From Enterococcus moraviensis ATCC BAA-383 (GTDB taxonomy: Bacteria; Bacillota; Bacilli; Lactobacillales; Enterococcaceae): 64,000 nt of DNA. Shown in pieces: positions 1 through 64,000 of this stretch. The translations under genes were made by a program, and so were the position numbers. How positions within the stretch are numbered: the first letter of the stretch is position 1; each line of letters starts with the position of its first letter. The notes beneath the pieces are model-generated. The model saw nothing but the letters and a program-made list of their open reading frames with translations. It had not been told where the DNA came from and searched no databases. The stretch is from the NCBI RefSeq assembly GCF_000407445.1, contig NZ_ASWB01000005.1, forward strand, positions 62,001 to 126,000, written 5' to 3'.

Positions 1-2
1 AA

Positions 3-53
3 TCCAAAGTTAAGTCAAGGGAAGTGAAGGAAGAACAGACGTCTTTTAAATAG
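3..53 (+). CDS. 3' end of an upstream gene (partial)
   Basis: An open frame enters from the left edge and stops at TAG 51-53. The 16 visible codons are rich in Lys, Glu and Ser, like the charged tail of a membrane or cytosolic protein. In related bacteria a polysaccharide-flippase gene often precedes the rsuA-type gene, but nothing here proves that. An inverted repeat follows at 56-68/107-120 and would suit a terminator. This may also be chance. Confidence 0.35.
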   Translation, partial: SKVKSREVKEEQTSFK

Positions 54-55
54 TA

Positions 56-120
56 CTTAAAGAATGAATAGGGCGAATATGTTTTGCTTAATCGGCTTGT
101 TTTCTTTTCATTCTTTAAAG
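56..120 (+). terminator. inverted repeat after the left-edge gene
   Basis: CTTAAAGAATGAA (56-68) pairs with TTCATTCTTTAAAG (107-120) apart from one bulged base, with a 38-base loop. It lies between the left-edge stop codon and the pseudouridine synthase gene. There is no clean T run, so it may be a weak terminator or a processing hairpin. Confidence 0.35.
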
Positions 121-156
121 TTTATACTAAAATATTAGATGAAAAGAGGAAAGTAA

Positions 157-912
157 ATGCGTTTAGATAAAGTATTGGAAGTAGAAAAAATAGGTTCCAA
201 AAGAAAAGTCAAAACACTGATCCGCAGTAAACAAGTGCGGGTCGATGGACAGATTGTCATGGATGAAAGTTTAAACGTAGATGCAGCCTTGCAAGAAATT
301 TATGTTGGGGATAAAAAAATTCAACAAGAATCCCATGTGTATTATATGTTGAATAAACCTCAAGGCGTTGTGACCGCTGTCAAGGATACCCGCCATCAAA
401 CTGTTATTGATTTAATCAGTCAAAGTGATCAACGAACAGGGCTGTATCCTATTGGTCGTTTAGATCGTGACACAGAAGGTCTGTTGCTGATTACAGATAA
501 TGGTCAGCTTGGATATCAACTACTGTTGCCGCATAAAAAGGTTTCAAAGAGGTATGAAGTTAGAGTGAATGCAATGCTGACAACGAACGACTGTAACGTA
601 TTTGCTGAAGGAATCATCTTTTCAGATGGGACAACCTGTAAACCAGCAACATTGACGATTTTAGCTTCAGAAAACAATGAAAGTCACGTCTATTTAGACA
701 TCACGGAAGGCAAATTCCATCAGGTCAAAAAAATGTTTTTATCTGTGGGAAAAAAAGTGATCTATTTAAAACGATTATCGATGGGACCGATTCAACTAGA
801 TCCTACCCTTGAAATAGGAGCATATCGGCCGTTAAACCAAGAAGAACTGCAGGAGTTACTGCCTTATTTTACGATTCATAAAAAAGAAAAGAGAGTGGAA
901 CATGAAATTTAA
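157..912 (+). CDS. rsuA: 16S rRNA pseudouridine synthase, RsuA family
   Basis: The predicted enzyme isomerises a uridine in small-subunit rRNA to pseudouridine (U516 for E. coli RsuA). The 251 residues show an N-terminal S4 RNA-binding domain (about 1-60) and then the catalytic domain. The family motif GRLDRDTEGLLL starts at residue 100, and the catalytic Asp is D103. The ATG has AGAGGAAAG upstream at good spacing. The stop overlaps the next start by 11 bp, so the two genes are probably co-translated. The target site is inferred from the family; RluB/RluE-like specificity cannot be excluded. Confidence 0.9.
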   Translation: MRLDKVLEVEKIGSKRKVKTLIRSKQVRVDGQIVMDESLNVDAALQEIYVGDKKIQQESHVYYMLNKPQGVVTAVKDTRHQTVIDLISQSDQRTGLYPIGRLDRDTEGLLLITDNGQLGYQLLLPHKKVSKRYEVRVNAMLTTNDCNVFAEGIIFSDGTTCKPATLTILASENNESHVYLDITEGKFHQVKKMFLSVGKKVIYLKRLSMGPIQLDPTLEIGAYRPLNQEELQELLPYFTIHKKEKRVEHEI

Positions 913-1585
913 AACATTATTATTTGATGTGGACGATACATTACTAGATTTTCAAGCAACAGAAAAAAAAGCATTACAAGCCCTTTTTGAAGAAGAAGAG
1001 GTAACATTGACGGATGAAATAGAAGCAACTTATAAACAAATCAATAGTCAATTATGGCGGGAATTCGAACAAGGAAAGACAGACAAAAAAACAGTTACAG
1101 ATACTCGTTTTAGCTTATTGTTTGATCAGTTGAATAAGACAGTCGATGGCAAAAAAATGGGAGAACGATATCGTTATCATTTAAGTCAAGGACACGATTT
1201 ACTGGGCAACAGTAAAGAGATTATTGAGCGTTTGAAACCTGATTATGACTTATATATTGTGACAAATGGTGTAGCAAAGACGCAGTATCAACGACTAAAG
1301 GATTCAAATATGACTGAATTTTTTAACGATATTTTTGTTTCAGAAGAAGTAGGCTATCAAAAACCGATGAAAGAATATTTTGATTATGTGTTTGACCGAA
1401 TTCCTAATTTTGAACATGAAAAAACGATGATCATTGGGGATTCCTTGGCATCCGATATTCAAGGTGGAAACTTAGCTAAAATTCAAACATTGTGGTTAAA
1501 TCCTTCAAAACAACCAGCCCATTCAGAGATTCAACCAACATATGAAATCAGTCGTTTGGATGAGATCTTTACTGTATTAGAATAA
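902..1585 (+). CDS. HAD-superfamily phosphatase, YjjG-like
   Basis: This is a cytosolic haloacid-dehalogenase-type hydrolase of 227 residues, similar in layout to YjjG pyrimidine 5'-nucleotidases. Motif I DVDDTLLDF lies at residues 9-17 with nucleophile D9 and general acid D11. Motif II is in the VTNG segment (about 121-124), and motif IV is IIGDSLASDI (about 178-187). The length between motifs I and II fits a helical cap (C1 type). It overlaps the pseudouridine synthase by 11 bp and ends just before a strong terminator. The nucleotide substrate is inferred from the family; a housecleaning role is likely but unproven. Confidence 0.85.
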   Translation: MKFKTLLFDVDDTLLDFQATEKKALQALFEEEEVTLTDEIEATYKQINSQLWREFEQGKTDKKTVTDTRFSLLFDQLNKTVDGKKMGERYRYHLSQGHDLLGNSKEIIERLKPDYDLYIVTNGVAKTQYQRLKDSNMTEFFNDIFVSEEVGYQKPMKEYFDYVFDRIPNFEHEKTMIIGDSLASDIQGGNLAKIQTLWLNPSKQPAHSEIQPTYEISRLDEIFTVLE

Positions 1586-1592
1586 TAACAAA

Positions 1593-1632
1593 AGAGAACA
1601 AGCGCTTTGCTAGAGGCTTGTTCTCTTTTTTT
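1593..1632 (+). terminator. Rho-independent terminator
   Basis: An 11-bp stem, AGAGAACAAGC (1593-1603) with GCTTGTTCTCT (1616-1626), is followed by six T residues. It ends the rsuA-HAD operon. The A-rich left side may let it also serve the convergent acetyltransferase gene. Confidence 0.9.
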
Positions 1633-1635
1633 AGG

Positions 1636-2088
1636 TTATACATCCATACTTAAACGAACCATATCTTTTAAAATCAGCTTATTTTCCACGATTTCTTCTT
1701 CATAGTGACGAATAAAAAAGTCTCGATCAATACTCGTCATCCGGAAGCCACATTTTTGATACAGATATAATTGACCAAAACTAGTGCTACCCGTGCCGAT
1801 TTCTACGGTTTTGTACTGGCTATTTTTAGCATAACTCAGTGCAAATTGAAGCAATTTCTCGCCGATTCCTTGGCCTTGATATGTTTCTGATACAGCAATA
1901 TTGACGATTTCTAAAGTTTCTGGTCTAGTAGGGAGCAAAGCTAAAATACCTACTGGACTACCGTCAAACATAGCATCAAAACAAACGCTACGTTTGATAT
2001 AGTCTTCAACCAATTGTTTGTCTGGATCAGCTGATAATAATAGGTCGTAGTGAATAGCTTGAAATTCTTGGATTTCTTTAATTATCAT
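1636..2088 (-). CDS. GNAT-family N-acetyltransferase
   Basis: This 150-residue cytosolic protein has the GNAT fold pattern. A beta-4 strand (about 62-68) leads into the acetyl-CoA pyrophosphate loop in GQGIGEKLLQFA (about 71-82), which matches Q/R-x-x-G-x-G/A. A C-terminal YLYQKCGFRM segment is the usual GNAT signature after beta-5. It is transcribed towards the rsuA-HAD operon and away from udk. The substrate cannot be told from sequence; it could be a small metabolite, an antibiotic-like amine or a protein terminus. No neighbour suggests a pathway. Confidence 0.8.
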   Translation of the reverse strand: MIIKEIQEFQAIHYDLLLSADPDKQLVEDYIKRSVCFDAMFDGSPVGILALLPTRPETLEIVNIAVSETYQGQGIGEKLLQFALSYAKNSQYKTVEIGTGSTSFGQLYLYQKCGFRMTSIDRDFFIRHYEEEIVENKLILKDMVRLSMDV

Positions 2089-2154
2089 GGCATTGTTCCT
2101 TTCTAATAAATGGATTGAATAAATGAACAGTTTTTTTTAATTAAATAGATAAAA

Positions 2155-2185
2155 TTGTGGTTTTCTTGCTCGTTTCTATTATAAT
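2155..2185 (+). promoter_or_regulatory. candidate sigma-A promoter of udk
   Basis: TTGTGG (2155-2160) and a perfect TATAAT (2180-2185) are separated by 19 bp, slightly longer than ideal. The start of udk lies 49 bp downstream with AGAGAGAGG as ribosome site. Confidence 0.5.
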
Positions 2186-2233
2186 AGAAAAAGGTTATTA
2201 TGACTATTACACATAAGAGAGAGGTTTCGTTGA

Positions 2234-2863
2234 ATGAAAAATACTCAACCAATCGTGATTGGTGTTACTGGCGGTTCCGGCAGTGGGAAAACTAGTGTCA
2301 GTCGGGCAATCTTCAATCATTTCCCAAACCATTCAATCATGATGCTGGAACAAGATTCTTATTATAAAGATCAAAGCCATCTGAGTTTTGAAGAAAGACT
2401 AGCAACGAATTATGATCATCCGTTTGCATTTGATACAGATTTGTTGATTGAGCATCTAACACAATTATTAAACTATCAATCGATTGAAAAACCAGTGTAT
2501 GATTATGTTGAACATACGAGAAGTTCAGACATTATCGTCCAAGAGCCGAAAGAGGTCATTATTTTAGAAGGTATTTTAATTTTAGAAGATAGTCGTTTAA
2601 GAGAATTGATGGATATTAAGTTATATGTTGATACAGATGACGACATGCGCATCATTCGCAGAATCAAACGTGATATGGAAGAACGTGGAAGAACCTTAGA
2701 CTCTGTTATTGAACAATATCTGACTGTAGTAAAACCCATGTATCATCAATTTATTGAACCAACGAAGCGTTATGCAGATGTGATTGTGCCAGAAGGTGGA
2801 GAAAATCACGTAGCCATTGATTTGATTACTACTAAAGTGGCGAGCATTTTAAATGAAGTGTAA
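2234..2863 (+). CDS. udk: uridine kinase
   Basis: Uridine kinase phosphorylates uridine and cytidine to the monophosphates in pyrimidine salvage. The 209-residue length is usual for bacterial Udk. The Walker A loop [12 protein letters not shown] is at residues 10-21. The Udk-typical QDSYYKD segment (about 40-46) and NYDHPFAFD (about 59-67) bind the nucleoside. A lid region [13 protein letters not shown] follows at about 142-154. It is monocistronic, with its own promoter-like TATAAT and a long terminator behind. No abnormal residue was noticed. Confidence 0.95.
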
Positions 2864-2875
2864 GTAAATGAATTA

Positions 2876-2927
2876 AAATAATCCGTAATTGTACTTGGAA
2901 ATACTAAGTAGAATTACGGATTATTTG
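2876..2927 (+). terminator. Rho-independent terminator of udk
   Basis: A 15-bp perfect stem, AAATAATCCGTAATT (2876-2890) with AATTACGGATTATTT (2912-2926), is AT-rich at its base and directly follows udk. Its symmetric base could allow action in both directions. Confidence 0.8.
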
Positions 2928-2977
2928 TTATTTTATTTTAGAGCAAAAAATGAATCGTAGACAAATCATTCTTAGGT

Positions 2978-3000
2978 ATAGTATCTTATGAGATAACTAT
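2978..3000. promoter_or_regulatory. inverted repeat upstream of the response regulator
   Basis: ATAGTATCT (2978-2986) and AGATAACTAT (2991-3000) form a near-perfect inverted repeat around TATG, 22 bp before the ribosome site of the two-component operon. It could be an operator or an mRNA hairpin. Confidence 0.35.
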
Positions 3001-3037
3001 TGGCGACTAGGTCGGCTTTTTGAAGGGAACGAGACCG

Positions 3038-3706
3038 ATGAGAATATTAATTATTGAAGACAATCGAGAATTGGCATTATCAGTACAAAAAGGATTAGAA
3101 CGAGAAAAATTCGTGGTGGATCTTGCTTTTTCTGGTTTAGAGGGAGAAGAAAAGGCTTATGTGAATAGGTATGATGCGATTTTATTAGATTTAAATTTAC
3201 CCGATAAAGACGGGTTGTCGATTTTAAATTTTTTAAGAGAGTCAGGCATAGATAGTCCAATTATTATTATCACAGCTAGAGACGAAATCGAAGAGCGGGC
3301 AAAAGGACTTGATTTTGGCGCGGATGATTATTTAGTAAAACCGTTCGAATTACTGGAATTAGTGGCACGCATTCGCGCAGTGGTTCGGCGTTTTCATGGG
3401 CGAACCTCTCCCCATATCAAGATTGGTTTGTTAACGATCGATCCAGTGAAACGGTTTGTATGCTATGGCAATTCTGAAGTGGCATTAAAACCTAAAGAAT
3501 TTGATATTTTATTATGTATTGCTCAAAAACATCCAGCGGTAGTTTCTACAGAAGAAATTGCGGAACATGTTTATGACGAAAACTTTGACCCCTTTTCTTC
3601 TGTACTTAGGGTCCATCTTGCCCGAGTGAAAAAACAACTTGTGCAAGCATCAGGAAAAGAGCTACTTAAAACAATTCGAGCGAAAGGATACCAATTATGC
3701 GAGTAA
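3038..3706 (+). CDS. OmpR/PhoB-family response regulator
   Basis: This is a DNA-binding response regulator of about 222 residues. The receiver domain shows the acidic pair IIEDN, the phospho-acceptor Asp in DAILLDLNLP (about D47-48), the switch Thr in IITARD and the Lys in LVKPFE. A winged-helix DNA-binding domain follows, with the LKPKEFDILLCIA segment typical of OmpR proteins. I chose ATG 3038 because GAAGGGA lies 9-10 bp before it; the upstream TTG at 3020 overlaps that site. It overlaps its histidine kinase by 10 bp and probably controls the ABC genes downstream. Confidence 0.92.
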   Translation: MRILIIEDNRELALSVQKGLEREKFVVDLAFSGLEGEEKAYVNRYDAILLDLNLPDKDGLSILNFLRESGIDSPIIIITARDEIEERAKGLDFGADDYLVKPFELLELVARIRAVVRRFHGRTSPHIKIGLLTIDPVKRFVCYGNSEVALKPKEFDILLCIAQKHPAVVSTEEIAEHVYDENFDPFSSVLRVHLARVKKQLVQASGKELLKTIRAKGYQLCE

Positions 3707-4788
3707 ATTTGAAGATAAGTTTAACTGTTTTGACCTTTGCATTTTTTGTCATTTTGATTATTAGTGGTGGTTTTTTCGCGGTGAAAAGCAACTGGAGTTC
3801 ACTAAATATTGGTCAGTCTATCGGTTCGGCTATCTATGTAGTCAATGATACAAAAGAAGCGATTTTACAACCAACTGCAACGGTCGAACTTAAAGCATCT
3901 GAAATGGTGAGTACAAAGGCGTTGGATGATATTTATTTGACTAGTTTACTGAAGTATTTACCAATGATCATATTGATCGTTTGTTCAGCTATTTTAGTGT
4001 TAACGATGACTTTATGGGTTGTCTTACGGCGAATTTATACAAAGCAAATGGTTTCGATCATTCATGATTTGCAATTTTTGGAAAAATTTTCAGAGGAAAA
4101 AGTTGAAGATAAATCAGTCGCAAAAGCATTTCAACAATTAAAAGATAAATTTGATGGGAATCTAAATGATTATAAAAGGCTTAGTAGCTACCTCACACAT
4201 GAGCAAAAAAATGCAATTGCGATTTTAAGGGCTAATCTGGAATTGAAACAAAATGAAACTGGGAATTTACTTATATTAGACCGTTTGACAGATAGTATTG
4301 ATGATATTTTGACTCTGTCCAATAGCACGGAAGAAGCAATGAGTGAACAGGTGGATGTTTCATTGATTTGTGCAGAGGTTTGCGATACCTATCGTAAAAG
4401 TTATCCTAACCTTCTATTTTCTTTTGATGAAATCGATGCAACACTGATCTTAGGAAAGAATCGTTGGATTTATCGTGCAGTCTCAAATCTAGTAGATAAT
4501 GCAATCAAGTATGGTGACAATAAACCCGTCGAAGTTTCTGTTACTAATCAAAAAGGGAGTATTATCGTTGAAATCAAAGATCATGGCAAAGGGATAGATT
4601 CTGACGTTCATACGGCAATTTTTAATCATAATTATCGAATCAATGGCTTGAAACAGGACGGATATGGCATTGGATTATCAGTCGTTTCCCACGTATGTGA
4701 CCTATGTAAAGGATTTGTTTATGTTGAAAGTGAAGAGAATAAAGGGGCGACTTTTTATCTATCTTTTCCACAAATTTCTGAAAGTTAA
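3697..4788 (+). CDS. sensor histidine kinase
   Basis: This membrane kinase of 363 residues is the partner of the preceding regulator. Two transmembrane segments (about 8-27 and 86-109) enclose a short extracellular loop of about 58 residues, which suggests sensing at or within the membrane. The phospho-acceptor box is LTHEQKNAIAIL. This departs from the common HELRTPL but keeps His-Glu and the Lys-Asn pair. The ATP domain has the N box LVDNAIKYG, G1 DHGKGID and G2 GYGIGLSVV. The short loop and linked ABC genes resemble antimicrobial-peptide or envelope-stress systems. The signal is unknown. Confidence 0.92.
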   Translation: MRVNLKISLTVLTFAFFVILIISGGFFAVKSNWSSLNIGQSIGSAIYVVNDTKEAILQPTATVELKASEMVSTKALDDIYLTSLLKYLPMIILIVCSAILVLTMTLWVVLRRIYTKQMVSIIHDLQFLEKFSEEKVEDKSVAKAFQQLKDKFDGNLNDYKRLSSYLTHEQKNAIAILRANLELKQNETGNLLILDRLTDSIDDILTLSNSTEEAMSEQVDVSLICAEVCDTYRKSYPNLLFSFDEIDATLILGKNRWIYRAVSNLVDNAIKYGDNKPVEVSVTNQKGSIIVEIKDHGKGIDSDVHTAIFNHNYRINGLKQDGYGIGLSVVSHVCDLCKGFVYVESEENKGATFYLSFPQISES

Positions 4789-4817
4789 CATTCAGTTAAC
4801 AATTGATTTGGTATTGT
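4784..4817 (+). promoter_or_regulatory. direct-repeat operator and -10 ahead of the ABC operon
   Basis: GTTAACA occurs at 4784-4790 and again at 4795-4801, an exact 11-bp period, one DNA turn. A -10-like TATTGT follows at 4812-4817, with no good -35 between. OmpR-family regulators typically bind such tandem direct repeats and replace a weak -35. The ABC permease start is 29 bp further on. Inference: the linked regulator activates here. Confidence 0.5.
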
Positions 4818-4845
4818 GGAAACAAGGAAGGAGGAGAGCAAGAAC

Positions 4846-6195
4846 ATGTTCGTCTTTAAACATGCTTTCTTAAATCTTAAAAGACACACTTGGCGTTATT
4901 TACTAGTTGGTATCATTTTATTTCTTTTAATTTTAGGCACGGTAGTAACAAGTACTGTGTATACATCTGCTAAAGTTTTTGCAAAAAATTACAGTAAGCA
5001 GTTTATGACCCTAGTAACCATTCTTGAACCAGATTTAAGTAGTCTTACGCATGAAAAAAAACTAACGAAAGAACAGTATCTCAAATTTGGCGAATCGAAA
5101 TATGTAAATGGAACCCGAATGGCTGCAAACTTTCCAGTATCATTTGACACGTTAAAGACAAATTCAGAATCAAGTCCATTACAAGTTCAAAAAATGGATG
5201 GCGATGAGGTGAAGGAAAATTATTATCCATCAATCGCGAGTTGGTTTGGTGTTGATACACAAGAACTTAAAACAGAGTTCTTACAAGGTGACATGGAAAT
5301 CAGTACGGGGCGTGCAAATCTAAAAATGAATGAATGTTTGATCAGTGCTGAGTTAGCTAAGTTGAATCAGCTTAAAATAGGCGATTCGATTCAGGTAACG
5401 GTAATCGGCAATCAAGTACCTGAAAAAAAGGTGTTGGTCATTGCTGGAATCTATCAACCTAAAGAACAAACTGCTTCAAAAGAGGTTAATGAGTTGATGC
5501 GTATTCAGGAAAATAATATTTATACAAATTTAGAGACAGTACAAGCAACCAAAAGTTTCGAAGAATATGGCTATAACAATGTGGCCTATGAATTAAAGAA
5601 TCGATCTGATTTCGACGCTTTTTTGAAAGAGTTACAGAAAAAAGGGCTACCTGATGAGTATCATGTCATGACAAATGAAGCGAATATGGACATGCTTTTA
5701 AGTCCGGTTAATGGGGTAGGAACGTTGTCAGGAACTATTCTTTTGAGCTTCTTGATTTTTGGTAATTTTAGTCTAGCATTGTTCTCGATTCGAAAATTCA
5801 AACAAGAACAAACAGATATTTATGTGTTGCGTAATATAGGGATCACTAAAAGCCAACTGATTCAAAGTCGTTTAATTGAATTAGGCGTTAGTACAATAAT
5901 CAGTTTTAGTTTAGCCTTCATGACTGCTCGTTTAGTCACTCAACCGATTGCAGATTGGCAGTTAAAGAATCAAAAACAAATGATGGGGAATGTGGCTCAA
6001 TTGTTCAGCGTTATGGACAATGGAAAAGTAGAATCGATCACAACGATTCCTATGATGCTCACGAATTATTCGTTTGTTTTTATGATCGGTATTACCAGCT
6101 TGTTCTTGATGACGATTATTTCCATTGAAGCCTATAAGATTTTCAAATTTGAACCGATTGAATTTTTGTTAGAAAGGAACATCGATGAATCATGA
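4846..6195 (+). CDS. FtsX-like ABC transporter permease (first)
   Basis: This membrane permease of about 449 residues is of the MacB/FtsX type. One N-terminal transmembrane segment (about 14-36) precedes a large extracytoplasmic domain of some 240 residues. Three more segments lie in the C-terminal part (about 290-315, 340-365 and 405-430). ATG 4846 is preferred because GGAGGAG lies about 9 bp before it; the GTG at 4816 has no ribosome site. The stop overlaps the ATPase start (ATGA), so the two are translationally coupled. Such transporters usually couple ATP hydrolysis to envelope signalling or peptide/lipid handling rather than bulk transport. Substrate unknown. Confidence 0.85.
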   Translation: MFVFKHAFLNLKRHTWRYLLVGIILFLLILGTVVTSTVYTSAKVFAKNYSKQFMTLVTILEPDLSSLTHEKKLTKEQYLKFGESKYVNGTRMAANFPVSFDTLKTNSESSPLQVQKMDGDEVKENYYPSIASWFGVDTQELKTEFLQGDMEISTGRANLKMNECLISAELAKLNQLKIGDSIQVTVIGNQVPEKKVLVIAGIYQPKEQTASKEVNELMRIQENNIYTNLETVQATKSFEEYGYNNVAYELKNRSDFDAFLKELQKKGLPDEYHVMTNEANMDMLLSPVNGVGTLSGTILLSFLIFGNFSLALFSIRKFKQEQTDIYVLRNIGITKSQLIQSRLIELGVSTIISFSLAFMTARLVTQPIADWQLKNQKQMMGNVAQLFSVMDNGKVESITTIPMMLTNYSFVFMIGITSLFLMTIISIEAYKIFKFEPIEFLLERNIDES

Positions 6196-6875
6196 TTCTC
6201 TCTCTTAAAAATATAGTATATACGCATAAAAAAAACAACGTGACTGTATTGGATAATGTAACGATCGATTTTTCTCGTGGGAACGTTTATGGCATCTTAG
6301 GAAAACCTGGCGCAGGAAAAACGACATTGCTAGCACTTGTTGCAGGAATGGACACCGTTAGTTCGGGTACGATTCTTTTTAAACATCAAAACCTTGAGAC
6401 ACTTGATCGAGATCTTTATCGGCAACAGGAAATTGGCACGATTTTTCAACAGTATAATGTACTTTTAAATGAAACAGCTTTGACGACACTTAATTTGTGT
6501 ACGCCTAATGCGACTATGCAGGTACAGCGTAATGACTTTTTTTATGAAGCCTTAAAAAAAGTGGGAATCGACAAAAAACTGGCAAACCAAAAGATCAAAA
6601 AATTATCTACTGCCAATCAGCAACGAGTTTATTTAGCCAAAGCCATGATCAATGATCCGAAAATCGTCTTGATCGATGAACCTATGGAATCATTAAGTGA
6701 ACTTTCACTAAAAATGGTGATGGAATATATCCGTATATACGCTGAAAATGAAAACAAGTGTATTATCATCACTTCGCAATCCAAAGCAATTGCAGAAGGA
6801 GTTGATGAATTATGGGGATTGAATGGTGGGAAACTATCATTTATTAAAAACAATGTAGCAAATGGAAAACTTTAG
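6192..6875 (+). CDS. ABC transporter ATPase with degenerate signature motifs
   Basis: This cytosolic nucleotide-binding subunit (227 residues) belongs to the preceding permease. Walker A GKPGAGKTT (about 37-45) and Walker B IVLIDEP (about 156-162) are intact. The signature LSGGQ is replaced by LSTANQ. The D-loop after Walker B reads MESLSE instead of SALD-like. The switch His is missing: the strand ends ITSQS where THS/THD is usual. It may therefore be the non-canonical partner in an asymmetric pair with the consensus ATPase at 8464. It overlaps the permease by 4 bp. Confidence 0.85.
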   Translation: MILSLKNIVYTHKKNNVTVLDNVTIDFSRGNVYGILGKPGAGKTTLLALVAGMDTVSSGTILFKHQNLETLDRDLYRQQEIGTIFQQYNVLLNETALTTLNLCTPNATMQVQRNDFFYEALKKVGIDKKLANQKIKKLSTANQQRVYLAKAMINDPKIVLIDEPMESLSELSLKMVMEYIRIYAENENKCIIITSQSKAIAEGVDELWGLNGGKLSFIKNNVANGKL

Positions 6876-6966
6876 AGTCTATCCAGTGTTGTTGACTCGA
6901 TGAAATAGTGTTGCGATAGCGAATTAAGTCATTTCTACATTGTTTTTAAGTAGGAAGGAAGAGTAT

Positions 6967-8451
6967 ATGAACTATTGGAATCGAGCATTGTGTAGTGTTA
7001 CAAGGAGAAAAGGAAAATCAATTATTTTATTTGCTGTCATTTTAATATTAGGTAACGTGATAGCAGGAGCAATTGCAATCCAACAATCTACAGCCAACGT
7101 TGAAAAGAAAATAAAACATGACCTAGGTGCAACAGTAAGTGTTGAGTTAGATTATCAAAAAATGATGGATGAAGGACAATCTTTTTCACCGACAGCTTTA
7201 AAAGTAGAAGACGTAAAAAAATTAGGCAAATCTGCGTATGTTAAAGAATTTGATTATAATGTGAAAACGAGTCTTTTTGTGGATAAAATCAAAACCTATG
7301 AAATGGAAAACTCTGCGGTGATGGGTGGTATGCCTAAAACGTTGAGTCTTAAAGGAAACAACTTGTTAGAACCTCTAGATTTTAAGGATAAGAAAGTGAA
7401 TCTAGTCGAAGGTAGACTATTTAAACAAGAGGAAATCAATAATGGCAAGGATGTAGCTGTTATTTCGAAAAAATTAGCAGAAGAAAATGGATTCAATGTT
7501 GGGGATAAAGTGGTTTTAGATAGTTCAGTCATGGATTTTAAACAAGATGGATCAATGGAACAGTTAGCGAGCCAAGATCATCCTGTAGAGATCATTGGCA
7601 TATTTGAACCTACTAGTGTTGAGAAGAAAAAATCGGACGGAAAAGATCAAAAAGGAATCGAAGAGCAATTTATGGAAACAGAGCAATTTAATACGATCTA
7701 TATGCCTAATGATGCCGTGATGACTATCAATAAAGTAGAATTTGAAAAAGGGAAAACCTTGTTACCAGACCGTTACAAAAAAGCGGATGGAACAGACATG
7801 ACGGAAGAGGATATGAATCAAATTACCCCTGTTTATGTACTGAAGACACCGGAAGATGTGGAGGCCTTCAAAGAAGAGTCGAAATCATTGATTCCAGAAG
7901 GGTATAAGTTAACTGCATCAACAGATCAGTATGATCAAGTTGGTGGTACATTTAAAAAAATGTCGCAAATCTCTGGCTATGTTGTTCTTTTAGCAATTGG
8001 TGCAACACTGCTGATTATTTCACTAGTGGTGATTCTCTTCTTACGTGACCGTAAACACGAATTGGGTATTTATTTATCATTAGGTGAAACGAGAGCGAAA
8101 GTGATGCAGCAGATTCTAATCGAATTGCTACTTATTAGTTTGATCGCGATGTGTTTATCACTGATTACAGGGAATTTTCTTGGGAAAATGGTTTCAGAAT
8201 CATTGATTGCCAGTGATGCATTTTCAACTGTAGGGGATACTGCTGGTAACGGTGGCACAATGATGATTGGGGCTAGTGGAGCGAGCGTTTCGACGTTAAC
8301 GACAGAAGATGTTTCAAATGCATATGAAGTGACCTTCTCAATTAGCTATATCGTGAGCTTTTTGATTGCAGGATTAAGTACAGTTCTATTATCTGCAGTT
8401 TTACCGTTGACTTATGTACTGCGGTTAAATCCAAAGAAAATCATGATGTAG
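6967..8451 (+). CDS. FtsX-like ABC transporter permease (second)
   Basis: This second MacB/FtsX-type permease has about 494 residues. Its layout is an N-terminal membrane segment (about 13-36), a large extracytoplasmic region rich in charged residues (about 40-325) and three C-terminal membrane segments, the first containing VVLLAIGATLLIISL. The segment after it, RDRKHELGIYLSLGETRAKV, is the cytoplasmic coupling region typical of FtsX-like permeases. ATG 6967 is chosen over TTG 6940 because GGAAGGAAG lies just before it. The gene is 92 bp after the first ATPase, so it may have its own weak promoter. It likely pairs with the first permease as a heterodimer. Confidence 0.85.
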   Translation: MNYWNRALCSVTRRKGKSIILFAVILILGNVIAGAIAIQQSTANVEKKIKHDLGATVSVELDYQKMMDEGQSFSPTALKVEDVKKLGKSAYVKEFDYNVKTSLFVDKIKTYEMENSAVMGGMPKTLSLKGNNLLEPLDFKDKKVNLVEGRLFKQEEINNGKDVAVISKKLAEENGFNVGDKVVLDSSVMDFKQDGSMEQLASQDHPVEIIGIFEPTSVEKKKSDGKDQKGIEEQFMETEQFNTIYMPNDAVMTINKVEFEKGKTLLPDRYKKADGTDMTEEDMNQITPVYVLKTPEDVEAFKEESKSLIPEGYKLTASTDQYDQVGGTFKKMSQISGYVVLLAIGATLLIISLVVILFLRDRKHELGIYLSLGETRAKVMQQILIELLLISLIAMCLSLITGNFLGKMVSESLIASDAFSTVGDTAGNGGTMMIGASGASVSTLTTEDVSNAYEVTFSISYIVSFLIAGLSTVLLSAVLPLTYVLRLNPKKIMM

Positions 8452-8463
8452 GAGGAAACCAAT

Positions 8464-9138
8464 ATGACAATTTTACAGACAAAAAACGTAAGCTACTTTT
8501 ATCAAGATGGCGATAAAAGACGGATGATCTTACAAGATACGTCAATCAATTTTGATCAAGGACAATTTTATACGATTTTAGGGCAATCAGGTTCAGGAAA
8601 AACAACGTTTCTCTCGTTAATTAGTGCATTAGATGAGCCGAAATCTGGTGAAGTGTTGTATAAAGGGCAAAACATCAAGAATATTGGCTTAGAGAAGTAC
8701 CGCAGAGATGATATTAGTATTATTTTTCAAAGTTATAATCTAGTTCCGTATTTAACCGCATTGGAAAATGTTTTGGTCGCAATGTCGATAACAGATAATG
8801 ATATGCCAAAAGACAATCGTGAAGTAGCGTATAACCTATTGGATTACATTGGCATTAATAAAGCCAAAGCAGATCGTTTAGTCGGGCAATTATCTGGTGG
8901 GGAACAACAACGTGTGGCAATTGCTAGAGCATTAGCCACAAATGTGGATATCATTCTTGCTGATGAGCCAACAGGAAACCTTGATGAGGGAATGGAACAA
9001 GAAATTGTTGATATCTTTAAAGATTTGGCGGAAACACATAATAAATGCGTAATTGTTGTCACACATTCAAATGAAATCGCAAAACAATCAGATAAAACGT
9101 ATTTTCTAAAGCAAGGTGAGTTGATGTTGAATGAGTGA
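8464..9138 (+). CDS. ABC transporter ATPase (consensus)
   Basis: This 224-residue ATPase of the LolD/MacB type has all motifs in consensus form: Walker A GQSGSGKTT (about 39-47), Q-loop IIFQSYNLVP, signature LSGGEQQR (about 142-149), Walker B IILADEPTGNLDE and switch His in VVTHS. It follows the second permease by 12 bp with AGGAGG as ribosome site. It overlaps the PASTA gene by 8 bp. Together with the degenerate ATPase at 6192 it gives a system of two permeases and two ATPases, of which only this subunit looks fully competent. Confidence 0.92.
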   Translation: MTILQTKNVSYFYQDGDKRRMILQDTSINFDQGQFYTILGQSGSGKTTFLSLISALDEPKSGEVLYKGQNIKNIGLEKYRRDDISIIFQSYNLVPYLTALENVLVAMSITDNDMPKDNREVAYNLLDYIGINKAKADRLVGQLSGGEQQRVAIARALATNVDIILADEPTGNLDEGMEQEIVDIFKDLAETHNKCVIVVTHSNEIAKQSDKTYFLKQGELMLNE

Positions 9139-10576
9139 TTTTTTATCTAATTTCAATAAATCAAATTACGATAATACGAAGGAAAAAAAGGCACGAGAGT
9201 CTTCTGATTCAAACAGCAATGATCCACAGGAAAAAATCGGACCAATCAATAGACCAGAATCTCAAATACCCATGGAATCGACTAAAGCAGCACAAGAAAC
9301 ACCTTCTCAAACAAGGAGTAGCCAATTACAGGATGAAATGGAAATCGATCCGACCTATCATAAGAAAAGAAAACAAAAATTTCGTATGATTGGTGCAGGG
9401 ATTCTGGCAGCGCTATGTCTCCTGTTTTTCATTTATTATCAAGCGACGCATGTTAAACTTCCTGATTTTACAGGAAAAGATCTTGCACAAGCAAGAACTT
9501 GGGCCACTGAAAATAAAGTAAAATTAAAAGTCGACCAAACATACGATAAAGAAATAGAGACCAACAAGGTGATTTCGCAAAAATCAAAAAAAGCGAGCAA
9601 AATCAAAAAAGGGTCAGAATTAACTGTTGTAGCAAGTTTAGGTGCTGATCCAGAAGAAAAACTAACACTTCCTGATTTTATGACAATGAAAAAATCGGAA
9701 GTAGAAAAGTGGATCAAAGAAAATAAAGCAGAAAATATTTCTTTAATTGATGAATATAGCGAGACTCTAGAAAAAGGCAAGCCCGCTCGATTTGAGATCG
9801 TGAATAAAGAAGTCTCAAAAGAAAACTACAAGCGCAAAGACAAAGCGAATATGTATTACTCTAAAGGAAAAGAGACCTTTGAAAAAAATATTTCTGTTCC
9901 CGACTTTACTAAAAAAATGAAGACGGAAGTTGAAAGCTGGGCTAAAACCAACGATATAAAAGTAACATATGAAGAAGCAAGCTCCGCAGAAATTCCAGCA
10001 GAAAGCATTATATCTCAAAGTGTTGCAAAAGACCAAAAGGTAGCTAAAAAGGATAGTTTGACTGTGACGGTATCTTTAGGCAAAGGATACACAGTGCCCA
10101 ATTTTGCTGACTATACACCGGAAGACGCAACAACTGCGGTAGAGGGATTAACTGTCCAAGCGAAAAGTATTTATACGAATAATGTTCCATACGGACAATT
10201 GGTTTCCCAAAGTGTTGAAGCAGGAACTCAGTTGACGAGTAAAGATGATCTAAAAGTAAAGGTTTATTATTCAGCTGGTCAACCCTACCTCAAAGATTTA
10301 AGAGGGAATACATTAGAAGGCGATTTACAAAAACAATTTTATGATGAATTTCAATCAAAAGGTGCAACTATTCAATATACAGTTAGATATGTTGATTCTG
10401 CAGAACCTAAAGGTACAGTTGTAGGAATGAGTGCATATAACTTGTATGTACCATTAGATTATACAGTAGCCTTAGATATCAGTTTAGGTAATTTAGAAGG
10501 AGCTTCCAATCCAGTACCTAAATCCTCTGAGAAGGATTCAACTGAGAATGAAAAAGACGTAAATGATTCGCCGTAA
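9131..10576 (+). CDS. membrane-anchored PASTA-repeat protein without a kinase domain
   Basis: This 481-residue protein has a hydrophilic cytoplasmic N-terminus (1-80), a basic stop-transfer stretch, one membrane helix (about 85-104) and an extracellular part of about four to five PASTA-like repeats (from about 109). Repeat starts read LPDFTGKDLAQA, LPDFMTMKKSEV, VPDFTKKMKTEV and VPNFADYTPEDA, each ending in a VSLG-like strand. PASTA domains in PrkC/StkP kinases and PBP2x contact peptidoglycan or beta-lactams. Here neither kinase nor transpeptidase is attached. The 8-bp overlap with the ATPase ties it to the ABC/TCS operon. Inference: a wall-sensing accessory subunit. Confidence 0.85.
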   Translation: MSDFLSNFNKSNYDNTKEKKARESSDSNSNDPQEKIGPINRPESQIPMESTKAAQETPSQTRSSQLQDEMEIDPTYHKKRKQKFRMIGAGILAALCLLFFIYYQATHVKLPDFTGKDLAQARTWATENKVKLKVDQTYDKEIETNKVISQKSKKASKIKKGSELTVVASLGADPEEKLTLPDFMTMKKSEVEKWIKENKAENISLIDEYSETLEKGKPARFEIVNKEVSKENYKRKDKANMYYSKGKETFEKNISVPDFTKKMKTEVESWAKTNDIKVTYEEASSAEIPAESIISQSVAKDQKVAKKDSLTVTVSLGKGYTVPNFADYTPEDATTAVEGLTVQAKSIYTNNVPYGQLVSQSVEAGTQLTSKDDLKVKVYYSAGQPYLKDLRGNTLEGDLQKQFYDEFQSKGATIQYTVRYVDSAEPKGTVVGMSAYNLYVPLDYTVALDISLGNLEGASNPVPKSSEKDSTENEKDVNDSP

Positions 10577-10580
10577 TAAT

Positions 10581-10629
10581 AGAAAAAGATACCATAGGAA
10601 GTAGTCGATTCCTATGGTATCTTTTTCAT
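10581..10629 (+). terminator. Rho-independent terminator of the TCS-ABC-PASTA operon
   Basis: An 18-bp perfect stem, GAAAAAGATACCATAGGA (10582-10599) with its complement at 10610-10627, carries a T run inside its right arm. It directly follows the PASTA gene. Confidence 0.9.
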
Positions 10630-11051
10630 TTAAAGGATCGGAAAGAAAAGTAGAAAAATAAAAGTTTGATGAGAATTTATTTACACGTTTATTTTTGTAA
10701 AATCAAGGAATAGGATTGTTAATAATTTGTTCAAAGATAAATGATAATTTTTGCATAAATAATTGGATAAAACATCCGTTTTAAATGCTTAGTATTTGTT
10801 GTCTTTTAAGTATTTAACCACGTTGTTATAGCATTATTCATTTTAAAGTCAATATATTTATTATTAAAATGTAATTTAACACTATTTTGGAGGAAGTAAT
10901 AAAGAAAATAGCATGGAAAAATTCAGATAAATTACATTTTTTTTTGGAACGAATAGTGTAAAGTATTTTCTCATGGAATTTTCCTTTTATAGAGTTTATC
11001 AAAGATTTCCATGATTAGTATAAAATATTGAAAAATTTCCTCATAAAAGCA
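10630..11051. other. AT-rich intergenic stretch
   Basis: There is no convincing gene between the PASTA-operon terminator and the MazF-like promoter. I looked for a MazE-type antitoxin frame on the + strand and found only frames interrupted within a few codons. An isolated GGAGG at 10891 is not followed by a usable frame. Confidence 0.6.
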
Positions 11052-11060
11052 TGATATAAT
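11052..11060 (+). promoter_or_regulatory. extended -10 promoter of the MazF-like gene
   Basis: TGATATAAT is a perfect TATAAT preceded by TGn, the extended -10 form. No good -35 lies at 17 bp. The ribosome site AGGGGTGA (about 11087-11094) and ATG 11103 follow. Confidence 0.6.
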
Positions 11061-11102
11061 TTACACGAAAGTGGTTTTTTTAGTTAGGGGTGATAAAGTA
11101 TT

Positions 11103-11444
11103 ATGATGCGAAGGGGAGAAATTTTTTATGCCAATCTCTCACCGGTTGTTGGTTCAGAACAAGGAGGAATTAGACCAGTATTGATTATTCAAAATAATAA
11201 GGGGAACTTATTTAGTCCAACGTTGATTGTTGCGCCTATTACTAGGAACGTGAATAAGAAAATGCAACCAACACAGGTCAAAGTGGATATACCACATGAA
11301 GACCGTATGACACCGTCTTTGGTATTGTTGGAACAAATCCGAACATTGGATAAGGAACGAATTCTTCACAAAATTTGTCAATTAGAAGAAGAGGACATGC
11401 TGAAAGTCAACCAAGCACTGAAAATAAGCATTGGTATTCGTTGA
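11103..11444 (+). CDS. MazF/PemK-family toxin, apparently without antitoxin
   Basis: This 113-residue endoribonuclease-type toxin has the family start RRGEIFYANLSPVVGSEQGG (residues 3-22) and the IRPVLIIQNN strand. The conserved Arg/Thr positions of the active site (RPV and APITR) are visible. It closely resembles the chromosomal MazF at 33528. MazF proteins cut mRNA at short sequence motifs and are normally held by MazE. No antitoxin-like frame lies within 500 bp upstream, and the next gene is a dehydrogenase. Two adjacent ATGs exist (11103, 11106). It may be held by another antitoxin, or have another role. Confidence 0.85.
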   Translation: MMRRGEIFYANLSPVVGSEQGGIRPVLIIQNNKGNLFSPTLIVAPITRNVNKKMQPTQVKVDIPHEDRMTPSLVLLEQIRTLDKERILHKICQLEEEDMLKVNQALKISIGIR

Positions 11445-11563
11445 TTGAAGAGTGATACATAGGGGAAGATATACATAAATAGTCGTAAACTGCGAATCGT
11501 AAAAATAGAATAATCACGACACAAGCAATTTACGCCTATTATTTTTTAATGTAAAGATTTATC

Positions 11564-11612
11564 GAAGTCTGAGACAAAACCTGCATTTCGTTTTGTTTTA
11601 GGCTTTTTGTGT
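11564..11612 (+). repeat. GTCTGAGACAAAAC-type intergenic element with hairpin
   Basis: GTCTGAGACAAAAC leads into a hairpin, ACAAAAC (11574-11580) with GTTTTGT (11590-11596), followed by TTTAGGCTTTTT. Similar 'tctgagacaaaa' boxes are, as I recall, scattered between genes in Gram-positive cocci. It may act as a terminator for the MazF-like gene. Only one copy is clear in this window. Confidence 0.35.
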
Positions 11613-11691
11613 GAAAAAATAGGGGAAGCCAATAGAACTTTTGAACTTTTCAATAGTTATCGCTATAGTATAGGCAAAGGAGTCGATAAGG

Positions 11692-12666
11692 ATGAAGAAG
11701 ATACGTTATGGCATTTTAAGTACAGCACAAATCGTTCCAAGATTTGTGGAAGGGATCAGAAAAAGCGCGGACGGAGAAGTCGTGGCGATTGCATCACGTA
11801 ACCTAGAAAATGCTGTTGATATGGCTGAAGAATTAACTATTTCTAAAGCTTATGGCACGTATAAAGAATTATGTGAGGATGATGAAATCGATATTATTTA
11901 TGTGGCAACATATAATAAAGGGCATTATGAAGCGGCAAAATTGGCATTGACGCATAAAAAGCATGTGTTAGTAGAAAAACCTTTTACTCTAAATGTGGAA
12001 GAGGCAGAAGAACTTTTTACATTGGCAGAAAAAAATGCTTGTTTCTTAATGGAGGCCCAAAAATCTGTTTTCTTACCAATTAGTCTACAAGTGAAAAAAG
12101 TGATTCAACAAAATAAAATTGGAAAAGTACATTGGCTTCAATCTGTAACGACTTATCCGAGTGTAGAGCATATCGCTTGGTTTCATTCATTGGATGCAGG
12201 TGGTGGTGCATTGCATGGCTCAGGAAGTTATCCATTGCAGTATATGCAATTTATATTAGGGAAACCAATTGAAGAATGTCAGGGCAATGCCACAAAAATG
12301 GACGGTGGGACAGATGATCAAGTTAATTTAACTTTAAAGTTCGCTGATCAAGTTTTAGGTTCTATTTTTATCTCGGTAAAACTTGATATTCCAAGTAAGC
12401 TGACGATTTACGGAGAAAAAGGTCGGATAGAGATTCCAAATTTTTGGAAGACAAAGCAAGCGACTATTTATTATGAAGATGGCAGTGAAGAACGATTGAC
12501 GGGTGGGTCTGATAGTGAATTTGTCTTTGAGATAGAACATGTCAATAACTGTCTTCAAAATCAACTAAGAGAAAGTCCTGTCATGACCAGAAAGATGACG
12601 ATCGAAACGGTTCGTTTAGTAGAAGGATTTTATAACAAATGGAAAAAAGAAGAGGATAAAGCATAA
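11692..12666 (+). CDS. Gfo/Idh/MocA-family oxidoreductase
   Basis: This NAD(P)-dependent dehydrogenase of 324 residues has an N-terminal Rossmann fold. Its strand-loop is [13 protein letters not shown] (about 5-17) rather than a strict GxGxxG. The family catalytic-lysine motif is [10 protein letters not shown] (about 90-99). A C-terminal alpha/beta domain has the [16 protein letters not shown] segment (about 165-180) that shapes the substrate site. Substrates in this family are mostly sugars, inositols or their derivatives, or trans-dihydrodiols. It stands alone, with AAAGGAGTCGAT as ribosome site, and is followed at once by a candidate RNA gene. The exact substrate is not inferable. Confidence 0.85.
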
Positions 12667-12669
12667 AGA

Positions 12670-12910
12670 GATTGCAATCGCTGCATATCTGTGTTAAAGT
12701 AATCCTCATGCGACGAGTTGACTCAATCAGACAGCTTAGGCTGTTCCGTTTTGACGGCTAGTGATTGACAAAACAACAGAGGCACATATGTTTAATCATA
12801 CCTACCGGATGTAGGCGTGTCGGATAAATATTTTTGTGGAGAAGATTTTATCTATTTATTTTTATAAATACTGTGGCAAAAAAGAAGACTTCGGTCTTCT
12901 TTTTTGTTTT
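12670..12910 (+). ncRNA. candidate structured small RNA, family not recognised
   Basis: This stretch holds nested pairings. CATAT(C)TGTG (12684-12693) pairs with CACATATG (12783-12790), and CCTC (12704-12707) with GAGG (12779-12782). TCAATCA (12723-12729) pairs with TGATTGA (12762-12768) and encloses two hairpins, ACAGC-TTAG-GCTGT and CCGT-TTTG-ACGG. A CCTAC-CGGAT-GTAGG hairpin (12801-12815) follows. It ends in a strong terminator and no gene follows in operon position, so a stand-alone RNA fits better than a riboswitch. It does not match my memory of 6S, tmRNA, SRP, RNase P or common riboswitches. The 5' end is uncertain. Confidence 0.5.
12878..12910 (+). terminator. strong UUCG-capped terminator
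   Basis: AAAAAAGAAGAC (12878-12889), loop TTCG, then GTCTTCTTTTTT (12894-12905) and more T residues. This perfect 12-bp stem with a stable tetraloop ends the candidate small RNA or the dehydrogenase transcript. Confidence 0.92.
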
Positions 12911-13106
12911 TTTAACGTTTGCTGTACGCTATTTGAATTCTTCCTTAGATAAGTTCGTGCAACGTTTATTAAATAATGGATAAGATAAGTTGCACTAAGG
13001 AAAAAGCAGACTAAACCTCTTTTTTAAAGGTAGATTTATTTGAGAGTAAAGAAATAAAATAACGCATTTGGTAATTTGAATCGTTGAATAAAAATAGTAT
13101 ACTAAG
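12911..13106. other. intergenic stretch with a regulator-type half-site
   Basis: No gene is visible. AGTTGCACT lies at 12988-12996 and recurs in the palindrome at 13107-13134 and ahead of the PTS gene at 17708-17716. This makes it a candidate operator motif for the adjoining regulator. Confidence 0.4.
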
Positions 13107-13134
13107 AAAGTTGCACTTGTGTAAGTGCAACTTT
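13107..13134 (+). promoter_or_regulatory. perfect 12-bp palindrome, operator or terminator
   Basis: AAAGTTGCACTT (13107-13118), GTGT, AAGTGCAACTTT (13123-13134) and further T residues. It has the shape of a terminator, but no gene ends just before it. Its arm repeats the AGTTGCACT word found at two other sites near this gene island, so it may instead be an operator. Confidence 0.55.
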
Positions 13135-13202
13135 TTTGTGTTGTTACGAAATAAAAATCAAGATATAGTTCAAGTGTAAGAGAAAGAAGGTTGGTGAGTA
13201 GA

Positions 13203-15071
13203 ATGTCACTGCACTTATCAAAACGGGAAATAAAAATATTGTTATTGCTTTTAGATTTAGAAGAAAGTGTGACAACAAAAGAATTGGCAGAAACCTTCCA
13301 TGTTAGTGTCCGAACGATCAAATATGATTTAGAAAATGTACGTGATTGGTTTAAAGAACAGAATGTTTTACTTAAAACTAGACGAAACAAAGGGATTTGG
13401 TTGGAGTTACCAGATTCAGAACGATTGACCTTAAAAAATGAAATTATTGAAGTTGAACGATTTGAAACATACCCAGACCAAGAATTGCGAGTAAATCAAT
13501 TGATTTTTCGTTTATTATTAGCACCCAAATGTTTGACGTCACAAGCGTTAGCCAATGAATTACAAGTTAGCAGAAATACGATCATCAGTGATTTGGATCG
13601 CATAGAAGAATTGATCGACGTTCATGAACTTGTATTAAATCGTCAAAGCCGTCAAGGTTTTTCTATTGTTGGAGAAGAAAGCAAGATTCGTTTGTTGATG
13701 GAATACATTACCCAAAAAGAAATTACTGAATATGATATTTATCAAATCATGAGCTATTTTGTGCAATCAGGACAACAGAAAAAAATGCAAGAAGTTCATG
13801 TGGGCGTCAACACGATTTTTCAAAAAATCTATCAAGTTGCGCTAAAGGAGATGACGGGACTTCTAGATCCCTCTTTGTTTGATCAATTTAACTACGCTGA
13901 AATTCTTTCAATTACGCTACGAGTTGCGATTGCAGCTTCGAGAATGCAGTTACACCATACAGTTGGTGGGTATAAAATGTTGACAAATCAAAAGGTATTG
14001 CAACAAAAACAAGAGTTACCGTTCTTATTAATGAAGAAAGTTTTTGATCATTATGAGCTTCCTCTGTTAGCAGATGAATACTTCTATATTTATAGTGATG
14101 TATTTGTTGCAAATAACCAACAAGACATTGTTGGTTTGACAGAAGAGTTGATCAAAGATGTGTCAGAAGAAATTAATTTTCCTTTTTACCGCGATCGTCA
14201 ACTTTTTACGAATTTATTTGCACATCTTTCCTTACGGTTAACAAAAAAACACCTCTTTATAAATGAGTACAATCCTTTTGTGGATGATATCAAAGCAAAA
14301 TACCCGCAACTATTTTCCGCCATACAACTTGCGAGTCAAAGTGACATTGTAGGCTCTGCATTATTGATCAACGATTCATTTATTGCCTATATTGCATTGC
14401 ACTTTTTAGTGGCATACGAGAAAAATCTTCATGAAGTCAATGTAGTTAGGATCGTGTATGTGTGTTCGACAGGACTAGGTGTGACAAGCTTGATTGAACA
14501 GAAAATTTTAGAGGAAGTCGCAAATGTTGAAATTGCTGGTTTTGCTTCGGTATTAAATGCTGTTGATATTATAGAAGAAAAAAATCCAGACTTGGTTTTG
14601 AGTATATTTCCCATTGAAATTATCAATCGTCCATTTGTCAAAGTCAATCCATTACCTACAGAAGCCGATATTCAGACAATCCAAGATGAAGTCAATAAAA
14701 TTTTGACCCATACCAAAACAGGAAAAGTTCCTCGTTTGATCCCTCGTCAGCAAGTGAGGGAAAACCAAGGAATCGAAGCAGAAAGTCGAGATATTATTGT
14801 TCAGACGTATGTCATTTATGAAGCGTTACTTAAAGCATTTGCTGAAAAATTAGCAGAAGAATATAAAGAAGCATTTTTACTTCATGTGATGCTGATGGTT
14901 CATCGAATTACGTTTGACGGTCAATATGAAAACGAAGGCAATATCGTTAAGGAAATGCTACTTGCTCAGCAAGAGTTAGTCGAACAAATCGAACGGATTT
15001 TTGCCGAAAATGATTTAATGGTTAATCAAGCAGAAATTACTGCTTTATTGAATTATATAAGAGAGGAGTAG
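13203..15071 (+). CDS. PRD-domain transcriptional regulator (BglG/MtlR-like)
   Basis: This regulator of about 622 residues is controlled by the phosphotransferase system. The N-terminus has two helix-turn-helix units (TTKELAETFHVSVRTIKYDL and a second containing ELQVSRNTIISDL). PRD domains with candidate phospho-His residues follow. An EIIB-like segment with Cys in VYVCSTGLGVTSLIE lies near residues 415-430. The C-terminal part again looks PRD-like. This layout fits transcription activators of the MtlR/LicR kind rather than RNA antiterminators. ATG 13203 is preferred; upstream TTG/GTG codons have poorer spacing. It stands 5 bp before the small PRD gene and probably senses uptake of the island's substrate. 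Confidence 0.88.
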   Translation: MSLHLSKREIKILLLLLDLEESVTTKELAETFHVSVRTIKYDLENVRDWFKEQNVLLKTRRNKGIWLELPDSERLTLKNEIIEVERFETYPDQELRVNQLIFRLLLAPKCLTSQALANELQVSRNTIISDLDRIEELIDVHELVLNRQSRQGFSIVGEESKIRLLMEYITQKEITEYDIYQIMSYFVQSGQQKKMQEVHVGVNTIFQKIYQVALKEMTGLLDPSLFDQFNYAEILSITLRVAIAASRMQLHHTVGGYKMLTNQKVLQQKQELPFLLMKKVFDHYELPLLADEYFYIYSDVFVANNQQDIVGLTEELIKDVSEEINFPFYRDRQLFTNLFAHLSLRLTKKHLFINEYNPFVDDIKAKYPQLFSAIQLASQSDIVGSALLINDSFIAYIALHFLVAYEKNLHEVNVVRIVYVCSTGLGVTSLIEQKILEEVANVEIAGFASVLNAVDIIEEKNPDLVLSIFPIEIINRPFVKVNPLPTEADIQTIQDEVNKILTHTKTGKVPRLIPRQQVRENQGIEAESRDIIVQTYVIYEALLKAFAEKLAEEYKEAFLLHVMLMVHRITFDGQYENEGNIVKEMLLAQQELVEQIERIFAENDLMVNQAEITALLNYIREE

Positions 15072-15076
15072 CACGT

Positions 15077-15415
15077 ATGAAGTTAAATGACGATGCTCAA
15101 ACAATCATTGACGAAAGTCAAAATCAGGTTGAACTTCAAGCAGCACTTGAACAAATCGATACGCTATTGAAGGAACAACAGATCCAGCCAAGCGAATTAC
15201 AATGGACAATCTTGATCAATCATATCAATGAAATGATCAAACGCTCGATTGCAGGAGAAAAGATGTCTGGTGTGGACCCGAAGATGTTTGAAGAAGTATC
15301 CAAAGAAGCTTTGCTGATTGCTGATAAAGTTGTACAGCATATTGGGAATTTGCCCTCAGATGAAATGTATGTATTATCAATTCATTTTGAAGCAGCACGA
15401 CAAAATGAGATTTAG
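15077..15415 (+). CDS. small stand-alone PRD-domain protein (EF_0829-type)
   Basis: This 112-residue cytosolic protein consists of little more than one PRD module. A conserved His sits in ILINHINEMIKRS (about 44-56) and a second near the C-terminus in LSIHFEAARQ. It lacks DNA- or RNA-binding parts. PRD modules are phosphorylated on His by HPr or EIIB proteins. A stand-alone copy always next to the SFCGS/DUF431x genes is a recognised family (EF_0829/AHA_3910 type, from memory). It may act as a phosphorylation-dependent partner of the transporter or of the preceding regulator. Role inferred from context only. Confidence 0.8.
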   Translation: MKLNDDAQTIIDESQNQVELQAALEQIDTLLKEQQIQPSELQWTILINHINEMIKRSIAGEKMSGVDPKMFEEVSKEALLIADKVVQHIGNLPSDEMYVLSIHFEAARQNEI

Positions 15416-15471
15416 TAAGAAGCTTTTAAGAATGATTATTAGTATATAAATAAAAAATTGGAGGAATAATT

Positions 15472-15825
15472 ATGATAACAGTAGTAATCGCAGATCGTTT
15501 AGGAAAAGGTCAAAATGTTGCAAAAGGTGTCGAGGCTGCAGGAGGCAAAGCGGTTGTTGTACCTGGAATGGGTGCAGATATGCGTTTAGGAGATGTCATG
15601 CAGCAAGAAAATGCTGATTTAGGCATTTCGTTTTGTGGAAGTGGTGGTGCAGGCGCTTTAACAGCTGCAACAAAATACGGCTATTCAGAACGTCATGGTA
15701 TGCGCTCCATTGACGAAGGTATAACAGCAATCAATGACGGAAAAACTGTTTTAGGCTTTGGTTTTATGGATCAAGAGGAACTAGGGAAACGGATAGTAGA
15801 AGCGTATTTGAAAAAGAATGCTTAA
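15472..15825 (+). CDS. glycine-rich SFCGS family protein
   Basis: This 117-residue protein takes its family name from the motif ISFCGSGGAGALTAATKYGY (about 52-71). It starts with a strand ITVVIADRLGKGQNVAKGVEAAGG, like a small alpha/beta sugar-phosphate or EIIB-like fold. The single conserved Cys in SFCGS is placed as in PTS EIIB proteins, where Cys carries the phosphoryl group. That parallel is my inference, not established. It heads the four-gene transport block SFCGS - DUF4312 - DUF4311 - DUF4310, with GGAGG at good spacing, and is probably its soluble component. Confidence 0.85.
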   Translation: MITVVIADRLGKGQNVAKGVEAAGGKAVVVPGMGADMRLGDVMQQENADLGISFCGSGGAGALTAATKYGYSERHGMRSIDEGITAINDGKTVLGFGFMDQEELGKRIVEAYLKKNA

Positions 15826-15852
15826 CTAGTGAATTAGAGGAGGGAAAACTAG

Positions 15853-16227
15853 ATGGAGAAAGTCACTGTAAAAAAACGTCAGGTCATTCAAGTTGAAGGT
15901 ACGGGGAAAGAAAAAAATCTAGCTTTTGCGAATGCACTGAATCAAATCCACAATCGTGTATTAAAAGAAAAAGACGATGTGATCGTACGCATCGAACCTT
16001 TAGATATTCAAATTATTAGAGCAGAACAAGAAACATTTACGGAACGCTTTCTCTTTTTCTTTTTACCGCGGACACGTGCAGATTATCGTGTGTTGTTGGA
16101 TGTTGAAGTGGAGATCACATTGATTGAGATGGAGATGATTCCGTTTGTTGAAAAAAGAGTGAGTGATCCAAATGGTCTTCCAATCCCTTTTAGCAAGAAA
16201 AAAAGAGTGCATAAGGAGGCAAATTAA
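15853..16227 (+). CDS. DUF4312 family protein
   Basis: This 124-residue protein has no predicted membrane span. It is rich in basic residues at both ends and contains a hydrophobic patch RFLFFFLPRTRADYRVLLDVEV (about 64-85). It belongs to the DUF4312 family, always found between the SFCGS protein and DUF4311 in this island. The function is not known. The position suggests a cytosolic or peripheral component of the transporter. The stop codon directly abuts the ATG of the next gene (TAAATG), with GGAGG inside its last codons, so synthesis is coupled. Confidence 0.85.
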   Translation: MEKVTVKKRQVIQVEGTGKEKNLAFANALNQIHNRVLKEKDDVIVRIEPLDIQIIRAEQETFTERFLFFFLPRTRADYRVLLDVEVEITLIEMEMIPFVEKRVSDPNGLPIPFSKKKRVHKEAN

Positions 16228-17010
16228 ATGGACGTTTTAGTTGTTTTACTCAAATCATTATTGATTGGAGGATTGGTTGGATTTGCAGCGGGAGCAGGCG
16301 CTGCAAGAATGTTCCACGCACCCAGTACACAAGGCTTAGGTGCTTTTAGAACATTAGGCGAAATGAATGCATGTGAGGGAGATGCGGCTAGTCATTTTTC
16401 GTTTGGATTAGGGTTCTTCTTTAATGCGTGGGCATCGACGGTTGGTGCTGGTGCATTTACACAAGATGTGGATCACCGTGTTATTCCTAACTGGGCAGCT
16501 GCAGCGTTATTAGTAAAAAATAAAAATGTTGCTGAAACAATGCATAATCCTAAAAAAATGGGGATTTCTGGTGCAATCGTGGGTATGTTAGTCGTGGCGT
16601 TTTTAAATACGACAGCCTCAGCAATTCCAGAATCTTTACAAGTGACAGCAATCGCTGTTTTAGTACCAGCTGCAAACTTACTGATTAATACTGTGATGCC
16701 AGTTTTATTCTGGTTAGCAGCAATTGATGCAGGCAAACGTTCAGGACTTTGGGCAACGATTTTTGGTGGACTTGCCACAATGATTATGGGAAATGCAGTT
16801 CCAGGTGTTGTTTTGGGTATTTTGATTGGAAAAGGTGTCGATGAAATTGGGTGGAATAGAGTAACCAAAAGTATGATGGCAGCAGTCATTTTATTATTTG
16901 TATTTAGTGCCTTTTTCCGTGGATTTGACTTACAAATGATTGAAAGCTTTAGAATGCAAATCCCAGGTTGGCTGCAAAATATGCATGATGCATTTACTAT
17001 TGGTAAATAA
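16228..17010 (+). CDS. DUF4311 integral membrane protein
   Basis: This 260-residue membrane protein has about six to seven hydrophobic segments. The Gly/Ala-rich N-terminus LVGFAAGAGAARMFHAPSTQ and the segment GEMNACEGDAASHFSFGLGF are typical of the DUF4311 family. It probably forms half of the membrane channel with DUF4310. The sequence does not resemble ABC, MFS or TRAP permeases. The acidic/Cys-containing MNACEGD stretch between helices could line the substrate path. The substrate is probably the sugar acid degraded by the DgaE/DgaF enzymes downstream; that is inferred from context. Confidence 0.85.
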   Translation: MDVLVVLLKSLLIGGLVGFAAGAGAARMFHAPSTQGLGAFRTLGEMNACEGDAASHFSFGLGFFFNAWASTVGAGAFTQDVDHRVIPNWAAAALLVKNKNVAETMHNPKKMGISGAIVGMLVVAFLNTTASAIPESLQVTAIAVLVPAANLLINTVMPVLFWLAAIDAGKRSGLWATIFGGLATMIMGNAVPGVVLGILIGKGVDEIGWNRVTKSMMAAVILLFVFSAFFRGFDLQMIESFRMQIPGWLQNMHDAFTIGK

Positions 17011-17034
17011 TGAAGGAGAAAGTGAGGAACTGTA

Positions 17035-17697
17035 ATGGATGAGATAGTAGAATTAGAGAAAAAGAATTTTTGGTTCGCTGATTGGTCGTTTCCAATTTTA
17101 GTCGGTTTATTATCTGCTGGAGTATTTGCTGGAACCCACATGTACATTGAGCATGGCGTTGGAGCGTTTAATGAAGTAGCTATTGTTGCAATGCTAAAAG
17201 CCGGAATGGATGGCGGTTCTTACGGAGCAGCGGCAGCATTTGGTGCAAGTTTCTTATTTGCTCGTATATTAGAGGGCTCTTTGGTTGGCATTTTAGATAT
17301 TGGAGGTGCAATTTTGACAGGTGTTGGAATTGGTGTTCCTGCAATACTTTTAAGTATGGACATTACAGCGCCAGTTGAAAACTTTGGCCTTTCCTTATTA
17401 ACGGGCATGCTTCTTGGTTTGATTATTGGCGGCATCATCATTATGATTCGTAAATTTACCATTAATCAGTCAAATTCTACGTTTGGTGCTGATGTTATGA
17501 TGGGCGCAGGGAATGCTTCAGGTCGCTTCTTAGGACCTTTGATCATTATCAGTGCATGCGGTGCATCTGCTCCAATCGGTATTGGTTCAATTATTGGTGC
17601 TGTGATTTTCTACGTGTGGAAAAAGCCAATTGCAGGTGGTGCAATTCTAGGTGCGATGATTTTTGGTGCAATATTCCCAGTTGATTTACCTAGTTAA
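17035..17697 (+). CDS. DUF4310 integral membrane protein
   Basis: This 220-residue membrane protein has about six hydrophobic helices and many Gly-Ala pairs, for example the GGSYGAAAAFGASFLFARIL segment near residues 60-80. It belongs to DUF4310, the constant partner of DUF4311. Its start follows AAGGAG 24 bp after the previous gene, and it ends the four-gene transport block. A promoter-like region with a cre-like box then separates it from the PTS IIC gene. Inference: with DUF4311 it forms the membrane part of a transporter that may be PTS-like, given the PRD proteins next to it. Confidence 0.85.
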   Translation: MDEIVELEKKNFWFADWSFPILVGLLSAGVFAGTHMYIEHGVGAFNEVAIVAMLKAGMDGGSYGAAAAFGASFLFARILEGSLVGILDIGGAILTGVGIGVPAILLSMDITAPVENFGLSLLTGMLLGLIIGGIIIMIRKFTINQSNSTFGADVMMGAGNASGRFLGPLIIISACGASAPIGIGSIIGAVIFYVWKKPIAGGAILGAMIFGAIFPVDLPS

Positions 17698-17707
17698 AAC
17701 GAATTAA

Positions 17708-17745
17708 AGTTGCACTTTTCTTTTGAAAACCGTTTACATTATAAT
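17708..17745 (+). promoter_or_regulatory. promoter region with cre-like box and AGTTGCACT site
   Basis: A perfect TATAAT lies at 17740-17745. GAAAACCGTTTACA (17725-17738) matches 12 of 14 positions of the catabolite-responsive element and lies directly against the -10, as expected for CcpA repression. AGTTGCACT (17708-17716), shared with the region ahead of the PRD regulator, lies where an activator would bind. No -35 is convincing, which also favours an activated promoter. Confidence 0.55.
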
Positions 17746-17820
17746 GTTACCATGTTATTATAAATGAGAAATAATTTTGATTTTTTATTTATATTAATTT
17801 TTGAACGGAGGACAAAAGAA

Positions 17821-19140
17821 ATGAATGGTTTTGTGCAGTGGATGGAAGTAAAATTGATGCCGATTGCCAATAAATTTGGCTCACAGCGTCATATGACGGC
17901 AATTAGAAAGGGACTTATTGCTACAATGCCTTTGACGATCGTCGGTGCATTTTTTACAGTGTTCCAGAATATTCCAATCGATGCGTATATGAAATTTATT
18001 GAGCCATATCAAGCAGTGTTGGATATTCCTTCTCGATATACTATGGGGATTTTAGCTTTATATGCAACGTTTGGTATTGCTTCTTCTTTAGCAACAAGTT
18101 ATAAGTTGGATTCTTTAACATGTGGGATTTTAGCGGTTATGGCCTTTTTAGTAACGGCAGCACCGCCAACACGAGTTTTTGAAGATGTGAAAGATGTTAT
18201 TGGTGCAGGTCGTTATATTAATTTAGCGAATATCGGTTCAGCCTCATTATTTGGCGCAATCGTTACTGCCCTTGTTTCAGTGGAAATTTATCGTTTCTTT
18301 ATTCAAAAAGATATTACGATTAAAATGCCTGATGGTGTTCCACCAGAAGTATCAAATTCATTTATCGCATTGATTCCAGGTGCTGTGATCTTATTACTAT
18401 TTTGGGTAATTCGTCATGTGATTGGTTTTGATTTAAATGGGTTCTTGAGTACATTATTGATGCCGTTGAAAGACACTTTAGCAGGGAATAGCCTATTTGG
18501 CGGATTGCTTACAGTCTTCCTGATTTGTTTCTTCTGGGTTTTAGGGATTCACGGACCAGCGATCATGGGACCGGTTATCAGACCGTTTTGGGATATGTCG
18601 ATTGCTGAAAATACACTTGCTTTTCAAGAAGGAGCGTCAGTTCACAATTTACCGAATATCTTTACGGAACAATTTTTACAATGGTTTATCTGGATCGGTG
18701 GCGCAGGGACTACTTTAGCGTTAGTTGTTTTAATGATGTTTTCAAAATCGACATACCTGAAAAGTTTAGGTCGTTTGTCTTTCTTACCAGGTTTATTTAA
18801 TATTAATGAGCCCGTTATCTTTGGTACACCAATCGTTATGAATCCAATTTTAGGGATTCCATTCATTGTGGCACCATTGATCACCACAACATTTTCTTAT
18901 TTCTTAACTGTTACAAATGTGATTCCGATGATGGCAGCTCGTTTACCATTTGCAATACCAGCACCAATCGCTGCTTGGATGAGTACTAATTGGAGCGTGC
19001 CAGCAGCATTGCTTGTTTGTGTCAATTTCCTGATTACTTTGGCGATTTACTACCCGTTCTTCAAAGTATATGAAAAACAACAGTTAGATAAAGAAGCAGA
19101 AGAGTTGGCAGCAGAACAAAAAGCGAAAGCAGCTGCTTAA
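17821..19140 (+). CDS. PTS cellobiose/lactose-family EIIC permease, orphan
   Basis: This 439-residue EIIC of the lactose/cellobiose family (CelB-like) has about ten membrane helices. The family signatures FNINEPVIFGTPIVMNPI (near residue 325) and GIHGPAIMGPVIRPFW (near 243) are clear. EIIC translocates the sugar while EIIB and EIIA phosphorylate it. No EIIA or EIIB gene lies nearby, so it must borrow these from another locus. It precedes a DUF871 gene, a pairing common in Firmicutes. ATG 17821 has CGGAGGA about 8 bp before it. The C-terminus ends in an unusual Lys/Ala/Glu tail. Confidence 0.9.
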   Translation: MNGFVQWMEVKLMPIANKFGSQRHMTAIRKGLIATMPLTIVGAFFTVFQNIPIDAYMKFIEPYQAVLDIPSRYTMGILALYATFGIASSLATSYKLDSLTCGILAVMAFLVTAAPPTRVFEDVKDVIGAGRYINLANIGSASLFGAIVTALVSVEIYRFFIQKDITIKMPDGVPPEVSNSFIALIPGAVILLLFWVIRHVIGFDLNGFLSTLLMPLKDTLAGNSLFGGLLTVFLICFFWVLGIHGPAIMGPVIRPFWDMSIAENTLAFQEGASVHNLPNIFTEQFLQWFIWIGGAGTTLALVVLMMFSKSTYLKSLGRLSFLPGLFNINEPVIFGTPIVMNPILGIPFIVAPLITTTFSYFLTVTNVIPMMAARLPFAIPAPIAAWMSTNWSVPAALLVCVNFLITLAIYYPFFKVYEKQQLDKEAEELAAEQKAKAAA

Positions 19141-19153
19141 TTTAAAAGAGGGG

Positions 19154-19180
19154 GAGGGTAGTAGATTTACTATCCTCTTT
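19154..19180 (+). terminator. hairpin after the PTS IIC gene
   Basis: GAGGGTAGTA (19154-19163) pairs with TACTATCCTC (19168-19177) with one G-U pair and a four-base loop, followed by TTT. It is probably a partial terminator that lowers expression of the genes downstream. Confidence 0.6.
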
Positions 19181-19193
19181 GGTGATTAAGATC

Positions 19194-19430
19194 ATGTTGA
19201 TTTGGTTTATTGTATTTTTTATTTTGAGTCAAGTCATGATCGAAAGAAAATGGTTGCCTGCATCATTTACAGGATTGAGGTTGTTCCATTTATGTATTGT
19301 ATCGATTGGGTTGATTTTGCTCTCAATCGTAGTTGGAATTTTAATTAGACAACCACTGTTCATAGTAGGAAGTGTAACTATTTTGTGTAGTTCGGTCATC
19401 TCTTGGAAGTATCGACATAAATTTGATTAG
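19194..19430 (+). CDS. small membrane protein of unknown function
   Basis: I do not recognise this short protein (about 78 residues from ATG 19194; TTG 19179 and GTG 19182 are alternatives). It has two to three hydrophobic segments: MLIWFIVFFILSQVMI at the N-terminus, LFHLCIVSIGLILLSIVVGIL in the middle and a shorter one at FIVGSVTILCSSVIS. It ends with a basic KYRHKFD tail. It lies between the orphan EIIC and the DUF871 gene, 20 bp before the latter, so it may belong to that operon. The ribosome site is weak. The hydrophobic pattern makes a real gene plausible. Confidence 0.6.
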   Translation: MLIWFIVFFILSQVMIERKWLPASFTGLRLFHLCIVSIGLILLSIVVGILIRQPLFIVGSVTILCSSVISWKYRHKFD

Positions 19431-19450
19431 ATAACGCGGAGGGAAAACAA

Positions 19451-20539
19451 ATGAAACGAGCATTAGGTGTATCAGTTTATCCAGATCATAGTGAAATAGA
19501 AAAAGATAAAGCTTATTTAAAAAAAGCTAGCGAGTGTGGATTTTCACGGATTTTTATGAGTATGTTAGAAGTTACTGAAGGCAAAGAAGTAGTAAAAGAG
19601 AAATTTAAATCATTAATTTCTTATGCGAAAGATTTAGGTTACGAAACAATTTTAGATGTAGCACCAAATATTTTTGATGAACTGCAAATTTCCTATGATG
19701 ATTTAACCTTCTTTTACGAAACGGGAGCGGACGGTATTCGTTTGGATGTTGGATTTGATGGGAACAAGGAAGCTAAATTGACATTTAATCCATTTGATTT
19801 AGCGATTGAATTGAATATGAGTAATGATGTAGCCTATTTGGATAATATTTTAACGTATGAAGCCAATGTTCCATTCCTTTACGGATGTCACAATTTTTAT
19901 CCGCAAGAAGGCACAGCGCTACCGTATGATTTCTTTGAGCGCTGTAGCGTTCGTTTTAAAAAGCATGGGATTCGCACAGCTGCCTTTATTAATTCTCAGG
20001 CAGGTAAGATCGGTCCTTGGGATGTCAATGATGGCTTACCAACACTGGAAATGCATAGACATTTACCAGTAGATATTCAGGCGAAACACCTATTTGCGAC
20101 TGGTTTGATTGATGATGTGATCATAGGAAATGCCTATGCATCGGATGAAGAGCTTGAATTACTAGGTCGTTTGAATCGCTATCAATTAGAATTAGCAGTT
20201 GAGTTTACAAACGAGGCTAGCAAAGTTGAAAAAGAGATCACGTTAACGGAACAACACTTCCGTCGGGGCGACATTACAGATCAAGTCGTTCGTTCAACGG
20301 AAGTTCGTAAAAAATACAAAGATGCTGCGAATCCTGCTCACGATAATACGCATGAATTTCAAATCGGCGATGTTGTGATTGGAAATGATGCATTTGGGAA
20401 ATACAAAAATGAACTACAGATTGTTTTACAGCCTCATTCAGATGACCGTAAAAACAAAGTGGGGCAAATAACAGAGAAAGAATTGTTGTTGTTGGATTTT
20501 GTAAAACCCTGGACAAAATTTAGATTTACAGAAAAGTAG
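19451..20539 (+). CDS. DUF871 protein, MupG-like 6-phospho-glycosidase candidate
   Basis: This 362-residue cytosolic protein has an N-terminal TIM barrel (about 1-235) and a small C-terminal beta domain, the DUF871 layout. The start MKRALGVSVYPDHSE and the segments DVAPNIFDEL, GADGIRLDVGFDG and YGCHNFYPQEGTALPYDFF are characteristic. One DUF871 member, MupG of Staphylococcus aureus, hydrolyses the 6-phospho-MurNAc-GlcNAc disaccharide. A similar 6-phospho-disaccharide hydrolysis is likely here, because an orphan EIIC lies just upstream. MurQ and MurR are absent from the window, so MurNAc itself is not assured. GGAGGG is the ribosome site. Confidence 0.82.
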   Translation: MKRALGVSVYPDHSEIEKDKAYLKKASECGFSRIFMSMLEVTEGKEVVKEKFKSLISYAKDLGYETILDVAPNIFDELQISYDDLTFFYETGADGIRLDVGFDGNKEAKLTFNPFDLAIELNMSNDVAYLDNILTYEANVPFLYGCHNFYPQEGTALPYDFFERCSVRFKKHGIRTAAFINSQAGKIGPWDVNDGLPTLEMHRHLPVDIQAKHLFATGLIDDVIIGNAYASDEELELLGRLNRYQLELAVEFTNEASKVEKEITLTEQHFRRGDITDQVVRSTEVRKKYKDAANPAHDNTHEFQIGDVVIGNDAFGKYKNELQIVLQPHSDDRKNKVGQITEKELLLLDFVKPWTKFRFTEK

Positions 20540-20547
20540 GGGATAAA

Positions 20548-21657
20548 ATGAGTTACGATTTAATTATAAAAAATGGAAGAACCATTGATGGTAAGCCAAT
20601 AGAAATAGCAATCAATGCTGGTAAAATCGTTAAAGTTTCTGATACAATCGAAGCAAAGAGTAAAGAGGTATTGGAACTAGTGGCAGACTCGTATCTATCT
20701 GCAGGTTGGATCGATGACCATGTGCATTGTTTTGAAAAGATGACCTTGTACTACGATTTTCCAGATGAAATTGGGGTAAAAAAAGGTATCACAACAGTGA
20801 TTGATGCTGGTACTACAGGAGCGGAAAACATTCATGAATTTTATGACCTAGCGAAACAAGCCAAAACCAATGTGTATGCGTTAGTGAATATTTCTAAATG
20901 GGGCATCGTTGAACAAGATGAATTAGCTGATCTAAGCAAAGTTAAAGAAGAGTTAGTGCATAAAGCATTAGCGGAATTACCAGATTTTGTAGTAGGAATC
21001 AAGGCTAGAATGAGTAAAACAGTGATTGGAGAAAATGGAATCACACCTTTAGAAATGGCGAAGAAAATTCAAAAAGAAAACAATGACTTGCCATTGATGG
21101 TTCACATTGGTTCTGCGCCACCTGAACTAGATGAAATTTTAGCTCATATGTCAAAAGGAGATGTGCTGACGCATTGTTTTAATGGAAAACCAAACGGAAT
21201 CTTAAACAAAGAAACCGATCAAATAAAAGATTTTGCTTGGGCAGCATATGATAAAGGAATCGTATTTGATATCGGACATGGGACAGATAGTTTTAATTTC
21301 CATGTGGCAGAAGCAGCTCTAAAAGAAGGCATGAAAGCAACGTCGATCAGTACAGATATCTATATTCGAAATCGTGAAAATGGACCAGTCTACGATTTAG
21401 CAACCACAATGGAAAAATTACGCGTTGTAGGCTATGAATGGCCTGAAATTATTGAGAAGGTTACTGAAGCGCCTGCTAAAAATTTTCATTTTGATACAAA
21501 AGGACACTTAAAAGAAGGCTATGATGCTGATATTACAGTCTTTACAATAGAGGCGGGGCATAAAACATTGACTGATTCAAATGGTTTTACCAGAGAGGCA
21601 AAAGAATTGATCAAACCAGTAAAAACGATTATTGGAGGAACCGTTTATGACAATTAG
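20548..21657 (+). CDS. amidohydrolase/deacetylase, EF_0837-type
   Basis: This 369-residue metal-dependent hydrolase has the amidohydrolase barrel. The metal ligands are visible: HVH in GWIDDHVHCFEK (about 58-61), a Lys in VVGIKARM (about 150) that may be carboxylated, His in MVHIGSAPPE and THCFNGKPNG, and Asp in SISTDIY. Related enzymes remove N-acyl groups or open cyclic amides. Placed before DgaE- and DgaF-type enzymes, it most likely deacylates an N-acylated amino-sugar acid before deamination. That substrate is inferred. It starts 8 bp after the DUF871 gene and overlaps the next gene by 11 bp. Confidence 0.88.
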   Translation: MSYDLIIKNGRTIDGKPIEIAINAGKIVKVSDTIEAKSKEVLELVADSYLSAGWIDDHVHCFEKMTLYYDFPDEIGVKKGITTVIDAGTTGAENIHEFYDLAKQAKTNVYALVNISKWGIVEQDELADLSKVKEELVHKALAELPDFVVGIKARMSKTVIGENGITPLEMAKKIQKENNDLPLMVHIGSAPPELDEILAHMSKGDVLTHCFNGKPNGILNKETDQIKDFAWAAYDKGIVFDIGHGTDSFNFHVAEAALKEGMKATSISTDIYIRNRENGPVYDLATTMEKLRVVGYEWPEIIEKVTEAPAKNFHFDTKGHLKEGYDADITVFTIEAGHKTLTDSNGFTREAKELIKPVKTIIGGTVYDN

Positions 21658-22741
21658 TTATGAAAAATTCAACCTAAAAGAAGTGATCAATGCTTCAGGT
21701 AGAATGACGATTTTAGGTGTATCAAAAGTATCAGAAAATGTTCTGGCTGCTCAAAAATTTGGTGGTGAACATTTCTTCGAAATGAGTGAGCTAAGTATTC
21801 AAACTGGCGCCTATCTTGCAAAACTCTTAAAAGTCGAAGATGCTCAAGTGGTTTCTTCTGCATCTGCTGGTATTGCACAAAGTGTGGCAGCCTTGATTGG
21901 TGAAGGATTGGTGTTTCATGCCTATCATCCTTATACAGAGAAGATCACGAAACGTGAAATCATCCTGCCTAAGGGACACAATGTCGATTATGGTACGCCT
22001 GTTGAAGTAATGGTAGAACAAGGTGGTGGACAGGTCGTTGAAGCAGGCTATGCAAATATGTGTACACCAGAACATATTGAAATGATGATTACCGACCAAA
22101 CTGCAGCTATTTTATACATTAAAAGTCACCATACTGTTCAAAAAAGCATGTTAAGCGTGACAGAAGCTGCGACCGTAGCCAAAATGAATAACATCCCTTT
22201 GATTGTGGATGCAGCAGCAGAAGAAGACCTCTTCAAATATATTGAAGCAGGAGCCGATCTAGTGATATACAGTGGAGCAAAAGCTATTGAAGGGCCAAGT
22301 GCAGGACTTGTGATTGGTAAAAAAGACTACATCGAGTGGATTCGTCTACAAGGAAAAGGTATTGGTCGTGCGATGAAAATCGGCAAAGACAATATCTTGG
22401 GGTTCACACAAGCTGTTGAAGACTATGTGAAAAATGGCAGTGAATCAGGAGAAGCGATGCAAGCCCGTCTCACACCCTTTATTGAAGCGTTAAATAATAT
22501 TCCAAATATTGTTGCCAAAGTCGTTCAAGATGGTGCAGGTAGAGAGATTTATCGCGCAAGTATTAAAATCAGTGGAGCCAAATCAGCCAAAGAAGTTATC
22601 CAAGAATTACGGGCTGAAAGTCCAGCAATATATACACGTGAATATCAAGCGAACAATGGCATTATTGAATTTGATATCCGGTCTGTCAATGAAATAGAAA
22701 TGAAGAAAATCGTGACTCGTTTAAACGAAATCATGAACTAA
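21647..22741 (+). CDS. dgaE: DgaE-family PLP-dependent ammonia-lyase
   Basis: This 364-residue PLP enzyme has a SelA-like fold. The pyridoxal Lys lies in YSGAKAIEGPSAGLVIG (about residues 209-225), preceded by the cofactor-binding Asp in IPLIVDAAAEED. In Salmonella, DgaE converts D-glucosaminate-6-phosphate to 2-keto-3-deoxygluconate-6-phosphate plus ammonia. The same type of alpha,beta-elimination is expected here. ATG 21647 is chosen because GGAGG lies 9 bp before it, inside the end of the amidohydrolase gene; the TTG at 21632 is upstream of that site. The aldolase gene follows after 27 bp. Confidence 0.88.
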   Translation: MTISYEKFNLKEVINASGRMTILGVSKVSENVLAAQKFGGEHFFEMSELSIQTGAYLAKLLKVEDAQVVSSASAGIAQSVAALIGEGLVFHAYHPYTEKITKREIILPKGHNVDYGTPVEVMVEQGGGQVVEAGYANMCTPEHIEMMITDQTAAILYIKSHHTVQKSMLSVTEAATVAKMNNIPLIVDAAAEEDLFKYIEAGADLVIYSGAKAIEGPSAGLVIGKKDYIEWIRLQGKGIGRAMKIGKDNILGFTQAVEDYVKNGSESGEAMQARLTPFIEALNNIPNIVAKVVQDGAGREIYRASIKISGAKSAKEVIQELRAESPAIYTREYQANNGIIEFDIRSVNEIEMKKIVTRLNEIMN

Positions 22742-22768
22742 AAAAGAAAAAATAGGAGTGAATCAACC

Positions 22769-23512
22769 ATGACATTAACACCAAACTATTTAGAAGATCG
22801 CATTTGCTTAAACGTTTTAGCAAATTCAGTAGAAAATGCGAAAAATTGTTACGAAGCTGCTGAAGGACATATCGTATTAGGCGTACTATCAAAGAATTAC
22901 CCAACGGATGCTGCTGCAATTGAGGATATGAAAAAATATGCAGCAGAAACAAATAATGCTTTATCTGTAGGGTTAGGTGCAGGTGATCCAAATCAAAGTC
23001 AAATGGTTTCAAGAATTTCAAAAGACTTACAACCGCAACACGTGAACCAAGTTTTCACTGGCGTAGGAACTTCTCGTGCATTACTAGGGCAAAACGACAC
23101 GATTGTGAATGGTTTAGTGTCTCCAACAGGTAAAGTTGGTATCGTTAATATTGCAACTGGCCCATTAAGCTCACAAGCACCCGCAGGGGAAGTAACAATC
23201 GAAACAGCGATTCGTCTATTACAAGATATGGGCGGTAGCTCAATCAAATTCTTCCCAATGAAAGGATTAGCCCACATTGAAGAATATAAAGCTGTGGCAG
23301 CAGCTTGTGCTAAATATGACTTCTACCTAGAACCAACAGGTGGCATCGATTTAGAAAATTTTGAAGAAATCGTCCAAATCGCAGTTGATGCAGGAGTGAA
23401 GAAGATTATTCCTCACGTATACAGCTCAATTATCGATTCAGCAACAGGTGACACAAAACCAGAAGATGTCAAAACATTACTTGGAATGATGAAAAACACA
23501 TTAACAAAATAA
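22769..23512 (+). CDS. dgaF: KDGP aldolase family protein, DgaF-type
   Basis: This 247-residue barrel aldolase has the candidate Schiff-base Lys in GGSSIKFFPMKGL (about 155-167), the arrangement of the DgaF/EF_0839 family. DgaF splits 2-keto-3-deoxy-6-phosphogluconate to pyruvate and glyceraldehyde-3-phosphate. Both products enter glycolysis. Other segments such as FTGVGTSRALLGQ and LEPTGGIDLENF line the barrel mouth. It is 27 bp after dgaE. Its stop codon runs directly into the first of four tandem 120-bp repeats, which may terminate or process this long message. Confidence 0.9.
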   Translation: MTLTPNYLEDRICLNVLANSVENAKNCYEAAEGHIVLGVLSKNYPTDAAAIEDMKKYAAETNNALSVGLGAGDPNQSQMVSRISKDLQPQHVNQVFTGVGTSRALLGQNDTIVNGLVSPTGKVGIVNIATGPLSSQAPAGEVTIETAIRLLQDMGGSSIKFFPMKGLAHIEEYKAVAAACAKYDFYLEPTGGIDLENFEEIVQIAVDAGVKKIIPHVYSSIIDSATGDTKPEDVKTLLGMMKNTLTK

Positions 23513-24000
23513 AAGCTGATCAAGCTCGTTTAGGACTGACCGAAAAATAGCAAAACTTGAATGCAGCGGTTTTAGCTGCCGTCAAGGCTTGTCTTTTTTC
23601 CTAAGTCCTAGCTTGTAAAGCTAGATAAATAAAAGCTGATCAAGCTCGTTTAGGACTGACCGAAAAATAGCAAAACTTGAATGCAGCGGTTTTAGCTGCC
23701 GTCAAGGCTTGTCTTTTTTCCTAAGTCCTAGCTTGTAAAGCTGGATAAAATAAAAGCTGATCAAGCTCGTTTAGGACTGACCGAAAAATAGTAAAACTTG
23801 AATGCAGCGGTTTTAGCTGCCATCAAGGCTTGTCTTTTTTCCTAAGTCCTAGCTTGTAAAGCTAGACAAATAAAAGCTGAATGAGCTTTTTCAGCACTGA
23901 AAAAAGTAATAAAACTTGACGGTGGTATTTTTTACCTGATTCAAGTTTTATCTTTTTTCTGAATGGCTCGTTCATGAAGCGAGAAAGTAGGCCGGAATCA
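23511..24000 (+). repeat. four tandem ~120-bp structured repeats
   Basis: Units begin with AAAAGCTGA at 23511, 23631, 23752 and 23872, so the period is 120-121 bp. Units 1-3 are nearly identical (a few substitutions); unit 4 is strongly diverged. Each unit folds as a nested stem: CAAGCT/AGCTTG, TAGGACT/AGTCCTA, then CTTGA/TCAAG and GCAGC/GCTGC around a short loop, with TTTTTT on the right side. Unit 4 keeps the fold with other bases (GAGC/GCTC, GAAAAAAG/CTTTTTTC, AAAACTTGA/TTCAAGTTTT). No protein frame is conserved. They lie between the aldolase and kinase genes. Confidence 0.9.
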
Positions 24001-24002
24001 AC

Positions 24003-25013
24003 ATGAGAATTGTAGCTTTTGGTGAAATAATGATGCGTTTGACACCACCAGAATATTTGATGTTGGAACAAACAAAAGAGTTACGCCTAGATTTTACAGG
24101 GACAGGAGTCAATATTTTAAGTAACCTTGCTCACTTTGGTTGTCAAACAAGCTTACTAACAAATCTTCCTGATAATCGATTAGGGGAGGCAGCTAAAGCA
24201 AGTGTCCGTCAGCTAGGTATTCAAGATCATTGGATCGGTACGGCTGGGGATCATATTGGCTCTTATTTTGCTGAGATGGGATTTGGCCCAAGACCCACAC
24301 AAGTAACCTATCAAAACCGCAGAAATAGTTCGTTTGGTATAAGCAACGCTGCTAGTTATGATTTTGATGCAATCTTAGCAGAAACTGATTTGATCCATAT
24401 TTGTGGTATTTCATTGAGTTTGACGGAAGAAACACGCTCAGCAGCCTTTGCATTAGCTGAAAAGGCACATGATTTTGGGAAAAAAGTTTGTTTTGATTTT
24501 AATTTTCGCCCCAGTTTAAATGAAGAGCATGGAGTATCTTTTATGAAAGAGCAATATGAAAAAATATTACCGTATTGTGATCTCGTTTTTGGAAGTCAGC
24601 GTGACTTGACTGATTTATTAGGAATGAAACTAGATGAAACGCTGGAGTCTTCTAAACAATTTGAAGAATTAGTTCATCGGTTTATGACAAACTATCAACT
24701 TGAGTATTTTGCTGGAACACTTCGGCAAGGAGATGGAGACAAGCAGTATTTAACAGGTTTTTTAGTTGATTCAGATCATTATGTACAAGCAGCTCCTAGA
24801 GAAATTATCAATTTAGATCGAATAGGTGCAGGTGATGGCTACGCTGCAGGTGTATTGCTTGGTTATAGCGAAGCATGGCCTCTGATTGAAACGGTTGAAT
24901 TTGCTACAGCCAACGGTGTCTTAGCGCATACGATCCAAGGAGACGTACCACTTACGACTCGAAAACAAGTCAGACATATTATGGAACAGCCGACAGTAGA
25001 TTTGATTCGCTGA
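24003..25013 (+). CDS. PfkB-family sugar kinase, probable 2-keto-3-deoxygluconate kinase
   Basis: This 336-residue ribokinase-type kinase starts with the strand RIVAFGEIMMRLTPP (about 2-16). Its PfkB signature 2 is RIGAGDGYAAGVLLG (about 273-287), with the catalytic Asp in GAGD. The substrate-side segment FTGTGVNILSNLAHFG (about 32-47) stands where KdgK has GGAEAN. Kinases of this type phosphorylate 2-keto-3-deoxygluconate, which would feed the DgaF aldolase. ATG 24003 follows the last tandem repeat and has only a weak ribosome site (GCCGGAA), so its translation may be low or regulated by the repeat hairpin. Confidence 0.82.
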   Translation: MRIVAFGEIMMRLTPPEYLMLEQTKELRLDFTGTGVNILSNLAHFGCQTSLLTNLPDNRLGEAAKASVRQLGIQDHWIGTAGDHIGSYFAEMGFGPRPTQVTYQNRRNSSFGISNAASYDFDAILAETDLIHICGISLSLTEETRSAAFALAEKAHDFGKKVCFDFNFRPSLNEEHGVSFMKEQYEKILPYCDLVFGSQRDLTDLLGMKLDETLESSKQFEELVHRFMTNYQLEYFAGTLRQGDGDKQYLTGFLVDSDHYVQAAPREIINLDRIGAGDGYAAGVLLGYSEAWPLIETVEFATANGVLAHTIQGDVPLTTRKQVRHIMEQPTVDLIR

Positions 25014-25074
25014 AAAAAGACAAGAACAAAGTAGTATAATTAAGTTTATACTACTTTCGTTCTTGTCTTTTTTT
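25013..25074 (+). terminator. strong terminator of the sugar-acid island
   Basis: AAAAAAGACAAGAAC...GTAGTATA pairs with TATACTAC...GTTCTTGTCTTTTTT over about 25 bp with one small internal mismatch and a short loop. It starts at the kinase stop codon and ends the island transcript. Confidence 0.93.
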
Positions 25075-25209
25075 CATTATAATAAGAAGAGTAGGGAATT
25101 TAGCGAAACCATTTACGTAGTCCCGATAAATTGGTATGCTTAGAAAGTAAAGATAGGATGCTAAACGTTATTTTTATATAGAAAAGTCTGTTTATAGGAG
25201 GAAATCGAT

Positions 25210-26220
25210 ATGGCCAATGAAAATATTTGGAAAGCACTAGACGATGATGTTTTGAAAGATAGTATTCGAAAACGACCAGGTATGTATATTGGCGGGATCG
25301 GTCCGACGGGTTTGGAAAGTATGGTCTTACAAGTATTGGATCATTTACTACAATTAGCGGTCGATTTAACACAAGCGGAGCTTTCGATCGAACTTTCAGA
25401 GAGACAATTCATCTTTTCTTTTTTCAGTAAAAAAGGGCTATTTTTAGATAAAATTCCAGAAGAACAGTATACACCGCCGTATCTTTTCCTTTCAGTAGTC
25501 AATGCATTATCAGAGCAGTTGGGATTTGGGATCGAAAAACAAGGGAAACGAACAATCCAAATCTATCAAAACGGACAACTGAATAAAAAAGCGTTGATCC
25601 CATCTGAAGACGAAGGACAAAGAATCGAACTGGCTTTTACACCAGCTGAACCTTTATTTGGGAATAAGGAATTATCTTATTTTGTTTTATTTAACCGATG
25701 TCAAGAACTCGCAATGCTAAATAGCGGATTGACGATTTCGTTGACGGATGGGAAAAAACAAAAAAACTATTTTCATTACAAACAAGGACTTGTTGAATAT
25801 ATTTTTCAAAAAGACGATAGCATTACGAGAAACGGACAGCCGTTAGTCATCAATACGATTAGTGAAGGCGTCTCGATTCAAGCTGTGATTTCAAAAAATG
25901 GTTCTACTAGTGTTAAAGACAGTTTTGTCAATGGTCATTTACCTTCAGATGGTGGAACGCATTTGGATGGTTTTGTTCAAGGAACCGTGGATGCAATTAA
26001 CCAATTTTTAGAAGAAACGAATCGACTGAAATATCTAACAACCGATAATTTTCCTGAACGTTTTGATGTTGTTCTTTCAATTAAAGTTAAACGTCCGAGA
26101 TACACAGGAGCAGTCAAAAAGAAAATCAGAAATCCTGAATTGTATAAAATCGTAAAAGAAGCAGTTTTTACAGAAGTATCTATATTTTTAAAAAGACACC
26201 CAGCTTGGTATTTGAATTGA
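25210..26220 (+). CDS. GyrB/ParE-like ATPase-transducer protein with degenerate ATP site
   Basis: This 336-residue protein aligns by eye with the whole N-terminal 43-kDa part of GyrB and stops there, without the TOPRIM and C-terminal parts. RKRPGMYIGG (20-29), SVVNALSEQL, LNSGLTISLTDGKK, DGGTHLDGF and the transducer end VKRPRYTGAVKKKIRNPEL are conserved. The ATP site is not: the catalytic Glu and the Mg-binding Asn of EVVDNAIDEA become Q41 and H45 in LQVLDHLLQLA, the DDGRGIP motif is absent and the GLHGVG loop is lost. The frame is open throughout, so it is not a pseudogene. Inference: a gyrase/topo IV partner, decoy or scaffold. It lies 26 bp before yaiI. Confidence 0.85.
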   Translation: MANENIWKALDDDVLKDSIRKRPGMYIGGIGPTGLESMVLQVLDHLLQLAVDLTQAELSIELSERQFIFSFFSKKGLFLDKIPEEQYTPPYLFLSVVNALSEQLGFGIEKQGKRTIQIYQNGQLNKKALIPSEDEGQRIELAFTPAEPLFGNKELSYFVLFNRCQELAMLNSGLTISLTDGKKQKNYFHYKQGLVEYIFQKDDSITRNGQPLVINTISEGVSIQAVISKNGSTSVKDSFVNGHLPSDGGTHLDGFVQGTVDAINQFLEETNRLKYLTTDNFPERFDVVLSIKVKRPRYTGAVKKKIRNPELYKIVKEAVFTEVSIFLKRHPAWYLN

Positions 26221-26246
26221 GTATCCACCAATGAAAGGGAAGACAT

Positions 26247-26684
26247 ATGAAAATTTTTATCGATGGTGATGGCTCACCAGTAAAAGATACGACAATTGAG
26301 GTCGCTTTGGCTGCTTTGGTCGAAGTGGTGATTGTGACGAGTATCGATCATTATTCATTGAAAGAATACCCTAAAAATGTTTCGTTTGTTTATGTAGACA
26401 AAGGAGCAGATGCAGCTGATTATAAAATCGTCCAACTCATTCAAAAAGACGATATTTTAGTAACGCAAGATTATGGATTAGCATCGTTAGTATTACCAAA
26501 AGGAGCGCGAGTTATACACCAGTTGGGCTATGAGTATACTGGAGAAAATATGGATGGCTTGTTGGAACAACGTTATTTTAGTGCGAAGGTTCGAAAAAGT
26601 GGTGGGCGAACGAAAGGACCAAAAGCGTTTACTCAGGCTGACCGTGACAAATTTAAAGAAAAACTTCTTGAGTTACTAAACTAA
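26247..26684 (+). CDS. YaiI/YqxD family protein (DUF188)
   Basis: This 145-residue cytosolic protein of the UPF0178 family is found across bacteria. The N-terminal strand [20 protein letters not shown] (1-20) carries acidic residues like a PIN-type nuclease metal site. [19 protein letters not shown] (about 69-87) and the basic [13 protein letters not shown] segment near the C-terminus are family hallmarks. A nuclease-like fold is likely; no reaction is established. It is probably co-transcribed with the GyrB-like gene (26-bp gap), which hints at a nucleic-acid context but proves nothing. Confidence 0.9.
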
Positions 26685-26851
26685 GAAAGTAAGAGAAAAA
26701 AGAGACTGAGAGATAACGCTACGTGGGGGATCCTAGCCTCAAGTTTTTTAGGCTCACAAGCAATTAAAAGCTTCGTGTAGTCTATTGACGTATCGATCAA
26801 AAAAAAATTCTTGTATTTCGTGATTTGTTTCTATTCGGACTAACGCTTTTA

Positions 26852-26860
26852 TGCTAAAAT
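26852..26860 (+). promoter_or_regulatory. extended -10 promoter ahead of ddl
   Basis: TGCTAAAAT is an extended -10 (TGn plus TAAAAT) without a good -35. It would give ddl an untranslated leader of about 305 bases. The same TGCTAAAAT word is used ahead of cshA at 29783. Confidence 0.55.
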
Positions 26861-27172
26861 ATGAAAGAGCTATGTTGAATTCATTTATAAGGTACGATAA
26901 TACGAGCATTTGTGTTATCTAGTTAGCACGACACATTACGCTTATAAATTCTAGTAAAAACCTTGGAAAATAAACGATGAATGTGGTAATAAAATACTTC
27001 TACTTTATTTAAAGGTGAAGTGAACAACGTTATCACACGTAAAAAATTATCTAGCTTTATAGGCTTGCTCCTCGGAAAATAGAAAAATTGAGTGTGGTCA
27101 AAAGGATCACAGGATAATTTCTATCAGTGTTTGATGAGTCTGTTTAGCTTTAAAAATTAGGAGGAAAAGCAT
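26861..27172 (+). promoter_or_regulatory. long leader of ddl with pairing elements
   Basis: No gene is present here. AAATTATC (27045-27052) pairs with GATAATTT (27113-27120), and GTGGTC pairs with GATCAC around AAAAG (near 27093-27110). The segment CTAGCTTTATAGGCTTGCTCCTCGGAAAATAG between them resembles the reverse complement of the tandem repeat at 23511. There is no T-box GGGTGGTACCGCG. It could be an attenuator-type leader or a dispersed repeat. Confidence 0.4.
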
Positions 27173-28249
27173 TTGAAGATTACTTTGCTATATGGTGGGA
27201 GAAGTGAAGAACATGACGTTTCGATATTATCTGCCTATTCCATTTTAAATGCGATTTACTATAACTATTATGAAGTTCAATTAGTTTTCATCAGTAAAAA
27301 CGGTGAATGGGTCAAAGGACCTTTGCTATCAGAAAAACCTGAAAGCCCAGATGTCTTGAACCTGACTTGGTCCAAAGAGAATGAACCAGATAAATGGGGA
27401 GAATTCACTGGACGTGTGATTCTACCTTGTGAGATCAAGGAAGAAGATACGATTGTTTTCCCAGTATTGCACGGACCAAATGGTGAAGATGGTACGATTC
27501 AGGGCTTTTTAGAAACAATAGGCATGCCTTATGTTGGTGCTGGCGTATTAGCAAGTGCGAATGCAATGGATAAAATCATGACCAAATACCTATTGCAGAC
27601 AGCAGGGATTCCACAAGTTCCATTTGTTCCTGTGCTAAGAAGTAATTGGAAAGAAAATCCTAAAAAAGTGTTCGAACAATGTGAAGGTTCATTGATTTAC
27701 CCAGTATTTGTTAAACCCGCTAATATGGGCTCAAGTGTTGGGATCAGCAAAGCTGAAAACCGCAAAGCATTACAAAATGCCTTGGAAGAGGCGTATCGTT
27801 ATGATTCTAGAGCGATTGTGGAACAAGGAATCGAAGCACGTGAAATCGAAGTAGCAATTTTAGGGAATGAAGATGTTCGTACAACCTTGTTAGGTGAAAT
27901 CGTGAAAGATGTTGATTTTTACGATTACAACTCAAAGTATATTGATAATCAAATTACGATGCAGATACCGGCAGAAGTGCCAGATGAAGTTCATCAAAAG
28001 GCACAAGAGTATGCTAAAAAAGCATATGCTATTTTAGATGGTAGTGGATTAAGCCGCTGTGATTTCTTCCTAACAAGCAAAAATGAATTGTTCTTGAATG
28101 AATTAAATACGATGCCTGGTTTTACAGAATTTAGTATGTATCCACTATTGTGGGAAAACATGGGCTTGAAATACAATGATTTGATTGAGGAATTAATTCA
28201 ATTAGCCTTAAACCGTTTCAAACAAAGACAAAGTTTTTACCAAAAATAA
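27173..28249 (+). CDS. ddl: D-alanine--D-alanine ligase
   Basis: This 358-residue ATP-grasp ligase makes D-Ala-D-Ala for peptidoglycan precursors. The start MKITLLYGGRSEEHDVS, HGPNGEDGTIQG, GSSVGISK and NTMPGFTEFSMYP are standard. The DFYDYNSKY segment carries the Tyr typical of D-Ala-D-Ala rather than D-Ala-D-Lac ligases, so this is the vancomycin-sensitive housekeeping type. The start codon is TTG 27173, with TAGGAGGA 7 bp before it; no ATG fits. murF follows after a hairpin. The two act in successive steps: Ddl makes the dipeptide and MurF attaches it. Confidence 0.95.
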   Translation: MKITLLYGGRSEEHDVSILSAYSILNAIYYNYYEVQLVFISKNGEWVKGPLLSEKPESPDVLNLTWSKENEPDKWGEFTGRVILPCEIKEEDTIVFPVLHGPNGEDGTIQGFLETIGMPYVGAGVLASANAMDKIMTKYLLQTAGIPQVPFVPVLRSNWKENPKKVFEQCEGSLIYPVFVKPANMGSSVGISKAENRKALQNALEEAYRYDSRAIVEQGIEAREIEVAILGNEDVRTTLLGEIVKDVDFYDYNSKYIDNQITMQIPAEVPDEVHQKAQEYAKKAYAILDGSGLSRCDFFLTSKNELFLNELNTMPGFTEFSMYPLLWENMGLKYNDLIEELIQLALNRFKQRQSFYQK

Positions 28250-28255
28250 AATGCC

Positions 28256-28300
28256 AAAAGGGAGGAAGCAAAACGTAGTATGTTTTGTTTCAGCCCTTTT
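28256..28300 (+). terminator. imperfect hairpin between ddl and murF
   Basis: AAAAGGG (28256-28262) with CCCTTTT (28294-28300), and inside it GAAgCAAAAC with GTTTTGtTT. The outer arm gives a T run. It is likely a partial terminator. Confidence 0.6.
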
Positions 28301-28378
28301 ATGTTGAAGTTAGAATGGAAGATAGCATTTCTGTTTCTGACGTGTCATTAAACTAGTTTACTTTAAGGAGAGAAACCG

Positions 28379-29746
28379 ATGAAATTAACTTTTTGGGAAG
28401 CTGCTGAAGCGACAAAAGCTACTAATGATTGGAAGCAATGGGCTGATTTTGATTTGACAGGTATTGAATTTGATAGTCGTCTAATCACGCAGGGAAATTT
28501 ATTTGTCCCGTTAAAAGGCGAAAATGATGGCCATTCTTTTATTAAAAACGCAATGGATAAAGAAGCAAAAGCGGCATTTTGGAGTTCTGCAAAAGCAGCT
28601 CCTGAGCAGTTTCCTGTGTTACAAGTAACGGATACTTTGAAAGCGATGCAGGATTTAGCTGTGTATTATTTAAAAAAAATGAGCCCAACAGTGATTGCGA
28701 TTACTGGAAGTAATGGTAAAACAACAACAAAAGACATGACAGAAGCAGTTATGGCGCAACAATTTAAGACATATAAAACCCAAGGGAATTACAATAACGA
28801 TATCGGGTTACCGTACACTATTTTACACATGCCTGACGATACCGAAAAACTAATTTTGGAAATGGGTATGGATCATGCAAACGAGATCGACTTTCTATCA
28901 AAATTAGCGCAGCCTGATGTGGCGGCAATTACGATGATTGGTGAGGCCCATATTGAAAACCTTGGTTCAAGAGAAGGAATTGCAAAAGCAAAAATGGAAA
29001 TTACAGCGGGTCTTGCAACAAAAGGCTTGTTGGTCGTTCCAGCGGCGGAACCATTGTTAGTTCCCCTCATTAAAGATTTACCCCAAACAATCAAAACATT
29101 TGGCGTAGAACAAGCAGATTGCCAAGCTGAAATCATCAAAGTGCAAAAAGACTATACAGCCTTTAAAATCAACGGGTCTGATACGATCTTTACTATTCCT
29201 GTTCCTGGTAAATATAATGTCGGCAATGCGTTGATTGCAATGACGATTGGACAATGGTTTGACCTTTCAGAAGAACAAATAAAAACTGGTTTAGCAACAT
29301 TTCAATTAACCAAAAATCGAACAGAATGGTTGAAGAGCCGTTCAGGGATTGAGCTATTAAGTGATGTTTATAATGCAAACCCAACAGCGATGAATTTAGT
29401 ACTCGATAGCTTTAGTCAAATGCCAACCAAAGGAAAACGGGTAGCAGTATTAGGAGATATGCTTGAATTAGGTCCGGATTCTGCCGAAATGCATGCTTGT
29501 GTAAATGAACATTTAGACCAAAATGAAATCTCAGAAGTTGTTTTGTATGGGACGGAAATGAAGGCCTTATATGACGTATTACTAAAAAAATATCCAAAAA
29601 ACCAAATCCATTACTTCAATAAAGAGGAGAAAGAATCCTTAACGAATACTTTAAAATCAATTCTTACCCCTCAAGATATGGTGGTTTTAAAAGCAAGTAA
29701 TGGTATGGGACTAAATGAAGTTGTGACGAAACTTCTCGAAATTTAG
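28379..29746 (+). CDS. murF: UDP-MurNAc-tripeptide--D-Ala-D-Ala ligase
   Basis: This 455-residue Mur ligase adds D-Ala-D-Ala to the UDP-MurNAc-tripeptide in the cytosol, the last soluble step of peptidoglycan precursor synthesis. The N-terminal uridine-binding domain includes FDSRLITQGNLFVPLKGEND. The central ATP domain has the P-loop ITGSNGKTTTKD (about 105-116) and the NYNNDIGLPYT segment. The C-terminal domain has DVYNANPTAM and VLGDMLELG. AAGGAG precedes ATG 28379. It stands 129 bp after ddl, so the two substrate-linked genes are together. Length is normal. Confidence 0.95.
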   Translation: MKLTFWEAAEATKATNDWKQWADFDLTGIEFDSRLITQGNLFVPLKGENDGHSFIKNAMDKEAKAAFWSSAKAAPEQFPVLQVTDTLKAMQDLAVYYLKKMSPTVIAITGSNGKTTTKDMTEAVMAQQFKTYKTQGNYNNDIGLPYTILHMPDDTEKLILEMGMDHANEIDFLSKLAQPDVAAITMIGEAHIENLGSREGIAKAKMEITAGLATKGLLVVPAAEPLLVPLIKDLPQTIKTFGVEQADCQAEIIKVQKDYTAFKINGSDTIFTIPVPGKYNVGNALIAMTIGQWFDLSEEQIKTGLATFQLTKNRTEWLKSRSGIELLSDVYNANPTAMNLVLDSFSQMPTKGKRVAVLGDMLELGPDSAEMHACVNEHLDQNEISEVVLYGTEMKALYDVLLKKYPKNQIHYFNKEEKESLTNTLKSILTPQDMVVLKASNGMGLNEVVTKLLEI

Positions 29747-29762
29747 CAAGCTTTCATAAAAC

Positions 29763-29791
29763 TTGCTGAAAATATAAAACTATGCTAAAAT
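29763..29791 (+). promoter_or_regulatory. sigma-A promoter of cshA with extended -10
   Basis: TTGCTG (29763-29768), exactly 17 bp, then TAAAAT (29786-29791) preceded by TGC. The -35 lies in the right arm of a small murF terminator hairpin, AGCAAG/CTTGCT (29745-29767). Confidence 0.7.
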
Positions 29792-30080
29792 AACCTATTG
29801 CCGGAAGATCGAAGTAGATAAATCGAAAGTACCTATTGAAGATACTTTTCTATCATATAAAGATTAAAAAAGCTGAACGAACTCGTTTGGCTTTTCTAGT
29901 GCCTGTAGCTTCATAAGGTGGATTTTTCGGTAACACTAATATGAAAATATATTAAACCTATGTAGAAGGTTTACTGTTTTTTGAACATTTTCAAAATTAG
30001 TGAAAGACAAATCACCTGTATTATCATTACTAGAAGAAAAAATTTTCTTCTGTAACAAACACTATTTAGGAGGATATCAT
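29792..30080 (+). promoter_or_regulatory. structured 5' leader of cshA
   Basis: The stretch holds no gene. GAAAGTA...TACTTTTC forms a hairpin near 29825-29850. AAAAGCTGAACGA (29868-29880) pairs with TCGTTTGGCTTTT (29883-29895) and is followed by CTAG. This second hairpin shares AAAAGCTGA and CTCGTTT with the tandem repeats at 23511. Long leaders are common on cold-shock helicase messages. A control role is inferred. Confidence 0.45.
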
Positions 30081-31622
30081 TTGAAATTTAAAGAACTAGG
30101 CTTAGAACCAGACTTATTGGCAGCGATTGAACGTTCAGGATTTGAAGAAGCAACACCGATTCAGGAGGAAACGATCCCTCTAGCATTGCAAGGAAAAGAC
30201 GTAATTGGACAAGCACAAACAGGTACGGGTAAAACAGCTGCCTTTGGCTTGCCAATGTTGCAAAAAATCGACACATCAAACCGCGTATTGCAAGGAATCG
30301 TTATTGCACCAACTCGTGAGTTAGCGATCCAAACACAAGAAGAATTATATCGTTTAGGCCGTGACAAAAAAATCCGTGTACAAGCAGTATATGGTGGGGC
30401 AGATATCGGTCGTCAAATTCGCGGATTAAAAGAAAATCCACATGTTGTTGTCGGAACACCAGGACGTTTATTAGACCATATCAATCGTCGCACACTAAAA
30501 TTAGATACAATTGAAACATTAGTTTTAGATGAAGCAGATGAAATGTTAAACATGGGATTCTTAGAAGATATCGAAAAAATCATCTCTAAAATTCCGTCAG
30601 CTCGTCAAACATTGTTATTCTCAGCAACAATGCCACCAGCAATCAAAAATATCGGCGTAAAATTCATGAAAGAACCAGAACACGTAAAAATCAAAGCAAA
30701 AGAAATGACTGCTGATTTGATCGATCAATATTATGTACGTTCAAAAGATTTCGAGAAATTCGATATCATGACACGTTTATTAGATGTTCAAACACCAGAA
30801 TTAACAATTGTTTTTGGTCGTACAAAACGTCGTGTAGATGAATTGGCTCGCGGTTTAGAAGCGCGTGGTTATAAAGCAGAAGGAATTCATGGTGACTTGT
30901 CACAACAAAAACGTATGAGTGTTTTACGTTCGTTCAAAAACGGTAACTTAGATATCTTAGTCGCAACGGACGTTGCAGCTCGTGGATTAGATATCTCAGG
31001 TGTAACACACGTTTATAACTACGATATCCCTCAAGATCCAGAAAGCTATGTTCACCGTATCGGCCGTACTGGTCGTGCTGGTAAAGGCGGAATGTCAGTG
31101 ACTTTCGTTACACCAAACGAAATGGGTTATTTACATGTCATCGAAGAATTAACGAAAAAACGTATGACACCACTACGTCCACCAAGTGAACAAGAAGCGT
31201 TCAAAGGACAATTAGGTGCAGCTATCGAAACTGTTGAAGAAAAGTTAGCAGAAAATGGTCTTGAAAATTACTTGCCTTCTGCTGAAAATCTTTTAGAAAA
31301 ATATTCTGCTGAAGATTTAGCAGCATTATTACTAAAAACTATTTCTAAAGATCCGTCAGATGCAGTACCAGTAAAAATTACGCCAGAACGTCCATTACCA
31401 TCAAACAAAAAAGGCTTTAATAAAAACAATCGTGGTGGCGGTGGTGGTAACAGTCGTAACCGTAATAAAAATGGTGGCGGCGGTTATCGCGGCAATAAAA
31501 ATAACAAAGGTACAGGCGGCAGCGGAAATGGCGGCGGCTATAATAAGAGCAAAGACAATCGTTCAGCAAAACGTCATAACGATAAAAAACGTAGCTTTGT
31601 TATTAGAGATAACTCAAATTAA
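30081..31622 (+). CDS. cshA: DEAD-box ATP-dependent RNA helicase
   Basis: This 513-residue helicase unwinds RNA in mRNA decay and ribosome assembly and matters in the cold. All motifs are present: Q motif with TPIQEETIP, Walker [28 protein letters not shown] in [11 protein letters not shown] in LLFSATMP, and [10 protein letters not shown] near residue 325. The C-terminal tail (about 445-513) is Gly/Asn/Arg-rich with RGG-like stretches for RNA binding. The start codon is TTG 30081, with TTAGGAGGA before it; the longer frame from GTG 30000 has no ribosome site. It has its own promoter and a long leader. Confidence 0.95.
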
Positions 31623-31683
31623 TAAATTCAAAATTATATAAGTAAGAACTAAATTAATTTAGTTCGGTTAGTTATTGAATTTT

Positions 31684-31729
31684 AAGAGGGTAAAGCAAAG
31701 CTTAATAGCTTTGCTTTACCCTCTTTTTT
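31684..31729 (+). terminator. strong terminator of cshA
   Basis: AGAGGGTAAAGCAAAGCT (31685-31702), TAAT loop, complement at 31707-31724, then T residues. This is an 18-bp perfect stem. Confidence 0.93.
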
Positions 31730-31932
31730 CTATATCAAGCTTTACATAGCAAGTTAAAAAAGATAAAATTCAAATGGAATAAATAAGTATTTTGCTTTTA
31801 TTTTTTTAAATATCACCGTAGCTTTCGGTGGTAATTCACCTTTTTATAAATTTTTACATTATTATGTGGAAAAATTGCTGAAATTTGATAGAATAAGAGT
31901 GATTTATAAAATAAAAAAGAAGGTTCTGAAGA
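31730..31932. other. AT-rich gap before acpS
   Basis: No gene is visible. CACCG (31814-31818) pairs with CGGTG (31826-31830), and the same GGTG can pair with a later CACC followed by TTTTT (31837-31845). The two short hairpins are mutually exclusive. They are too weak to claim an attenuator. Confidence 0.4.
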
Positions 31933-32286
31933 ATGATTAAAGGAATTGGTATAGATATGGTGGAACTTTCAAGAATCGAAAAAATTATTGAAAATAAAAC
32001 TTCTTTTGTGGAGCGAGTTCTTACCACAGATGAATTGAAACTTTTTCAAAAATTACCCCATAAACGTCAGGTTGAGTTTTTAGCTGGAAGGTTTGCTTGT
32101 AAGGAAGCTTTCTCTAAGGCCTGGGGGACGGGGATCGGTAGCGTAGGTTTACGTGATATTGAAGTTTTAAAAGAAGAGAATGGTGCGCCAAAAGTGACGA
32201 AATCTCCTCATGAAGGCAATGTATTTGTTTCGATTTCACATACAGATACGTTTGCAGTTGCTCAAATTATTTTAGAATCTGTTTAA
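31933..32286 (+). CDS. acpS: holo-[acyl-carrier-protein] synthase
   Basis: This 117-residue enzyme transfers 4'-phosphopantetheine from CoA to the acyl carrier protein, which fatty-acid synthesis needs. The signature GIGIDMVELSRIEK (4-17) holds the Mg-binding Asp D8. FLAGRFACKEAFSKAWGTGIG (about 48-68) holds the second ligand Glu. SISHTDTFAVA is near the end. Length is standard for the trimeric AcpS type. It heads the acpS-alr-mazF order known from Bacillus and enterococci. GAAGG (about 31919-31923) lies before the ATG. Confidence 0.95.
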   Translation: MIKGIGIDMVELSRIEKIIENKTSFVERVLTTDELKLFQKLPHKRQVEFLAGRFACKEAFSKAWGTGIGSVGLRDIEVLKEENGAPKVTKSPHEGNVFVSISHTDTFAVAQIILESV

Positions 32287-32393
32287 TAGTAGTATGATTC
32301 AGTAAGTTTATTTGAATAGAAATTGTGGAACTTTTGAAATAGTGAGCTATTCATTGATCAGGTATTTCAATTTTAAAAGAAAGAAGGACGCTT

Positions 32394-33512
32394 ATGGCTG
32401 TAGGATGGCATCGTCCCACTAAGTTAGTGATCGATACACAAGCAATTAAAGAAAATGTTTGGAATGAAGTAAAACGAATGCCGCAAGGTACAGAGTTATT
32501 TGCTGTCGTCAAAGCAAATGGTTATGGACATGGAGCTGTTCAGACAGCAAAAGCAGCTATCCAGGGAGGCGCTACGGGTTTTTGTGTAGCAATACTAGAT
32601 GAAGCAATAGAATTGCGTGAAGCGGGTATTACAGAGCCTATACTGATTTTAAGTGTTGTGGATGTTTCTTACATAGAGTTGCTATTGAAATATGATTTAT
32701 CTGTCACAGTAGCAAGTCAAGAATGGTTGGAACAAGCAATTGAGCAATTGAACGGTATAAAAACACAAACATCATTAAAAATACATATAAAAGTTGATAC
32801 AGGTATGGGACGGATTGGCTTTACGACGCCAACTGCTGTAAAACAGATAGTTGAATTAGTGAAAACAACCCAAATGCTCTTATGGGAAGGGCTATTCACT
32901 CATTTTTCTACCGCAGACGAAAAAGATGATTCCTATTTTAAAAAACAAACCAATCGTTTTCAAGACGTATTATCGGCACTTTCCGAGCTGCCCAAATATG
33001 TCCATGTAAGTAATAGCGCAACAGCACTTTGGCATCCGGATAATGTAGGCAATATGATTCGATTTGGTATTGCAATGTATGGGTTGAATCCTTCAGGGAC
33101 AGCATTGCCAGAAGTGTATCCTTTGAAACCAGCACTAAGTTTAGTTTCAAACTTGATCCAAGTGAAAGAATTATCAGCTGGAGAAGGAATTGGTTACGGG
33201 AATACGTATACGACCGCTGAAAATCAATGGATCGGTACAATACCGATAGGGTATGCAGATGGCTGGTTGCGCCATTTACAAGGATTTTCAGTTTTAGTCG
33301 ATGGAGAAAGATGTGAAATTGTTGGAAGAATCTGCATGGATCAGTGCATGATTCGTTTGCCGAAAGAGGTGGCAGTAGGAACTCAAGTAACTTTGATTGG
33401 ACACGATCACGGGGAAACAATCACGATGCAGATGGTGGCAGATAAACTAAAGACGATCCACTATGAAGTGGCATGTACGTTTTCTGACCGCATGCCAAGG
33501 GAGTACAAATAG
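32394..33512 (+). CDS. alr: alanine racemase
   Basis: This 372-residue PLP enzyme interconverts L- and D-alanine and supplies Ddl and wall teichoic-acid alanylation. The PLP Lys is K40 in AVVKANGYGHG. The second catalytic Tyr lies in GEGIGYGNTYT (about 264-274), and the cofactor-binding VGRICMDQCMI segment is near residue 306. The start ATG 32394 is preceded by AAAGAAGGA. It is followed after 15 bp by mazF, the usual arrangement in Firmicutes. Nothing abnormal is seen. Confidence 0.95.
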   Translation: MAVGWHRPTKLVIDTQAIKENVWNEVKRMPQGTELFAVVKANGYGHGAVQTAKAAIQGGATGFCVAILDEAIELREAGITEPILILSVVDVSYIELLLKYDLSVTVASQEWLEQAIEQLNGIKTQTSLKIHIKVDTGMGRIGFTTPTAVKQIVELVKTTQMLLWEGLFTHFSTADEKDDSYFKKQTNRFQDVLSALSELPKYVHVSNSATALWHPDNVGNMIRFGIAMYGLNPSGTALPEVYPLKPALSLVSNLIQVKELSAGEGIGYGNTYTTAENQWIGTIPIGYADGWLRHLQGFSVLVDGERCEIVGRICMDQCMIRLPKEVAVGTQVTLIGHDHGETITMQMVADKLKTIHYEVACTFSDRMPREYK

Positions 33513-33527
33513 AATAGGAGGCTTCAA

Positions 33528-33908
33528 ATGGTCAAAAGGGGTGACATATATTTTGCAGACTTATCCCCTGTTGTTGGATCAGAACAAGGGGGAGTACGAC
33601 CAGTACTAGTCATACAAAATAACTTAGGCAATCATTTCAGTCCAACCATCATTGTCGCCGCAATCACAGCGAAGATGGCTAAGCCAAAATTGCCAACACA
33701 TATAGGAATCAATTCAGAAGAAACAGGAATCGAACGAGATTCAGTCATTTTACTAGAACAGATTCGAACGATCGATAAAATACGGTTAAAAGAAAAAGTT
33801 TGTCATTTAGGCATAGAAATCATGGATTCTGTTGACCGTGCTTTAGGAGTAAGTGTGGGGATTTTGGAAGCAGAACTAGAAGAAGAAAATCTTGGTACAT
33901 ATCGTTAA
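33528..33908 (+). CDS. mazF: MazF/NdoA-type endoribonuclease toxin (chromosomal)
   Basis: This 126-residue MazF-family mRNA interferase sits at the conserved place behind alr. The start MVKRGDIYFADLSPVVGSEQ, the RPVLVIQNN strand and the FSPTIIVAAIT segment match the paralogue at 11103 closely; its C-terminus is about 13 residues longer. In Bacillus the antitoxin gene lies between alr and ndoA. Here only 15 bp separate alr from mazF, so the cognate antitoxin is missing from this position. Loss of a linked MazE at this locus is known in enterococci and streptococci as far as I recall. Confidence 0.9.
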   Translation: MVKRGDIYFADLSPVVGSEQGGVRPVLVIQNNLGNHFSPTIIVAAITAKMAKPKLPTHIGINSEETGIERDSVILLEQIRTIDKIRLKEKVCHLGIEIMDSVDRALGVSVGILEAELEEENLGTYR

Positions 33909-34194
33909 AAGTAGCGGATATTTTACTAGAAAACATAAGATTTATCCACCATCAACAAATTAAGGATAATCGTTTGATGCAGAATAATTCCAGAAATCAA
34001 CAAACATTTTTACGTAGACAGTGTTATTTTCTCAGAATGAGTCATGAAGAGTAAACAGCCATATGCCACAAGCAAAAAAGTAGAAATCAATCAACAATCA
34101 ATCAATTTCTTTGTTTGAAATAATAAAAAAACACTAAATTTTACGAGGACCCCAACCATTTTTATTGACTTTTAGTCGCGTTTATAAAAAAAAG
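33909..34194. other. gap between mazF and the envelope operon
   Basis: I see no gene, repeat or clear terminator in this AT-rich stretch. Short frames on both strands are interrupted quickly. The promoter of the next operon starts at 34195. Confidence 0.6.
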
Positions 34195-34223
34195 TTGGCA
34201 ATAACGTATCGTAATGTTACAAT
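34195..34223 (+). promoter_or_regulatory. sigma-A promoter of the 34-37 kb operon
   Basis: TTGGCA (34195-34200), exactly 17 bp, then TACAAT (34218-34223). It is one of the best-matching promoters in the window. The leader to the first start is about 85 bases. Confidence 0.8.
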
Positions 34224-34316
34224 AAACTATGTATAATTGGGTGGAAAGTGAATAACTTTCAAAAAAGTAGATATAGTTAGTGTTTTTTTATTACGGGATA
34301 AAGGAGTTTATATTTG

Positions 34317-35018
34317 ATGACGATTTTCATGTTTGTATTAGTAGTAATACTGTTTCTTTTTTTCAGTTACCAGTTGTATGTTCGGTTTCAACTGGAGAGT
34401 CTAGATTCTGATAGTCCAAAAATGAAACGAAAGATCAATTTTTATAAGTACCAAGAGAATAATCGATCATTATTATTTTTGATGATTGCAGCAATTATTT
34501 TTTGCTTAATACTTTTTGGGATACTTTATAATCAAGATTCTTTGAGAAAAGATAATAAAGATTTAGAATTGAAAATAGAAGAAATAAAAGACACTAGAGG
34601 GGGAGCTTCTAGTGCTCAAATTGAGAGTTACAAAGAGAATACGTTGAAACTGACGGAGTTCCCTTGGAAAAAAATTGTTGAAAGTCGAGATGCTCAGACC
34701 TTAGATAACTATGAGCTTCAACTTTTAAGAGATTGGCAGCCCTTTTTTGGCGAAGCGAATGTGGCAATCCTGATTAGTCAAAAAACAGAAACGTTGACAG
34801 TTTCAGCTTTTCCAACGGCTTTGACATTTAATGATTTTCAAACAGCCGAAAAAAATATCGGAACATTTATCAAAGAATTACAGCCAGTAAAAGAAATCAA
34901 AATGATTGATTTTAACTTTACATATCGAGATAAGGAAAATAAACTTTCGAAAAAGTCGTTTGTTTATACACGAGAAGCAAAAGAGAGTAACTTAGAAAAA
35001 GTAGAACTTAAAAAATAA
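34317..35018 (+). CDS. two-pass membrane protein of unknown function
   Basis: I do not recognise the family. The 233 residues comprise an N-terminal helix MTIFMFVLVVILFLFFSYQL, a short basic loop (MKRKINFYKYQENNRS), a second helix LLFLMIAAIIFCLILFGIL (about 50-70), a coiled-coil-like stretch (about 75-95) and a C-terminal alpha/beta domain of some 130 residues outside or inside the membrane. TTG 34314 is an alternative start; AAGGAG at 34301 suits either. It is first in an operon with a coiled-coil protein and a LysM protein, so an envelope or division role is likely but unproven. Confidence 0.75.
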   Translation: MTIFMFVLVVILFLFFSYQLYVRFQLESLDSDSPKMKRKINFYKYQENNRSLLFLMIAAIIFCLILFGILYNQDSLRKDNKDLELKIEEIKDTRGGASSAQIESYKENTLKLTEFPWKKIVESRDAQTLDNYELQLLRDWQPFFGEANVAILISQKTETLTVSAFPTALTFNDFQTAEKNIGTFIKELQPVKEIKMIDFNFTYRDKENKLSKKSFVYTREAKESNLEKVELKK

Positions 35019-35051
35019 GAGTAGAGAAATAAAAGACGGGGTGTAAAACAC

Positions 35052-36407
35052 ATGGCAAAGAGACGGTTAATTAAAAAAATTAACGAAGTTTCCGAAGAGG
35101 AATTAACACAGGATATAGAGTTCAATTCGGATAATGAACAACGACCAGCTGCAGTCACAACAACAACGAATAGCAGTCTAATAGCAGAACAAGAACAAGA
35201 AATCACACGGTTAAGAGAATTGATCGAAGAATATAGAATGCAAGAATCAGAGTTTGAACAAAATAAAGAGGAAAATTTCCGTTTATCACAACAAAATAAA
35301 CAATTAGTAATCAAAGTCGAAAGCAATCAAGATGAACTTGAACGACTAAAAGAGAAGAACGATGAATTAGCAACACAACTTAACCAAAAAGAAACAGAGA
35401 TTTTCGAGTTAGAAGATGCAAACGAAGCAGTAGATTCTTCTGAAGAAGTCAATCAGTTGAAAGCACAAATAACAGAACTGAAAAAAGAAAATACCACTGG
35501 ACAAGAACAAATTGCTTACTTAGAAACAACTCTTGTTGAAAAAGAAAAAGCATTAGAAACACAAATTTTTGAAAAAGAAAATGAAATTAAACAATTAAAA
35601 GCTGATTTAGCTGCCCGAGGAACAATCGGAGAAAAACAAGAAGCATTGGAGACGGTGAAGATGGAATTAGAATCATTGAATGAAAAACTTCAAACTACTG
35701 ATAAAGAAAATCAAGAATTGACACAAAAACTTGCTGATCTTCAAGAACAAATGCGCCAATTACAACAAGAAAACCAAGACTTAAAAGATAAAGAAATCAC
35801 TTTATCAACAAGTAGTGATGTTTCTGTTGACAACAGCCGTGTTGACGAATTGAAAAAAGAATTAGAGTCAGTTCTAAAAGAGAAAAGTGAGTTAGAAACC
35901 ACTCTAGGCCGTATCCAAGGATTGAATGATAAATATTCTATCCAAAAAAATGTCTTTGAATCTGAATTAGCCGGTTTAAGAACGATTTATAAAGAAAAAG
36001 AAGAAGAATTAGAAAACTTAAATGCTGAATTAGAAACAATGCGCAGCATGTCTGCAACTGGCGAAGCTACAGGAAATCAATTAGCTGAACTCTTGCAAGC
36101 AAAACAACAAATCAATGATTTATTATTGAAAAACCAATCTTTACAAGAAGAAGCGCTAAAATCGCAACAAGAAATCGGTGAAGTAATGGTTTCTGCTAAG
36201 AAAGAAGCAAATCGCATCATCAGTGAAGCGCAAGTTGAAGCGAAACACATGGTCAATTCAGCAGAACTTGAAATGTTGAACATTGGTAACCGTGCGAAAA
36301 ATATTTCTAATGAAGTAGAAGAATCTAAGAATGAAATTATGACAATCTACCGTGAACTAGAAGAACGTTTAAGCAAACTATCACGTCTAGATAAATCTGG
36401 AAACTAA
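35052..36407 (+). CDS. long coiled-coil protein with DivIVA-like C-terminal end
   Basis: This 451-residue protein is almost entirely Glu/Lys/Gln/Leu heptads from about residue 45 to 435, a long parallel coiled coil without membrane span or signal peptide. The N-terminal 40 residues are charged and then Thr-rich (AVTTTTNSS). The segment VSAKKEANRIISEAQVEAKH near residue 378 resembles the C-terminal helix of DivIVA/GpsB-type scaffolds. This suggests a cytoskeletal or polar scaffold. It lies between the two-TM protein and the LysM protein, 33 bp and 32 bp away, so the three probably work together. No enzyme motif is visible. Confidence 0.75.
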   Translation: MAKRRLIKKINEVSEEELTQDIEFNSDNEQRPAAVTTTTNSSLIAEQEQEITRLRELIEEYRMQESEFEQNKEENFRLSQQNKQLVIKVESNQDELERLKEKNDELATQLNQKETEIFELEDANEAVDSSEEVNQLKAQITELKKENTTGQEQIAYLETTLVEKEKALETQIFEKENEIKQLKADLAARGTIGEKQEALETVKMELESLNEKLQTTDKENQELTQKLADLQEQMRQLQQENQDLKDKEITLSTSSDVSVDNSRVDELKKELESVLKEKSELETTLGRIQGLNDKYSIQKNVFESELAGLRTIYKEKEEELENLNAELETMRSMSATGEATGNQLAELLQAKQQINDLLLKNQSLQEEALKSQQEIGEVMVSAKKEANRIISEAQVEAKHMVNSAELEMLNIGNRAKNISNEVEESKNEIMTIYRELEERLSKLSRLDKSGN

Positions 36408-36439
36408 ACGACTATAAATTGAATGAAAGGAAGAACAAT

Positions 36440-36835
36440 ATGAAAAAACAAAGCAATAAAACATATACTATATTGTTGATTTTTTCTGCAATATTGTTTA
36501 GTACGGCTATTTACTTTATGTCTAGTTCATTGATTTTGGGAGCTTCAGCAGGTGGTAGTGTATCTGCACCAGTAACAACGATCGAGAGTGAAGACGTAGT
36601 ACCTGAAACAACTCCATCGGCAGCTGTTGCAGAACCTAAAGAAGCAACTACCGCAACAAGTGCTGTTGTAGAAAATAACGTTAGAGAAGCGCCAAAAGAA
36701 GTCTACGTTGTAAAAGAAGGTCAGACATTATGGGAAATTGCTCAAGATTCTGGCTTATCTATTCAAACGTTAATGAACCAAAATCAACTTAGTAGTAGTG
36801 TCATTGTTGAAGGACAAGAATTGGTAATTGATTAA
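36440..36835 (+). CDS. membrane-anchored LysM protein
   Basis: This 131-residue protein has an N-terminal membrane anchor or uncleaved signal (about 11-33, ILLIFSAILFSTAIYFMSSS). A low-complexity Thr/Ala/Glu/Val linker (about 40-85) leads to one C-terminal LysM domain (about 87-131) with the pattern VYVVKEGQTLWEIAQDSGLS...LMNQNQL. LysM binds peptidoglycan or chitin-like glycans. ATG 36440 has AAAGGAAG before it; TTG 36419 is too far upstream. As last gene of the three-gene operon it could be the wall-facing part of a complex with the coiled-coil and two-TM proteins. Confidence 0.82.
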   Translation: MKKQSNKTYTILLIFSAILFSTAIYFMSSSLILGASAGGSVSAPVTTIESEDVVPETTPSAAVAEPKEATTATSAVVENNVREAPKEVYVVKEGQTLWEIAQDSGLSIQTLMNQNQLSSSVIVEGQELVID

Positions 36836-36985
36836 TAGTATGTTTTAGGTGGGTGAACCAAAACTTTTAGAGTTTTGCTTCATCCACTTTTTGAATAGAG
36901 TAGAAACTAAGTTTTTGTATGGAAAAATACATAGCAGTCTGTTATTCTTAATTAAGAGTATTAATCGGTATGATTGAGGTGCATC

Positions 36986-37825
36986 ATGGATGAAATAAGA
37001 GAACGTTTCAAACGTTTGAAGCGACAACTGAAGAGGAAATTAAATAAAAATAAAAAAACTAATAAAAATAAGAAAAAAAAACGTCCACAACCAGGACAAA
37101 AAAAGAAACGACCAAGATCGAATGAACGAATTGAACTATCAAATGAAGAACCAAGACTCAAACCAAGACCAAAAGAAGGAGTCATAGACGATCCGGTAGC
37201 AAGTAGTAAAAAGAGGAAAAGGAAAAAGCTAACAAAAGAAGAGATTGAAAAGAGAAAGAAGAAAAAGAAGAAAGAGAACATTGTTGAAATTGTCAAATTT
37301 ATGCTTCCAGTAGTATTGTTTGCCATTTTTGTCTTTTTCTTTATTTTAAAAACATCCCCTCATATGGTTGATGGGGATTCAATGAACCCTACTTTGTTGA
37401 ATGGAGATCGGGTCATCGTTCGCCGTACAAAAGTACCAAAAAGATATGAAATCATCACCTTCAAACCACCTGTGAAAAGTGAATTTCAATACGTAAAACG
37501 AGTCATTGGTATGCCGGGAGATCTGGTTTGGACGGAAGGTAACGATTTGTTTATCAATCATCAAGCTGAATCCTTACCTGATGCTTCAGAATTGTCTGCT
37601 GCACACGAACTACCAGATGGGACAATCAAAGTAAATATATCTCAAGAAGCATTAGATCAGATGTCACAATTGAGGAAAATACCTAAAGGACATTATTTTG
37701 TCTTAGGCGATAATCGAAATAATTCCAGTGATAGTCGAACCTTTGGCTTAGTGGATGGACAAGCAATTGAAGGCGTGGTTTCCTTTAGGTTTGCACCGTT
37801 TAATAATATTGGATGGATAAAATAA
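36986..37825 (+). CDS. lepB: signal peptidase I with long basic N-terminal extension
   Basis: This 279-residue type I signal peptidase cleaves signal peptides of secreted proteins at the outer membrane face. The catalytic Ser is in VDGDSMNPTL (about S131), the Lys in YVKRVIGMPGD (about K171) and box E is LGDNRNNSSDSRTFG. One membrane helix lies at about 102-122. The first 100 residues are unusual: mostly Lys and Arg, with runs such as KKTNKNKKKKRP. Ordinary SipS-type enzymes have only some 10-20 residues there. ATG 36986 has GAGGTG before it. The extension may bind acidic lipids, RNA or the translocon. Confidence 0.92.
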   Translation: MDEIRERFKRLKRQLKRKLNKNKKTNKNKKKKRPQPGQKKKRPRSNERIELSNEEPRLKPRPKEGVIDDPVASSKKRKRKKLTKEEIEKRKKKKKKENIVEIVKFMLPVVLFAIFVFFFILKTSPHMVDGDSMNPTLLNGDRVIVRRTKVPKRYEIITFKPPVKSEFQYVKRVIGMPGDLVWTEGNDLFINHQAESLPDASELSAAHELPDGTIKVNISQEALDQMSQLRKIPKGHYFVLGDNRNNSSDSRTFGLVDGQAIEGVVSFRFAPFNNIGWIK

Positions 37826-37854
37826 AAAAAACGATAAATTTATCGTTTTTTTAT
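37823..37854 (+). terminator. terminator of lepB
   Basis: AAAAAAACGATAAA pairs with TTTATCGTTTTTTT immediately after the stop codon, with a very short loop. Confidence 0.88.
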
Positions 37855-37975
37855 TTTATATAAACGAGTTGATTTATCATGTTTTTTTGTAAAAAACATA
37901 AAAATAAAAACAATTAAATTTAGGAATTATGATACTCTATAAATAGGATTATTCTCAGCAAATTTAATAAATAGA

Positions 37976-38011
37976 AAGAAAACAGAGAACATGAAGGACC
38001 TGTTCTCTGTT
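37976..38011 (-). terminator. terminator of the Mga-like gene
   Basis: AACAGAGAACA (37981-37991) and TGTTCTCTGTT (38001-38011) form an 11-bp stem. Read on the minus strand it is followed by TTCTTTC, so it suits the leftward gene at 38047. Confidence 0.75.
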
Positions 38012-38046
38012 ATAATTTCAATTAGTAATAGATGAAAAAAATAACG

Positions 38047-39528
38047 TTATCTTGTATCAATCAACTGAATAATCAATTTTTCAATTTCGGTCATATCATA
38101 GCTATTTCCAATGTCTGAAAAAATATAGACAAGTTCTTGTTTTTCAGAAATCATTTCGCTATAGATATTGGAAAGGAGTATATCGTAATGACTATCTTCT
38201 TTAAAAGCTTCAGCTTTAATTGGGTACTTATGACCCAATACGTTCGTTAGATGCTGTATAACCAATTCACCTATGAATGGATTTAGTGAATGATAGACAC
38301 CGATCGCAATTTTCTCTTCATTTAATTCCGCAATGTGATTTAATATGATCGTATAGTGGATTTCTGTGAATTTGTTTTTATAACTGCCTTTTTCACCATC
38401 TTGATCGAATTTTTTGGTAGCGATATCCATTAATTCAAAGACTTCATTACCTGAAAACGGATGACGATGCGCATTGACGATAGATTTTATCGTCCAACTG
38501 TCGAATGGTAGGATGAAACCATCAAAATAGTAAAGTTGTGAATGAAGTTGGAACAATAAATTTTCAATATACAATAGGCGAGCGGATGAAGCATAGTTTG
38601 ACAGATACCCTTGTTGCTTTAAATATTTTAAAATCACTTTATTCATGTAATTTAAATAAGAACTTTCTCTGCGTTGTTTTTCAGCCAATCGAAATGCAAA
38701 AGTGGAATTGGGAGAAAAATTGTGCATAGAACAAAAGAAGTCATAAAACATGTATGCTTCGTAAATAGTATATGGACGGTCGATTTTTTTCATATATGTA
38801 TGTAAGGCTAGATTGATTTCTTCAAACAACGGCCGATCTGGATAATCATAGTTAGGACTAATGACAGGATTGTATTCGGTTGTCAGTCGTCTAAACGATA
38901 TTTTCATCCATAATTTGATCTGTAATACTTCGGTAGGATCAAATACTAGATTGAGAGATTCTTTTAAGATATCTACAAAACCAAGATATTGGTTAGCGGT
39001 TTCTTTTTCTAAACTAGTTTTATCTTCAAACAGAAACCAGAAAAAATTAAAGAAAAAATAGCGTATCTGTTTTTCTTCACCAATTAGTTTTCCCCGTTTG
39101 ATTTGCAGGCGAAATTCTTTAAGCAAGTCATTGAGTTCAGTGATTTTACGATAATACGTTGCAGAACTGATGGCATAATTCAACTGAAAGTAATCACACG
39201 TTAATTCACCTTTGTTAAATAATTGGTTGACCATTTGGAACTTGATTGATTTCTCTAAAAAAAGTACGACAACTTTTTTTAACGGAAAGGTCGGCTCCTT
39301 TTTTAAAGAAATGTGTTCACCAGCTAATGTTATTTCTACTTGTTCGTTTATTTGATTCTCTTCGAGAAAAGTTTGCAGGAAAGATAAGTACTCATTTAAT
39401 GTTGGCAAGCTAATTTGAAATTCACTAACTAGCTCGTTTTTTGTTGCACTGCCTTGATTGTTATATAAAAATAGTAATATATCATTCATATAATCGAAAG
39501 GCTTTTCTAAAAAATCTCGTTTTAGCAT
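38047..39528 (-). CDS. Mga-like helix-turn-helix regulator
   Basis: This regulator of about 493 residues has the layout of the Mga/AtxA group. An N-terminal HTH (about 10-60, with SATKNELVSEFQISLPTLNEYLSFL) precedes a second HTH in the Mga domain (ELTCDYFQLNYAISSATYYRKITELNDLL, about 105-135). Long helical PRD-like regions follow, and the C-terminal end may be an EIIB-like fold (IAIGVYHSLNPFIGELVIQHL onward). ATG 39528 has GAGGTG 9 bp before it; GTG 39537 is an alternative. It is divergently transcribed from the FAD enzyme at 39721 with a 192-bp gap, so it probably regulates that gene. Mga proteins often control surface and virulence genes. Confidence 0.82.
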   Translation of the reverse strand: MLKRDFLEKPFDYMNDILLFLYNNQGSATKNELVSEFQISLPTLNEYLSFLQTFLEENQINEQVEITLAGEHISLKKEPTFPLKKVVVLFLEKSIKFQMVNQLFNKGELTCDYFQLNYAISSATYYRKITELNDLLKEFRLQIKRGKLIGEEKQIRYFFFNFFWFLFEDKTSLEKETANQYLGFVDILKESLNLVFDPTEVLQIKLWMKISFRRLTTEYNPVISPNYDYPDRPLFEEINLALHTYMKKIDRPYTIYEAYMFYDFFCSMHNFSPNSTFAFRLAEKQRRESSYLNYMNKVILKYLKQQGYLSNYASSARLLYIENLLFQLHSQLYYFDGFILPFDSWTIKSIVNAHRHPFSGNEVFELMDIATKKFDQDGEKGSYKNKFTEIHYTIILNHIAELNEEKIAIGVYHSLNPFIGELVIQHLTNVLGHKYPIKAEAFKEDSHYDILLSNIYSEMISEKQELVYIFSDIGNSYDMTEIEKLIIQLIDTR

Positions 39529-39720
39529 AATAGACACCTCACTTTAAGGATACTTGATTCGTGAGAAAATGGCAATACGCAACTTATAAAAAGAAAGTAA
39601 CTATCTAATAAATATTTCAAAACAATAAAGTTTTATATATAATAGAGTATAAAGTTGTTTTTATTTAACATATATGTAATTATGATAAGTGTTTTTTCGA
39701 TTGAAGGGAGAAGAACCTTG

Positions 39721-41064
39721 GTGAAAGTAGTAATCATCGGAGCCTCACACGGAGGACTTCAAGCTGCATTAACATTAAAAAAATTAAATCCTCATACAGA
39801 GGTTATTCTGATTGAAAAAAGAAATGAGATCAGTTTTGTTTCAAGTGGCGTAGTCTTGAAAATGAATCAATTAGTAGACACGCTAGACGAAGTGAGGTAT
39901 CTTACTTCGGAAGATTTGGCTGAAAAAGGGGTCGATGTTTTACTTAATGCGACAGCTACTACGATCATTCCAAATAAAAAGATCGTTGTTTATGAAGACA
40001 GCAATAAAGATATACATGAATTGAATTATGAAAAATTGATTTTGGCAACAGGTTCAAACCAGTTTGCTACGAATCTAACGTTGCCAAGTAAAGACAAGGT
40101 GACAGTTTTCAAAAGTTATCCTAGTTCAGTTGAAGTACTAGAAAAGCTAGAGAAAGCAAAGTCCATCTCCATTGTGGGTGGTGGATATATCGGTGTAGAA
40201 CTATGTGATGCGTTGAAAGATCAAGGGAAAGAAGTTCATTTGATCGAAAGCGCTGATTCTGTTCTTTTTCGCTATCTAAGTAAAGAAGTCTCTTCCTTAG
40301 TTGAACAAAAAATCATAGACTCTGGGATTCATCTCCATCTAAATGAGAGTGTTATTGGTTTTTCAGACTTAGATCAAGACATGTTTATTACTCAAACAAC
40401 GAATGAAGAAATCAGAAATGATTACGTGATTGTGGCAGTTAACGCAAGACCAGATACGACATTAGTAAAAGACTTTTTGGACTTAAATACAAATGGAACA
40501 ATTTATGTAAATGAAAAGATGCAGACAAGTGATCCCAATATTTTTGCTTTAGGTGATGTTATTTCTTATCCCGTTCGCAATAGCTACCGTAAATCATTTA
40601 TTCCTCTGGTAAATAATGTTGTACGGAGTGCGACAGTTGCCGCAATGAATGTTTTAGGTCATCAGATGAAATACAATATGACACAAAAGACGACCGCTAC
40701 AAAAATCTTTAACAGTTACATTGCAAGTACAGGGTTAACAGAAGATGAAGCCAAATTTGAAGGACTTGAAGTTGAAAGCATGTTTTTAACATTACCATGT
40801 CAATTACCTTTTCTTGAATTACAGGAAGAAGTACATATTAAAATGGTGATAGAAAGAGGTTCACATAAACTGATTGGTGGACAATTGATGTCTGAAAAAG
40901 ATATTACACAATCCATTAATACGTTATCATTAGCAATCGATAAGGAAACAACATTGGAAGAATTAGTTACGATGGACTTTTATTTCAATCCAGCAATCAA
41001 TCAACCGATGGGCATCATTAGCCGAGCGGCTTACGAGTTTTTGATCAATAAATATAAAGTGTAA
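39721..41064 (+). CDS. NADH peroxidase/oxidase-family flavoprotein with Cys42 replaced by Ser
   Basis: This 447-residue FAD/NAD-dependent enzyme aligns from end to end with enterococcal NADH peroxidase and CoA-disulfide reductases. The FAD site VVIIGASHGGLQAA, the NAD site SIVGGGYIGVELCDAL and IFALGDVIS are intact, and His10 of the peroxidase is present (GASH). The redox-active cysteine, C42 in NADH peroxidase (SFLSCG), is Ser here (ISFVSSGVVL). It therefore cannot form the sulfenic acid used for peroxide or oxygen reduction. The start is GTG 39721 (TTG 39718 possible) with GAAGGGAG upstream. It is divergent from the Mga-like gene. Function is uncertain. Confidence 0.85.
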   Translation: MKVVIIGASHGGLQAALTLKKLNPHTEVILIEKRNEISFVSSGVVLKMNQLVDTLDEVRYLTSEDLAEKGVDVLLNATATTIIPNKKIVVYEDSNKDIHELNYEKLILATGSNQFATNLTLPSKDKVTVFKSYPSSVEVLEKLEKAKSISIVGGGYIGVELCDALKDQGKEVHLIESADSVLFRYLSKEVSSLVEQKIIDSGIHLHLNESVIGFSDLDQDMFITQTTNEEIRNDYVIVAVNARPDTTLVKDFLDLNTNGTIYVNEKMQTSDPNIFALGDVISYPVRNSYRKSFIPLVNNVVRSATVAAMNVLGHQMKYNMTQKTTATKIFNSYIASTGLTEDEAKFEGLEVESMFLTLPCQLPFLELQEEVHIKMVIERGSHKLIGGQLMSEKDITQSINTLSLAIDKETTLEELVTMDFYFNPAINQPMGIISRAAYEFLINKYKV

Positions 41065-41071
41065 GAACTTA

Positions 41072-41117
41072 AATAAGCGGGAGATACGTCGTACAATAAC
41101 GTATCTTCCGCTTATAT
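41072..41117 (+). terminator. terminator of the flavoprotein gene
   Basis: ATAAGCGG...AGATACGT pairs with ACGTATCT...CCGCTTAT over about 16 bp, 8 bases after the stop codon, followed by an AT-rich run. Confidence 0.75.
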
Positions 41118-41210
41118 TTACATATATATGTTTTTTTAGAATAAAGCAAATTACTTCTCCTTATTGTTATTAAGGCTTATAATAGAATAAAATTCTAGGA
41201 GGCATAGCCG

Positions 41211-41438
41211 ATGAAAGCAGATGAGAAGAAATTCTATGACTTCATAATGGATCGTACAACAGCACAACATCAAGAAGATATGAAACATTTACTGGCAGAA
41301 TTGATGGAAAGAAGAACAACAGACAAACTTGATAAGATGTATCTTATGAGTGTCGTTCCAAGAGCTTTATCTTATTTAGATCCTGACTCCGTAAATGAAG
41401 TGAAAAAAGTTGTATCAGAGTTTTCAGCAAAACTATAA
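41211..41438 (+). CDS. small conserved-looking cytosolic protein
   Basis: This 75-residue protein is charged and mostly helical: MKADEKKFYDFIMDRTTAQH at the start and SVVPRALSYLDPDSVNEVKK in the second half. It has no signal, membrane span or known motif. I do not recognise the family. It is well supported as a gene: TAGGAGG lies 10 bp before the ATG, it has its own promoter-like TATAAT-type region upstream (41178-41190) and a terminator directly behind. It is monocistronic between the flavoprotein and the YhgE/Pip gene. No neighbour-based function is offered. Confidence 0.75.
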   Translation: MKADEKKFYDFIMDRTTAQHQEDMKHLLAELMERRTTDKLDKMYLMSVVPRALSYLDPDSVNEVKKVVSEFSAKL

Positions 41439-41450
41439 GCTAAAAAGAGT

Positions 41451-41492
41451 AAGGGCAAGCTGATTCAGTTGGATGAGTTTGCCTTTTTTTAG
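41451..41492 (+). terminator. terminator of the 75-residue protein gene
   Basis: GGCAAGCTGATTC pairs imperfectly with GGATGAGTTTGCC, followed by seven T residues (41484-41490). Confidence 0.8.
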
Positions 41493-41691
41493 GTGTCGGA
41501 AAGCGTAGATGAACAAGATAAATAAGGATAAAATCGATTGTTTGAGTTACGCAAGTAGATACAAAAAATAAATCTCTACGACAGTTCAAGAAACCTGTCG
41601 TAGAAATGGACAAAAAAGTGATTTTTCATTTGTTATTGATAAAAAAATTATGCTAAAGTATATCAGTCATTAAAAAGAGTGGGTGAACAGG

Positions 41692-44391
41692 ATGAAACAT
41701 ATAAAAAATACATTGAAGTTATTTAAATTAGATTGGCAACGCATTTTTAAAAATCCGATTGCAACATTTTTGATTATTGCACTGATGATTATTCCATCAC
41801 TTTATGCATGGTTCAATATCAAAGCTTTGTGGGATCCTTACGCAAATACAGGGGAGCTGCCGATTGCAGTATACAGTGATGATCAAGCAGCAACTTTCAA
41901 GGATAAAAAAGTTAATATTGGAGAGGAAGTTCTGAAAAATCTCCATGAGAACAAGCAATTGGGGTGGCGGTTTGTTGACTCTAAAGAAGAGTTAGACAAA
42001 GGTGTACGATCAGGTAAATATTACGCTGGTATTTATTTGCCTAAGGATTTTTCAAAAGATTTATTGAGTTTTACGACAGGAGAAATCACCAAGCCTAAAA
42101 TAGATTATTCGATCAATGAGAAAATCAACGCGATTGCACCAAAAATTGCGGAAAAGGGTGCAACTTCTTTACAAGCACAAATCACAGATGAATTTACTAA
42201 GACAGCTAGTGGTACATTAGTCAAGGTTTTTAATGATATTGGTTATAATTTAGATTCTAATTTAGTCAGTATTACAAAAGTGAAAAATATGATTCTTTCA
42301 ACAGATGAAAACATTGATGAAATCGACAAGTATACCCAAGAAGTTGTAGCACTTCATGGTAAAATGCCAGAACTTAAAACAAAATTAGAAAAAGCAAATG
42401 AATTTGTGGACTATTTGCCTCAAGTGGACGCTTTAGGGACAAAATTAGTCGATTTAAATGACAAAATGCCAACAATCAAAGAACAAGCGAAAGTGATTTT
42501 AACGTTGCAAGAAAAAATTCCGGAAATTCAAAATGCAGGCAAACAGCTAGCGATGATTGACGATGATTTTGCTTCTGTTGAACAAACGATGAATGAAGGA
42601 ATCGAAGAAGCCAAGCAAGGTTTAACGATTATCCAACAAGTTCAAACAGCGCTACCGGATATTGAAAAACTTGGAGACCAAGCAGGTCAATTAGCGAGCG
42701 CAACAAGTGAAGGGGCAACGAAATTACAAGAAGCATTGCCAGGTATTACAAGCAGTATTAAAGTAACCTTAGAGTCTGTTCAAACAATTGGTACAAATGT
42801 ATCCGCGATTGCTGGACAAATCGAACAATTATTGACAGACAATGAACTGACACCAGAAGAACGTGTAGCGTTACAACAAATGTTACAACAATTTAGTGAT
42901 AGTTTAGGCAAACAGCAAGCTGCCATTGATCAGTTAGTGGCAATGTTGACAGAGATTCAAAATTCAACAAGCGATCCAAAAATTCAAGATATTATAGTGG
43001 AACTGAATAATATTAGTACCTTATTAGGTGGATTGAAAGTACGAGTAGATAGCATTGATGCAGATGCGATTTCTGTAGAGCAGTTAAAAGCTGTTTTAAT
43101 TGAAATTGAAGACATGGCTACTAACATTGCAGGTATTGCGGGAAGCATCAAGGTTGATGCAGTAGCAACAAGTGTCAATGATATTTTGACAAAACTAATC
43201 TCAACCATTAGCACGGCTCAAGGGCTCCTTGATAAAGCGAAACAAATCGACTTCGCTTCTTTATTAAGCTCAACACAAGCAACAGTTGCCAATGCAATCG
43301 GTATTTTAGAAAAATACCAAGCAGAATTGCCTGCAATCAAACAAGAAGTACACGATGCCAACGTTTTATTGAATGGTCATATGGATACAATCGTAAATGG
43401 CATCAATAAAGGGGCAGAACTTTATAACAATGAATTACCTGTAATAGAAGAAAAACTTGGATTAGCAGCAGATTTTATTAAAAATGATTATCCAGGAATC
43501 AAAGAAAATATTACTGGAACCTTAAAAACTGTTAATGAAAAAATGCCAGATTTAGAATCTGCTCTAGACAAAGCAAATGACTTAGTTCAAAATGATTGGC
43601 CAAACATCAAAACTGGCCTTCATAAGGCTGCTGAAGCAATCCGTAAAGGTGAAAAGGATGTAGATCTTGGGCAAGTAATAAAACTGCTTAAATTAGATGC
43701 TAACGCTGAAAGTGACTTCTTTGCGAAACCCGTAGAAGTTTCTGAAAATAAAATTTACCCAATCGCGAACAATGGTTCAGCAAGTACACCGTTTTATACA
43801 GCTTTGTGCTTGTGGGTTGGTGCCGTTTTATTTTCAAGTGTTGCAACAACTGATTTCTATTTAGATGAAAAAGATCGTGGAAAATACTCTAAACGCGAAC
43901 AATTTTCTGCAAGAATGTTAACCTTCTTAGTGATGGGCTTAGCACAAGCATTGATTGTTACATTAGGAAATTATTTCTTATTGGGTGTGGACGTAAGACA
44001 GCCTGTATATAGTGTCTTGTTTGCCTTATTGATAGCCTTTGCGTTTATGATGATGGTTTACGTATTGGTGGCATTGTTTGGAAATGTCGGAAAAGGAGCT
44101 GCAATCATTATTTTGGTTCTCTCAATTTCTGGTGGTGGAGGAAATTATCCTATTCAAGTTTCTGGGAAGTTCTTCCAATTCATCAATCCATTTTTACCGT
44201 TTACACATGCGGTGAATTTATTACGAGAATCAGCTGGTGGCGTCTATTGGCCAAATGCGTGGAAAGCTATCCTCATCCTAGTCAGTATTTCGATCGTCTT
44301 CTGTGTGTTAGGAATTTTATTGTATCCTTACATCGAAGAAAAAACGAAGAAATTAGCGAAAGTTTCGCATGAAAGTCATATCTTCCATTAA
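41692..44391 (+). CDS. YhgE/Pip-family membrane protein
   Basis: This 899-residue protein belongs to the YhgE/Pip (phage infection protein) family, related in topology to EsaA of type VII secretion. One N-terminal helix (about 20-40, with the family hallmark [18 protein letters not shown]) precedes a very long extracellular coiled-coil region (about 45-695) with many Asp/Glu/Gln/Lys heptads. Five to six C-terminal helices follow (about 700-890), resembling the ABC-2 permease domain. Pip of Lactococcus is a phage receptor. ATG 41692 is preferred; GTG 41683 is possible. No ESX genes are nearby, so a type VII link is not supported. Confidence 0.88.
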
Positions 44392-44409
44392 GAATAAGAA
44401 CGAATCTAT

Positions 44410-44458
44410 AGCAAAAGATTGAGACAGCCTTTCGATAGGAATGTCTCAATTTTTTGCT
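44410..44458 (+). terminator. terminator of the YhgE/Pip gene
   Basis: AGCAAAAgATTGAGACA (44410-44426) pairs with TGTCTCAATtTTTTGCT (44442-44458), a 17-bp stem with one mismatch and T residues in the right arm. Confidence 0.88.
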
Positions 44459-44654
44459 ATTTCGGGAGAAGTCGCGGATGATAATGACAGGACTATTCTT
44501 TCAAGGTATCCCTAACAAAAAAGCAAAGAAGTCCAATGAATCAAATTGGGTCTTTCTAAACAATAAAAAGTCACTAATAAAAGTAGTTTTTTACTATACA
44601 AATTTCTAAAAAAAATTTATAGTTCTAAGATATGCTAAAAACGAGGTAGGGATT

Positions 44655-45821
44655 ATGATGATAAATTTTTTAATTGATCGTTTTGAAAAAAGAAAACAAA
44701 AAAGCTCGGATATGCGAACAGCATTTGGCATTTTTGCCGGAGTCGTTGGCCTATTATCAAACTTGTTACTGTTTGTAGGTAAATTGTTGATTGGCTTGAT
44801 TTCAGGTAGTGTATCAATCATGGCAGATGCGATGAACAACTTGTCTGACACGGTATCGTCAGTGTTGACTTTAATTGGTTTTTATATTTCTGGAAAGCCA
44901 GCGGACGAAGAACATCCATATGGCCATGAGCGATTTGAATATATCAGTGGCATGTTAGTTTCGTTATTGATAACCTTCGTAGGGTTCCAATTTTTTATGA
45001 CATCGATCGAACGCATTAAAGACCCACAAAGCATCAAAGTAACCCCAGTAATATTGGTAATATTAGTTTTATCGATTTTGATCAAAATTTGGCAAAGTCT
45101 GTTTTATAGACGGGTGGCTAAGAAAATCGATTCCAATACCTTAGTTGCAACTGCTAAAGATAGTTTGAACGACGTCTTCACAACAATTGCAGTATTAGTT
45201 TCGGCAACGATTGAAGGCATTACGGGGCTTAAAATCGATGGATTCGTTGGATTGGTGATTGCCTGCTATATTATTTTTAGTGGGTTACAGTTGATTCGAG
45301 AATTTGTAAATGAGTTGATGGGACTACGTCCGAATCAAGCAGCCATCGATAAGATGAAAGTGTATTTGTCTTCTGTTTCAGAAATCGTCGGCTATCACGA
45401 TTTATTGATCCATCAATACGGACCGAATAAAACCTTTGCATCCGTTCATATTGAAATCGATGACCGTTGGAATTTAACACAAGCACATGAAACGATCGAT
45501 GAGATTGAAAAGAAATTTAAACAGCAGTTAGGAGTGGATTTAGTCTGTCACATCGATCCAGTAAACTTGCATGATCAACAACAACAGTTTATCCATCAAG
45601 AATTGAAAAAAATCATCAAAGGAATCAATGGTGAATTAAAAGGACACGATATACGCCTAGTAGATCATGGAGATAAGCCGCGTATAGTATTTGACTTAGT
45701 TGTGCCCAATCATTTTAAAGCAACGGATCAAGAACTACGAATTCGTCTACAAGAACAAGTGTATAGAAATATGGGTGATTATATAGTAGAAGTAACTTTT
45801 GATCATAATTATTTATTATAA
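44655..45821 (+). CDS. cation diffusion facilitator metal exporter
   Basis: This 388-residue CDF transporter probably exports Mn, Zn or Fe in exchange for protons. There are six membrane helices in the first 220 residues. The metal site in helix 2 is MADAMNNLSDT (Asp-x3-x3-Asp type), and a HPYGHERFEY motif (His-Pro-Tyr-Gly-His) lies before helix 3. Helix 5 has the second half-site SLNDVFTT. The C-terminal domain is longer than in FieF and continues to residue 388 with VHIEIDDRWNLTQAHETID. The specificity cannot be fixed from sequence. ATG 44658 is an alternative start. It appears monocistronic. Confidence 0.9.
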   Translation: MMINFLIDRFEKRKQKSSDMRTAFGIFAGVVGLLSNLLLFVGKLLIGLISGSVSIMADAMNNLSDTVSSVLTLIGFYISGKPADEEHPYGHERFEYISGMLVSLLITFVGFQFFMTSIERIKDPQSIKVTPVILVILVLSILIKIWQSLFYRRVAKKIDSNTLVATAKDSLNDVFTTIAVLVSATIEGITGLKIDGFVGLVIACYIIFSGLQLIREFVNELMGLRPNQAAIDKMKVYLSSVSEIVGYHDLLIHQYGPNKTFASVHIEIDDRWNLTQAHETIDEIEKKFKQQLGVDLVCHIDPVNLHDQQQQFIHQELKKIIKGINGELKGHDIRLVDHGDKPRIVFDLVVPNHFKATDQELRIRLQEQVYRNMGDYIVEVTFDHNYLL

Positions 45822-45955
45822 ATATTGATGAGACGAAAAAAGTGATTCCATATTCTCAAAAAAAAATATATATAAGGTTATTTAAACAAAAAAATGAAAA
45901 AATAAAAACCTCCAACATGATACTATAGAATTGGATCGTTAGGGGGAGTTATAAA

Positions 45956-46294
45956 ATGGATACAAATTTGTTAGTTATTCTATATTTTTTAGTTGTGGTG
46001 ATTGTTGTTTTGACTTTAGTGATTGTAAGGGACAAACAATTTTTAAGAAGTTTGCTGGAGAAGAAAGACATACTGCAGGAAGAAATCACAGACTTGAAAG
46101 TGGAGAAAGTTCGATTAAAACATACGATAAGATTACAAGATGAAACAATTTCTCATATGTTGACTTCACAGCCACAGTCGGCTAGGCTTGAAAAAACTGA
46201 AATGTCAACGATGAAAACTGTAGAAGACGCAACAGTTCAAGAATGGGATTTTGATAAATATGAAAGTATGAATCAGGAGTATTACAACGAATAA
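45956..46294 (+). CDS. small membrane-anchored coiled-coil protein
   Basis: I do not recognise this 112-residue protein. It has one N-terminal helix (about 5-25, LLVILYFLVVVIVVLTLVIV). A charged coiled-coil stretch follows (about 26-65, LLEKKDILQEEITDLKVEKVRLKHT and on). The acidic C-terminal tail contains the segment EWDFDKYESM. The topology suggests a bitopic protein with its coiled coil in the cytoplasm. GGGGGAG is its ribosome site and a terminator follows directly, so it is monocistronic. No function is offered. Confidence 0.7.
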   Translation: MDTNLLVILYFLVVVIVVLTLVIVRDKQFLRSLLEKKDILQEEITDLKVEKVRLKHTIRLQDETISHMLTSQPQSARLEKTEMSTMKTVEDATVQEWDFDKYESMNQEYYNE

Positions 46295-46300
46295 AATTAA

Positions 46301-46341
46301 GAACGGAAACAGGACTCAAGGAGTTAGGTTTCCGTTTTTTT
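46301..46341 (+). terminator. terminator after the small coiled-coil gene
   Basis: ACGGAAAC (46303-46310) pairs with GTTTCCGT (46328-46335), with further pairing of GACTC and GAGTT inside, then T residues. Confidence 0.85.
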
Positions 46342-46419
46342 GTAGTCATTCGACATTAAACGTAAACTTGTATATCACGCTACAAAAAACTATACTAGAA
46401 AGAAAAAGGAGGGGATTGG

Positions 46420-48081
46420 ATGGAAGCTCAATTGATCGTATTAGGATTTGTTGCGTTGATAATTCTAATCATCATCATAACGGAAATATATAATCGTATA
46501 AAATTAAGAGCATTAGTCAAAACAAAATGGGGGAAATTTCCAAGTGGGAATTTTTTTGACAAAGAAGAGAGCTTAAAAACAGCGTGGGGGAAAGCAAAAG
46601 CGTATAGAAAATACGATAGTGAAATCGATGATATCACATGGTATGATTTAGATGGATTTTCTTTGTTTGAGCGAATCAACGCAACGTATTCGAGTGCCGG
46701 ATCAGAAGCCTTGTATCAGCGAATGCGTAATTTCAACTTCTCTAAAAAAAGCCATGAACGCTTAGAAACATTAATTGATTATTATAAACAAAACCCAGAT
46801 GTCCGAGAAGAAATCCAATTCCAATTTGCCTGTCTTGGTAAAAAAGATAATAATAATGTAGAGAATTATTTGGCTGAAACGAAAAGCCAAGCGTTACCGA
46901 ATACAATGATTTATTTAGTATGTGGAGTATTGCCAATTGTAGGAGTTATTTCATTTATCTTGTTTCCGTCAACACCAGCAATCCTATTTTTAATAGGTTC
47001 GATTTTATTCAATGTCATCTATTATCAAATAAAAAAAGAAAAACTAGAACGTGAGTTAGCTTGTATGGGTTATTTGGTTCAAACCGTGGCATGTGCAAAA
47101 CAAGTAGCCAAACTACGAACGCCTTTTCAAGAAGAGTTGACTAAAAATCTCAAACCAATCGCTTCCATGACTAAATTTGGTATTTCTTTTCGTATGAAGT
47201 CGAATAGTGAAGCTGAATTGATGTTTGATTATTTGTCTATGATTTTTTTGTTGCCGCTTATTTCCTATAATTTCGTTTTAGAAAAAGTAAAAAATTACGA
47301 GTCTCAAGCAAAGGAACTTTGGCGTTTACTTGGTGAATTAGAGGTTAGTGCGGCTGTTTTGAATTTTCGTGAGATAATGCCTGATACTAGCCAACCCATT
47401 TTTTCCGATACGCTTCAAGTGATCGGGGAAGAAGTTTATCATCCACTATTGGCAACGCCAGTACCCAATGCAGTAAATTGGGCAAAAAACACCCTTGTAA
47501 CAGGTTCTAACGCTTCAGGTAAGTCTACTTACGTCAAGAGTGTTGCCATTAGCTGTATCCTATCTGCAACGATTCATACGGCATTAGCCACCAAGTTCCA
47601 ACTGCCTTTTGGACATATCTTAACATCTATGGCCGTTGAAGATGATATTTTTGAAGGAGATAGTTATTTTGTAGCAGAAACAAAGTCTGTTAAACGAGTA
47701 TTAGACTTAGCTGAAACGAATACTCCGTGTTTATGTTTTATTGATGAGATATTAAAAGGAACCAATACGATTGAACGAATTTCAGCATCATCCAGTATGA
47801 TTCATTGGCTAGACAATTACCCATCATTAGCATTTGTTGCGACTCATGATATTGAACTGACCGAAATTTTAAAAGAATCCTGTGATAATGTCCATTTTGA
47901 GGAGCAAGTAACGAAAGAATACGGGGTAACCTTTGATTACAGTTTGAGACAAGGGCCTTCGACTACAAGAAATGCGATTGAATTATTACAGGTATTGAAT
48001 TATCCGAAAGAAATCGTTGCACAAGCAAAAAAAGAAGCGAATCATTTTGATAAACACCGTACATGGCAAAAATTAGAATAG
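46420..48081 (+). CDS. membrane-anchored MutS-like ATPase
   Basis: This 553-residue protein has a MutS-type ATPase domain behind membrane helices. Helix 1 is at about 4-24 and a hairpin of two helices at about 163-204. The ATPase domain has Walker A LVTGSNASGKSTYVKS (about 358-373), Walker B CLCFIDEILKGTN (about 439-451) and the MutS-typical His in VATHD. The mismatch-recognition and connector domains of MutS are absent, as are the Smr and KOW parts of MutS2. Membrane-bound MutS-like proteins are widespread in Firmicutes but uncharacterised. Mismatch repair is unlikely. It is monocistronic with AAGGAGG as ribosome site. Confidence 0.85.
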   Translation: MEAQLIVLGFVALIILIIIITEIYNRIKLRALVKTKWGKFPSGNFFDKEESLKTAWGKAKAYRKYDSEIDDITWYDLDGFSLFERINATYSSAGSEALYQRMRNFNFSKKSHERLETLIDYYKQNPDVREEIQFQFACLGKKDNNNVENYLAETKSQALPNTMIYLVCGVLPIVGVISFILFPSTPAILFLIGSILFNVIYYQIKKEKLERELACMGYLVQTVACAKQVAKLRTPFQEELTKNLKPIASMTKFGISFRMKSNSEAELMFDYLSMIFLLPLISYNFVLEKVKNYESQAKELWRLLGELEVSAAVLNFREIMPDTSQPIFSDTLQVIGEEVYHPLLATPVPNAVNWAKNTLVTGSNASGKSTYVKSVAISCILSATIHTALATKFQLPFGHILTSMAVEDDIFEGDSYFVAETKSVKRVLDLAETNTPCLCFIDEILKGTNTIERISASSSMIHWLDNYPSLAFVATHDIELTEILKESCDNVHFEEQVTKEYGVTFDYSLRQGPSTTRNAIELLQVLNYPKEIVAQAKKEANHFDKHRTWQKLE

Positions 48082-48088
48082 AAATCAA

Positions 48089-48127
48089 GACAGGGATTGC
48101 CTTTTACGGAATCCTTGTTTTTTTATA
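48089..48127 (+). terminator. terminator of the MutS-like gene
   Basis: ACAGGGATT pairs with AATCCTTGT (one G-U pair) near 48090-48118, followed by seven T residues. Confidence 0.75.
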
Positions 48128-48224
48128 TCCTAATAGAATAAGGAAATCAAACTATTTTTTTTGAAAAGAAAATCTTGATAAAATAATTAGTCTGATAATT
48201 TCTTTAGTAGAGAAGGAGGAAGCG

Positions 48225-48245
48225 ATGAAGATTTTTGAAGTTTAG
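48225..48245 (+). CDS. possible six-codon leader peptide ahead of kimA
   Basis: GAAGGAGGA (48212-48220) is the best ribosome site of the region and lies 4 bp before ATG 48225. The frame is Met-Lys-Ile-Phe-Glu-Val and stops at TAG 48243-48245. It may be a leader peptide, or the remnant start of a lost gene. A TTGACA/TAGCAT promoter follows at 48257-48285, so it need not be on the kimA message. Confidence 0.35.
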   Translation: MKIFEV

Positions 48246-48256
48246 CAAATAAATAA

Positions 48257-48285
48257 TTGACAATCTTAATCTAGGGGAGTAGCAT
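48257..48285 (+). promoter_or_regulatory. sigma-A promoter of kimA
   Basis: Perfect -35 TTGACA (48257-48262), 17 bp, then a weak -10 TAGCAT (48280-48285). Transcription would begin about 60 bases before the kimA start. I see no ydaO-type c-di-AMP riboswitch in that short leader. Confidence 0.6.
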
Positions 48286-48353
48286 ATGTGATTGTTTGTG
48301 GAAAAAACATATATTTTTCTGAAAACGGAATAGAAGAAAACTGAGAAGGAGAG

Positions 48354-50186
48354 ATGGATCAAGTGGACTATTTAAAACGATTATTTATCGGAAAACCCTT
48401 AAAATCTACTGAAAATGACGACCATAAACTAAGTCGATTCGCAGCACTGGCTTTATTATCATCTGATGCGTTGTCTTCAATTGCATATGGTACTGAGCAA
48501 ATTGTGGTTGTACTCGTTACGTTATCTGCTGCTGCCATATGGTATTCGTTACCGATTGCTGCTTTTGTTATTATTTTACTTATTTCTTTAACCTTATCTT
48601 ATCGGCAAATCATTCATGCGTATCCTCATGGTGGCGGAGCTTACGTAGTCAGTAGTGAAAATTTAGGAAAGAATGCAGGCTTAGTAGCTGGTGGGTCATT
48701 ATTGGTCGATTATATGTTGACTGTGGCTGTTTCTGTTTCTGCGGGAGCTGAGGCAATCATTTCTGCCGTGCCAGCATTATATGGCCATCAAGTAGCGATT
48801 TCAATTGTTATTGTCTTGCTCATTATGTTGATGAATCTTCGTGGGTTAAGAGAATCAGCTAGTTTCTTGATGTTTCCTGTTTATAGTTTTATTGCGGTGA
48901 TCACGTTGCTGATTGCAACTGGTCTATTCAAAATCGTAACAGGTGTCGTACCGATGCAAGCAACAGCTGTGCCTGGTGCTGTTGTGCCTGGAATCACGAT
49001 TGCATTGATTTTACGGGCATTTTCTTCAGGTTCGTCTTCTTTGACTGGGGTTGAAGCAATTAGTAATGCTGTCCCTTTTTTCAAAAAGCCTAGAGCAAAA
49101 AATGCGGCGGGCACTTTAACGCTAATGGCTGCAATCTTAGGTTTTTTCTTTGTGGGAATCACTTTTATCAACTATTGGTATGGTATTGTCCCTCAAACTG
49201 AGGTAACTGTGTTGGCTCAAATCGGAAAAGCGGTTTTTGGTCAAAACATCCTGTATTATGTCTTGCAGTTTACAACAGCATTGATTTTAGCTGTTGCGGC
49301 AAATACGGGTTTCTCGGCGTTTCCAGTTCTAGCTTATAATTTAGCAAAAGATAAATTTATGCCACATATGTATATGGATCGAGGAGATCGTTTAGGGTAT
49401 TCTAATGGGATTTTGACTTTAGCTGCAGGGTCTGTTGTCTTGTTATTGATTTTCCAAGGGTCAACAGAACGGCTGATTCCGCTTTATTCTATTGGGGTAT
49501 TTATACCATTTGCCTTATCTCAAACAGGAATGGTTATAAAATGGCGAAAAGAAACCAAAAAATGGCTATCAAAATCGATTGCTAATATTGTAGGGGCTTT
49601 GATTTCTTATGGGATCATTATTATTTTATTTATGTATCGTTTAGGCGATATTTGGCCATTTTTTATCATTATGCCCGTGTTGATTTTTGTTTTTTACAGT
49701 ATCCATGCTCACTATAAAAATGTGGCAGAACAACTACGGTTGGAAGAGACTGTGAAACAACAGGAATTTTATGGGAACACAGTTATCGTTTTAGTTGGAA
49801 ATGCCACGCAAGCAAATGTTGGAGCAGTGAATTATGCTCGTTCGATTGGGGATTATGTTGTTGCCATGCATGTGTCTTTGGATGAAAATCAAGCGAAAGA
49901 GAAGGAAATTGAAGCAGAATTTAAAAAGCATTTTCCAGATATACGCTTTTCGGTTGTTCATTCATCGTATCGCTCAATCACCAATCCAATTCTGCGTTAT
50001 GTTGATTTGGTAAGCAAAAATTCAGCGAAACGGGCGTATACGACCACCGTATTGATTCCGCAATTTGTTCCTAATAGACGCTGGCAAAATATTTTGCATA
50101 ACCAAACAAGTTTACGTTTACGTCTTAAATTATCTTGGCGGGAAAATATCGTTGTTGCAACATATAGTTATCATTTGAAAAAATAA
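48354..50186 (+). CDS. kimA: APC-family potassium importer, KimA-like
   Basis: This 610-residue transporter is close to Bacillus subtilis KimA, a proton-coupled high-affinity K+ importer inhibited by c-di-AMP. The N-terminal FIGKPLKS, LSSDALSSIAYGTEQI, AYPHGGGAYVVS and GGSLLVDYMLTVAVS segments match the family. About 12 membrane helices fill residues 25-465. A cytosolic C-terminal domain (about 480-610) of USP-like fold follows, where c-di-AMP binds in KimA. ATG 48354 is only 2 bp from AAGGAG, so GTG 48363 (VDYLKRLFIGKPL) may be the true start. Amino-acid transport is the alternative function. Confidence 0.88.
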   Translation: MDQVDYLKRLFIGKPLKSTENDDHKLSRFAALALLSSDALSSIAYGTEQIVVVLVTLSAAAIWYSLPIAAFVIILLISLTLSYRQIIHAYPHGGGAYVVSSENLGKNAGLVAGGSLLVDYMLTVAVSVSAGAEAIISAVPALYGHQVAISIVIVLLIMLMNLRGLRESASFLMFPVYSFIAVITLLIATGLFKIVTGVVPMQATAVPGAVVPGITIALILRAFSSGSSSLTGVEAISNAVPFFKKPRAKNAAGTLTLMAAILGFFFVGITFINYWYGIVPQTEVTVLAQIGKAVFGQNILYYVLQFTTALILAVAANTGFSAFPVLAYNLAKDKFMPHMYMDRGDRLGYSNGILTLAAGSVVLLLIFQGSTERLIPLYSIGVFIPFALSQTGMVIKWRKETKKWLSKSIANIVGALISYGIIIILFMYRLGDIWPFFIIMPVLIFVFYSIHAHYKNVAEQLRLEETVKQQEFYGNTVIVLVGNATQANVGAVNYARSIGDYVVAMHVSLDENQAKEKEIEAEFKKHFPDIRFSVVHSSYRSITNPILRYVDLVSKNSAKRAYTTTVLIPQFVPNRRWQNILHNQTSLRLRLKLSWRENIVVATYSYHLKK

Positions 50187-50374
50187 AAGAGTTTCGTTCC
50201 GCGCACAGTTTTACGACTAGTTCTGAATAACATGAATCGCGATTTTTTCTCTCGATTGGCTGTCCGATTGTTTATCTAATGGATTGTTTTATTGAATGAA
50301 CAAATTCTTCAAAAAGCTTATGGATACTGACTTGCAACTAGAAGTTGACATGTTGCAAACAGAAAAGTGCTTTC

Positions 50375-50424
50375 TTTTCCACTCCTTTTTTTGTACGGTT
50401 GATATATAAAAAAGGAGTGGAAAA
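50375..50424 (+). promoter_or_regulatory. perfect 17-bp inverted repeat that hides a ribosome site
   Basis: TTTTCCACTCCTTTTTT (50375-50391) is the exact complement of AAAAAAGGAGTGGAAAA (50408-50424), with a 16-base loop. The right arm contains the ribosome site AAAGGAG of the gene starting at 50426. A transcript beginning upstream would fold and block translation; one starting inside the loop would not. A TATATA sits in the loop. Confidence 0.85.
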
Positions 50425-50425
50425 T

Positions 50426-50893
50426 ATGAAGAAGAAATTTATTGTGGGGGCAGTGTTCTTTTTAAGTTTTATTGTTAATGATTTGGTGGCACATGCTGAA
50501 GAATATAGAGGGTCGGTCGATTATTCGTTATCAGATACACAAAAGCAAGTCTCAAGTGTTATTACAGAAGAAGGCGAAGAGCTGATTGTTACAATTGAAA
50601 AAGAACCAACTCTCTCTCGGGCACTAGGTAACGGTACGTATACCGTCTCAACAGAAAGAAGAGGTTCTTGGAAGGCTAGTTATCAGGTAATTATAAAGAA
50701 AAATTCGATTATCTCAACAAAAAATGCTAGTGTTAAAGCTATTTCGGGATCATTTACTAGTAAATCTTTACGAATCGATCATTCAAAGCAAGCTACTTAT
50801 TATTTAAAACGAAAAGTAGGGACTGCTGAAACAACGATAAATCTTCGCGCAAAAATTGATGGTTCTAAGTTGAATGTTTCAGTACTTACCTAA
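50426..50893 (+). CDS. secreted DUF5626-like protein
   Basis: This 155-residue exported protein has a signal peptide (about 1-24, KKKFIVGAVFFLSFIVNDL, then VAHA). The mature part is beta-rich, with GNGTYTVSTERRGSWKASYQ, KNSIISTKNASVKAISGSF and TTINLRAKIDGSKL. This resembles the DUF5626 family of small secreted Firmicute proteins as I remember it; function unknown. ATG 50426 is chosen by its ribosome site and signal peptide. Its stop overlaps the convergent XRE gene by 4 bp. The perfect inverted repeat at 50375-50424 suggests post-transcriptional control. Confidence 0.75.
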   Translation: MKKKFIVGAVFFLSFIVNDLVAHAEEYRGSVDYSLSDTQKQVSSVITEEGEELIVTIEKEPTLSRALGNGTYTVSTERRGSWKASYQVIIKKNSIISTKNASVKAISGSFTSKSLRIDHSKQATYYLKRKVGTAETTINLRAKIDGSKLNVSVLT

Positions 50894-51417
50894 GGATCAG
50901 GCGTGTAGTTTATTTCGATTTTTTGGTCCCATAAGAGATAGTCTCCAAGTATAATGTAAACAAAATATAGATTAATTAGCATGCAACACACACTTACAAC
51001 GTTAACCAACGTGTAGAATGTGTTGCTTTTTTTGTTGCGTTTCATGATAACTGGAGCAAGTATTAGACCCAAAGGAGCAGCGACGGACAAGCCAATTACG
51101 GCAATCAATAACAGTAGCCCTTCATCGGTTTCACCGGCTCCTTGATCATGAATCCAATCTAATTTTTTCCGATGCTCTTCAATCGTTTGGTTGTTTTCAT
51201 CAATTTTCTTTTTCAATTCTTTGTTTTCTTGAACAAGTTCATCTATGGAGACTTCATAAATTTTACTAAGTAAAATTAAATTATCAATATCTGGGTAGCC
51301 TTTTCCGGTTTCCCATTTAGAGACGGACTGACGAGAAACATTCAATTGATCTGCAACAGCTGCTTGGGAAAGACCTCTATTTTCTCGATGTGCACGTAAC
51401 TGATCAGCTAAAGCCAT
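50890..51417 (-). CDS. XRE-family regulator with C-terminal membrane helices
   Basis: This 175-residue protein has an N-terminal Cro/CI-type HTH (about 3-60, LADQLRAHRENRGLSQAAVADQ... then VSRQSVSKWETGKGYPDIDNL). A coiled-coil linker (about 68-98) leads to two hydrophobic segments (about 107-127 and 137-160). Membrane-tethered XRE proteins of this shape are common in Firmicutes next to peptide, immunity or stress genes. ATG 51417 has GGAGGG before it; the longer frame to 51453 lacks a site. It is divergent from the secreted paralogue genes at 51624 and may control them. Confidence 0.85.
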   Translation of the reverse strand: MALADQLRAHRENRGLSQAAVADQLNVSRQSVSKWETGKGYPDIDNLILLSKIYEVSIDELVQENKELKKKIDENNQTIEEHRKKLDWIHDQGAGETDEGLLLLIAVIGLSVAAPLGLILAPVIMKRNKKSNTFYTLVNVVSVCCMLINLYFVYIILGDYLLWDQKIEINYTPDP

Positions 51418-51623
51418 GCGTTTCCCTCCTCTTGCTTTTTTATACTTAATCATACGTCATTTTGAACGAAAAAACTATCATTTTTTGTGTATTTGGGGGC
51501 AACTTTTAGTTGCAAGGAGTGGGGCAACCACAGCGTGTCATGATGTAAACCAATAGGTGCTTACTAAACTATTTTTTTCGTGTGATGATGATTGCATATT
51601 AAAAAGAAAGAAGGTTTTATTTT

Positions 51624-52217
51624 ATGAAAAAAGTGTGTATTGCTTGTTTTGTTTTAGGAATATCTTTAATCCCTTTGATTTTTCCGAAATATTCTTATGC
51701 GGAAACCGAACAGGTAAAAGAGAGAAGGGAAGATTCTGTTATTATCATTAAGGATAACGAATTGTCTTTCGATGGTATTATTGAAAATTCATTCGAACTT
51801 CCTGATGAAAATCAGAACCCAACTATCAGTTCTCGAATGGTAAATCCTATCCGTTATCGCAAAAAAAATGTAAAAAGTTACCAAGAATGGTCTGGGTATA
51901 GACGTATATCTGACAATTTGAAAACAGGAGCTGCAGGTGGCTCAATAAGTGCTACTAAAACGACTACTTTTGGTGTCAGTGTATCTGGAGACATATCGGG
52001 AATCAATGTAAATGCATCGGGATCTGTATCTAGTGCGAAAGGATATAAATTGAATGTTGGTGCAAACAAACGAGTTTATCTTGGTTATAGAACGAGATAT
52101 GCTGTAGAAACGGGTAAAAGAGAGCAATATGATTTAGAAACAGGCAAAGTCTATAGAACAAATAATTATACTGTGAAACGTCCTTTATATGGTGAATATG
52201 CTCTAATAAATTATTAA
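51624..52217 (+). CDS. secreted protein, first of a tandem paralogous pair
   Basis: I do not recognise the family. The 197 residues comprise a signal peptide (about 1-26, ending YSYA-E), a variable acidic region (27-75) and a conserved C-terminal domain of about 119 residues that recurs in the next gene. That domain has SGYRRISDNLKTGAAGGSIS, a Ser/Gly/Val/Thr stretch with alternating hydrophobic residues (FGVSVSGDISGINVNASGSV), the segment GANKRVYLGYRTRYAVETG and the end GEYALINY. The alternating pattern suggests amphipathic beta strands, as in pore-forming or beta-barrel proteins. AAGAAGG precedes the ATG. A toxin-like or surface role is speculation. Confidence 0.72.
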   Translation: MKKVCIACFVLGISLIPLIFPKYSYAETEQVKERREDSVIIIKDNELSFDGIIENSFELPDENQNPTISSRMVNPIRYRKKNVKSYQEWSGYRRISDNLKTGAAGGSISATKTTTFGVSVSGDISGINVNASGSVSSAKGYKLNVGANKRVYLGYRTRYAVETGKREQYDLETGKVYRTNNYTVKRPLYGEYALINY

Positions 52218-52280
52218 CATCTACCTTAAATAAAAAGCGGATAAAACAAATCGATAGTAAAAGAAAGAGGGAGTTATTTT

Positions 52281-52889
52281 ATGAAAAAACTTTTATTTGT
52301 TTCAATTGTTGGGTGCTCATTGTTTTTAGGAAATAAAACCAGTTATGCTGATGAAAACGTTGAAAATTCAATGAATTCATCAGATGTAGTAAGTTCTCAT
52401 GAATTCATTGATTCTTTTGGAAATACAGTAAAAGAAGTCAATGAAGAAGATATTATTTTTTACACCGAAGATTCTAAAATTGAAGAGGAGAGCTCGTTAG
52501 AAATTGCACCTAGATATGCTCTATCTACTCGTAAAAAGAATGTAAAAACATATGATGAGTGGTCAGGGTATAAAAGAATATCTGACAATGTTGCTACTGG
52601 TAGCAAAGGTGGTTCGATAACGGCTACGAAGACAGCTACTTTTGGTGCGAGTGTATCTGGCGATATAAAAGGGATTAAAGTAAATGCTTCAGGATCAGTA
52701 TCTAGCGCAAAAGGCTATACTTTAAATATTGGCGCTAATAAGCGCGTATATTTAGGGTATAGAGTAAGATATGCCGTAGAAACAGGAACGAGAGAAGTTT
52801 ATCGAACAGCTAGTGGAAAATTACATTCTAGTAATAAATATACTGTTAAAAGACCAAAGTATGGAGAATATGCTTTAATTAACTATTAA
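52281..52889 (+). CDS. secreted protein, second of a tandem paralogous pair
   Basis: This 202-residue exported protein has a signal peptide (about 1-24, ending SYADE) and an acidic, divergent N-terminal half. Its C-terminal domain (about 84-202) is roughly three quarters identical by eye to that of the preceding gene, including VSGDIKGIKVNASGSVSSAK, GANKRVYLGYRVRYAVETG and the identical last eight residues GEYALINY. The pair is clearly a tandem duplication in which the N-terminal parts diverged. It lies 63 bp after the first copy with AGAGGGAG as ribosome site and is followed by two tiny membrane-protein genes. Confidence 0.72.
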   Translation: MKKLLFVSIVGCSLFLGNKTSYADENVENSMNSSDVVSSHEFIDSFGNTVKEVNEEDIIFYTEDSKIEEESSLEIAPRYALSTRKKNVKTYDEWSGYKRISDNVATGSKGGSITATKTATFGASVSGDIKGIKVNASGSVSSAKGYTLNIGANKRVYLGYRVRYAVETGTREVYRTASGKLHSSNKYTVKRPKYGEYALINY

Positions 52890-52934
52890 ATAAAAAAATG
52901 TTATGATAGATTAAAAAGAAAGGACTTTAAGTAT

Positions 52935-53141
52935 ATGAATATAAAGTTTGTTAAAGCGATAGGTTATCTCATCATCTCTGCATCAATTCTACTATCATTA
53001 CTATTTAGCTTTAATCCTGATAAAATTCTTGTTGATGGCAACCCGTTAGATACTGGATATATGATATCAAAAACCTTATTTATAATTACTAGTCTACTTA
53101 TTTCAACCATAATTGGAGTTCAATTGATCAACAAAAAATAG
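52935..53141 (+). CDS. tiny two-helix membrane protein
   Basis: This 68-residue protein has two hydrophobic helices (about 7-27, VKAIGYLIISASILLSLLF; and about 44-64, ISKTLFIITSLLISTIIGVQ) joined by a short polar loop with NPDKILVDGNPLDTG. Both ends are basic. AAAGGAC lies about 9 bp before the ATG. It follows the secreted paralogue by 45 bp. Small membrane proteins next to secreted toxin-like genes are often immunity factors, but no family was recognised and the role is inferred only from position. Confidence 0.6.
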   Translation: MNIKFVKAIGYLIISASILLSLLFSFNPDKILVDGNPLDTGYMISKTLFIITSLLISTIIGVQLINKK

Positions 53142-53175
53142 TCCTATTCTAACTATTGAGAAAGTTGATACTAAG

Positions 53176-53367
53176 ATGATGAATAAAAATAAACGAAAAA
53201 ATTATTATGTTGTTATAATTACGTATGTGTTGATTAGGATGATTATTTTATTTAGAGATGATCACCTAATTTTATCTTCTTTTTTGAATTATGAATTATC
53301 TGGTTTGATCGGGTTTATTATTGGGTATACGTCACTTTATTGTCTAGTAATAAGGAAAGACAAGTAA
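53176..53367 (+). CDS. tiny membrane protein
   Basis: This 63-residue protein has a Lys/Asn-rich start and two hydrophobic segments (about 10-27, NYYVVIITYVLIRMIILF; and about 37-58, YELSGLIGFIIGYTSLYCLV), and ends basic (RKDK). A second ATG at 53179 is possible. The ribosome site is weak, so expression may depend on coupling with the upstream small membrane gene 34 bp before. A strong terminator follows, which supports a transcript reaching this point. Function unknown; it may be an immunity or sensing protein for the secreted pair. Confidence 0.5.
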   Translation: MMNKNKRKNYYVVIITYVLIRMIILFRDDHLILSSFLNYELSGLIGFIIGYTSLYCLVIRKDK

Positions 53368-53389
53368 TTAAAAGTCTTAATTCACTAAC

Positions 53390-53439
53390 AAAACGACCTT
53401 CACTACTTTTCTGTAAAATAGTAGTGAAGGTCGTTTTTT
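53390..53439. terminator. bidirectional terminator
   Basis: AAAACGACCTTCACTAC (53390-53406) pairs with GTAGTGAAGGTCGTTTT (53421-53437), with A and T runs at the two sides. It can serve both the accessory locus (+) and the opuC operon (-). Confidence 0.92.
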
Positions 53440-53485
53440 ATTTTATTATTTTACTGATAACAACTGCTGACAAACTGTCTAAGAA

Positions 53486-54160
53486 TTAATTGGTTGAATG
53501 TTTACTCGCCGGATCTAATCGGCGTTCGATTGTCCCTAACACCCAGTCTGTAATGATTGCCATCAAAGCGGTTGGTAAAGCTCCTACAAGGATAATAGCC
53601 GTACCGTCTGTTGCATTGGTACCTCTGATAATGATATCACCAAGCCCACCAGCGCCAACGAAAGCACCAATTGCAGTGATCCCAATCGCTACAACTAAAG
53701 CATTACGGATACCCGCCATGATCACAGAAACAGAAAGTGGCAATTCTACCATGTAAAGTCGCTGCCATTTTGTCATCCCCATGCCTTTACCTACATCTAA
53801 AATATTTCGATCGACTTGGATCATTCCAGTATAGGTATTTTTGATGATCGGTAAAAGAGAGTAAAGAAAGACAGTAACGATAACCGTGTTTACGCCAAGA
53901 CCAAGACCAAGCATCAAGATCGAAAGCATAGCGAGTGAAGGGACTGTTTGGATCAAGTTAGCGATACTCACGACCCAACCCGCCATTTTTCTTCTACGGG
54001 CAATGAAAATACCAATCGGAATACCGACGATTGCGGCGAACAATACACCATAAATGGAAATTAGAAAATGCCGAACAAATTGACTTAGAACATAACTACC
54101 GTTTTGCTCAAAGTAATAGAAAAACTGTTGTAGCAAGTTCATATCTTGTAAATTCTGCAT
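53486..54160 (-). CDS. opuCD: osmoprotectant ABC transporter permease, OpuCD-like
   Basis: This 224-residue inner-membrane subunit of an OpuC-type importer takes up carnitine, choline or glycine betaine under osmotic stress. It has about five to six helices and the EAA-type loop GKGMGMTKWQRLYMVELPLS (about 122-141) that docks the ATPase. The GAGGLGDIIIRGTNATD segment is typical of the OpuCB/OpuCD group. Its ATG overlaps the last base of the binding-protein stop (TAATG). It is last in the leftward operon opuCA-CB-CC-CD and ends before the bidirectional terminator. Confidence 0.9.
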   Translation of the reverse strand: MQNLQDMNLLQQFFYYFEQNGSYVLSQFVRHFLISIYGVLFAAIVGIPIGIFIARRRKMAGWVVSIANLIQTVPSLAMLSILMLGLGLGVNTVIVTVFLYSLLPIIKNTYTGMIQVDRNILDVGKGMGMTKWQRLYMVELPLSVSVIMAGIRNALVVAIGITAIGAFVGAGGLGDIIIRGTNATDGTAIILVGALPTALMAIITDWVLGTIERRLDPASKHSTN

Positions 54161-55092
54161 TATTTTCCACCTCCTTCAGATTCAAAGAAATGGTGTTCTT
54201 TCAAGAAATTATCTGCAACGGTTTCTGGTTCCATTAAATCATTATCTGCTTGATAATTTAATTTTTGCATCGTTTCTGTTGAAATCTGTCCAGATAGTTT
54301 AGCCAGTACATCTTTCAATTCAGGATATTTCTTTAAAATCTCATCCGTTGCAACAGCACAGGCATCGTATGGAGGGAAGAAATGAAGATCATCTTCTAAA
54401 ATCACAAGGTCATAACTACCGATCCGTCCATCTGTAGAATAACCTAAAACGACATCCATCTTGTTAGCAGCAACTGCGTCATAAACTAAACCGATCTGCA
54501 TCGGGAAAACACGTTTAAAATCAAAACCATACGTTTCAGTAAAGCCTTTATAGCCATCACCTTTACGGTCGATCCAAGACGTATCAACACCTGCAGTCAG
54601 CTGATCACCAACTTTTTTTAGGTCACTGATCGTTTTCAAATTGTATTTTTTAGCGGTTTCTTGTGTGACCATGAATGCATAGGTATTGGCAAAACCGTAA
54701 GAATTAAACCATTTTTGTTGAAATCTTTTTTGGAATTCTGATTGCACCACATCAAAGGCCTTTTTTGGATCTTTGATTGGTTCTAAATTGAGCGTAGTTG
54801 TTAAATCAGTTCCAGTATAACGGGCAGCTGAAATTTGTGCATCGCCATTCATCATAGCTTGGTGATTGATGGTAGTGGTTGCCAAATTGTTGATGATCGT
54901 TGTTTTTTCATCAGTGTAATGCTCAATCATTCCAGCAACTAGACTGGCTAGTATTTGCGCCTCAGAAGTAATGCCGCCTGTGATCGAAATTGTAGAATCA
55001 TCAGAATTTGATGCTAAACCAGGTAAAGAACAGCCAGATAGCAACAACATAGCACTAAGTGTGATGAGCAATAATTTTAATTTTCGTTTCAT
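54160..55092 (-). CDS. opuCC: osmoprotectant-binding lipoprotein, OpuCC-like
   Basis: This 310-residue solute-binding lipoprotein is of the glycine-betaine/choline type. The N-terminal signal ends in the lipobox LLLSGC (Cys about residue 21). The mature domain has the family segments ITGGITSEAQILASLVAGMI, ARYTGTDL and DVVLGYSTDGRIGSYDLVIL; the last helps form the ligand site. It delivers its ligand to the two permeases encoded on either side. The gene sits between opuCB and opuCD, with 1-bp overlaps or gaps, the usual opuC order. Confidence 0.92.
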   Translation of the reverse strand: MKRKLKLLLITLSAMLLLSGCSLPGLASNSDDSTISITGGITSEAQILASLVAGMIEHYTDEKTTIINNLATTTINHQAMMNGDAQISAARYTGTDLTTTLNLEPIKDPKKAFDVVQSEFQKRFQQKWFNSYGFANTYAFMVTQETAKKYNLKTISDLKKVGDQLTAGVDTSWIDRKGDGYKGFTETYGFDFKRVFPMQIGLVYDAVAANKMDVVLGYSTDGRIGSYDLVILEDDLHFFPPYDACAVATDEILKKYPELKDVLAKLSGQISTETMQKLNYQADNDLMEPETVADNFLKEHHFFESEGGGK

Positions 55093-55093
55093 A

Positions 55094-55729
55094 TTATTCC
55101 GCCTCCCTTAAAGCTTTAGGCGTCAATTTCTTCTCTAGTAGTCCAAGTAATAAGTCTGCAACTAAAGCTAAAATAGTAACAGGAATCGTTCCAGCAAAAA
55201 TCAAATCTGGTTGGTAATTATTTAAGCCACTGAAAATGAAATCTCCAAGACCACCTGCGCCAATATAAGAGGCAAGAGTTGCCCAAGCAATAACATAAAC
55301 AGCTGCTAGTCTAATTCCAGCCATAATTGTTGGCATAGCAATCGGTAATTCGACCATGAAAATCGACTGAACATTTGTCATCCCCATGCCTTTTGCTGCA
55401 TCTTTGTAATCAGAACTGACTTCTTTGATCCCGATATACGTATTTCGTAAAATAGGTAATAAGGAATAAATAAACAATGCAATGATTGCTGGAATTTTTC
55501 CAACACCAAAAATAGGTATCATCAATGCGAGTAAAGCTAGTGAAGGAACAGTTTGCAATGCACTCGTTAATCCAATGACAATAGCTGCTGTTCGTTTCGT
55601 TCTTGTCAATAAAATCCCAATCGGTACAGCCAATAGAATTCCCAAGAGCAGTGCTACACCAGAAATAAAAATATGTTCACCAATTTTAGTGACAAGTTCA
55701 TTTCCTCTTTCTAATAAAAACTGATTCAT
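55094..55729 (-). CDS. opuCB: osmoprotectant ABC transporter permease, OpuCB-like
   Basis: This 211-residue permease is a paralogue of OpuCD and probably forms a heterodimer with it. There are about five helices, with the EAA-type loop [20 protein letters not shown] (about 109-128) and [19 protein letters not shown] near residue 167. Both permeases share the segment [20 protein letters not shown] in the second helix pair. It starts 3 bp after the ATPase stop and ends 1 bp before the lipoprotein gene, so all four subunits are tightly coupled. Confidence 0.9.
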
Positions 55730-55732
55730 TTT

Positions 55733-56926
55733 TTACACCTCCGCTTGAGGTTGTGTGACATCAGTTGATTCTGTTTCACTTGCAGTAGGAACCGTTTCTT
55801 CTGTTTCTTCCTCACCCCAGATAACATCGTAAACGATATCTACCAAGGAAGCTCGAGTTAAAATTCCTACAACTTTTTGTTGGTCGTCTACTACTGGAAC
55901 ATATTTTAAGCCACGTTTTAAGATGCGTTGCAATGTATCGCGTAATAAAGAAGATTTTTTTACAAAGAAAACTTTTGGATTCATGATGTCACTGACACTT
56001 GTCGCAGTATTTCTGCGGCGATCAAGGGTTTCGACATCGATGAAGCCTTTTAATACACCGGCGCCATCAACGACTAAGAGCGTATCAACACGTTTTTCTC
56101 TCATTAATTTGATCGCTTCTGACAATGATTTTTCAGGTGTAATCGTAATGGCGTTATTTAGCATTACTTCGCCAACCGTCGTAATATCTGGTTTCGCTTG
56201 AATCAAACGGTCTTCACCAATCAGTTCTTCGACAAATTCATTGACTGGATGACGTAAGATATTGTCTGGTGTATCAAATTGAATAACTTTCCCTTCGCTC
56301 ATAATGGCGATTCGATTTGATAATTTTAGTGCTTCATCCATATCGTGGGTAACAAAGACAATTGTTTTGCCTAAACGTTCTTGTAAGTCTTTCACTAAAT
56401 CTTGTAAAGAGTCTCTTGTGATTGGATCTAGAGCACCAAAAGGTTCATCCATTAAAATGATATCTTGATTTGCTGCTAAGGCACGAACAACACCAATTCG
56501 TTGTTGTTGTCCTCCAGAGAGTTCGTTAGGATAACGGTCAAGCATTTCTCTAGGCAATTCAACTAGATCGATCATTTTTTCTGCGATTTTATTTCGCTCT
56601 TCTAGATCAACTTTTAATAACTTAGGTACAAGAACAATGTTTTCTCTGATTGTCATGTGTGGCATCAAGCCAATATTTTGAATAACGTAACCGATTTTTC
56701 TACGTAACTCTACAGGATTGATCGTTTGAATATCTTCGCCATTGATCAAGATTTTTCCTTTTGATGGATCAGTCATTCGATTGATCATCCGCATTGAAGT
56801 AGTTTTTCCGCTACCACTGGTTCCGATAAAGCAGATAAATTCACCTTTATCAAAAGACAGATTGATGTCGTCTACAGCGATTTTACCGCCTTTGTAAATT
56901 TTTGAAACATGTTGAAATTCGATCAA
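55733..56926 (-). CDS. opuCA: osmoprotectant ABC transporter ATPase with CBS domains, OpuCA-like
   Basis: This ATPase of about 397 residues is of the OpuCA/ProV type. Walker A GTSGSGKTT (about 35-43), signature LSGGQQQR, Walker B IILMDEPFGALDP and the His in VTHD are intact. Two CBS domains (about 250-370) follow and respond to ionic strength or nucleotides in relatives. The C-terminal 20-25 residues are acidic and Thr-rich. I chose TTG 56926, which has GGGGTGAG 5 bp before it and yields the family start LIEFQHVSKIYKGG; longer frames to 57034 lack a ribosome site. First gene of the operon. Confidence 0.92.
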   Translation of the reverse strand: MIEFQHVSKIYKGGKIAVDDINLSFDKGEFICFIGTSGSGKTTSMRMINRMTDPSKGKILINGEDIQTINPVELRRKIGYVIQNIGLMPHMTIRENIVLVPKLLKVDLEERNKIAEKMIDLVELPREMLDRYPNELSGGQQQRIGVVRALAANQDIILMDEPFGALDPITRDSLQDLVKDLQERLGKTIVFVTHDMDEALKLSNRIAIMSEGKVIQFDTPDNILRHPVNEFVEELIGEDRLIQAKPDITTVGEVMLNNAITITPEKSLSEAIKLMREKRVDTLLVVDGAGVLKGFIDVETLDRRRNTATSVSDIMNPKVFFVKKSSLLRDTLQRILKRGLKYVPVVDDQQKVVGILTRASLVDIVYDVIWGEEETEETVPTASETESTDVTQPQAEV

Positions 56927-57005
56927 CTTTCTCACCCCAAATTCTTTTTTCTTGTTCTCGTTTCTTAAATGAACACACTGTTTTCTAATAAACGTTTCTA
57001 TTACT

Positions 57006-57034
57006 AGTATGCAACAAAACCGCGATTTGGACAA
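57006..57034 (-). promoter_or_regulatory. candidate promoter of the opuC operon
   Basis: On the minus strand TTGTCC (57034-57029), 17 bp, then CATACT (57011-57006) fit a sigma-A promoter about 80 bp before the TTG start of opuCA. The match of the -10 is 4 of 6. Confidence 0.55.
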
Positions 57035-57147
57035 ATCAGAGGATTTTTTTCATTTTTTTGAGATAAAAATCAAAAGAGTTGCTTGTATTTGGAACAACAA
57101 GAAAACAGGAAAAGTAGACTAAGCTATTGGGCGTGACTAACGTTCTA

Positions 57148-57176
57148 TTGACAATAGTCAGAAACCTTAGTATATT
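57148..57176 (+). promoter_or_regulatory. sigma-A promoter of the lipoprotein gene
   Basis: Perfect TTGACA (57148-57153), exactly 17 bp, then TATATT (57171-57176). The -35 lies in a small palindrome CTATTG-A-CAATAG (57145-57157). CAATAG recurs at about 57215, which could mark an operator. The leader to ATG 57365 is about 180 bases. Confidence 0.78.
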
Positions 57177-57364
57177 GTTGATTAGCAACTACTGTTTTAT
57201 GAACAATAGGAGGCGAGTCAACAGACAAAATAGAAAGATCGGTTGTGGTAGTTAAATTAAGCTATTTGCTTTTGTGTTATCTGAATAATTCCATTCAAGT
57301 TGAACGAAATGGAATAAGTACAAAAAATCAACAGTTATTGTCAAAAAAGGAGCCAATTAGACGT

Positions 57365-58054
57365 ATGAAAAAAGAAAAAATCATTATTATGTTTGCATTA
57401 ATAGTTGTTGTATTGACTGGATGCTCAAAGGGTGCTAATCCTAAAGAGGTTGCAACAGTTTTTATCAATAATGTCATTTATGAACGAGATAAGGAAAAAG
57501 CAGACAGCTATTTTTACAAGTTGGATGCACCAAATCAAGAGGATTTAATTCAAGATTTCTCTGAATTATTTGACCTTTCAAAAGAACAAGCAAAGGAATT
57601 AGTCGTAATTTATCAAGAACGACTGGATAAAGAAACGAGTTTTTCTGTAAAAATGAAAGAGAATACGACCAAAAAACATGAGGCTGAAGTAACTGTGACA
57701 GGGTTAGATCAGACAAAATTTGATCAAATGATCGATCAAAAAACGGACCAAGAATTGGTACAATGGTTGAACGATAAAGGCTATGATAAGCTGAAAACGA
57801 TAGACGATATTGATAAGATATCTGACGAGAAACAATTAAATGCTATTTTAAAAGAACTCACATCATTGAAAGATAGTGACCTTAATCAAATTCAATTCGA
57901 AGCACTTAAAAAGACATTTCAAGAATTGAAAGCGGCAAAAGAACCAAAGACAATCCAGTTAGAACTGGAGCCAGATAAGAAAGAGAAAAAATATTGGATC
58001 ATTGTAGATGAAGAAGAACGGTTTAATGAACTGCTAGATGCATTTCAAGGGTAA
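57365..58054 (+). CDS. lipoprotein of unknown function
   Basis: This 229-residue lipoprotein has a signal peptide and the lipobox VVLTGC (Cys about residue 20). The mature region is helical and very rich in Lys, Asp, Glu and Gln. The segment ANPKEVATVFINNVIYERDK (about 24-43) resembles the DUF4878/DUF5105-type cystatin-like fold seen in many Gram-positive lipoproteins. ATG 57365 is chosen because it starts the signal peptide and has AAAGGAGCC upstream; the longer frame from GTG 57245 is not credible. The family is not certain. It is followed by a small secreted protein and may share an envelope-stress theme with the PadR locus. Confidence 0.72.
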   Translation: MKKEKIIIMFALIVVVLTGCSKGANPKEVATVFINNVIYERDKEKADSYFYKLDAPNQEDLIQDFSELFDLSKEQAKELVVIYQERLDKETSFSVKMKENTTKKHEAEVTVTGLDQTKFDQMIDQKTDQELVQWLNDKGYDKLKTIDDIDKISDEKQLNAILKELTSLKDSDLNQIQFEALKKTFQELKAAKEPKTIQLELEPDKKEKKYWIIVDEEERFNELLDAFQG

Positions 58055-58093
58055 CGAATAGTAGAGAAATATGTTGAGTAAGGAGAAGTTAAA

Positions 58094-58648
58094 ATGAAAA
58101 AATTTATACTATTTTGCATGGCACTTTTGATGGTTGGTATGGGGATGACCCAGAACACTCAGAGCGCTGAAGCGGTATTTTCAAAAGACGAAGCAGTTAG
58201 AGAACGGTTTGCTTTAAAAAGAGAGAAACTGGCCGAAGTTGTCTCAAAAAAGGTTGCTCATGTTGAAAATTCCATCAAGAAAAAATTAAAAGTTCAAGAA
58301 GAAAAGAAAGTAAAAAAACAAAAAGAAGAGAACGAAAAAAAGGCGGCTGCTAAAAAAGCAGAAGAAGAAAAAGTTGCTAGCCAACAAGCTGCTGCACAAG
58401 CAATTGAGAATGAGCAGGCAGCCGCAACAGAGCAAATTGAAGAGCAACCAATAGAACAAGCACAAGTACCAGTTGCACCTGAAAATCCCCAAGGAGCCGA
58501 GGCAGTATCGGGTGCCTCAGCTAGTGGACGAGAAATAGGGCAAAAAAATAGAGAATGGGGCGAGCAGTTGAGCGATCCTAATTTGACACCAGAAGAACGT
58601 CAAGGTATCATTCAAGAGAAAAAGAATTACAACCGCAATAACCACTGA
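58094..58648 (+). CDS. secreted Lys/Ala/Glu/Gln-rich protein
   Basis: This 184-residue exported protein has a signal peptide (about 1-26, FILFCMALLMVGMGMTQNTQ, then SAEA). A strongly charged helix follows, with KKKLKVQEEKKVKKQKEENE and then AAAKKAEEEKVASQQAAAQA (about 62-112), a probable coiled coil. The Pro/Gln/Ala-rich linker and the C-terminal acidic tail NREWGEQLSDPNLTPEERQG are low in complexity. There is no sorting motif LPxTG and no enzyme domain. It lies 39 bp after the lipoprotein with AAGGAGAAG as ribosome site. A wall-associated structural role is possible. Family not recognised. Confidence 0.7.
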   Translation: MKKFILFCMALLMVGMGMTQNTQSAEAVFSKDEAVRERFALKREKLAEVVSKKVAHVENSIKKKLKVQEEKKVKKQKEENEKKAAAKKAEEEKVASQQAAAQAIENEQAAATEQIEEQPIEQAQVPVAPENPQGAEAVSGASASGREIGQKNREWGEQLSDPNLTPEERQGIIQEKKNYNRNNH

Positions 58649-58877
58649 TAAATGGCTGGACACTATTTTGCTCCAAAGATTAAAAAACTTTGGAGCTGAA
58701 TTGCTTTTGATTAGTATTAGAATCTGGAATTCAATCAGTAAATAGAATTCTTTTTTCTAAACAAACATCAAATGAAAGCACGTGCAATTGCTCTTTTCGT
58801 AGTCGATTTATTTCAGTGGATAGTGATGGAATAAGCGGGTAATTTGTCAATCAAAACTGTGATAAGGGGATTGAGCG

Positions 58878-59195
58878 ATGAGGGCTTCTAGCCAATTTAA
58901 AAAAGGAGCACTAGAAATGTGTGTGCTCCATTTTATTCAAAAAGAAGATCGTTATGGATACGAATTAACACAACGAGTGAATCAGTTTATACCGATTACT
59001 GAAGGGGCGCTTTACCCAGTTTTGCGTCGATTAGTCAAAGAATCGTATTGTGAGATTTATACGAAAGAATCACCTGATGGTCCTTCCAGAAAGTATTACC
59101 AAATTACTCAAAAGGGAACAGAATATTTGGAGCTTTTAGAGCATGATTGGGATGAATTCGTTGAGCAAGTAAGTAAACTGAGGAGGGCAGATTAG
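58878..59195 (+). CDS. PadR-family transcriptional regulator
   Basis: This 105-residue winged-helix repressor has the PadR start KGALEMCVLHFIQKEDRYGY (about 9-28). The recognition region is ITEGALYPVLRRLVKESYCE, and the wing is PDGPSRKYYQITQKG (about 71-85). It belongs to the short PadR type that regulates membrane-protein genes in stress responses. Its stop codon shares a base with the start of the next gene, which encodes a HAAS/DUF4097 membrane protein, a very common pairing. It probably autoregulates the pair. AAGGGGATT precedes the ATG. Confidence 0.92.
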   Translation: MRASSQFKKGALEMCVLHFIQKEDRYGYELTQRVNQFIPITEGALYPVLRRLVKESYCEIYTKESPDGPSRKYYQITQKGTEYLELLEHDWDEFVEQVSKLRRAD

Positions 59196-60751
59196 TGCAA
59201 ACGATGGAAGAGTATTTAAAGCAACTAAAAGCTGCTTTTGCTGAAGAAGATATAGAGGATTTCAATGAGCTGAAAGAAGATTTATTAGAGCAGCTATATA
59301 TTTGTTTGGAGGAAGGACAAACAGAGGCAGAAGTTGTTTCAAGACTTGCTTCACCAGAAGAAATGGCAGCGGATTACTATGCAGATTTAAGCTTGGATGC
59401 TGCGATTAATGCGAAAACATCCGTTGTACCTAGAGAAGAAATTAAAGATGTATTTATTCAAACACAGAAAAAAAGAATGCAAAAACTTGTGAAAACGGTG
59501 TTCAAAGTAGTGAAACCGTTAGTCCTTTTGCTTCTTTTATCAGTGTTTGCTTTCTTTTTGATGTACATAATAAAAGAGTTGAAAGAAGAACGAAACATTG
59601 CCGCTATCCCAACGATTTTATGTTTATTGTTGTTGCCGATCATTTTACAATTAGTAAAAGAATGGGTCGTAGAAAAAAGACAATGGATAAATGGTTTATC
59701 AGTAGGTTTGGTATTGCTGGGTGCAGCAATGTCACTGTTTTTCTCTGCAACAGACCGTTTGATGTATGCAGGTAGAAAATACTACAAAGAAATCAGTCTA
59801 AGCACGGATAAGCATGCGGCCTTTAGCTTCGATTCCGATGCGGATGTTGAAATTACAACGGTAGAAGTATCTAGTGCTGAAAAACCTAGCTTGATGATCA
59901 AAGGACGCTTTAAGGAAAGTGATATTAAAAAAATTGAAAACGGCTCATATGAAGATAAGGTCGATCTAACATTAGACGAAGAGAATATTTTTGATATCTT
60001 TACCCGAACTGGACGTTCAGAAGTCATTTTCTTTATTCCAAAAGGAACGATACTGGACGATTTTCATCTAGGGTTAAGTCGTGGAGATTTGCGTTTATTG
60101 GATATTCAAACAAAGAATTTTGATTTAGATTTGATTTCAGGAGATGTTTACGCTAAAAATATTATTGCTGATGAAGGAAATATCAATAGCGATTATGGTG
60201 ATGTGATCATTGAAGAATCTGCGATAAATTTAAAGGTTAAAAGTAATTCAGGAAAAACAGTTATTACGGGTATGCTGGGAGATTTAGAGATTGAGGGAAA
60301 TAAAAGCCTCTCGATTTTAAAATTTTTACGTTCAGACAATGTTGTATTAAATAATCATTCAGGTCGTATGATTTTGGAAGATGCGGAAGCAAAAAAACTT
60401 ACAGCTACTGCAACTGATGGTCAAATAATCGTAAAACGAACAAAAGGTGACCTATCGATGGCCAATAAAACGGGCAAAATCGTTTCGGAAGAAAATCAAG
60501 GTACATTAGAGTTGAAAAATGGATCTGGCCCAACGATTGCGATTCAAGAAAGCAAAGTCAATGCAACTGTTTTAAGTCAATCTGGATTTATCAAATGGTT
60601 ACAAGATCCTGAACTAGCAATTAAAATCACTGCAAACACTGAAACGGGTGAATTGCGAAATGATTTTTTAAATGTAGCAGATAATGAAAAATATAAGATC
60701 GACGTGCAATCTAAAACGGGAGATGTCAAAATCTTAAAAAAAGTTGAATAA
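59195..60751 (+). CDS. HAAS/DUF1700 - DUF4097 membrane protein
   Basis: This 518-residue protein partners with the PadR regulator. The N-terminal helical HAAS (DUF1700-like) domain (about 1-70) includes EEYLKQLKAAFAEEDIEDFN. About three to four membrane helices (about 105-130, 137-155 and 163-185) follow. The C-terminal part (about 200-518) is a DUF4097-type beta-helix with repeats such as DLDLISGDVYAKNI, NSDYGDVIIEES and VKSNSGKTVITG. Such proteins act in envelope-stress sensing or repression, like LiaF/LiaX relatives. The start is GTG 59195, overlapping the PadR stop by one base, with AGGAGG 8 bp before it. Confidence 0.88.
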   Translation: MQTMEEYLKQLKAAFAEEDIEDFNELKEDLLEQLYICLEEGQTEAEVVSRLASPEEMAADYYADLSLDAAINAKTSVVPREEIKDVFIQTQKKRMQKLVKTVFKVVKPLVLLLLLSVFAFFLMYIIKELKEERNIAAIPTILCLLLLPIILQLVKEWVVEKRQWINGLSVGLVLLGAAMSLFFSATDRLMYAGRKYYKEISLSTDKHAAFSFDSDADVEITTVEVSSAEKPSLMIKGRFKESDIKKIENGSYEDKVDLTLDEENIFDIFTRTGRSEVIFFIPKGTILDDFHLGLSRGDLRLLDIQTKNFDLDLISGDVYAKNIIADEGNINSDYGDVIIEESAINLKVKSNSGKTVITGMLGDLEIEGNKSLSILKFLRSDNVVLNNHSGRMILEDAEAKKLTATATDGQIIVKRTKGDLSMANKTGKIVSEENQGTLELKNGSGPTIAIQESKVNATVLSQSGFIKWLQDPELAIKITANTETGELRNDFLNVADNEKYKIDVQSKTGDVKILKKVE

Positions 60752-60764
60752 AATCAGTTGAATA

Positions 60765-60810
60765 GAAAAAGGCAGCGCAACGGGGAAACCATGTTGCACT
60801 GCCTTTTTTT
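60765..60810 (+). terminator. terminator of the PadR operon
   Basis: AAAAAGGCAGcGCAAC (60766-60781) pairs with GTTGCaCTGCCTTTTT (60793-60808), with one mismatch, and is followed by T residues. Confidence 0.92.
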
Positions 60811-61031
60811 ATAACTATATAGGTGGATAATAAGACCTAGCTGGTTCTTTACCTGAAAGAATGTGATGTAATGCGTCACTCAGCTCATTTGACTTAGCCG
60901 TTTTAGGAATGCCGGAGTAAATAAAGTTGATTTCAAGTAATTTGTCTTTTTACAAAATGCGTTCTTCATAGCCAGATACTATAAAAAATGGTAGAATAGC
61001 CAAGACAAATCAAGTAGAAAGAGTGACAATT

Positions 61032-62063
61032 ATGCTTAGTACAGAAGATTTTGATTTTGATTTACCAGAAGAATTAATTGCGCAAACACCGTTGAAAGAT
61101 CGAACAAGTTCACGATTATTAGTTTTAAATCGTGAGACAAAAGAAATTGAAGATAAACATTTTCACGACATTATCGATGAGCTAAATGCTGGGGATGCAC
61201 TTGTTATGAATGATACACGAGTATTACCAGCCCGATTATATGGTGAAAAACCAGAAACTGGCGGTCATTTAGAAGTCCTTCTTTTGACTAATACACAAGG
61301 AGATACGTGGGAAACATTAATCAAACCAGCTAAACGTGCGAAAGTTGGGACTAAAATCAGTTTTGGTGATGGACGCTTAACAGCAACTGTTATTGAAGAG
61401 TTAGAACATGGCGGACGAATTGTGACTTTTGAATATGAGGGGATCTTTTTAGAAAATTTAGAATCACTTGGCGAAATGCCATTGCCACCCTATATCAAAG
61501 AACGTTTAGAAGATCCAGAACGCTACCAAACGGTATACGCTAAAGAAAATGGCTCCGCAGCGGCCCCTACAGCGGGTTTACACTTTACGCAGGAACTTCT
61601 TACTAAAATACAGTCTAAGGGCGTAAAGCTTGTTTATTTGACCTTACACGTTGGTTTAGGAACATTTAGACCAGTTAGTGTGGAGAATATTTCAGAACAC
61701 GAAATGCATAGTGAATTTTATCGTTTAACAGAAGATGCGGCAGCACAACTAAATGAAGTTCGAAGTAGTGGGGGCAAAATAGTTGCCGTTGGGACAACAT
61801 CGATTCGGACTTTAGAAACAATCGGAACGAAGTTTGATGGTCAGATCAAAGCAGATAGCGGATGGACCGATATTTTTATAACGCCAGGATATGAATTTAA
61901 AATTGTTCAAGCTTTTTCAACGAATTTCCATTTGCCTAAGTCAACATTAGTTATGTTGGTCAGTGCATTTGCTAGTCGAGACTTGACACTTGCAGCATAT
62001 CATCATGCAATCGAAGAGCGTTATCGTTTCTTTAGCTTTGGAGATGCAATGTTTGTAAAGTAG
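61032..62063 (+). CDS. queA: tRNA preQ1(34) S-adenosylmethionine ribosyltransferase-isomerase
   Basis: This 343-residue enzyme transfers and rearranges the ribosyl part of S-adenosylmethionine onto preQ1 in tRNA, giving epoxyqueuosine. The start [58 protein letters not shown] and [14 protein letters not shown] are all typical. ATG 61032 is chosen; GTG 61023 lies within the likely ribosome-site region AAAGAGTGA. In many bacteria it neighbours tgt or ruvB; here neither is in the window. It is followed by a branched inverted-repeat element. Confidence 0.95.
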
Positions 62064-62073
62064 TATAAGTGAT

Positions 62074-62181
62074 AAAAAAACTCATTCTAATTCTAACTGA
62101 ATTAGTGGGGATAAATGAGCTGTTTCTTTTACAGAGTACATTTATCTTCCACATTCAGGTGAGAAACGAATGAGTTTTTTT
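62074..62181 (+). repeat. branched inverted-repeat element after queA
   Basis: A 14-bp perfect outer repeat, AAAAAAACTCATTC (62074-62087) with GAATGAGTTTTTTT (62168-62181), encloses two further hairpins: CTAATTC (62087-62093) with GAATTAG (62099-62105), and GATAAATG (62110-62117) with CATTTATC (62139-62146). The outer stem ends in T residues, so it can terminate queA, but the enclosed branches are unusual for a terminator. It may be a small dispersed element or an RNA. Confidence 0.8.
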
Positions 62182-62213
62182 GATTAAGTTTTTTTAAATC
62201 GAGGTATTAGTAA

Positions 62214-62612
62214 TTATAAGCCACTTAAAAGCAAAGTTTGAGATAATTCTCGTTTACGAACTGATCTTGGCAAGAAGCAACGGATTTCATCTTCATTAAA
62301 GCCAATTTGTAATCTTTTTTCATCGATCATAATTGGACGACGTAGTAAACTTGGATTATCTTGGACTAGTTCTAATAAAACATGTAAAGGGAGTTCGTTA
62401 ATATCTATGTCTAATTTTTGGAAGACTTTGGAGCGGATTGAAATAATATCCTCAGTGCCTTCTTCTGTAAGGATTAATATATTTTTTAGTTCATCTAATG
62501 TAATAGGAGTAGTGCCAAAATTCTTTTCTTCAAATGGAATATCATGATCAACAAGCCATCTCCGTGCTTTTCTACATGATGTACAGCTATTTGTCGTATA
62601 TAATTTTAACAT
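62214..62612 (-). CDS. spx: Spx/ArsC-family regulator
   Basis: This 132-residue thioredoxin-fold protein is of the Spx group. The redox switch CTSC lies at residues 10-13 in YTTNSCTSCRKARRWL. The family segments SLLRRPIMIDEKRLQIGFNE (about 88-107) and RCFLPRSVRKRE near the C-terminus are those of Spx, which binds the RNA polymerase alpha subunit and redirects transcription under thiol stress. The length matches Spx (131-132) rather than arsenate reductase. Streptococci and enterococci can carry two Spx paralogues, so which one this is remains open. It converges on the element after queA. Confidence 0.88.
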   Translation of the reverse strand: MLKLYTTNSCTSCRKARRWLVDHDIPFEEKNFGTTPITLDELKNILILTEEGTEDIISIRSKVFQKLDIDINELPLHVLLELVQDNPSLLRRPIMIDEKRLQIGFNEDEIRCFLPRSVRKRELSQTLLLSGL

Positions 62613-62879
62613 ATTTTTTCAGATCCTTTCGAAAATATTGGTACATACCTCTTGATAACTATAATATACGAAAAGTGAAAAATTCACAAAATAAATGCTT
62701 TGAAAATAAGGGTTTATTTCTATCGAAAGGTAAAAATAGCTATAAATTCACAAACTTTTGTTATTTTTGTTGAGGAAAGTAGCCTGCTGCCAATCTGAAA
62801 AGCAAATCTTAATTGTTATATAAAATTTAGTGGGAATTTCTTGAATTAATCCTACGAACGGTGTACTTAAAACGGCAAT
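62613..62879. other. gap between spx and the LanM-like gene
   Basis: I searched this stretch for a short lanthipeptide precursor and found none. Frames on the + strand are broken and no Gly-Gly or Gly-Ala leader end followed by Cys, Ser and Thr is visible. The spx promoter must lie here on the minus strand (AT-rich TATTATAG near 62655-62665). Confidence 0.5.
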
Positions 62880-62907
62880 TTGTTTCTTACTATGAAATTA
62901 GTATAGT
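62880..62907 (+). promoter_or_regulatory. candidate promoter of the LanM-like gene
   Basis: TTGTTT (62880-62885), 16 bp, then TATAGT (62902-62907), about 60 bp before ATG 62970. This would make the LanM-like gene the first of its transcript. Confidence 0.6.
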
Positions 62908-62969
62908 ATTTTTCCTACTTTTTTATTATTATTATAAACAAGACAAACAATGGATAGGGAGAGAACACG

Positions 62970-64000
62970 ATGATTGAAGAGTTGACCTATAGTTATGCTA
63001 CAACAATATCAGAAAGAATCCAGTGTTGGCAAGGATTGAAGCTAGAATCAGATGTTTATTTCAAACAATGGCAAGCACGAAAAAGCTTATTGAAAGCAGC
63101 TGATTATACGAAAATGCTTCAATGCTACGAGTTAGATGAAAAAACATTTGGTATTGGATTACTCCCTTTTACAGAAGAACGGGCACAATTGCTCTTGCCC
63201 ACAGTCGAGAAAAGTGAGTGGTTCCAATTGCATAGAACTTTGTTTAGGACGGAAGTTTCAATCAAAGAAGAATCTCTGAGTGCAGCTTTACGATTTCACA
63301 TCGATTATTATGAACGTCATATACGAAATCTATCGAAAAAATTCTCTAAGATCCGACTTTCAGAAAAAGCGATAGTTAAACTGATTGAGCAACTGACAGA
63401 CGAATTCCTTTTTATCGCCCAAAAAACATTAGTTTGGGATGTTCATCAAATGATTGAAGAATACCATTTACAGGCTGAAACAAAAGAAGAAGAGTTTACT
63501 AAATATATCGATGAATTTCTTGGAGATAAACAACGGACCTATCTTTTTTACGGAGAATACCCAGCCCTTGCTAGAGTCCTTGCTACTAGATTGCGTTTTG
63601 CATGTGAAATGATAGACGAATTTATGTCAGCAGTAAATGACTCGACAGAACAAATATCAAAGAGGTTTGCTCTCTCATCGTTAATGGATATTACCAAGAT
63701 TGAGGTGGGAAAAGGAGACAGTCATGATCGCGGAAAAACAGTGATTCAATTTCAAATTCAAGAAAAATCGTTGATTTTCAAATTTAAAAATTTGGAAATT
63801 GGTGAGCGATTTAATGCGTTATTGACCTATCTTGAAGGTCTAAATCCAGCATTGTCTTTTTATAAAATAAAACGAATTGTTCAGCCCACTTTTACAATTG
63901 AAGAAAGAGTAGCACATCAAGAATGTAAAGATGAGGAGGATGTAACGAAATTCTACCAAGAGTATGGTCAACTACTTGCAATCGTCTATTGGCTTGGTTC
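62970..64000 (+). CDS. class II lanthipeptide synthetase LanM, N-terminal part (cut by window edge)
   Basis: The frame is open from ATG 62970 to the right edge (343 codons) with GATAGGGAGAG as ribosome site. The sequence has the pattern of the LanM dehydratase domain (DUF4135). KTLVWDVHQM lies near residue 153, YGEYPALARVLATRLRF near 195-210, and GDSHDRGKTVIQFQI near 249 (family GDxHxxGxxV). Lastly PTFTIEERVAHQECKDEEDV leads into FYQEYGQLLAIVYWLG, which normally precedes the D-x-H-x-EN motif. The usual KPR after the GD motif is weakly conserved (IFKFKNL). LanM dehydrates Ser/Thr and forms lanthionine rings. The cyclase domain should follow outside the window. Confidence 0.82.
   Translation, partial: MIEELTYSYATTISERIQCWQGLKLESDVYFKQWQARKSLLKAADYTKMLQCYELDEKTFGIGLLPFTEERAQLLLPTVEKSEWFQLHRTLFRTEVSIKEESLSAALRFHIDYYERHIRNLSKKFSKIRLSEKAIVKLIEQLTDEFLFIAQKTLVWDVHQMIEEYHLQAETKEEEFTKYIDEFLGDKQRTYLFYGEYPALARVLATRLRFACEMIDEFMSAVNDSTEQISKRFALSSLMDITKIEVGKGDSHDRGKTVIQFQIQEKSLIFKFKNLEIGERFNALLTYLEGLNPALSFYKIKRIVQPTFTIEERVAHQECKDEEDVTKFYQEYGQLLAIVYWLG

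Follow-up and report, generated by a model that had tools for sequence, protein, structure and literature searches.

The gene block described here, found in Enterococcus moraviensis ATCC BAA-383 and many other bacteria, may mediate the PEP-dependent uptake of N-acylated 2-amino-2-deoxy-aldonic acids, a reading to which we assign a probability of about 0.5. Its observed basis comprises gene order, conservation, the predicted fold of the SFCGS protein, genetic linkage to EI and HPr and the rarity of the kinase that accompanies it in this species, from which we infer transport, a phosphate route through the PRD and SFCGS proteins, and the substrate. The window analysed is a 64,000-nt stretch of contig NZ_ASWB01000005.1 (assembly GCF_000407445.1; positions 62,001-126,000, forward strand), in which the island occupies positions 13203..25013. 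All of its genes lie on the + strand, and each of those named in the preliminary description is an intact open reading frame whose product matches the respective family in Pfam and NCBIfam profile searches, which confirms these genes and the positions given there. The features are as follows:

13203..15071, +, PRD/Mga-type transcriptional regulator with HTH, Mga and PRD domains (ATG at 13203; frame opened by TTG at 13191)
15077..15415, +, lone PRD protein of the EF_0829 family (TIGR03582, 130.8 bits; cut-off 69.35)
15472..15825, +, SFCGS protein (TIGR03577/PF14272)
15853..16227, +, small DUF4312 protein (family match)
16228..17010, +, DUF4311 membrane protein (family match), proposed permease subunit
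17035..17697, +, DUF4310 membrane protein (family match), proposed permease subunit
17733..17761, +, promoter-like site 5' of the EIIC gene
17821..19140, +, EIIC of the PTS lactose/cellobiose family, add-on (TIGR00410, 398.4 bits; cut-off 236)
19179..19430, +, 83-aa membrane protein without family match, add-on
19451..20539, +, MupG-like (6-phospho-N-acetylmuramidase-type) protein, add-on (MupG_N, 323.6 bits; MupG_C, 129.9 bits)
20548..21657, +, EF_0837-type amidohydrolase/deacetylase, proposed de-N-acetylase (TIGR03583, 564 bits; cut-off 432.15)
21647..22741, +, DgaE-family PLP ammonia-lyase (TIGR01437, 568.8 bits; frame from TTG at 21632, first ATG at 21647)
22769..23512, +, DgaF-type KDPG aldolase (NF047796, 389.9 bits; cut-off 300)
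24003..25013, +, PfkB-type sugar kinase, add-on (nearest to KDG kinases; under all curated NCBIfam cut-offs)

A core consisting of the lone PRD protein, SFCGS, DUF4312, DUF4311, DUF4310, the deacetylase, the DgaE-type lyase and the DgaF aldolase recurs with few losses in 97 loci, usually accompanied by the PRD regulator, and this recurrence far exceeds chance. Within a single genome collection, at least 502 stretches contain the block families, and we found no published tests of the block's transport, phosphotransfer or substrate in the searchable literature; the block is widely conserved yet unstudied. SFCGS and DUF4311 occur together in 95 of the 97 loci, the two exceptions (L080 and L118, both lacking SFCGS) starting at a contig end, and in none of the loci were the soluble block genes seen apart from the membrane genes. 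This constant pairing makes it very improbable that the PRD and SFCGS proteins form a PTS-driven soluble kinase similar to DhaKLM, phosphorylating the acid in the cytosol after its facilitated entry via DUF4311/DUF4310, even though one of 12 control EI genes (see below) serves DhaKL. As a point against the favoured uptake reading, the occurrence of LPMO_10 does not follow that of the block outside the window's genus.

The deacetylase, DgaE and DgaF genes are each present in 94 of the 97 loci, which supports the pathway for N-acylated amino-sugar acids put forward in the preliminary description. The amidohydrolase is a relative of PDB 2ics (E 2.6e-196) and DgaF one of PDB 3lm7. With 353 bits, the lyase falls short of the 600-bit cut-off of NF047797, the equivalog model of D-glucosaminate-6-P ammonia-lyase (DGL). 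The phosphate-site arginines of DGL (Arg301/332/346; PMC9529869) and His163 are each kept in 95 of 95 DgaE proteins; the arginines are found also in the more distant 8t7j and may therefore be family-wide. Our best guess for the substrate is N-acetyl-D-glucosaminate (GlcNAc1A) or a stereoisomer. However, four loci (L034, L037, L055 and L146) contain the block without an adjacent deacetylase and lyase, so that its substrate need not always equal that of these enzymes.

A close enzymatic parallel is the Salmonella dgaABCDEF operon, with which the island shares the DgaE-type lyase, the DgaF aldolase and the retained DGL residues Arg301/332/346. In Salmonella, uptake is accompanied by phosphorylation to D-glucosaminate-6-phosphate (PMC9529869) and mediated by the DgaABCD PTS, which belongs to the mannose family according to the title of a cited paper, whereas the island contains the PRD/SFCGS/DUF4310-4312 block and a deacetylase. 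The earlier notion that the block replaces a mannose-type PTS needs qualifying, since a recognisable, albeit dispensable, EIIC lies within the island. In the core block itself, our profile searches (Pfam and NCBIfam) detected no recognisable EIIA, EIIB, EIIC or EIID.

This EIIC, the 83-aa membrane protein and the MupG-like protein, encoded between DUF4310 and the amidohydrolase and missed by the first reading, are lineage add-ons, as is the kinase, and both EIIC and kinase are dispensable to the island. EIIC is missing from 95 of the 97 loci. Its frame spans positions 17764-19140, with the ATG at 17821 as the start common to E. faecalis, and the gene probably has its own promoter, given the promoter-like site upstream, which is almost identical in E. 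faecalis and adjoins a cre-like sequence. NagY, an antiterminator responding to GlcNAc, is reported to target the E. faecalis counterpart, EF0834, directly (PMC12502629). The sugar kinase noted previously is indeed present in the window but lies outside the core: its type occurs in only two of the 97 loci and in one of the 13 Enterococcaceae loci first compared, some of which end at contig ends. It is present in seven of the eight species examined of the window's genus and absent from one.

Central to the proposed mechanism is the SFCGS protein (117 aa), whose cysteine, described earlier as EIIB-like, is real and invariant (Cys55 in 107/107 sequences; FCGSGGAGA motif in 133/133), while its likeness to EIIB proteins is unsupported. 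The predicted model (pLDDT 93.1) adopts an RpiB/LacAB-type fold (PF02502): in a structure search, entries of this type occupied ranks 1-23, and EIIBs were not among the 50 matches listed, although they may rank below these. The structural comparison suggested in the preliminary description pointed to RpiB/LacAB, so that an EIIB-like fold, whose absence was to count against the proposal, is improbable. Profile comparison by hhalign agrees with the model (94.5%, E 8e-8 against PF02502; 0.1% for three unrelated controls), aligning the SFCGS cysteine with that of the LacAB/RpiB CGTG loop. The SFCGS profile picks up LacB-like frames at an E value of about 1e-4, and these fall inside PF02502 matches in the five genomes with weak SFCGS matches that were searched both ways; in the opposite direction, the PF02502 HMM did not list SFCGS at E 0.01. 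At the same threshold, SFCGS matched PF14272 as its only Pfam family, and hhalign gave 1.0% against PF02302, the EIIB comparison set comprising 11 of the 17 PF02302 matches in the same genome, namely those in short proteins. In Cys-type EIIBs, the phospho-cysteine directly follows the first beta strand, whereas Cys55 comes after the third strand (50-53) of the SFCGS model. Given this position and the lack of detectable PF02302 homology, we rejected the assignment of SFCGS as an EIIB by sequence and instead propose that it is an EIIB-equivalent.

Its fold, profile match and common Cys motif would also suit an enzyme of the LacAB/RpiB kind, such as an isomerase or epimerase, that acts on the substrate once this has been imported or phosphorylated, and that lies beside the transporter merely as a member of the pathway. 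We consider this unlikely. Isomerisation is not required by the deacetylase-lyase-aldolase pathway, and RpiB uses an active-site histidine, whereas SFCGS has no invariant one (H75 is replaced by Tyr in 57 of 107 sequences) and is therefore not filed as an isomerase. Moreover, it is shorter than LacB/RpiB-type frames (about 145-172 aa), with a reduced C-terminus, adjoins membrane proteins, remains beside them in L037 and L146 despite the missing pathway enzymes, and has a counterpart that recurs with other enzymes in the yhf operon. The likeness of the block to LacAB/RpiB is limited to SFCGS.

As the partner of SFCGS, we propose the lone PRD protein (PF00874, E 3.3e-7) as an EIIA-equivalent phosphocarrier. 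Its His49 and His103, presumably the phosphorylated PRD positions, are invariant (117/117). DUF4312 contains neither hydrophobic segments nor an invariant His or Cys, and DUF4310 offers no phosphate-carrier candidate of this kind. DUF4311 has two invariant histidines (H56 and H83, 113/113), and its predicted model, which is of low confidence, showed no match to a known permease.

The suspected relationship of the block to the PTS is strengthened by its linkage to EI and HPr. An HPr-EI fusion is encoded inside the block operon on two near-identical Bartonella plasmids, and the block operon of a distant Bacillota genome (G263) likewise has its own HPr and EI, so that two unrelated operons share this feature. 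Of 12 other plasmid-borne HPr-EI genes, 11 have a PTS EII permease gene no more than about 3 kb away and the twelfth belongs to a DhaKL operon, suggesting that a dedicated EI marks its phosphate acceptor. In addition, EI was present in all 17 block genomes tested, drawn from the 54 then known, as opposed to 20 of 45 genomes without the block (p 2.5e-5). Outside the window's order, the association shrinks to 5/5 versus 20/45 (p 0.05); these statistics ignore relatedness, and a few of the 45 block-free genomes are less than 90% complete. Together with the invariant PRD histidines, the evidence points towards a dependence on HPr/EI rather than against it, although PRD regulators alone could account for the EI/HPr requirement.

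Regulation by HPr and EIIB classically acts through PRDs, and the most serious competing explanation, which we rate as possible but clearly less probable than phosphorylating uptake, builds on this role. DUF4311/DUF4310 would then form an ordinary ion-coupled permease, with EI and HPr phosphorylating both PRD-containing proteins, regulator and lone PRD protein, only to gate expression or transport. Phosphorylation of the sugar acid would fall to a kinase whose gene lies elsewhere or, in Enterococcus, to the linked kinase once KDG has formed. Such linkage is indeed seen in the window and in L031 and L057, as well as in most of the examined species of the window's genus, but a window-like one is missing from 95 of the 97 loci, and the lyase retains its phosphate-site arginines. 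In L144, genes for KdgT (2-keto-3-deoxygluconate permease), a sugar-acid kinase of a different family (SBD_N/NBD_C) and a PdxA relative directly precede the regulator gene and share its strand, which makes them a possible source of unphosphorylated uptake. A precedent is provided by the ong system of Pseudoalteromonas, which, as described in PMC9537276, resembles the island in using a deacetylase, a PLP deaminase and KDG(P) chemistry on GlcNAc1A but relies on an SSS-family transporter, unphosphorylated uptake, a PLP enzyme of fold type III (OngC) and a KDG kinase. However, the 12 control HPr-EI genes adjoin an acceptor that phosphorylates its substrate, and, within the limits of an incomplete gene table, none of them has a regulator as its sole neighbour. 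An ion-coupled permease would also leave SFCGS with its invariant cysteine unexplained.

In the PEP-dependent uptake that we favour, EI and HPr would pass phosphate to an invariant histidine of the lone PRD protein and from there to Cys55 of SFCGS, whose RpiB/LacAB-type fold would replace that of an EIIB. SFCGS would then phosphorylate the sugar acid while it crosses DUF4311/DUF4310, with DUF4312 as an accessory. In the cytosol, the amidohydrolase would take off the acetyl group, the DgaE-type lyase would deaminate the resulting 6-phosphate to KDPG, and DgaF would cleave KDPG into pyruvate and glyceraldehyde-3-phosphate. The PRD regulator may read the same phosphate flow.

Known PTS permeases fall into the glucose-fructose-lactose, ascorbate-galactitol and mannose classes, beside which stands the DHA kinase. 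The block resembles these systems in its genetic linkage to EI/HPr and its PRD regulation but lacks recognisable EIIs in its core, except for the extra EIIA_2 domain carried by the Bartonella and Klebsiella counterparts of the PRD regulator. It is tempting, if somewhat more speculative than the uptake function itself, to regard it as a new class of PEP-dependent sugar PTS permeases, with a PRD protein as EIIA, a Cys protein of RpiB/LacAB fold as EIIB and DUF4311/DUF4310 as the permease, and with E. coli yhfY-yhfU-yhfT as a second branch. The yhf operons of E. coli and Cetobacterium similarly encode a lone PRD protein (YhfY), a small Cys/Gly-rich DUF2620 protein (YhfU; CNTGAG in E. coli versus CGSGGAG in SFCGS; profile comparison 35%, E 4e-4, 97 columns) and a membrane protein (YhfT), together with PLP enzymes and a phosphotriesterase-like hydrolase. 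They differ in having one membrane protein of 434 aa rather than two, no DUF4312 and other enzymes; the likeness of YhfT to DUF4311/DUF4310 is one of membrane-protein role in the gene set, not of established homology. The cluster proteins of Enterococcus and Aeromonas already have names as TIGRFAM hypothetical equivalogs (EF_0829-EF_0833/AHA_3910-3914, EF_0837 and EF_0839/AHA_3917), but none of these models points to a role in transport. Of the five that cover the block, four are labelled conserved hypothetical and the fifth a PRD domain protein.

If correct, our proposal would establish a new PTS permease class in which a PRD regulatory domain serves as a working phosphocarrier, and we know of no RpiB/LacAB fold in a PTS permease role. 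It would also assign a function to four Pfam families of unknown function and provide a testable hypothesis for the yhf operon of E. coli. Moreover, oxidised amino sugars such as those arising from oxidative chitin cleavage would have a second route, one that involves phosphorylation.

All genes named in the preliminary description of the island are present in the window and match their families, but its list had left out three further genes, encoding a lactose/cellobiose-type PTS EIIC (17821-19140), an 83-aa membrane protein (19179-19430) and a MupG-like protein (19451-20539). The same gene order is found in E. faecalis (record NZ_CP143580); the source genome itself comprises 3.6 Mb in 6 contigs, contains a single DgaF and, judging from gene order and sRNA, is probably that of an Enterococcaceae relative. 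We compared 97 loci: 80 from named genomes (the best 80 of at least 502 confirmed stretches), selected by the presence of DUF4311, 13 from Enterococcaceae and 4 from a plasmid collection. The block was almost invariably complete (DUF4311 in 97 loci, DUF4310 in 96, and SFCGS, the lone PRD protein and DUF4312 in 95 each), and it was usually accompanied by the amidohydrolase, DgaE and DgaF (94 each) and the regulator (92). A lactonase was found in 31 loci, and EIIC, the 83-aa protein, MupG and the kinase in only two each (L031 and L057). Three loci (L080, L118 and L033) end at contig borders. Among ten further loci, the eight from the window's genus all contained MupG, seven contained EIIC and seven the kinase, with one (L231) lacking EIIC and the 83-aa protein and another (L229) lacking the kinase; in the two from other genera, neither EIIC, MupG nor the kinase lay within the island. 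The 83-aa protein has two to three hydrophobic segments, belongs to no family and was present wherever the island EIIC was found. The kinase is followed by a 336-aa protein (25210-26220) resembling part of GyrB/ParE (147.8 bits versus a cut-off of 740), whose position is conserved, together with YaiI, in the window's genus.

Several loci depart from this arrangement. L037, with none of the three enzymes (deacetylase, lyase and aldolase) in the ~12 kb downstream, and the more distant L146 retain the block and its regulator at these positions:

L037, 12342-16778: block and regulator; deacetylase, lyase and aldolase not nearby
L146, 4380-8849: block and regulator; deacetylase, lyase and aldolase not nearby

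In L034, DgaF directly follows DUF4310, and L055 lacks the deacetylase and lyase, with pieces of DUF4310 and DgaF joined in one frame. Based on these patterns, the block can occur apart from the pathway, whereas its own genes remain linked to one another.

Of the 105 family genomes, 48 have an SFCGS score above the cut-off; for DUF4311, this holds for 7 of 398 genomes sampled from the phylum, including that of the window. E. coli has a DUF4311 match below the cut-off. Judged by title, the best 80 of the at least 502 stretches are nearly all from Gammaproteobacteria, with a few from Betaproteobacteria and one from Enterococcus, a composition favored by a query led by a Bartonella sequence. In the plasmid collection, six records contain the block, and two of these are as large as chromosomes. 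One of these large records, from Aeromonas caviae, carries a decayed copy (L055, 8794-10340), and on a bat-associated Bartonella plasmid, type VI secretion genes adjoin the sugar-acid operon (L054, 10781-16183). In Providencia stuartii (L085, 9284-9943), a single 220-aa frame includes SFCGS, and a separate DUF4312 was not found, reflecting either a natural fusion or a sequencing error. The otherwise complete block of genome G378 (L049/L145) has an in-frame TAG in DUF4311, which may indicate a decayed gene, an error or read-through. A contig titled Chryseobacterium sp. (L112) shows the gene pattern of a Citrobacter locus (L107), and its SFCGS duplicates that of another locus in the set; it probably represents a mislabelled or contaminated assembly.

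The proposed link to the PTS gained real support, from dedicated HPr and EI genes in block operons and from the presence of EI in every block genome tested. A plasmid of Bartonella sp. HY406 encodes, besides the entire core, an HPr-EI fusion of 671 aa and a regulator bearing an EIIA_2 domain, and the near-identical HY761 plasmid has the same gene set. To our knowledge, no sugar PTS has been described in Bartonella. In the distant Bacillota genome G263, whose operon runs from the regulator through the amidohydrolase, PRD, SFCGS, DUF4312, DUF4311, DUF4310, DgaE, DgaF and a HAD hydrolase to HPr and EI, two further EI genes exist elsewhere. ptsH-ptsI also lies directly upstream of the block in the Enterococcaceae locus L038 (729-2752), but this pair contains the only full EI of its genome and may be a chance neighbor. 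Overall, EI and HPr are adjacent to the block in 3 of 114 loci (the 97, including the best 80 of at least 502, plus 6, L212 and the 10 further loci); for the other 111, EI must be located elsewhere in the genome. In 14 loci, the minus strand gave HPr-like matches; as these comprise HPr only, at 24-36% identity, they were not counted as dedicated HPr/EI. EI was detected in all 17 block genomes tested (of 54 then known), compared with 20 of 45 genomes without the block (Fisher p 2.5e-5), although 11 of the 17 belong to one family and one more to the same order, leaving five for which the comparison with the same 45 genomes gives p 0.05; a few of the 45 are less than 90% complete.

It is conceivable, though we consider it less likely, that the PTS acts on regulation only, which is the main rival to an importer. 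An EIIA_2 domain is found in the regulators of both Bartonella and Klebsiella, and none was detected in those of the window, E. faecalis or G263. As a control, we considered 12 of the 397 plasmid records matching the Bartonella HPr-EI (193 at E 1e-60), hand-picked for their annotation across 10 genera. In 11, an annotated PTS EII permease of the glucose/GlcNAc, fructose or glucitol type lay within ~3 kb, and the remaining one was part of a DhaKL operon; within the limits of the incomplete gene table, none of the 12 stood beside a regulator alone.

The block itself contains candidate phosphocarriers for a PTS-dependent importer. Among deduplicated sequences, H49 and H103 of the lone PRD protein are invariant (117 of 117), as are C55 of SFCGS (107 of 107) and H56 and H83 of DUF4311 (113 of 113), while DUF4312 and DUF4310 show no invariant His or Cys. 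This pattern would be expected, without being proof, if the PRD protein acted as EIIA and SFCGS as EIIB; the EIIA_2 domain of the Bartonella and Klebsiella regulators could provide an alternative phosphate donor. The earlier suggestion that SFCGS is EIIB-like was not borne out, and homology to EIIBs was rejected on sequence. EIIBs are also absent from the 50 structural matches listed for SFCGS, which alone excludes nothing. LacAB/RpiB sequences matched the EIIB set around the Cys loop (62%, E 7e-5).

SFCGS may have a relative in the yhf operon. In Cetobacterium, the genes of this operon encode, in order, YhfZ, a lone PRD protein, DUF2620 and YhfT, with an amidase, a phosphotriesterase-related protein and PLP enzymes downstream. 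The alignment of DUF2620 and SFCGS spans 97 columns, among them those of the Cys loop (35%, E 4e-4), or 114 with looser trimming; kinship of the two systems is suggested but not established. The membrane proteins of the block could not be linked to YhfT by sequence: homology of DUF4311 and DUF4310 to each other or to YhfT was not established (0.9%, 0.4% and 1.0%), and E. coli YhfT on its own reached 8% (E 0.004).

PDB entries closely related to the pathway enzymes are 2ics for the amidohydrolase (named adenine deaminase there), 3lm7 for the aldolase and 3ktn for the kinase. The DgaE-type protein of the window reaches 353 bits, compared with an equivalog cut-off of 600 for D-glucosaminate-6-P ammonia-lyase (DGL). 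As described in part of a study on DGL, docking placed the substrate phosphate near three arginines (PMC9529869). These are retained in 95 of 95 DgaE-type sequences, but their weight is moderate because they also occur in the more distant 8t7j. The idea that a linked kinase generally signals uptake without phosphorylation was rejected, with the kinase present in 2 of 97 loci and, within the window's genus, lacking in one of the eight species. Kinases like that of the window, the only type sought (blastp, E 1e-4), were missing from 95 of the 97 loci, which makes uptake the simplest source of the phosphate. Counting against this notion, L144 (331-3685) has, just upstream of the block regulator, genes for a KdgT permease, a PdxA relative and a sugar-acid kinase from a different family (SBD_N/NBD_C). 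Similar frames occur at the end of L147, and a HAD hydrolase follows DgaF in the distant Bacillota loci L142, L144 and L145.

Our best guess for the substrate is N-acetyl-glucosaminate, and the lactonase fits an aldonolactone as an entering or side form. In Pseudoalteromonas, catabolism of this compound is described as involving other uptake and no prior phosphorylation (PMC9537276). An Aeromonas study sought this route and, by its excerpted account, could not confirm it (PMC11653859); Aeromonas carries the block (L082, L091), which is not among the genes named in that excerpt. For E. faecalis, amino-sugar import has been suggested for EF0839 and its duplicate EF2975, with the transporter left unnamed in the relevant extract (PMC7701990). 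A second, almost identical copy of the dgaEF pair is described for E. faecalis (PMC7396535, PMC2912369). LPMO_10 as a companion gene, with oxidised chitin as the source, was rejected: it occurs in 29 of 48 block genomes and 15 of 57 without the block (p 7e-4), but once the window's genus is set aside the figures are 8 of 26 versus 15 of 57 (p 0.79). The association is confined to one genus and provides no independent support.

The AT-rich stretch preceding EIIC (17700-17823) contains a promoter-like site that is nearly identical in E. faecalis. The adjoining sequence is cre-like. This arrangement suggests that the EIIC-MupG insert may have its own transcription start. In E. faecalis, the EIIC counterpart EF0834 is reportedly targeted directly by NagY, a GlcNAc antiterminator (PMC12502629). 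Promoter and terminator scans gave no more matches than in shuffled sequence. The RNA search of the window returned a single match:

12709-12844: Ref68 (Lacto-3) Enterococcus sRNA (Rfam), upstream of the regulator; 89.2 bits versus a gathering score of 44

The interval from dgaF to the kinase contains a 120-bp tandem repeat (23507-23880; 3.1 copies, 97% matches), each copy of which includes a stretch able to pair with 23939-23959; a degenerate extra copy seems to follow the array.

Collectively, the original observation holds and its PTS idea is strengthened, although genes had been omitted and the EIIB idea was not borne out. The open-licence literature searched contains no account of the function of the block. 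Our favored reading, a novel kind of PTS-dependent importer, has in our estimate a probability of about one in two.
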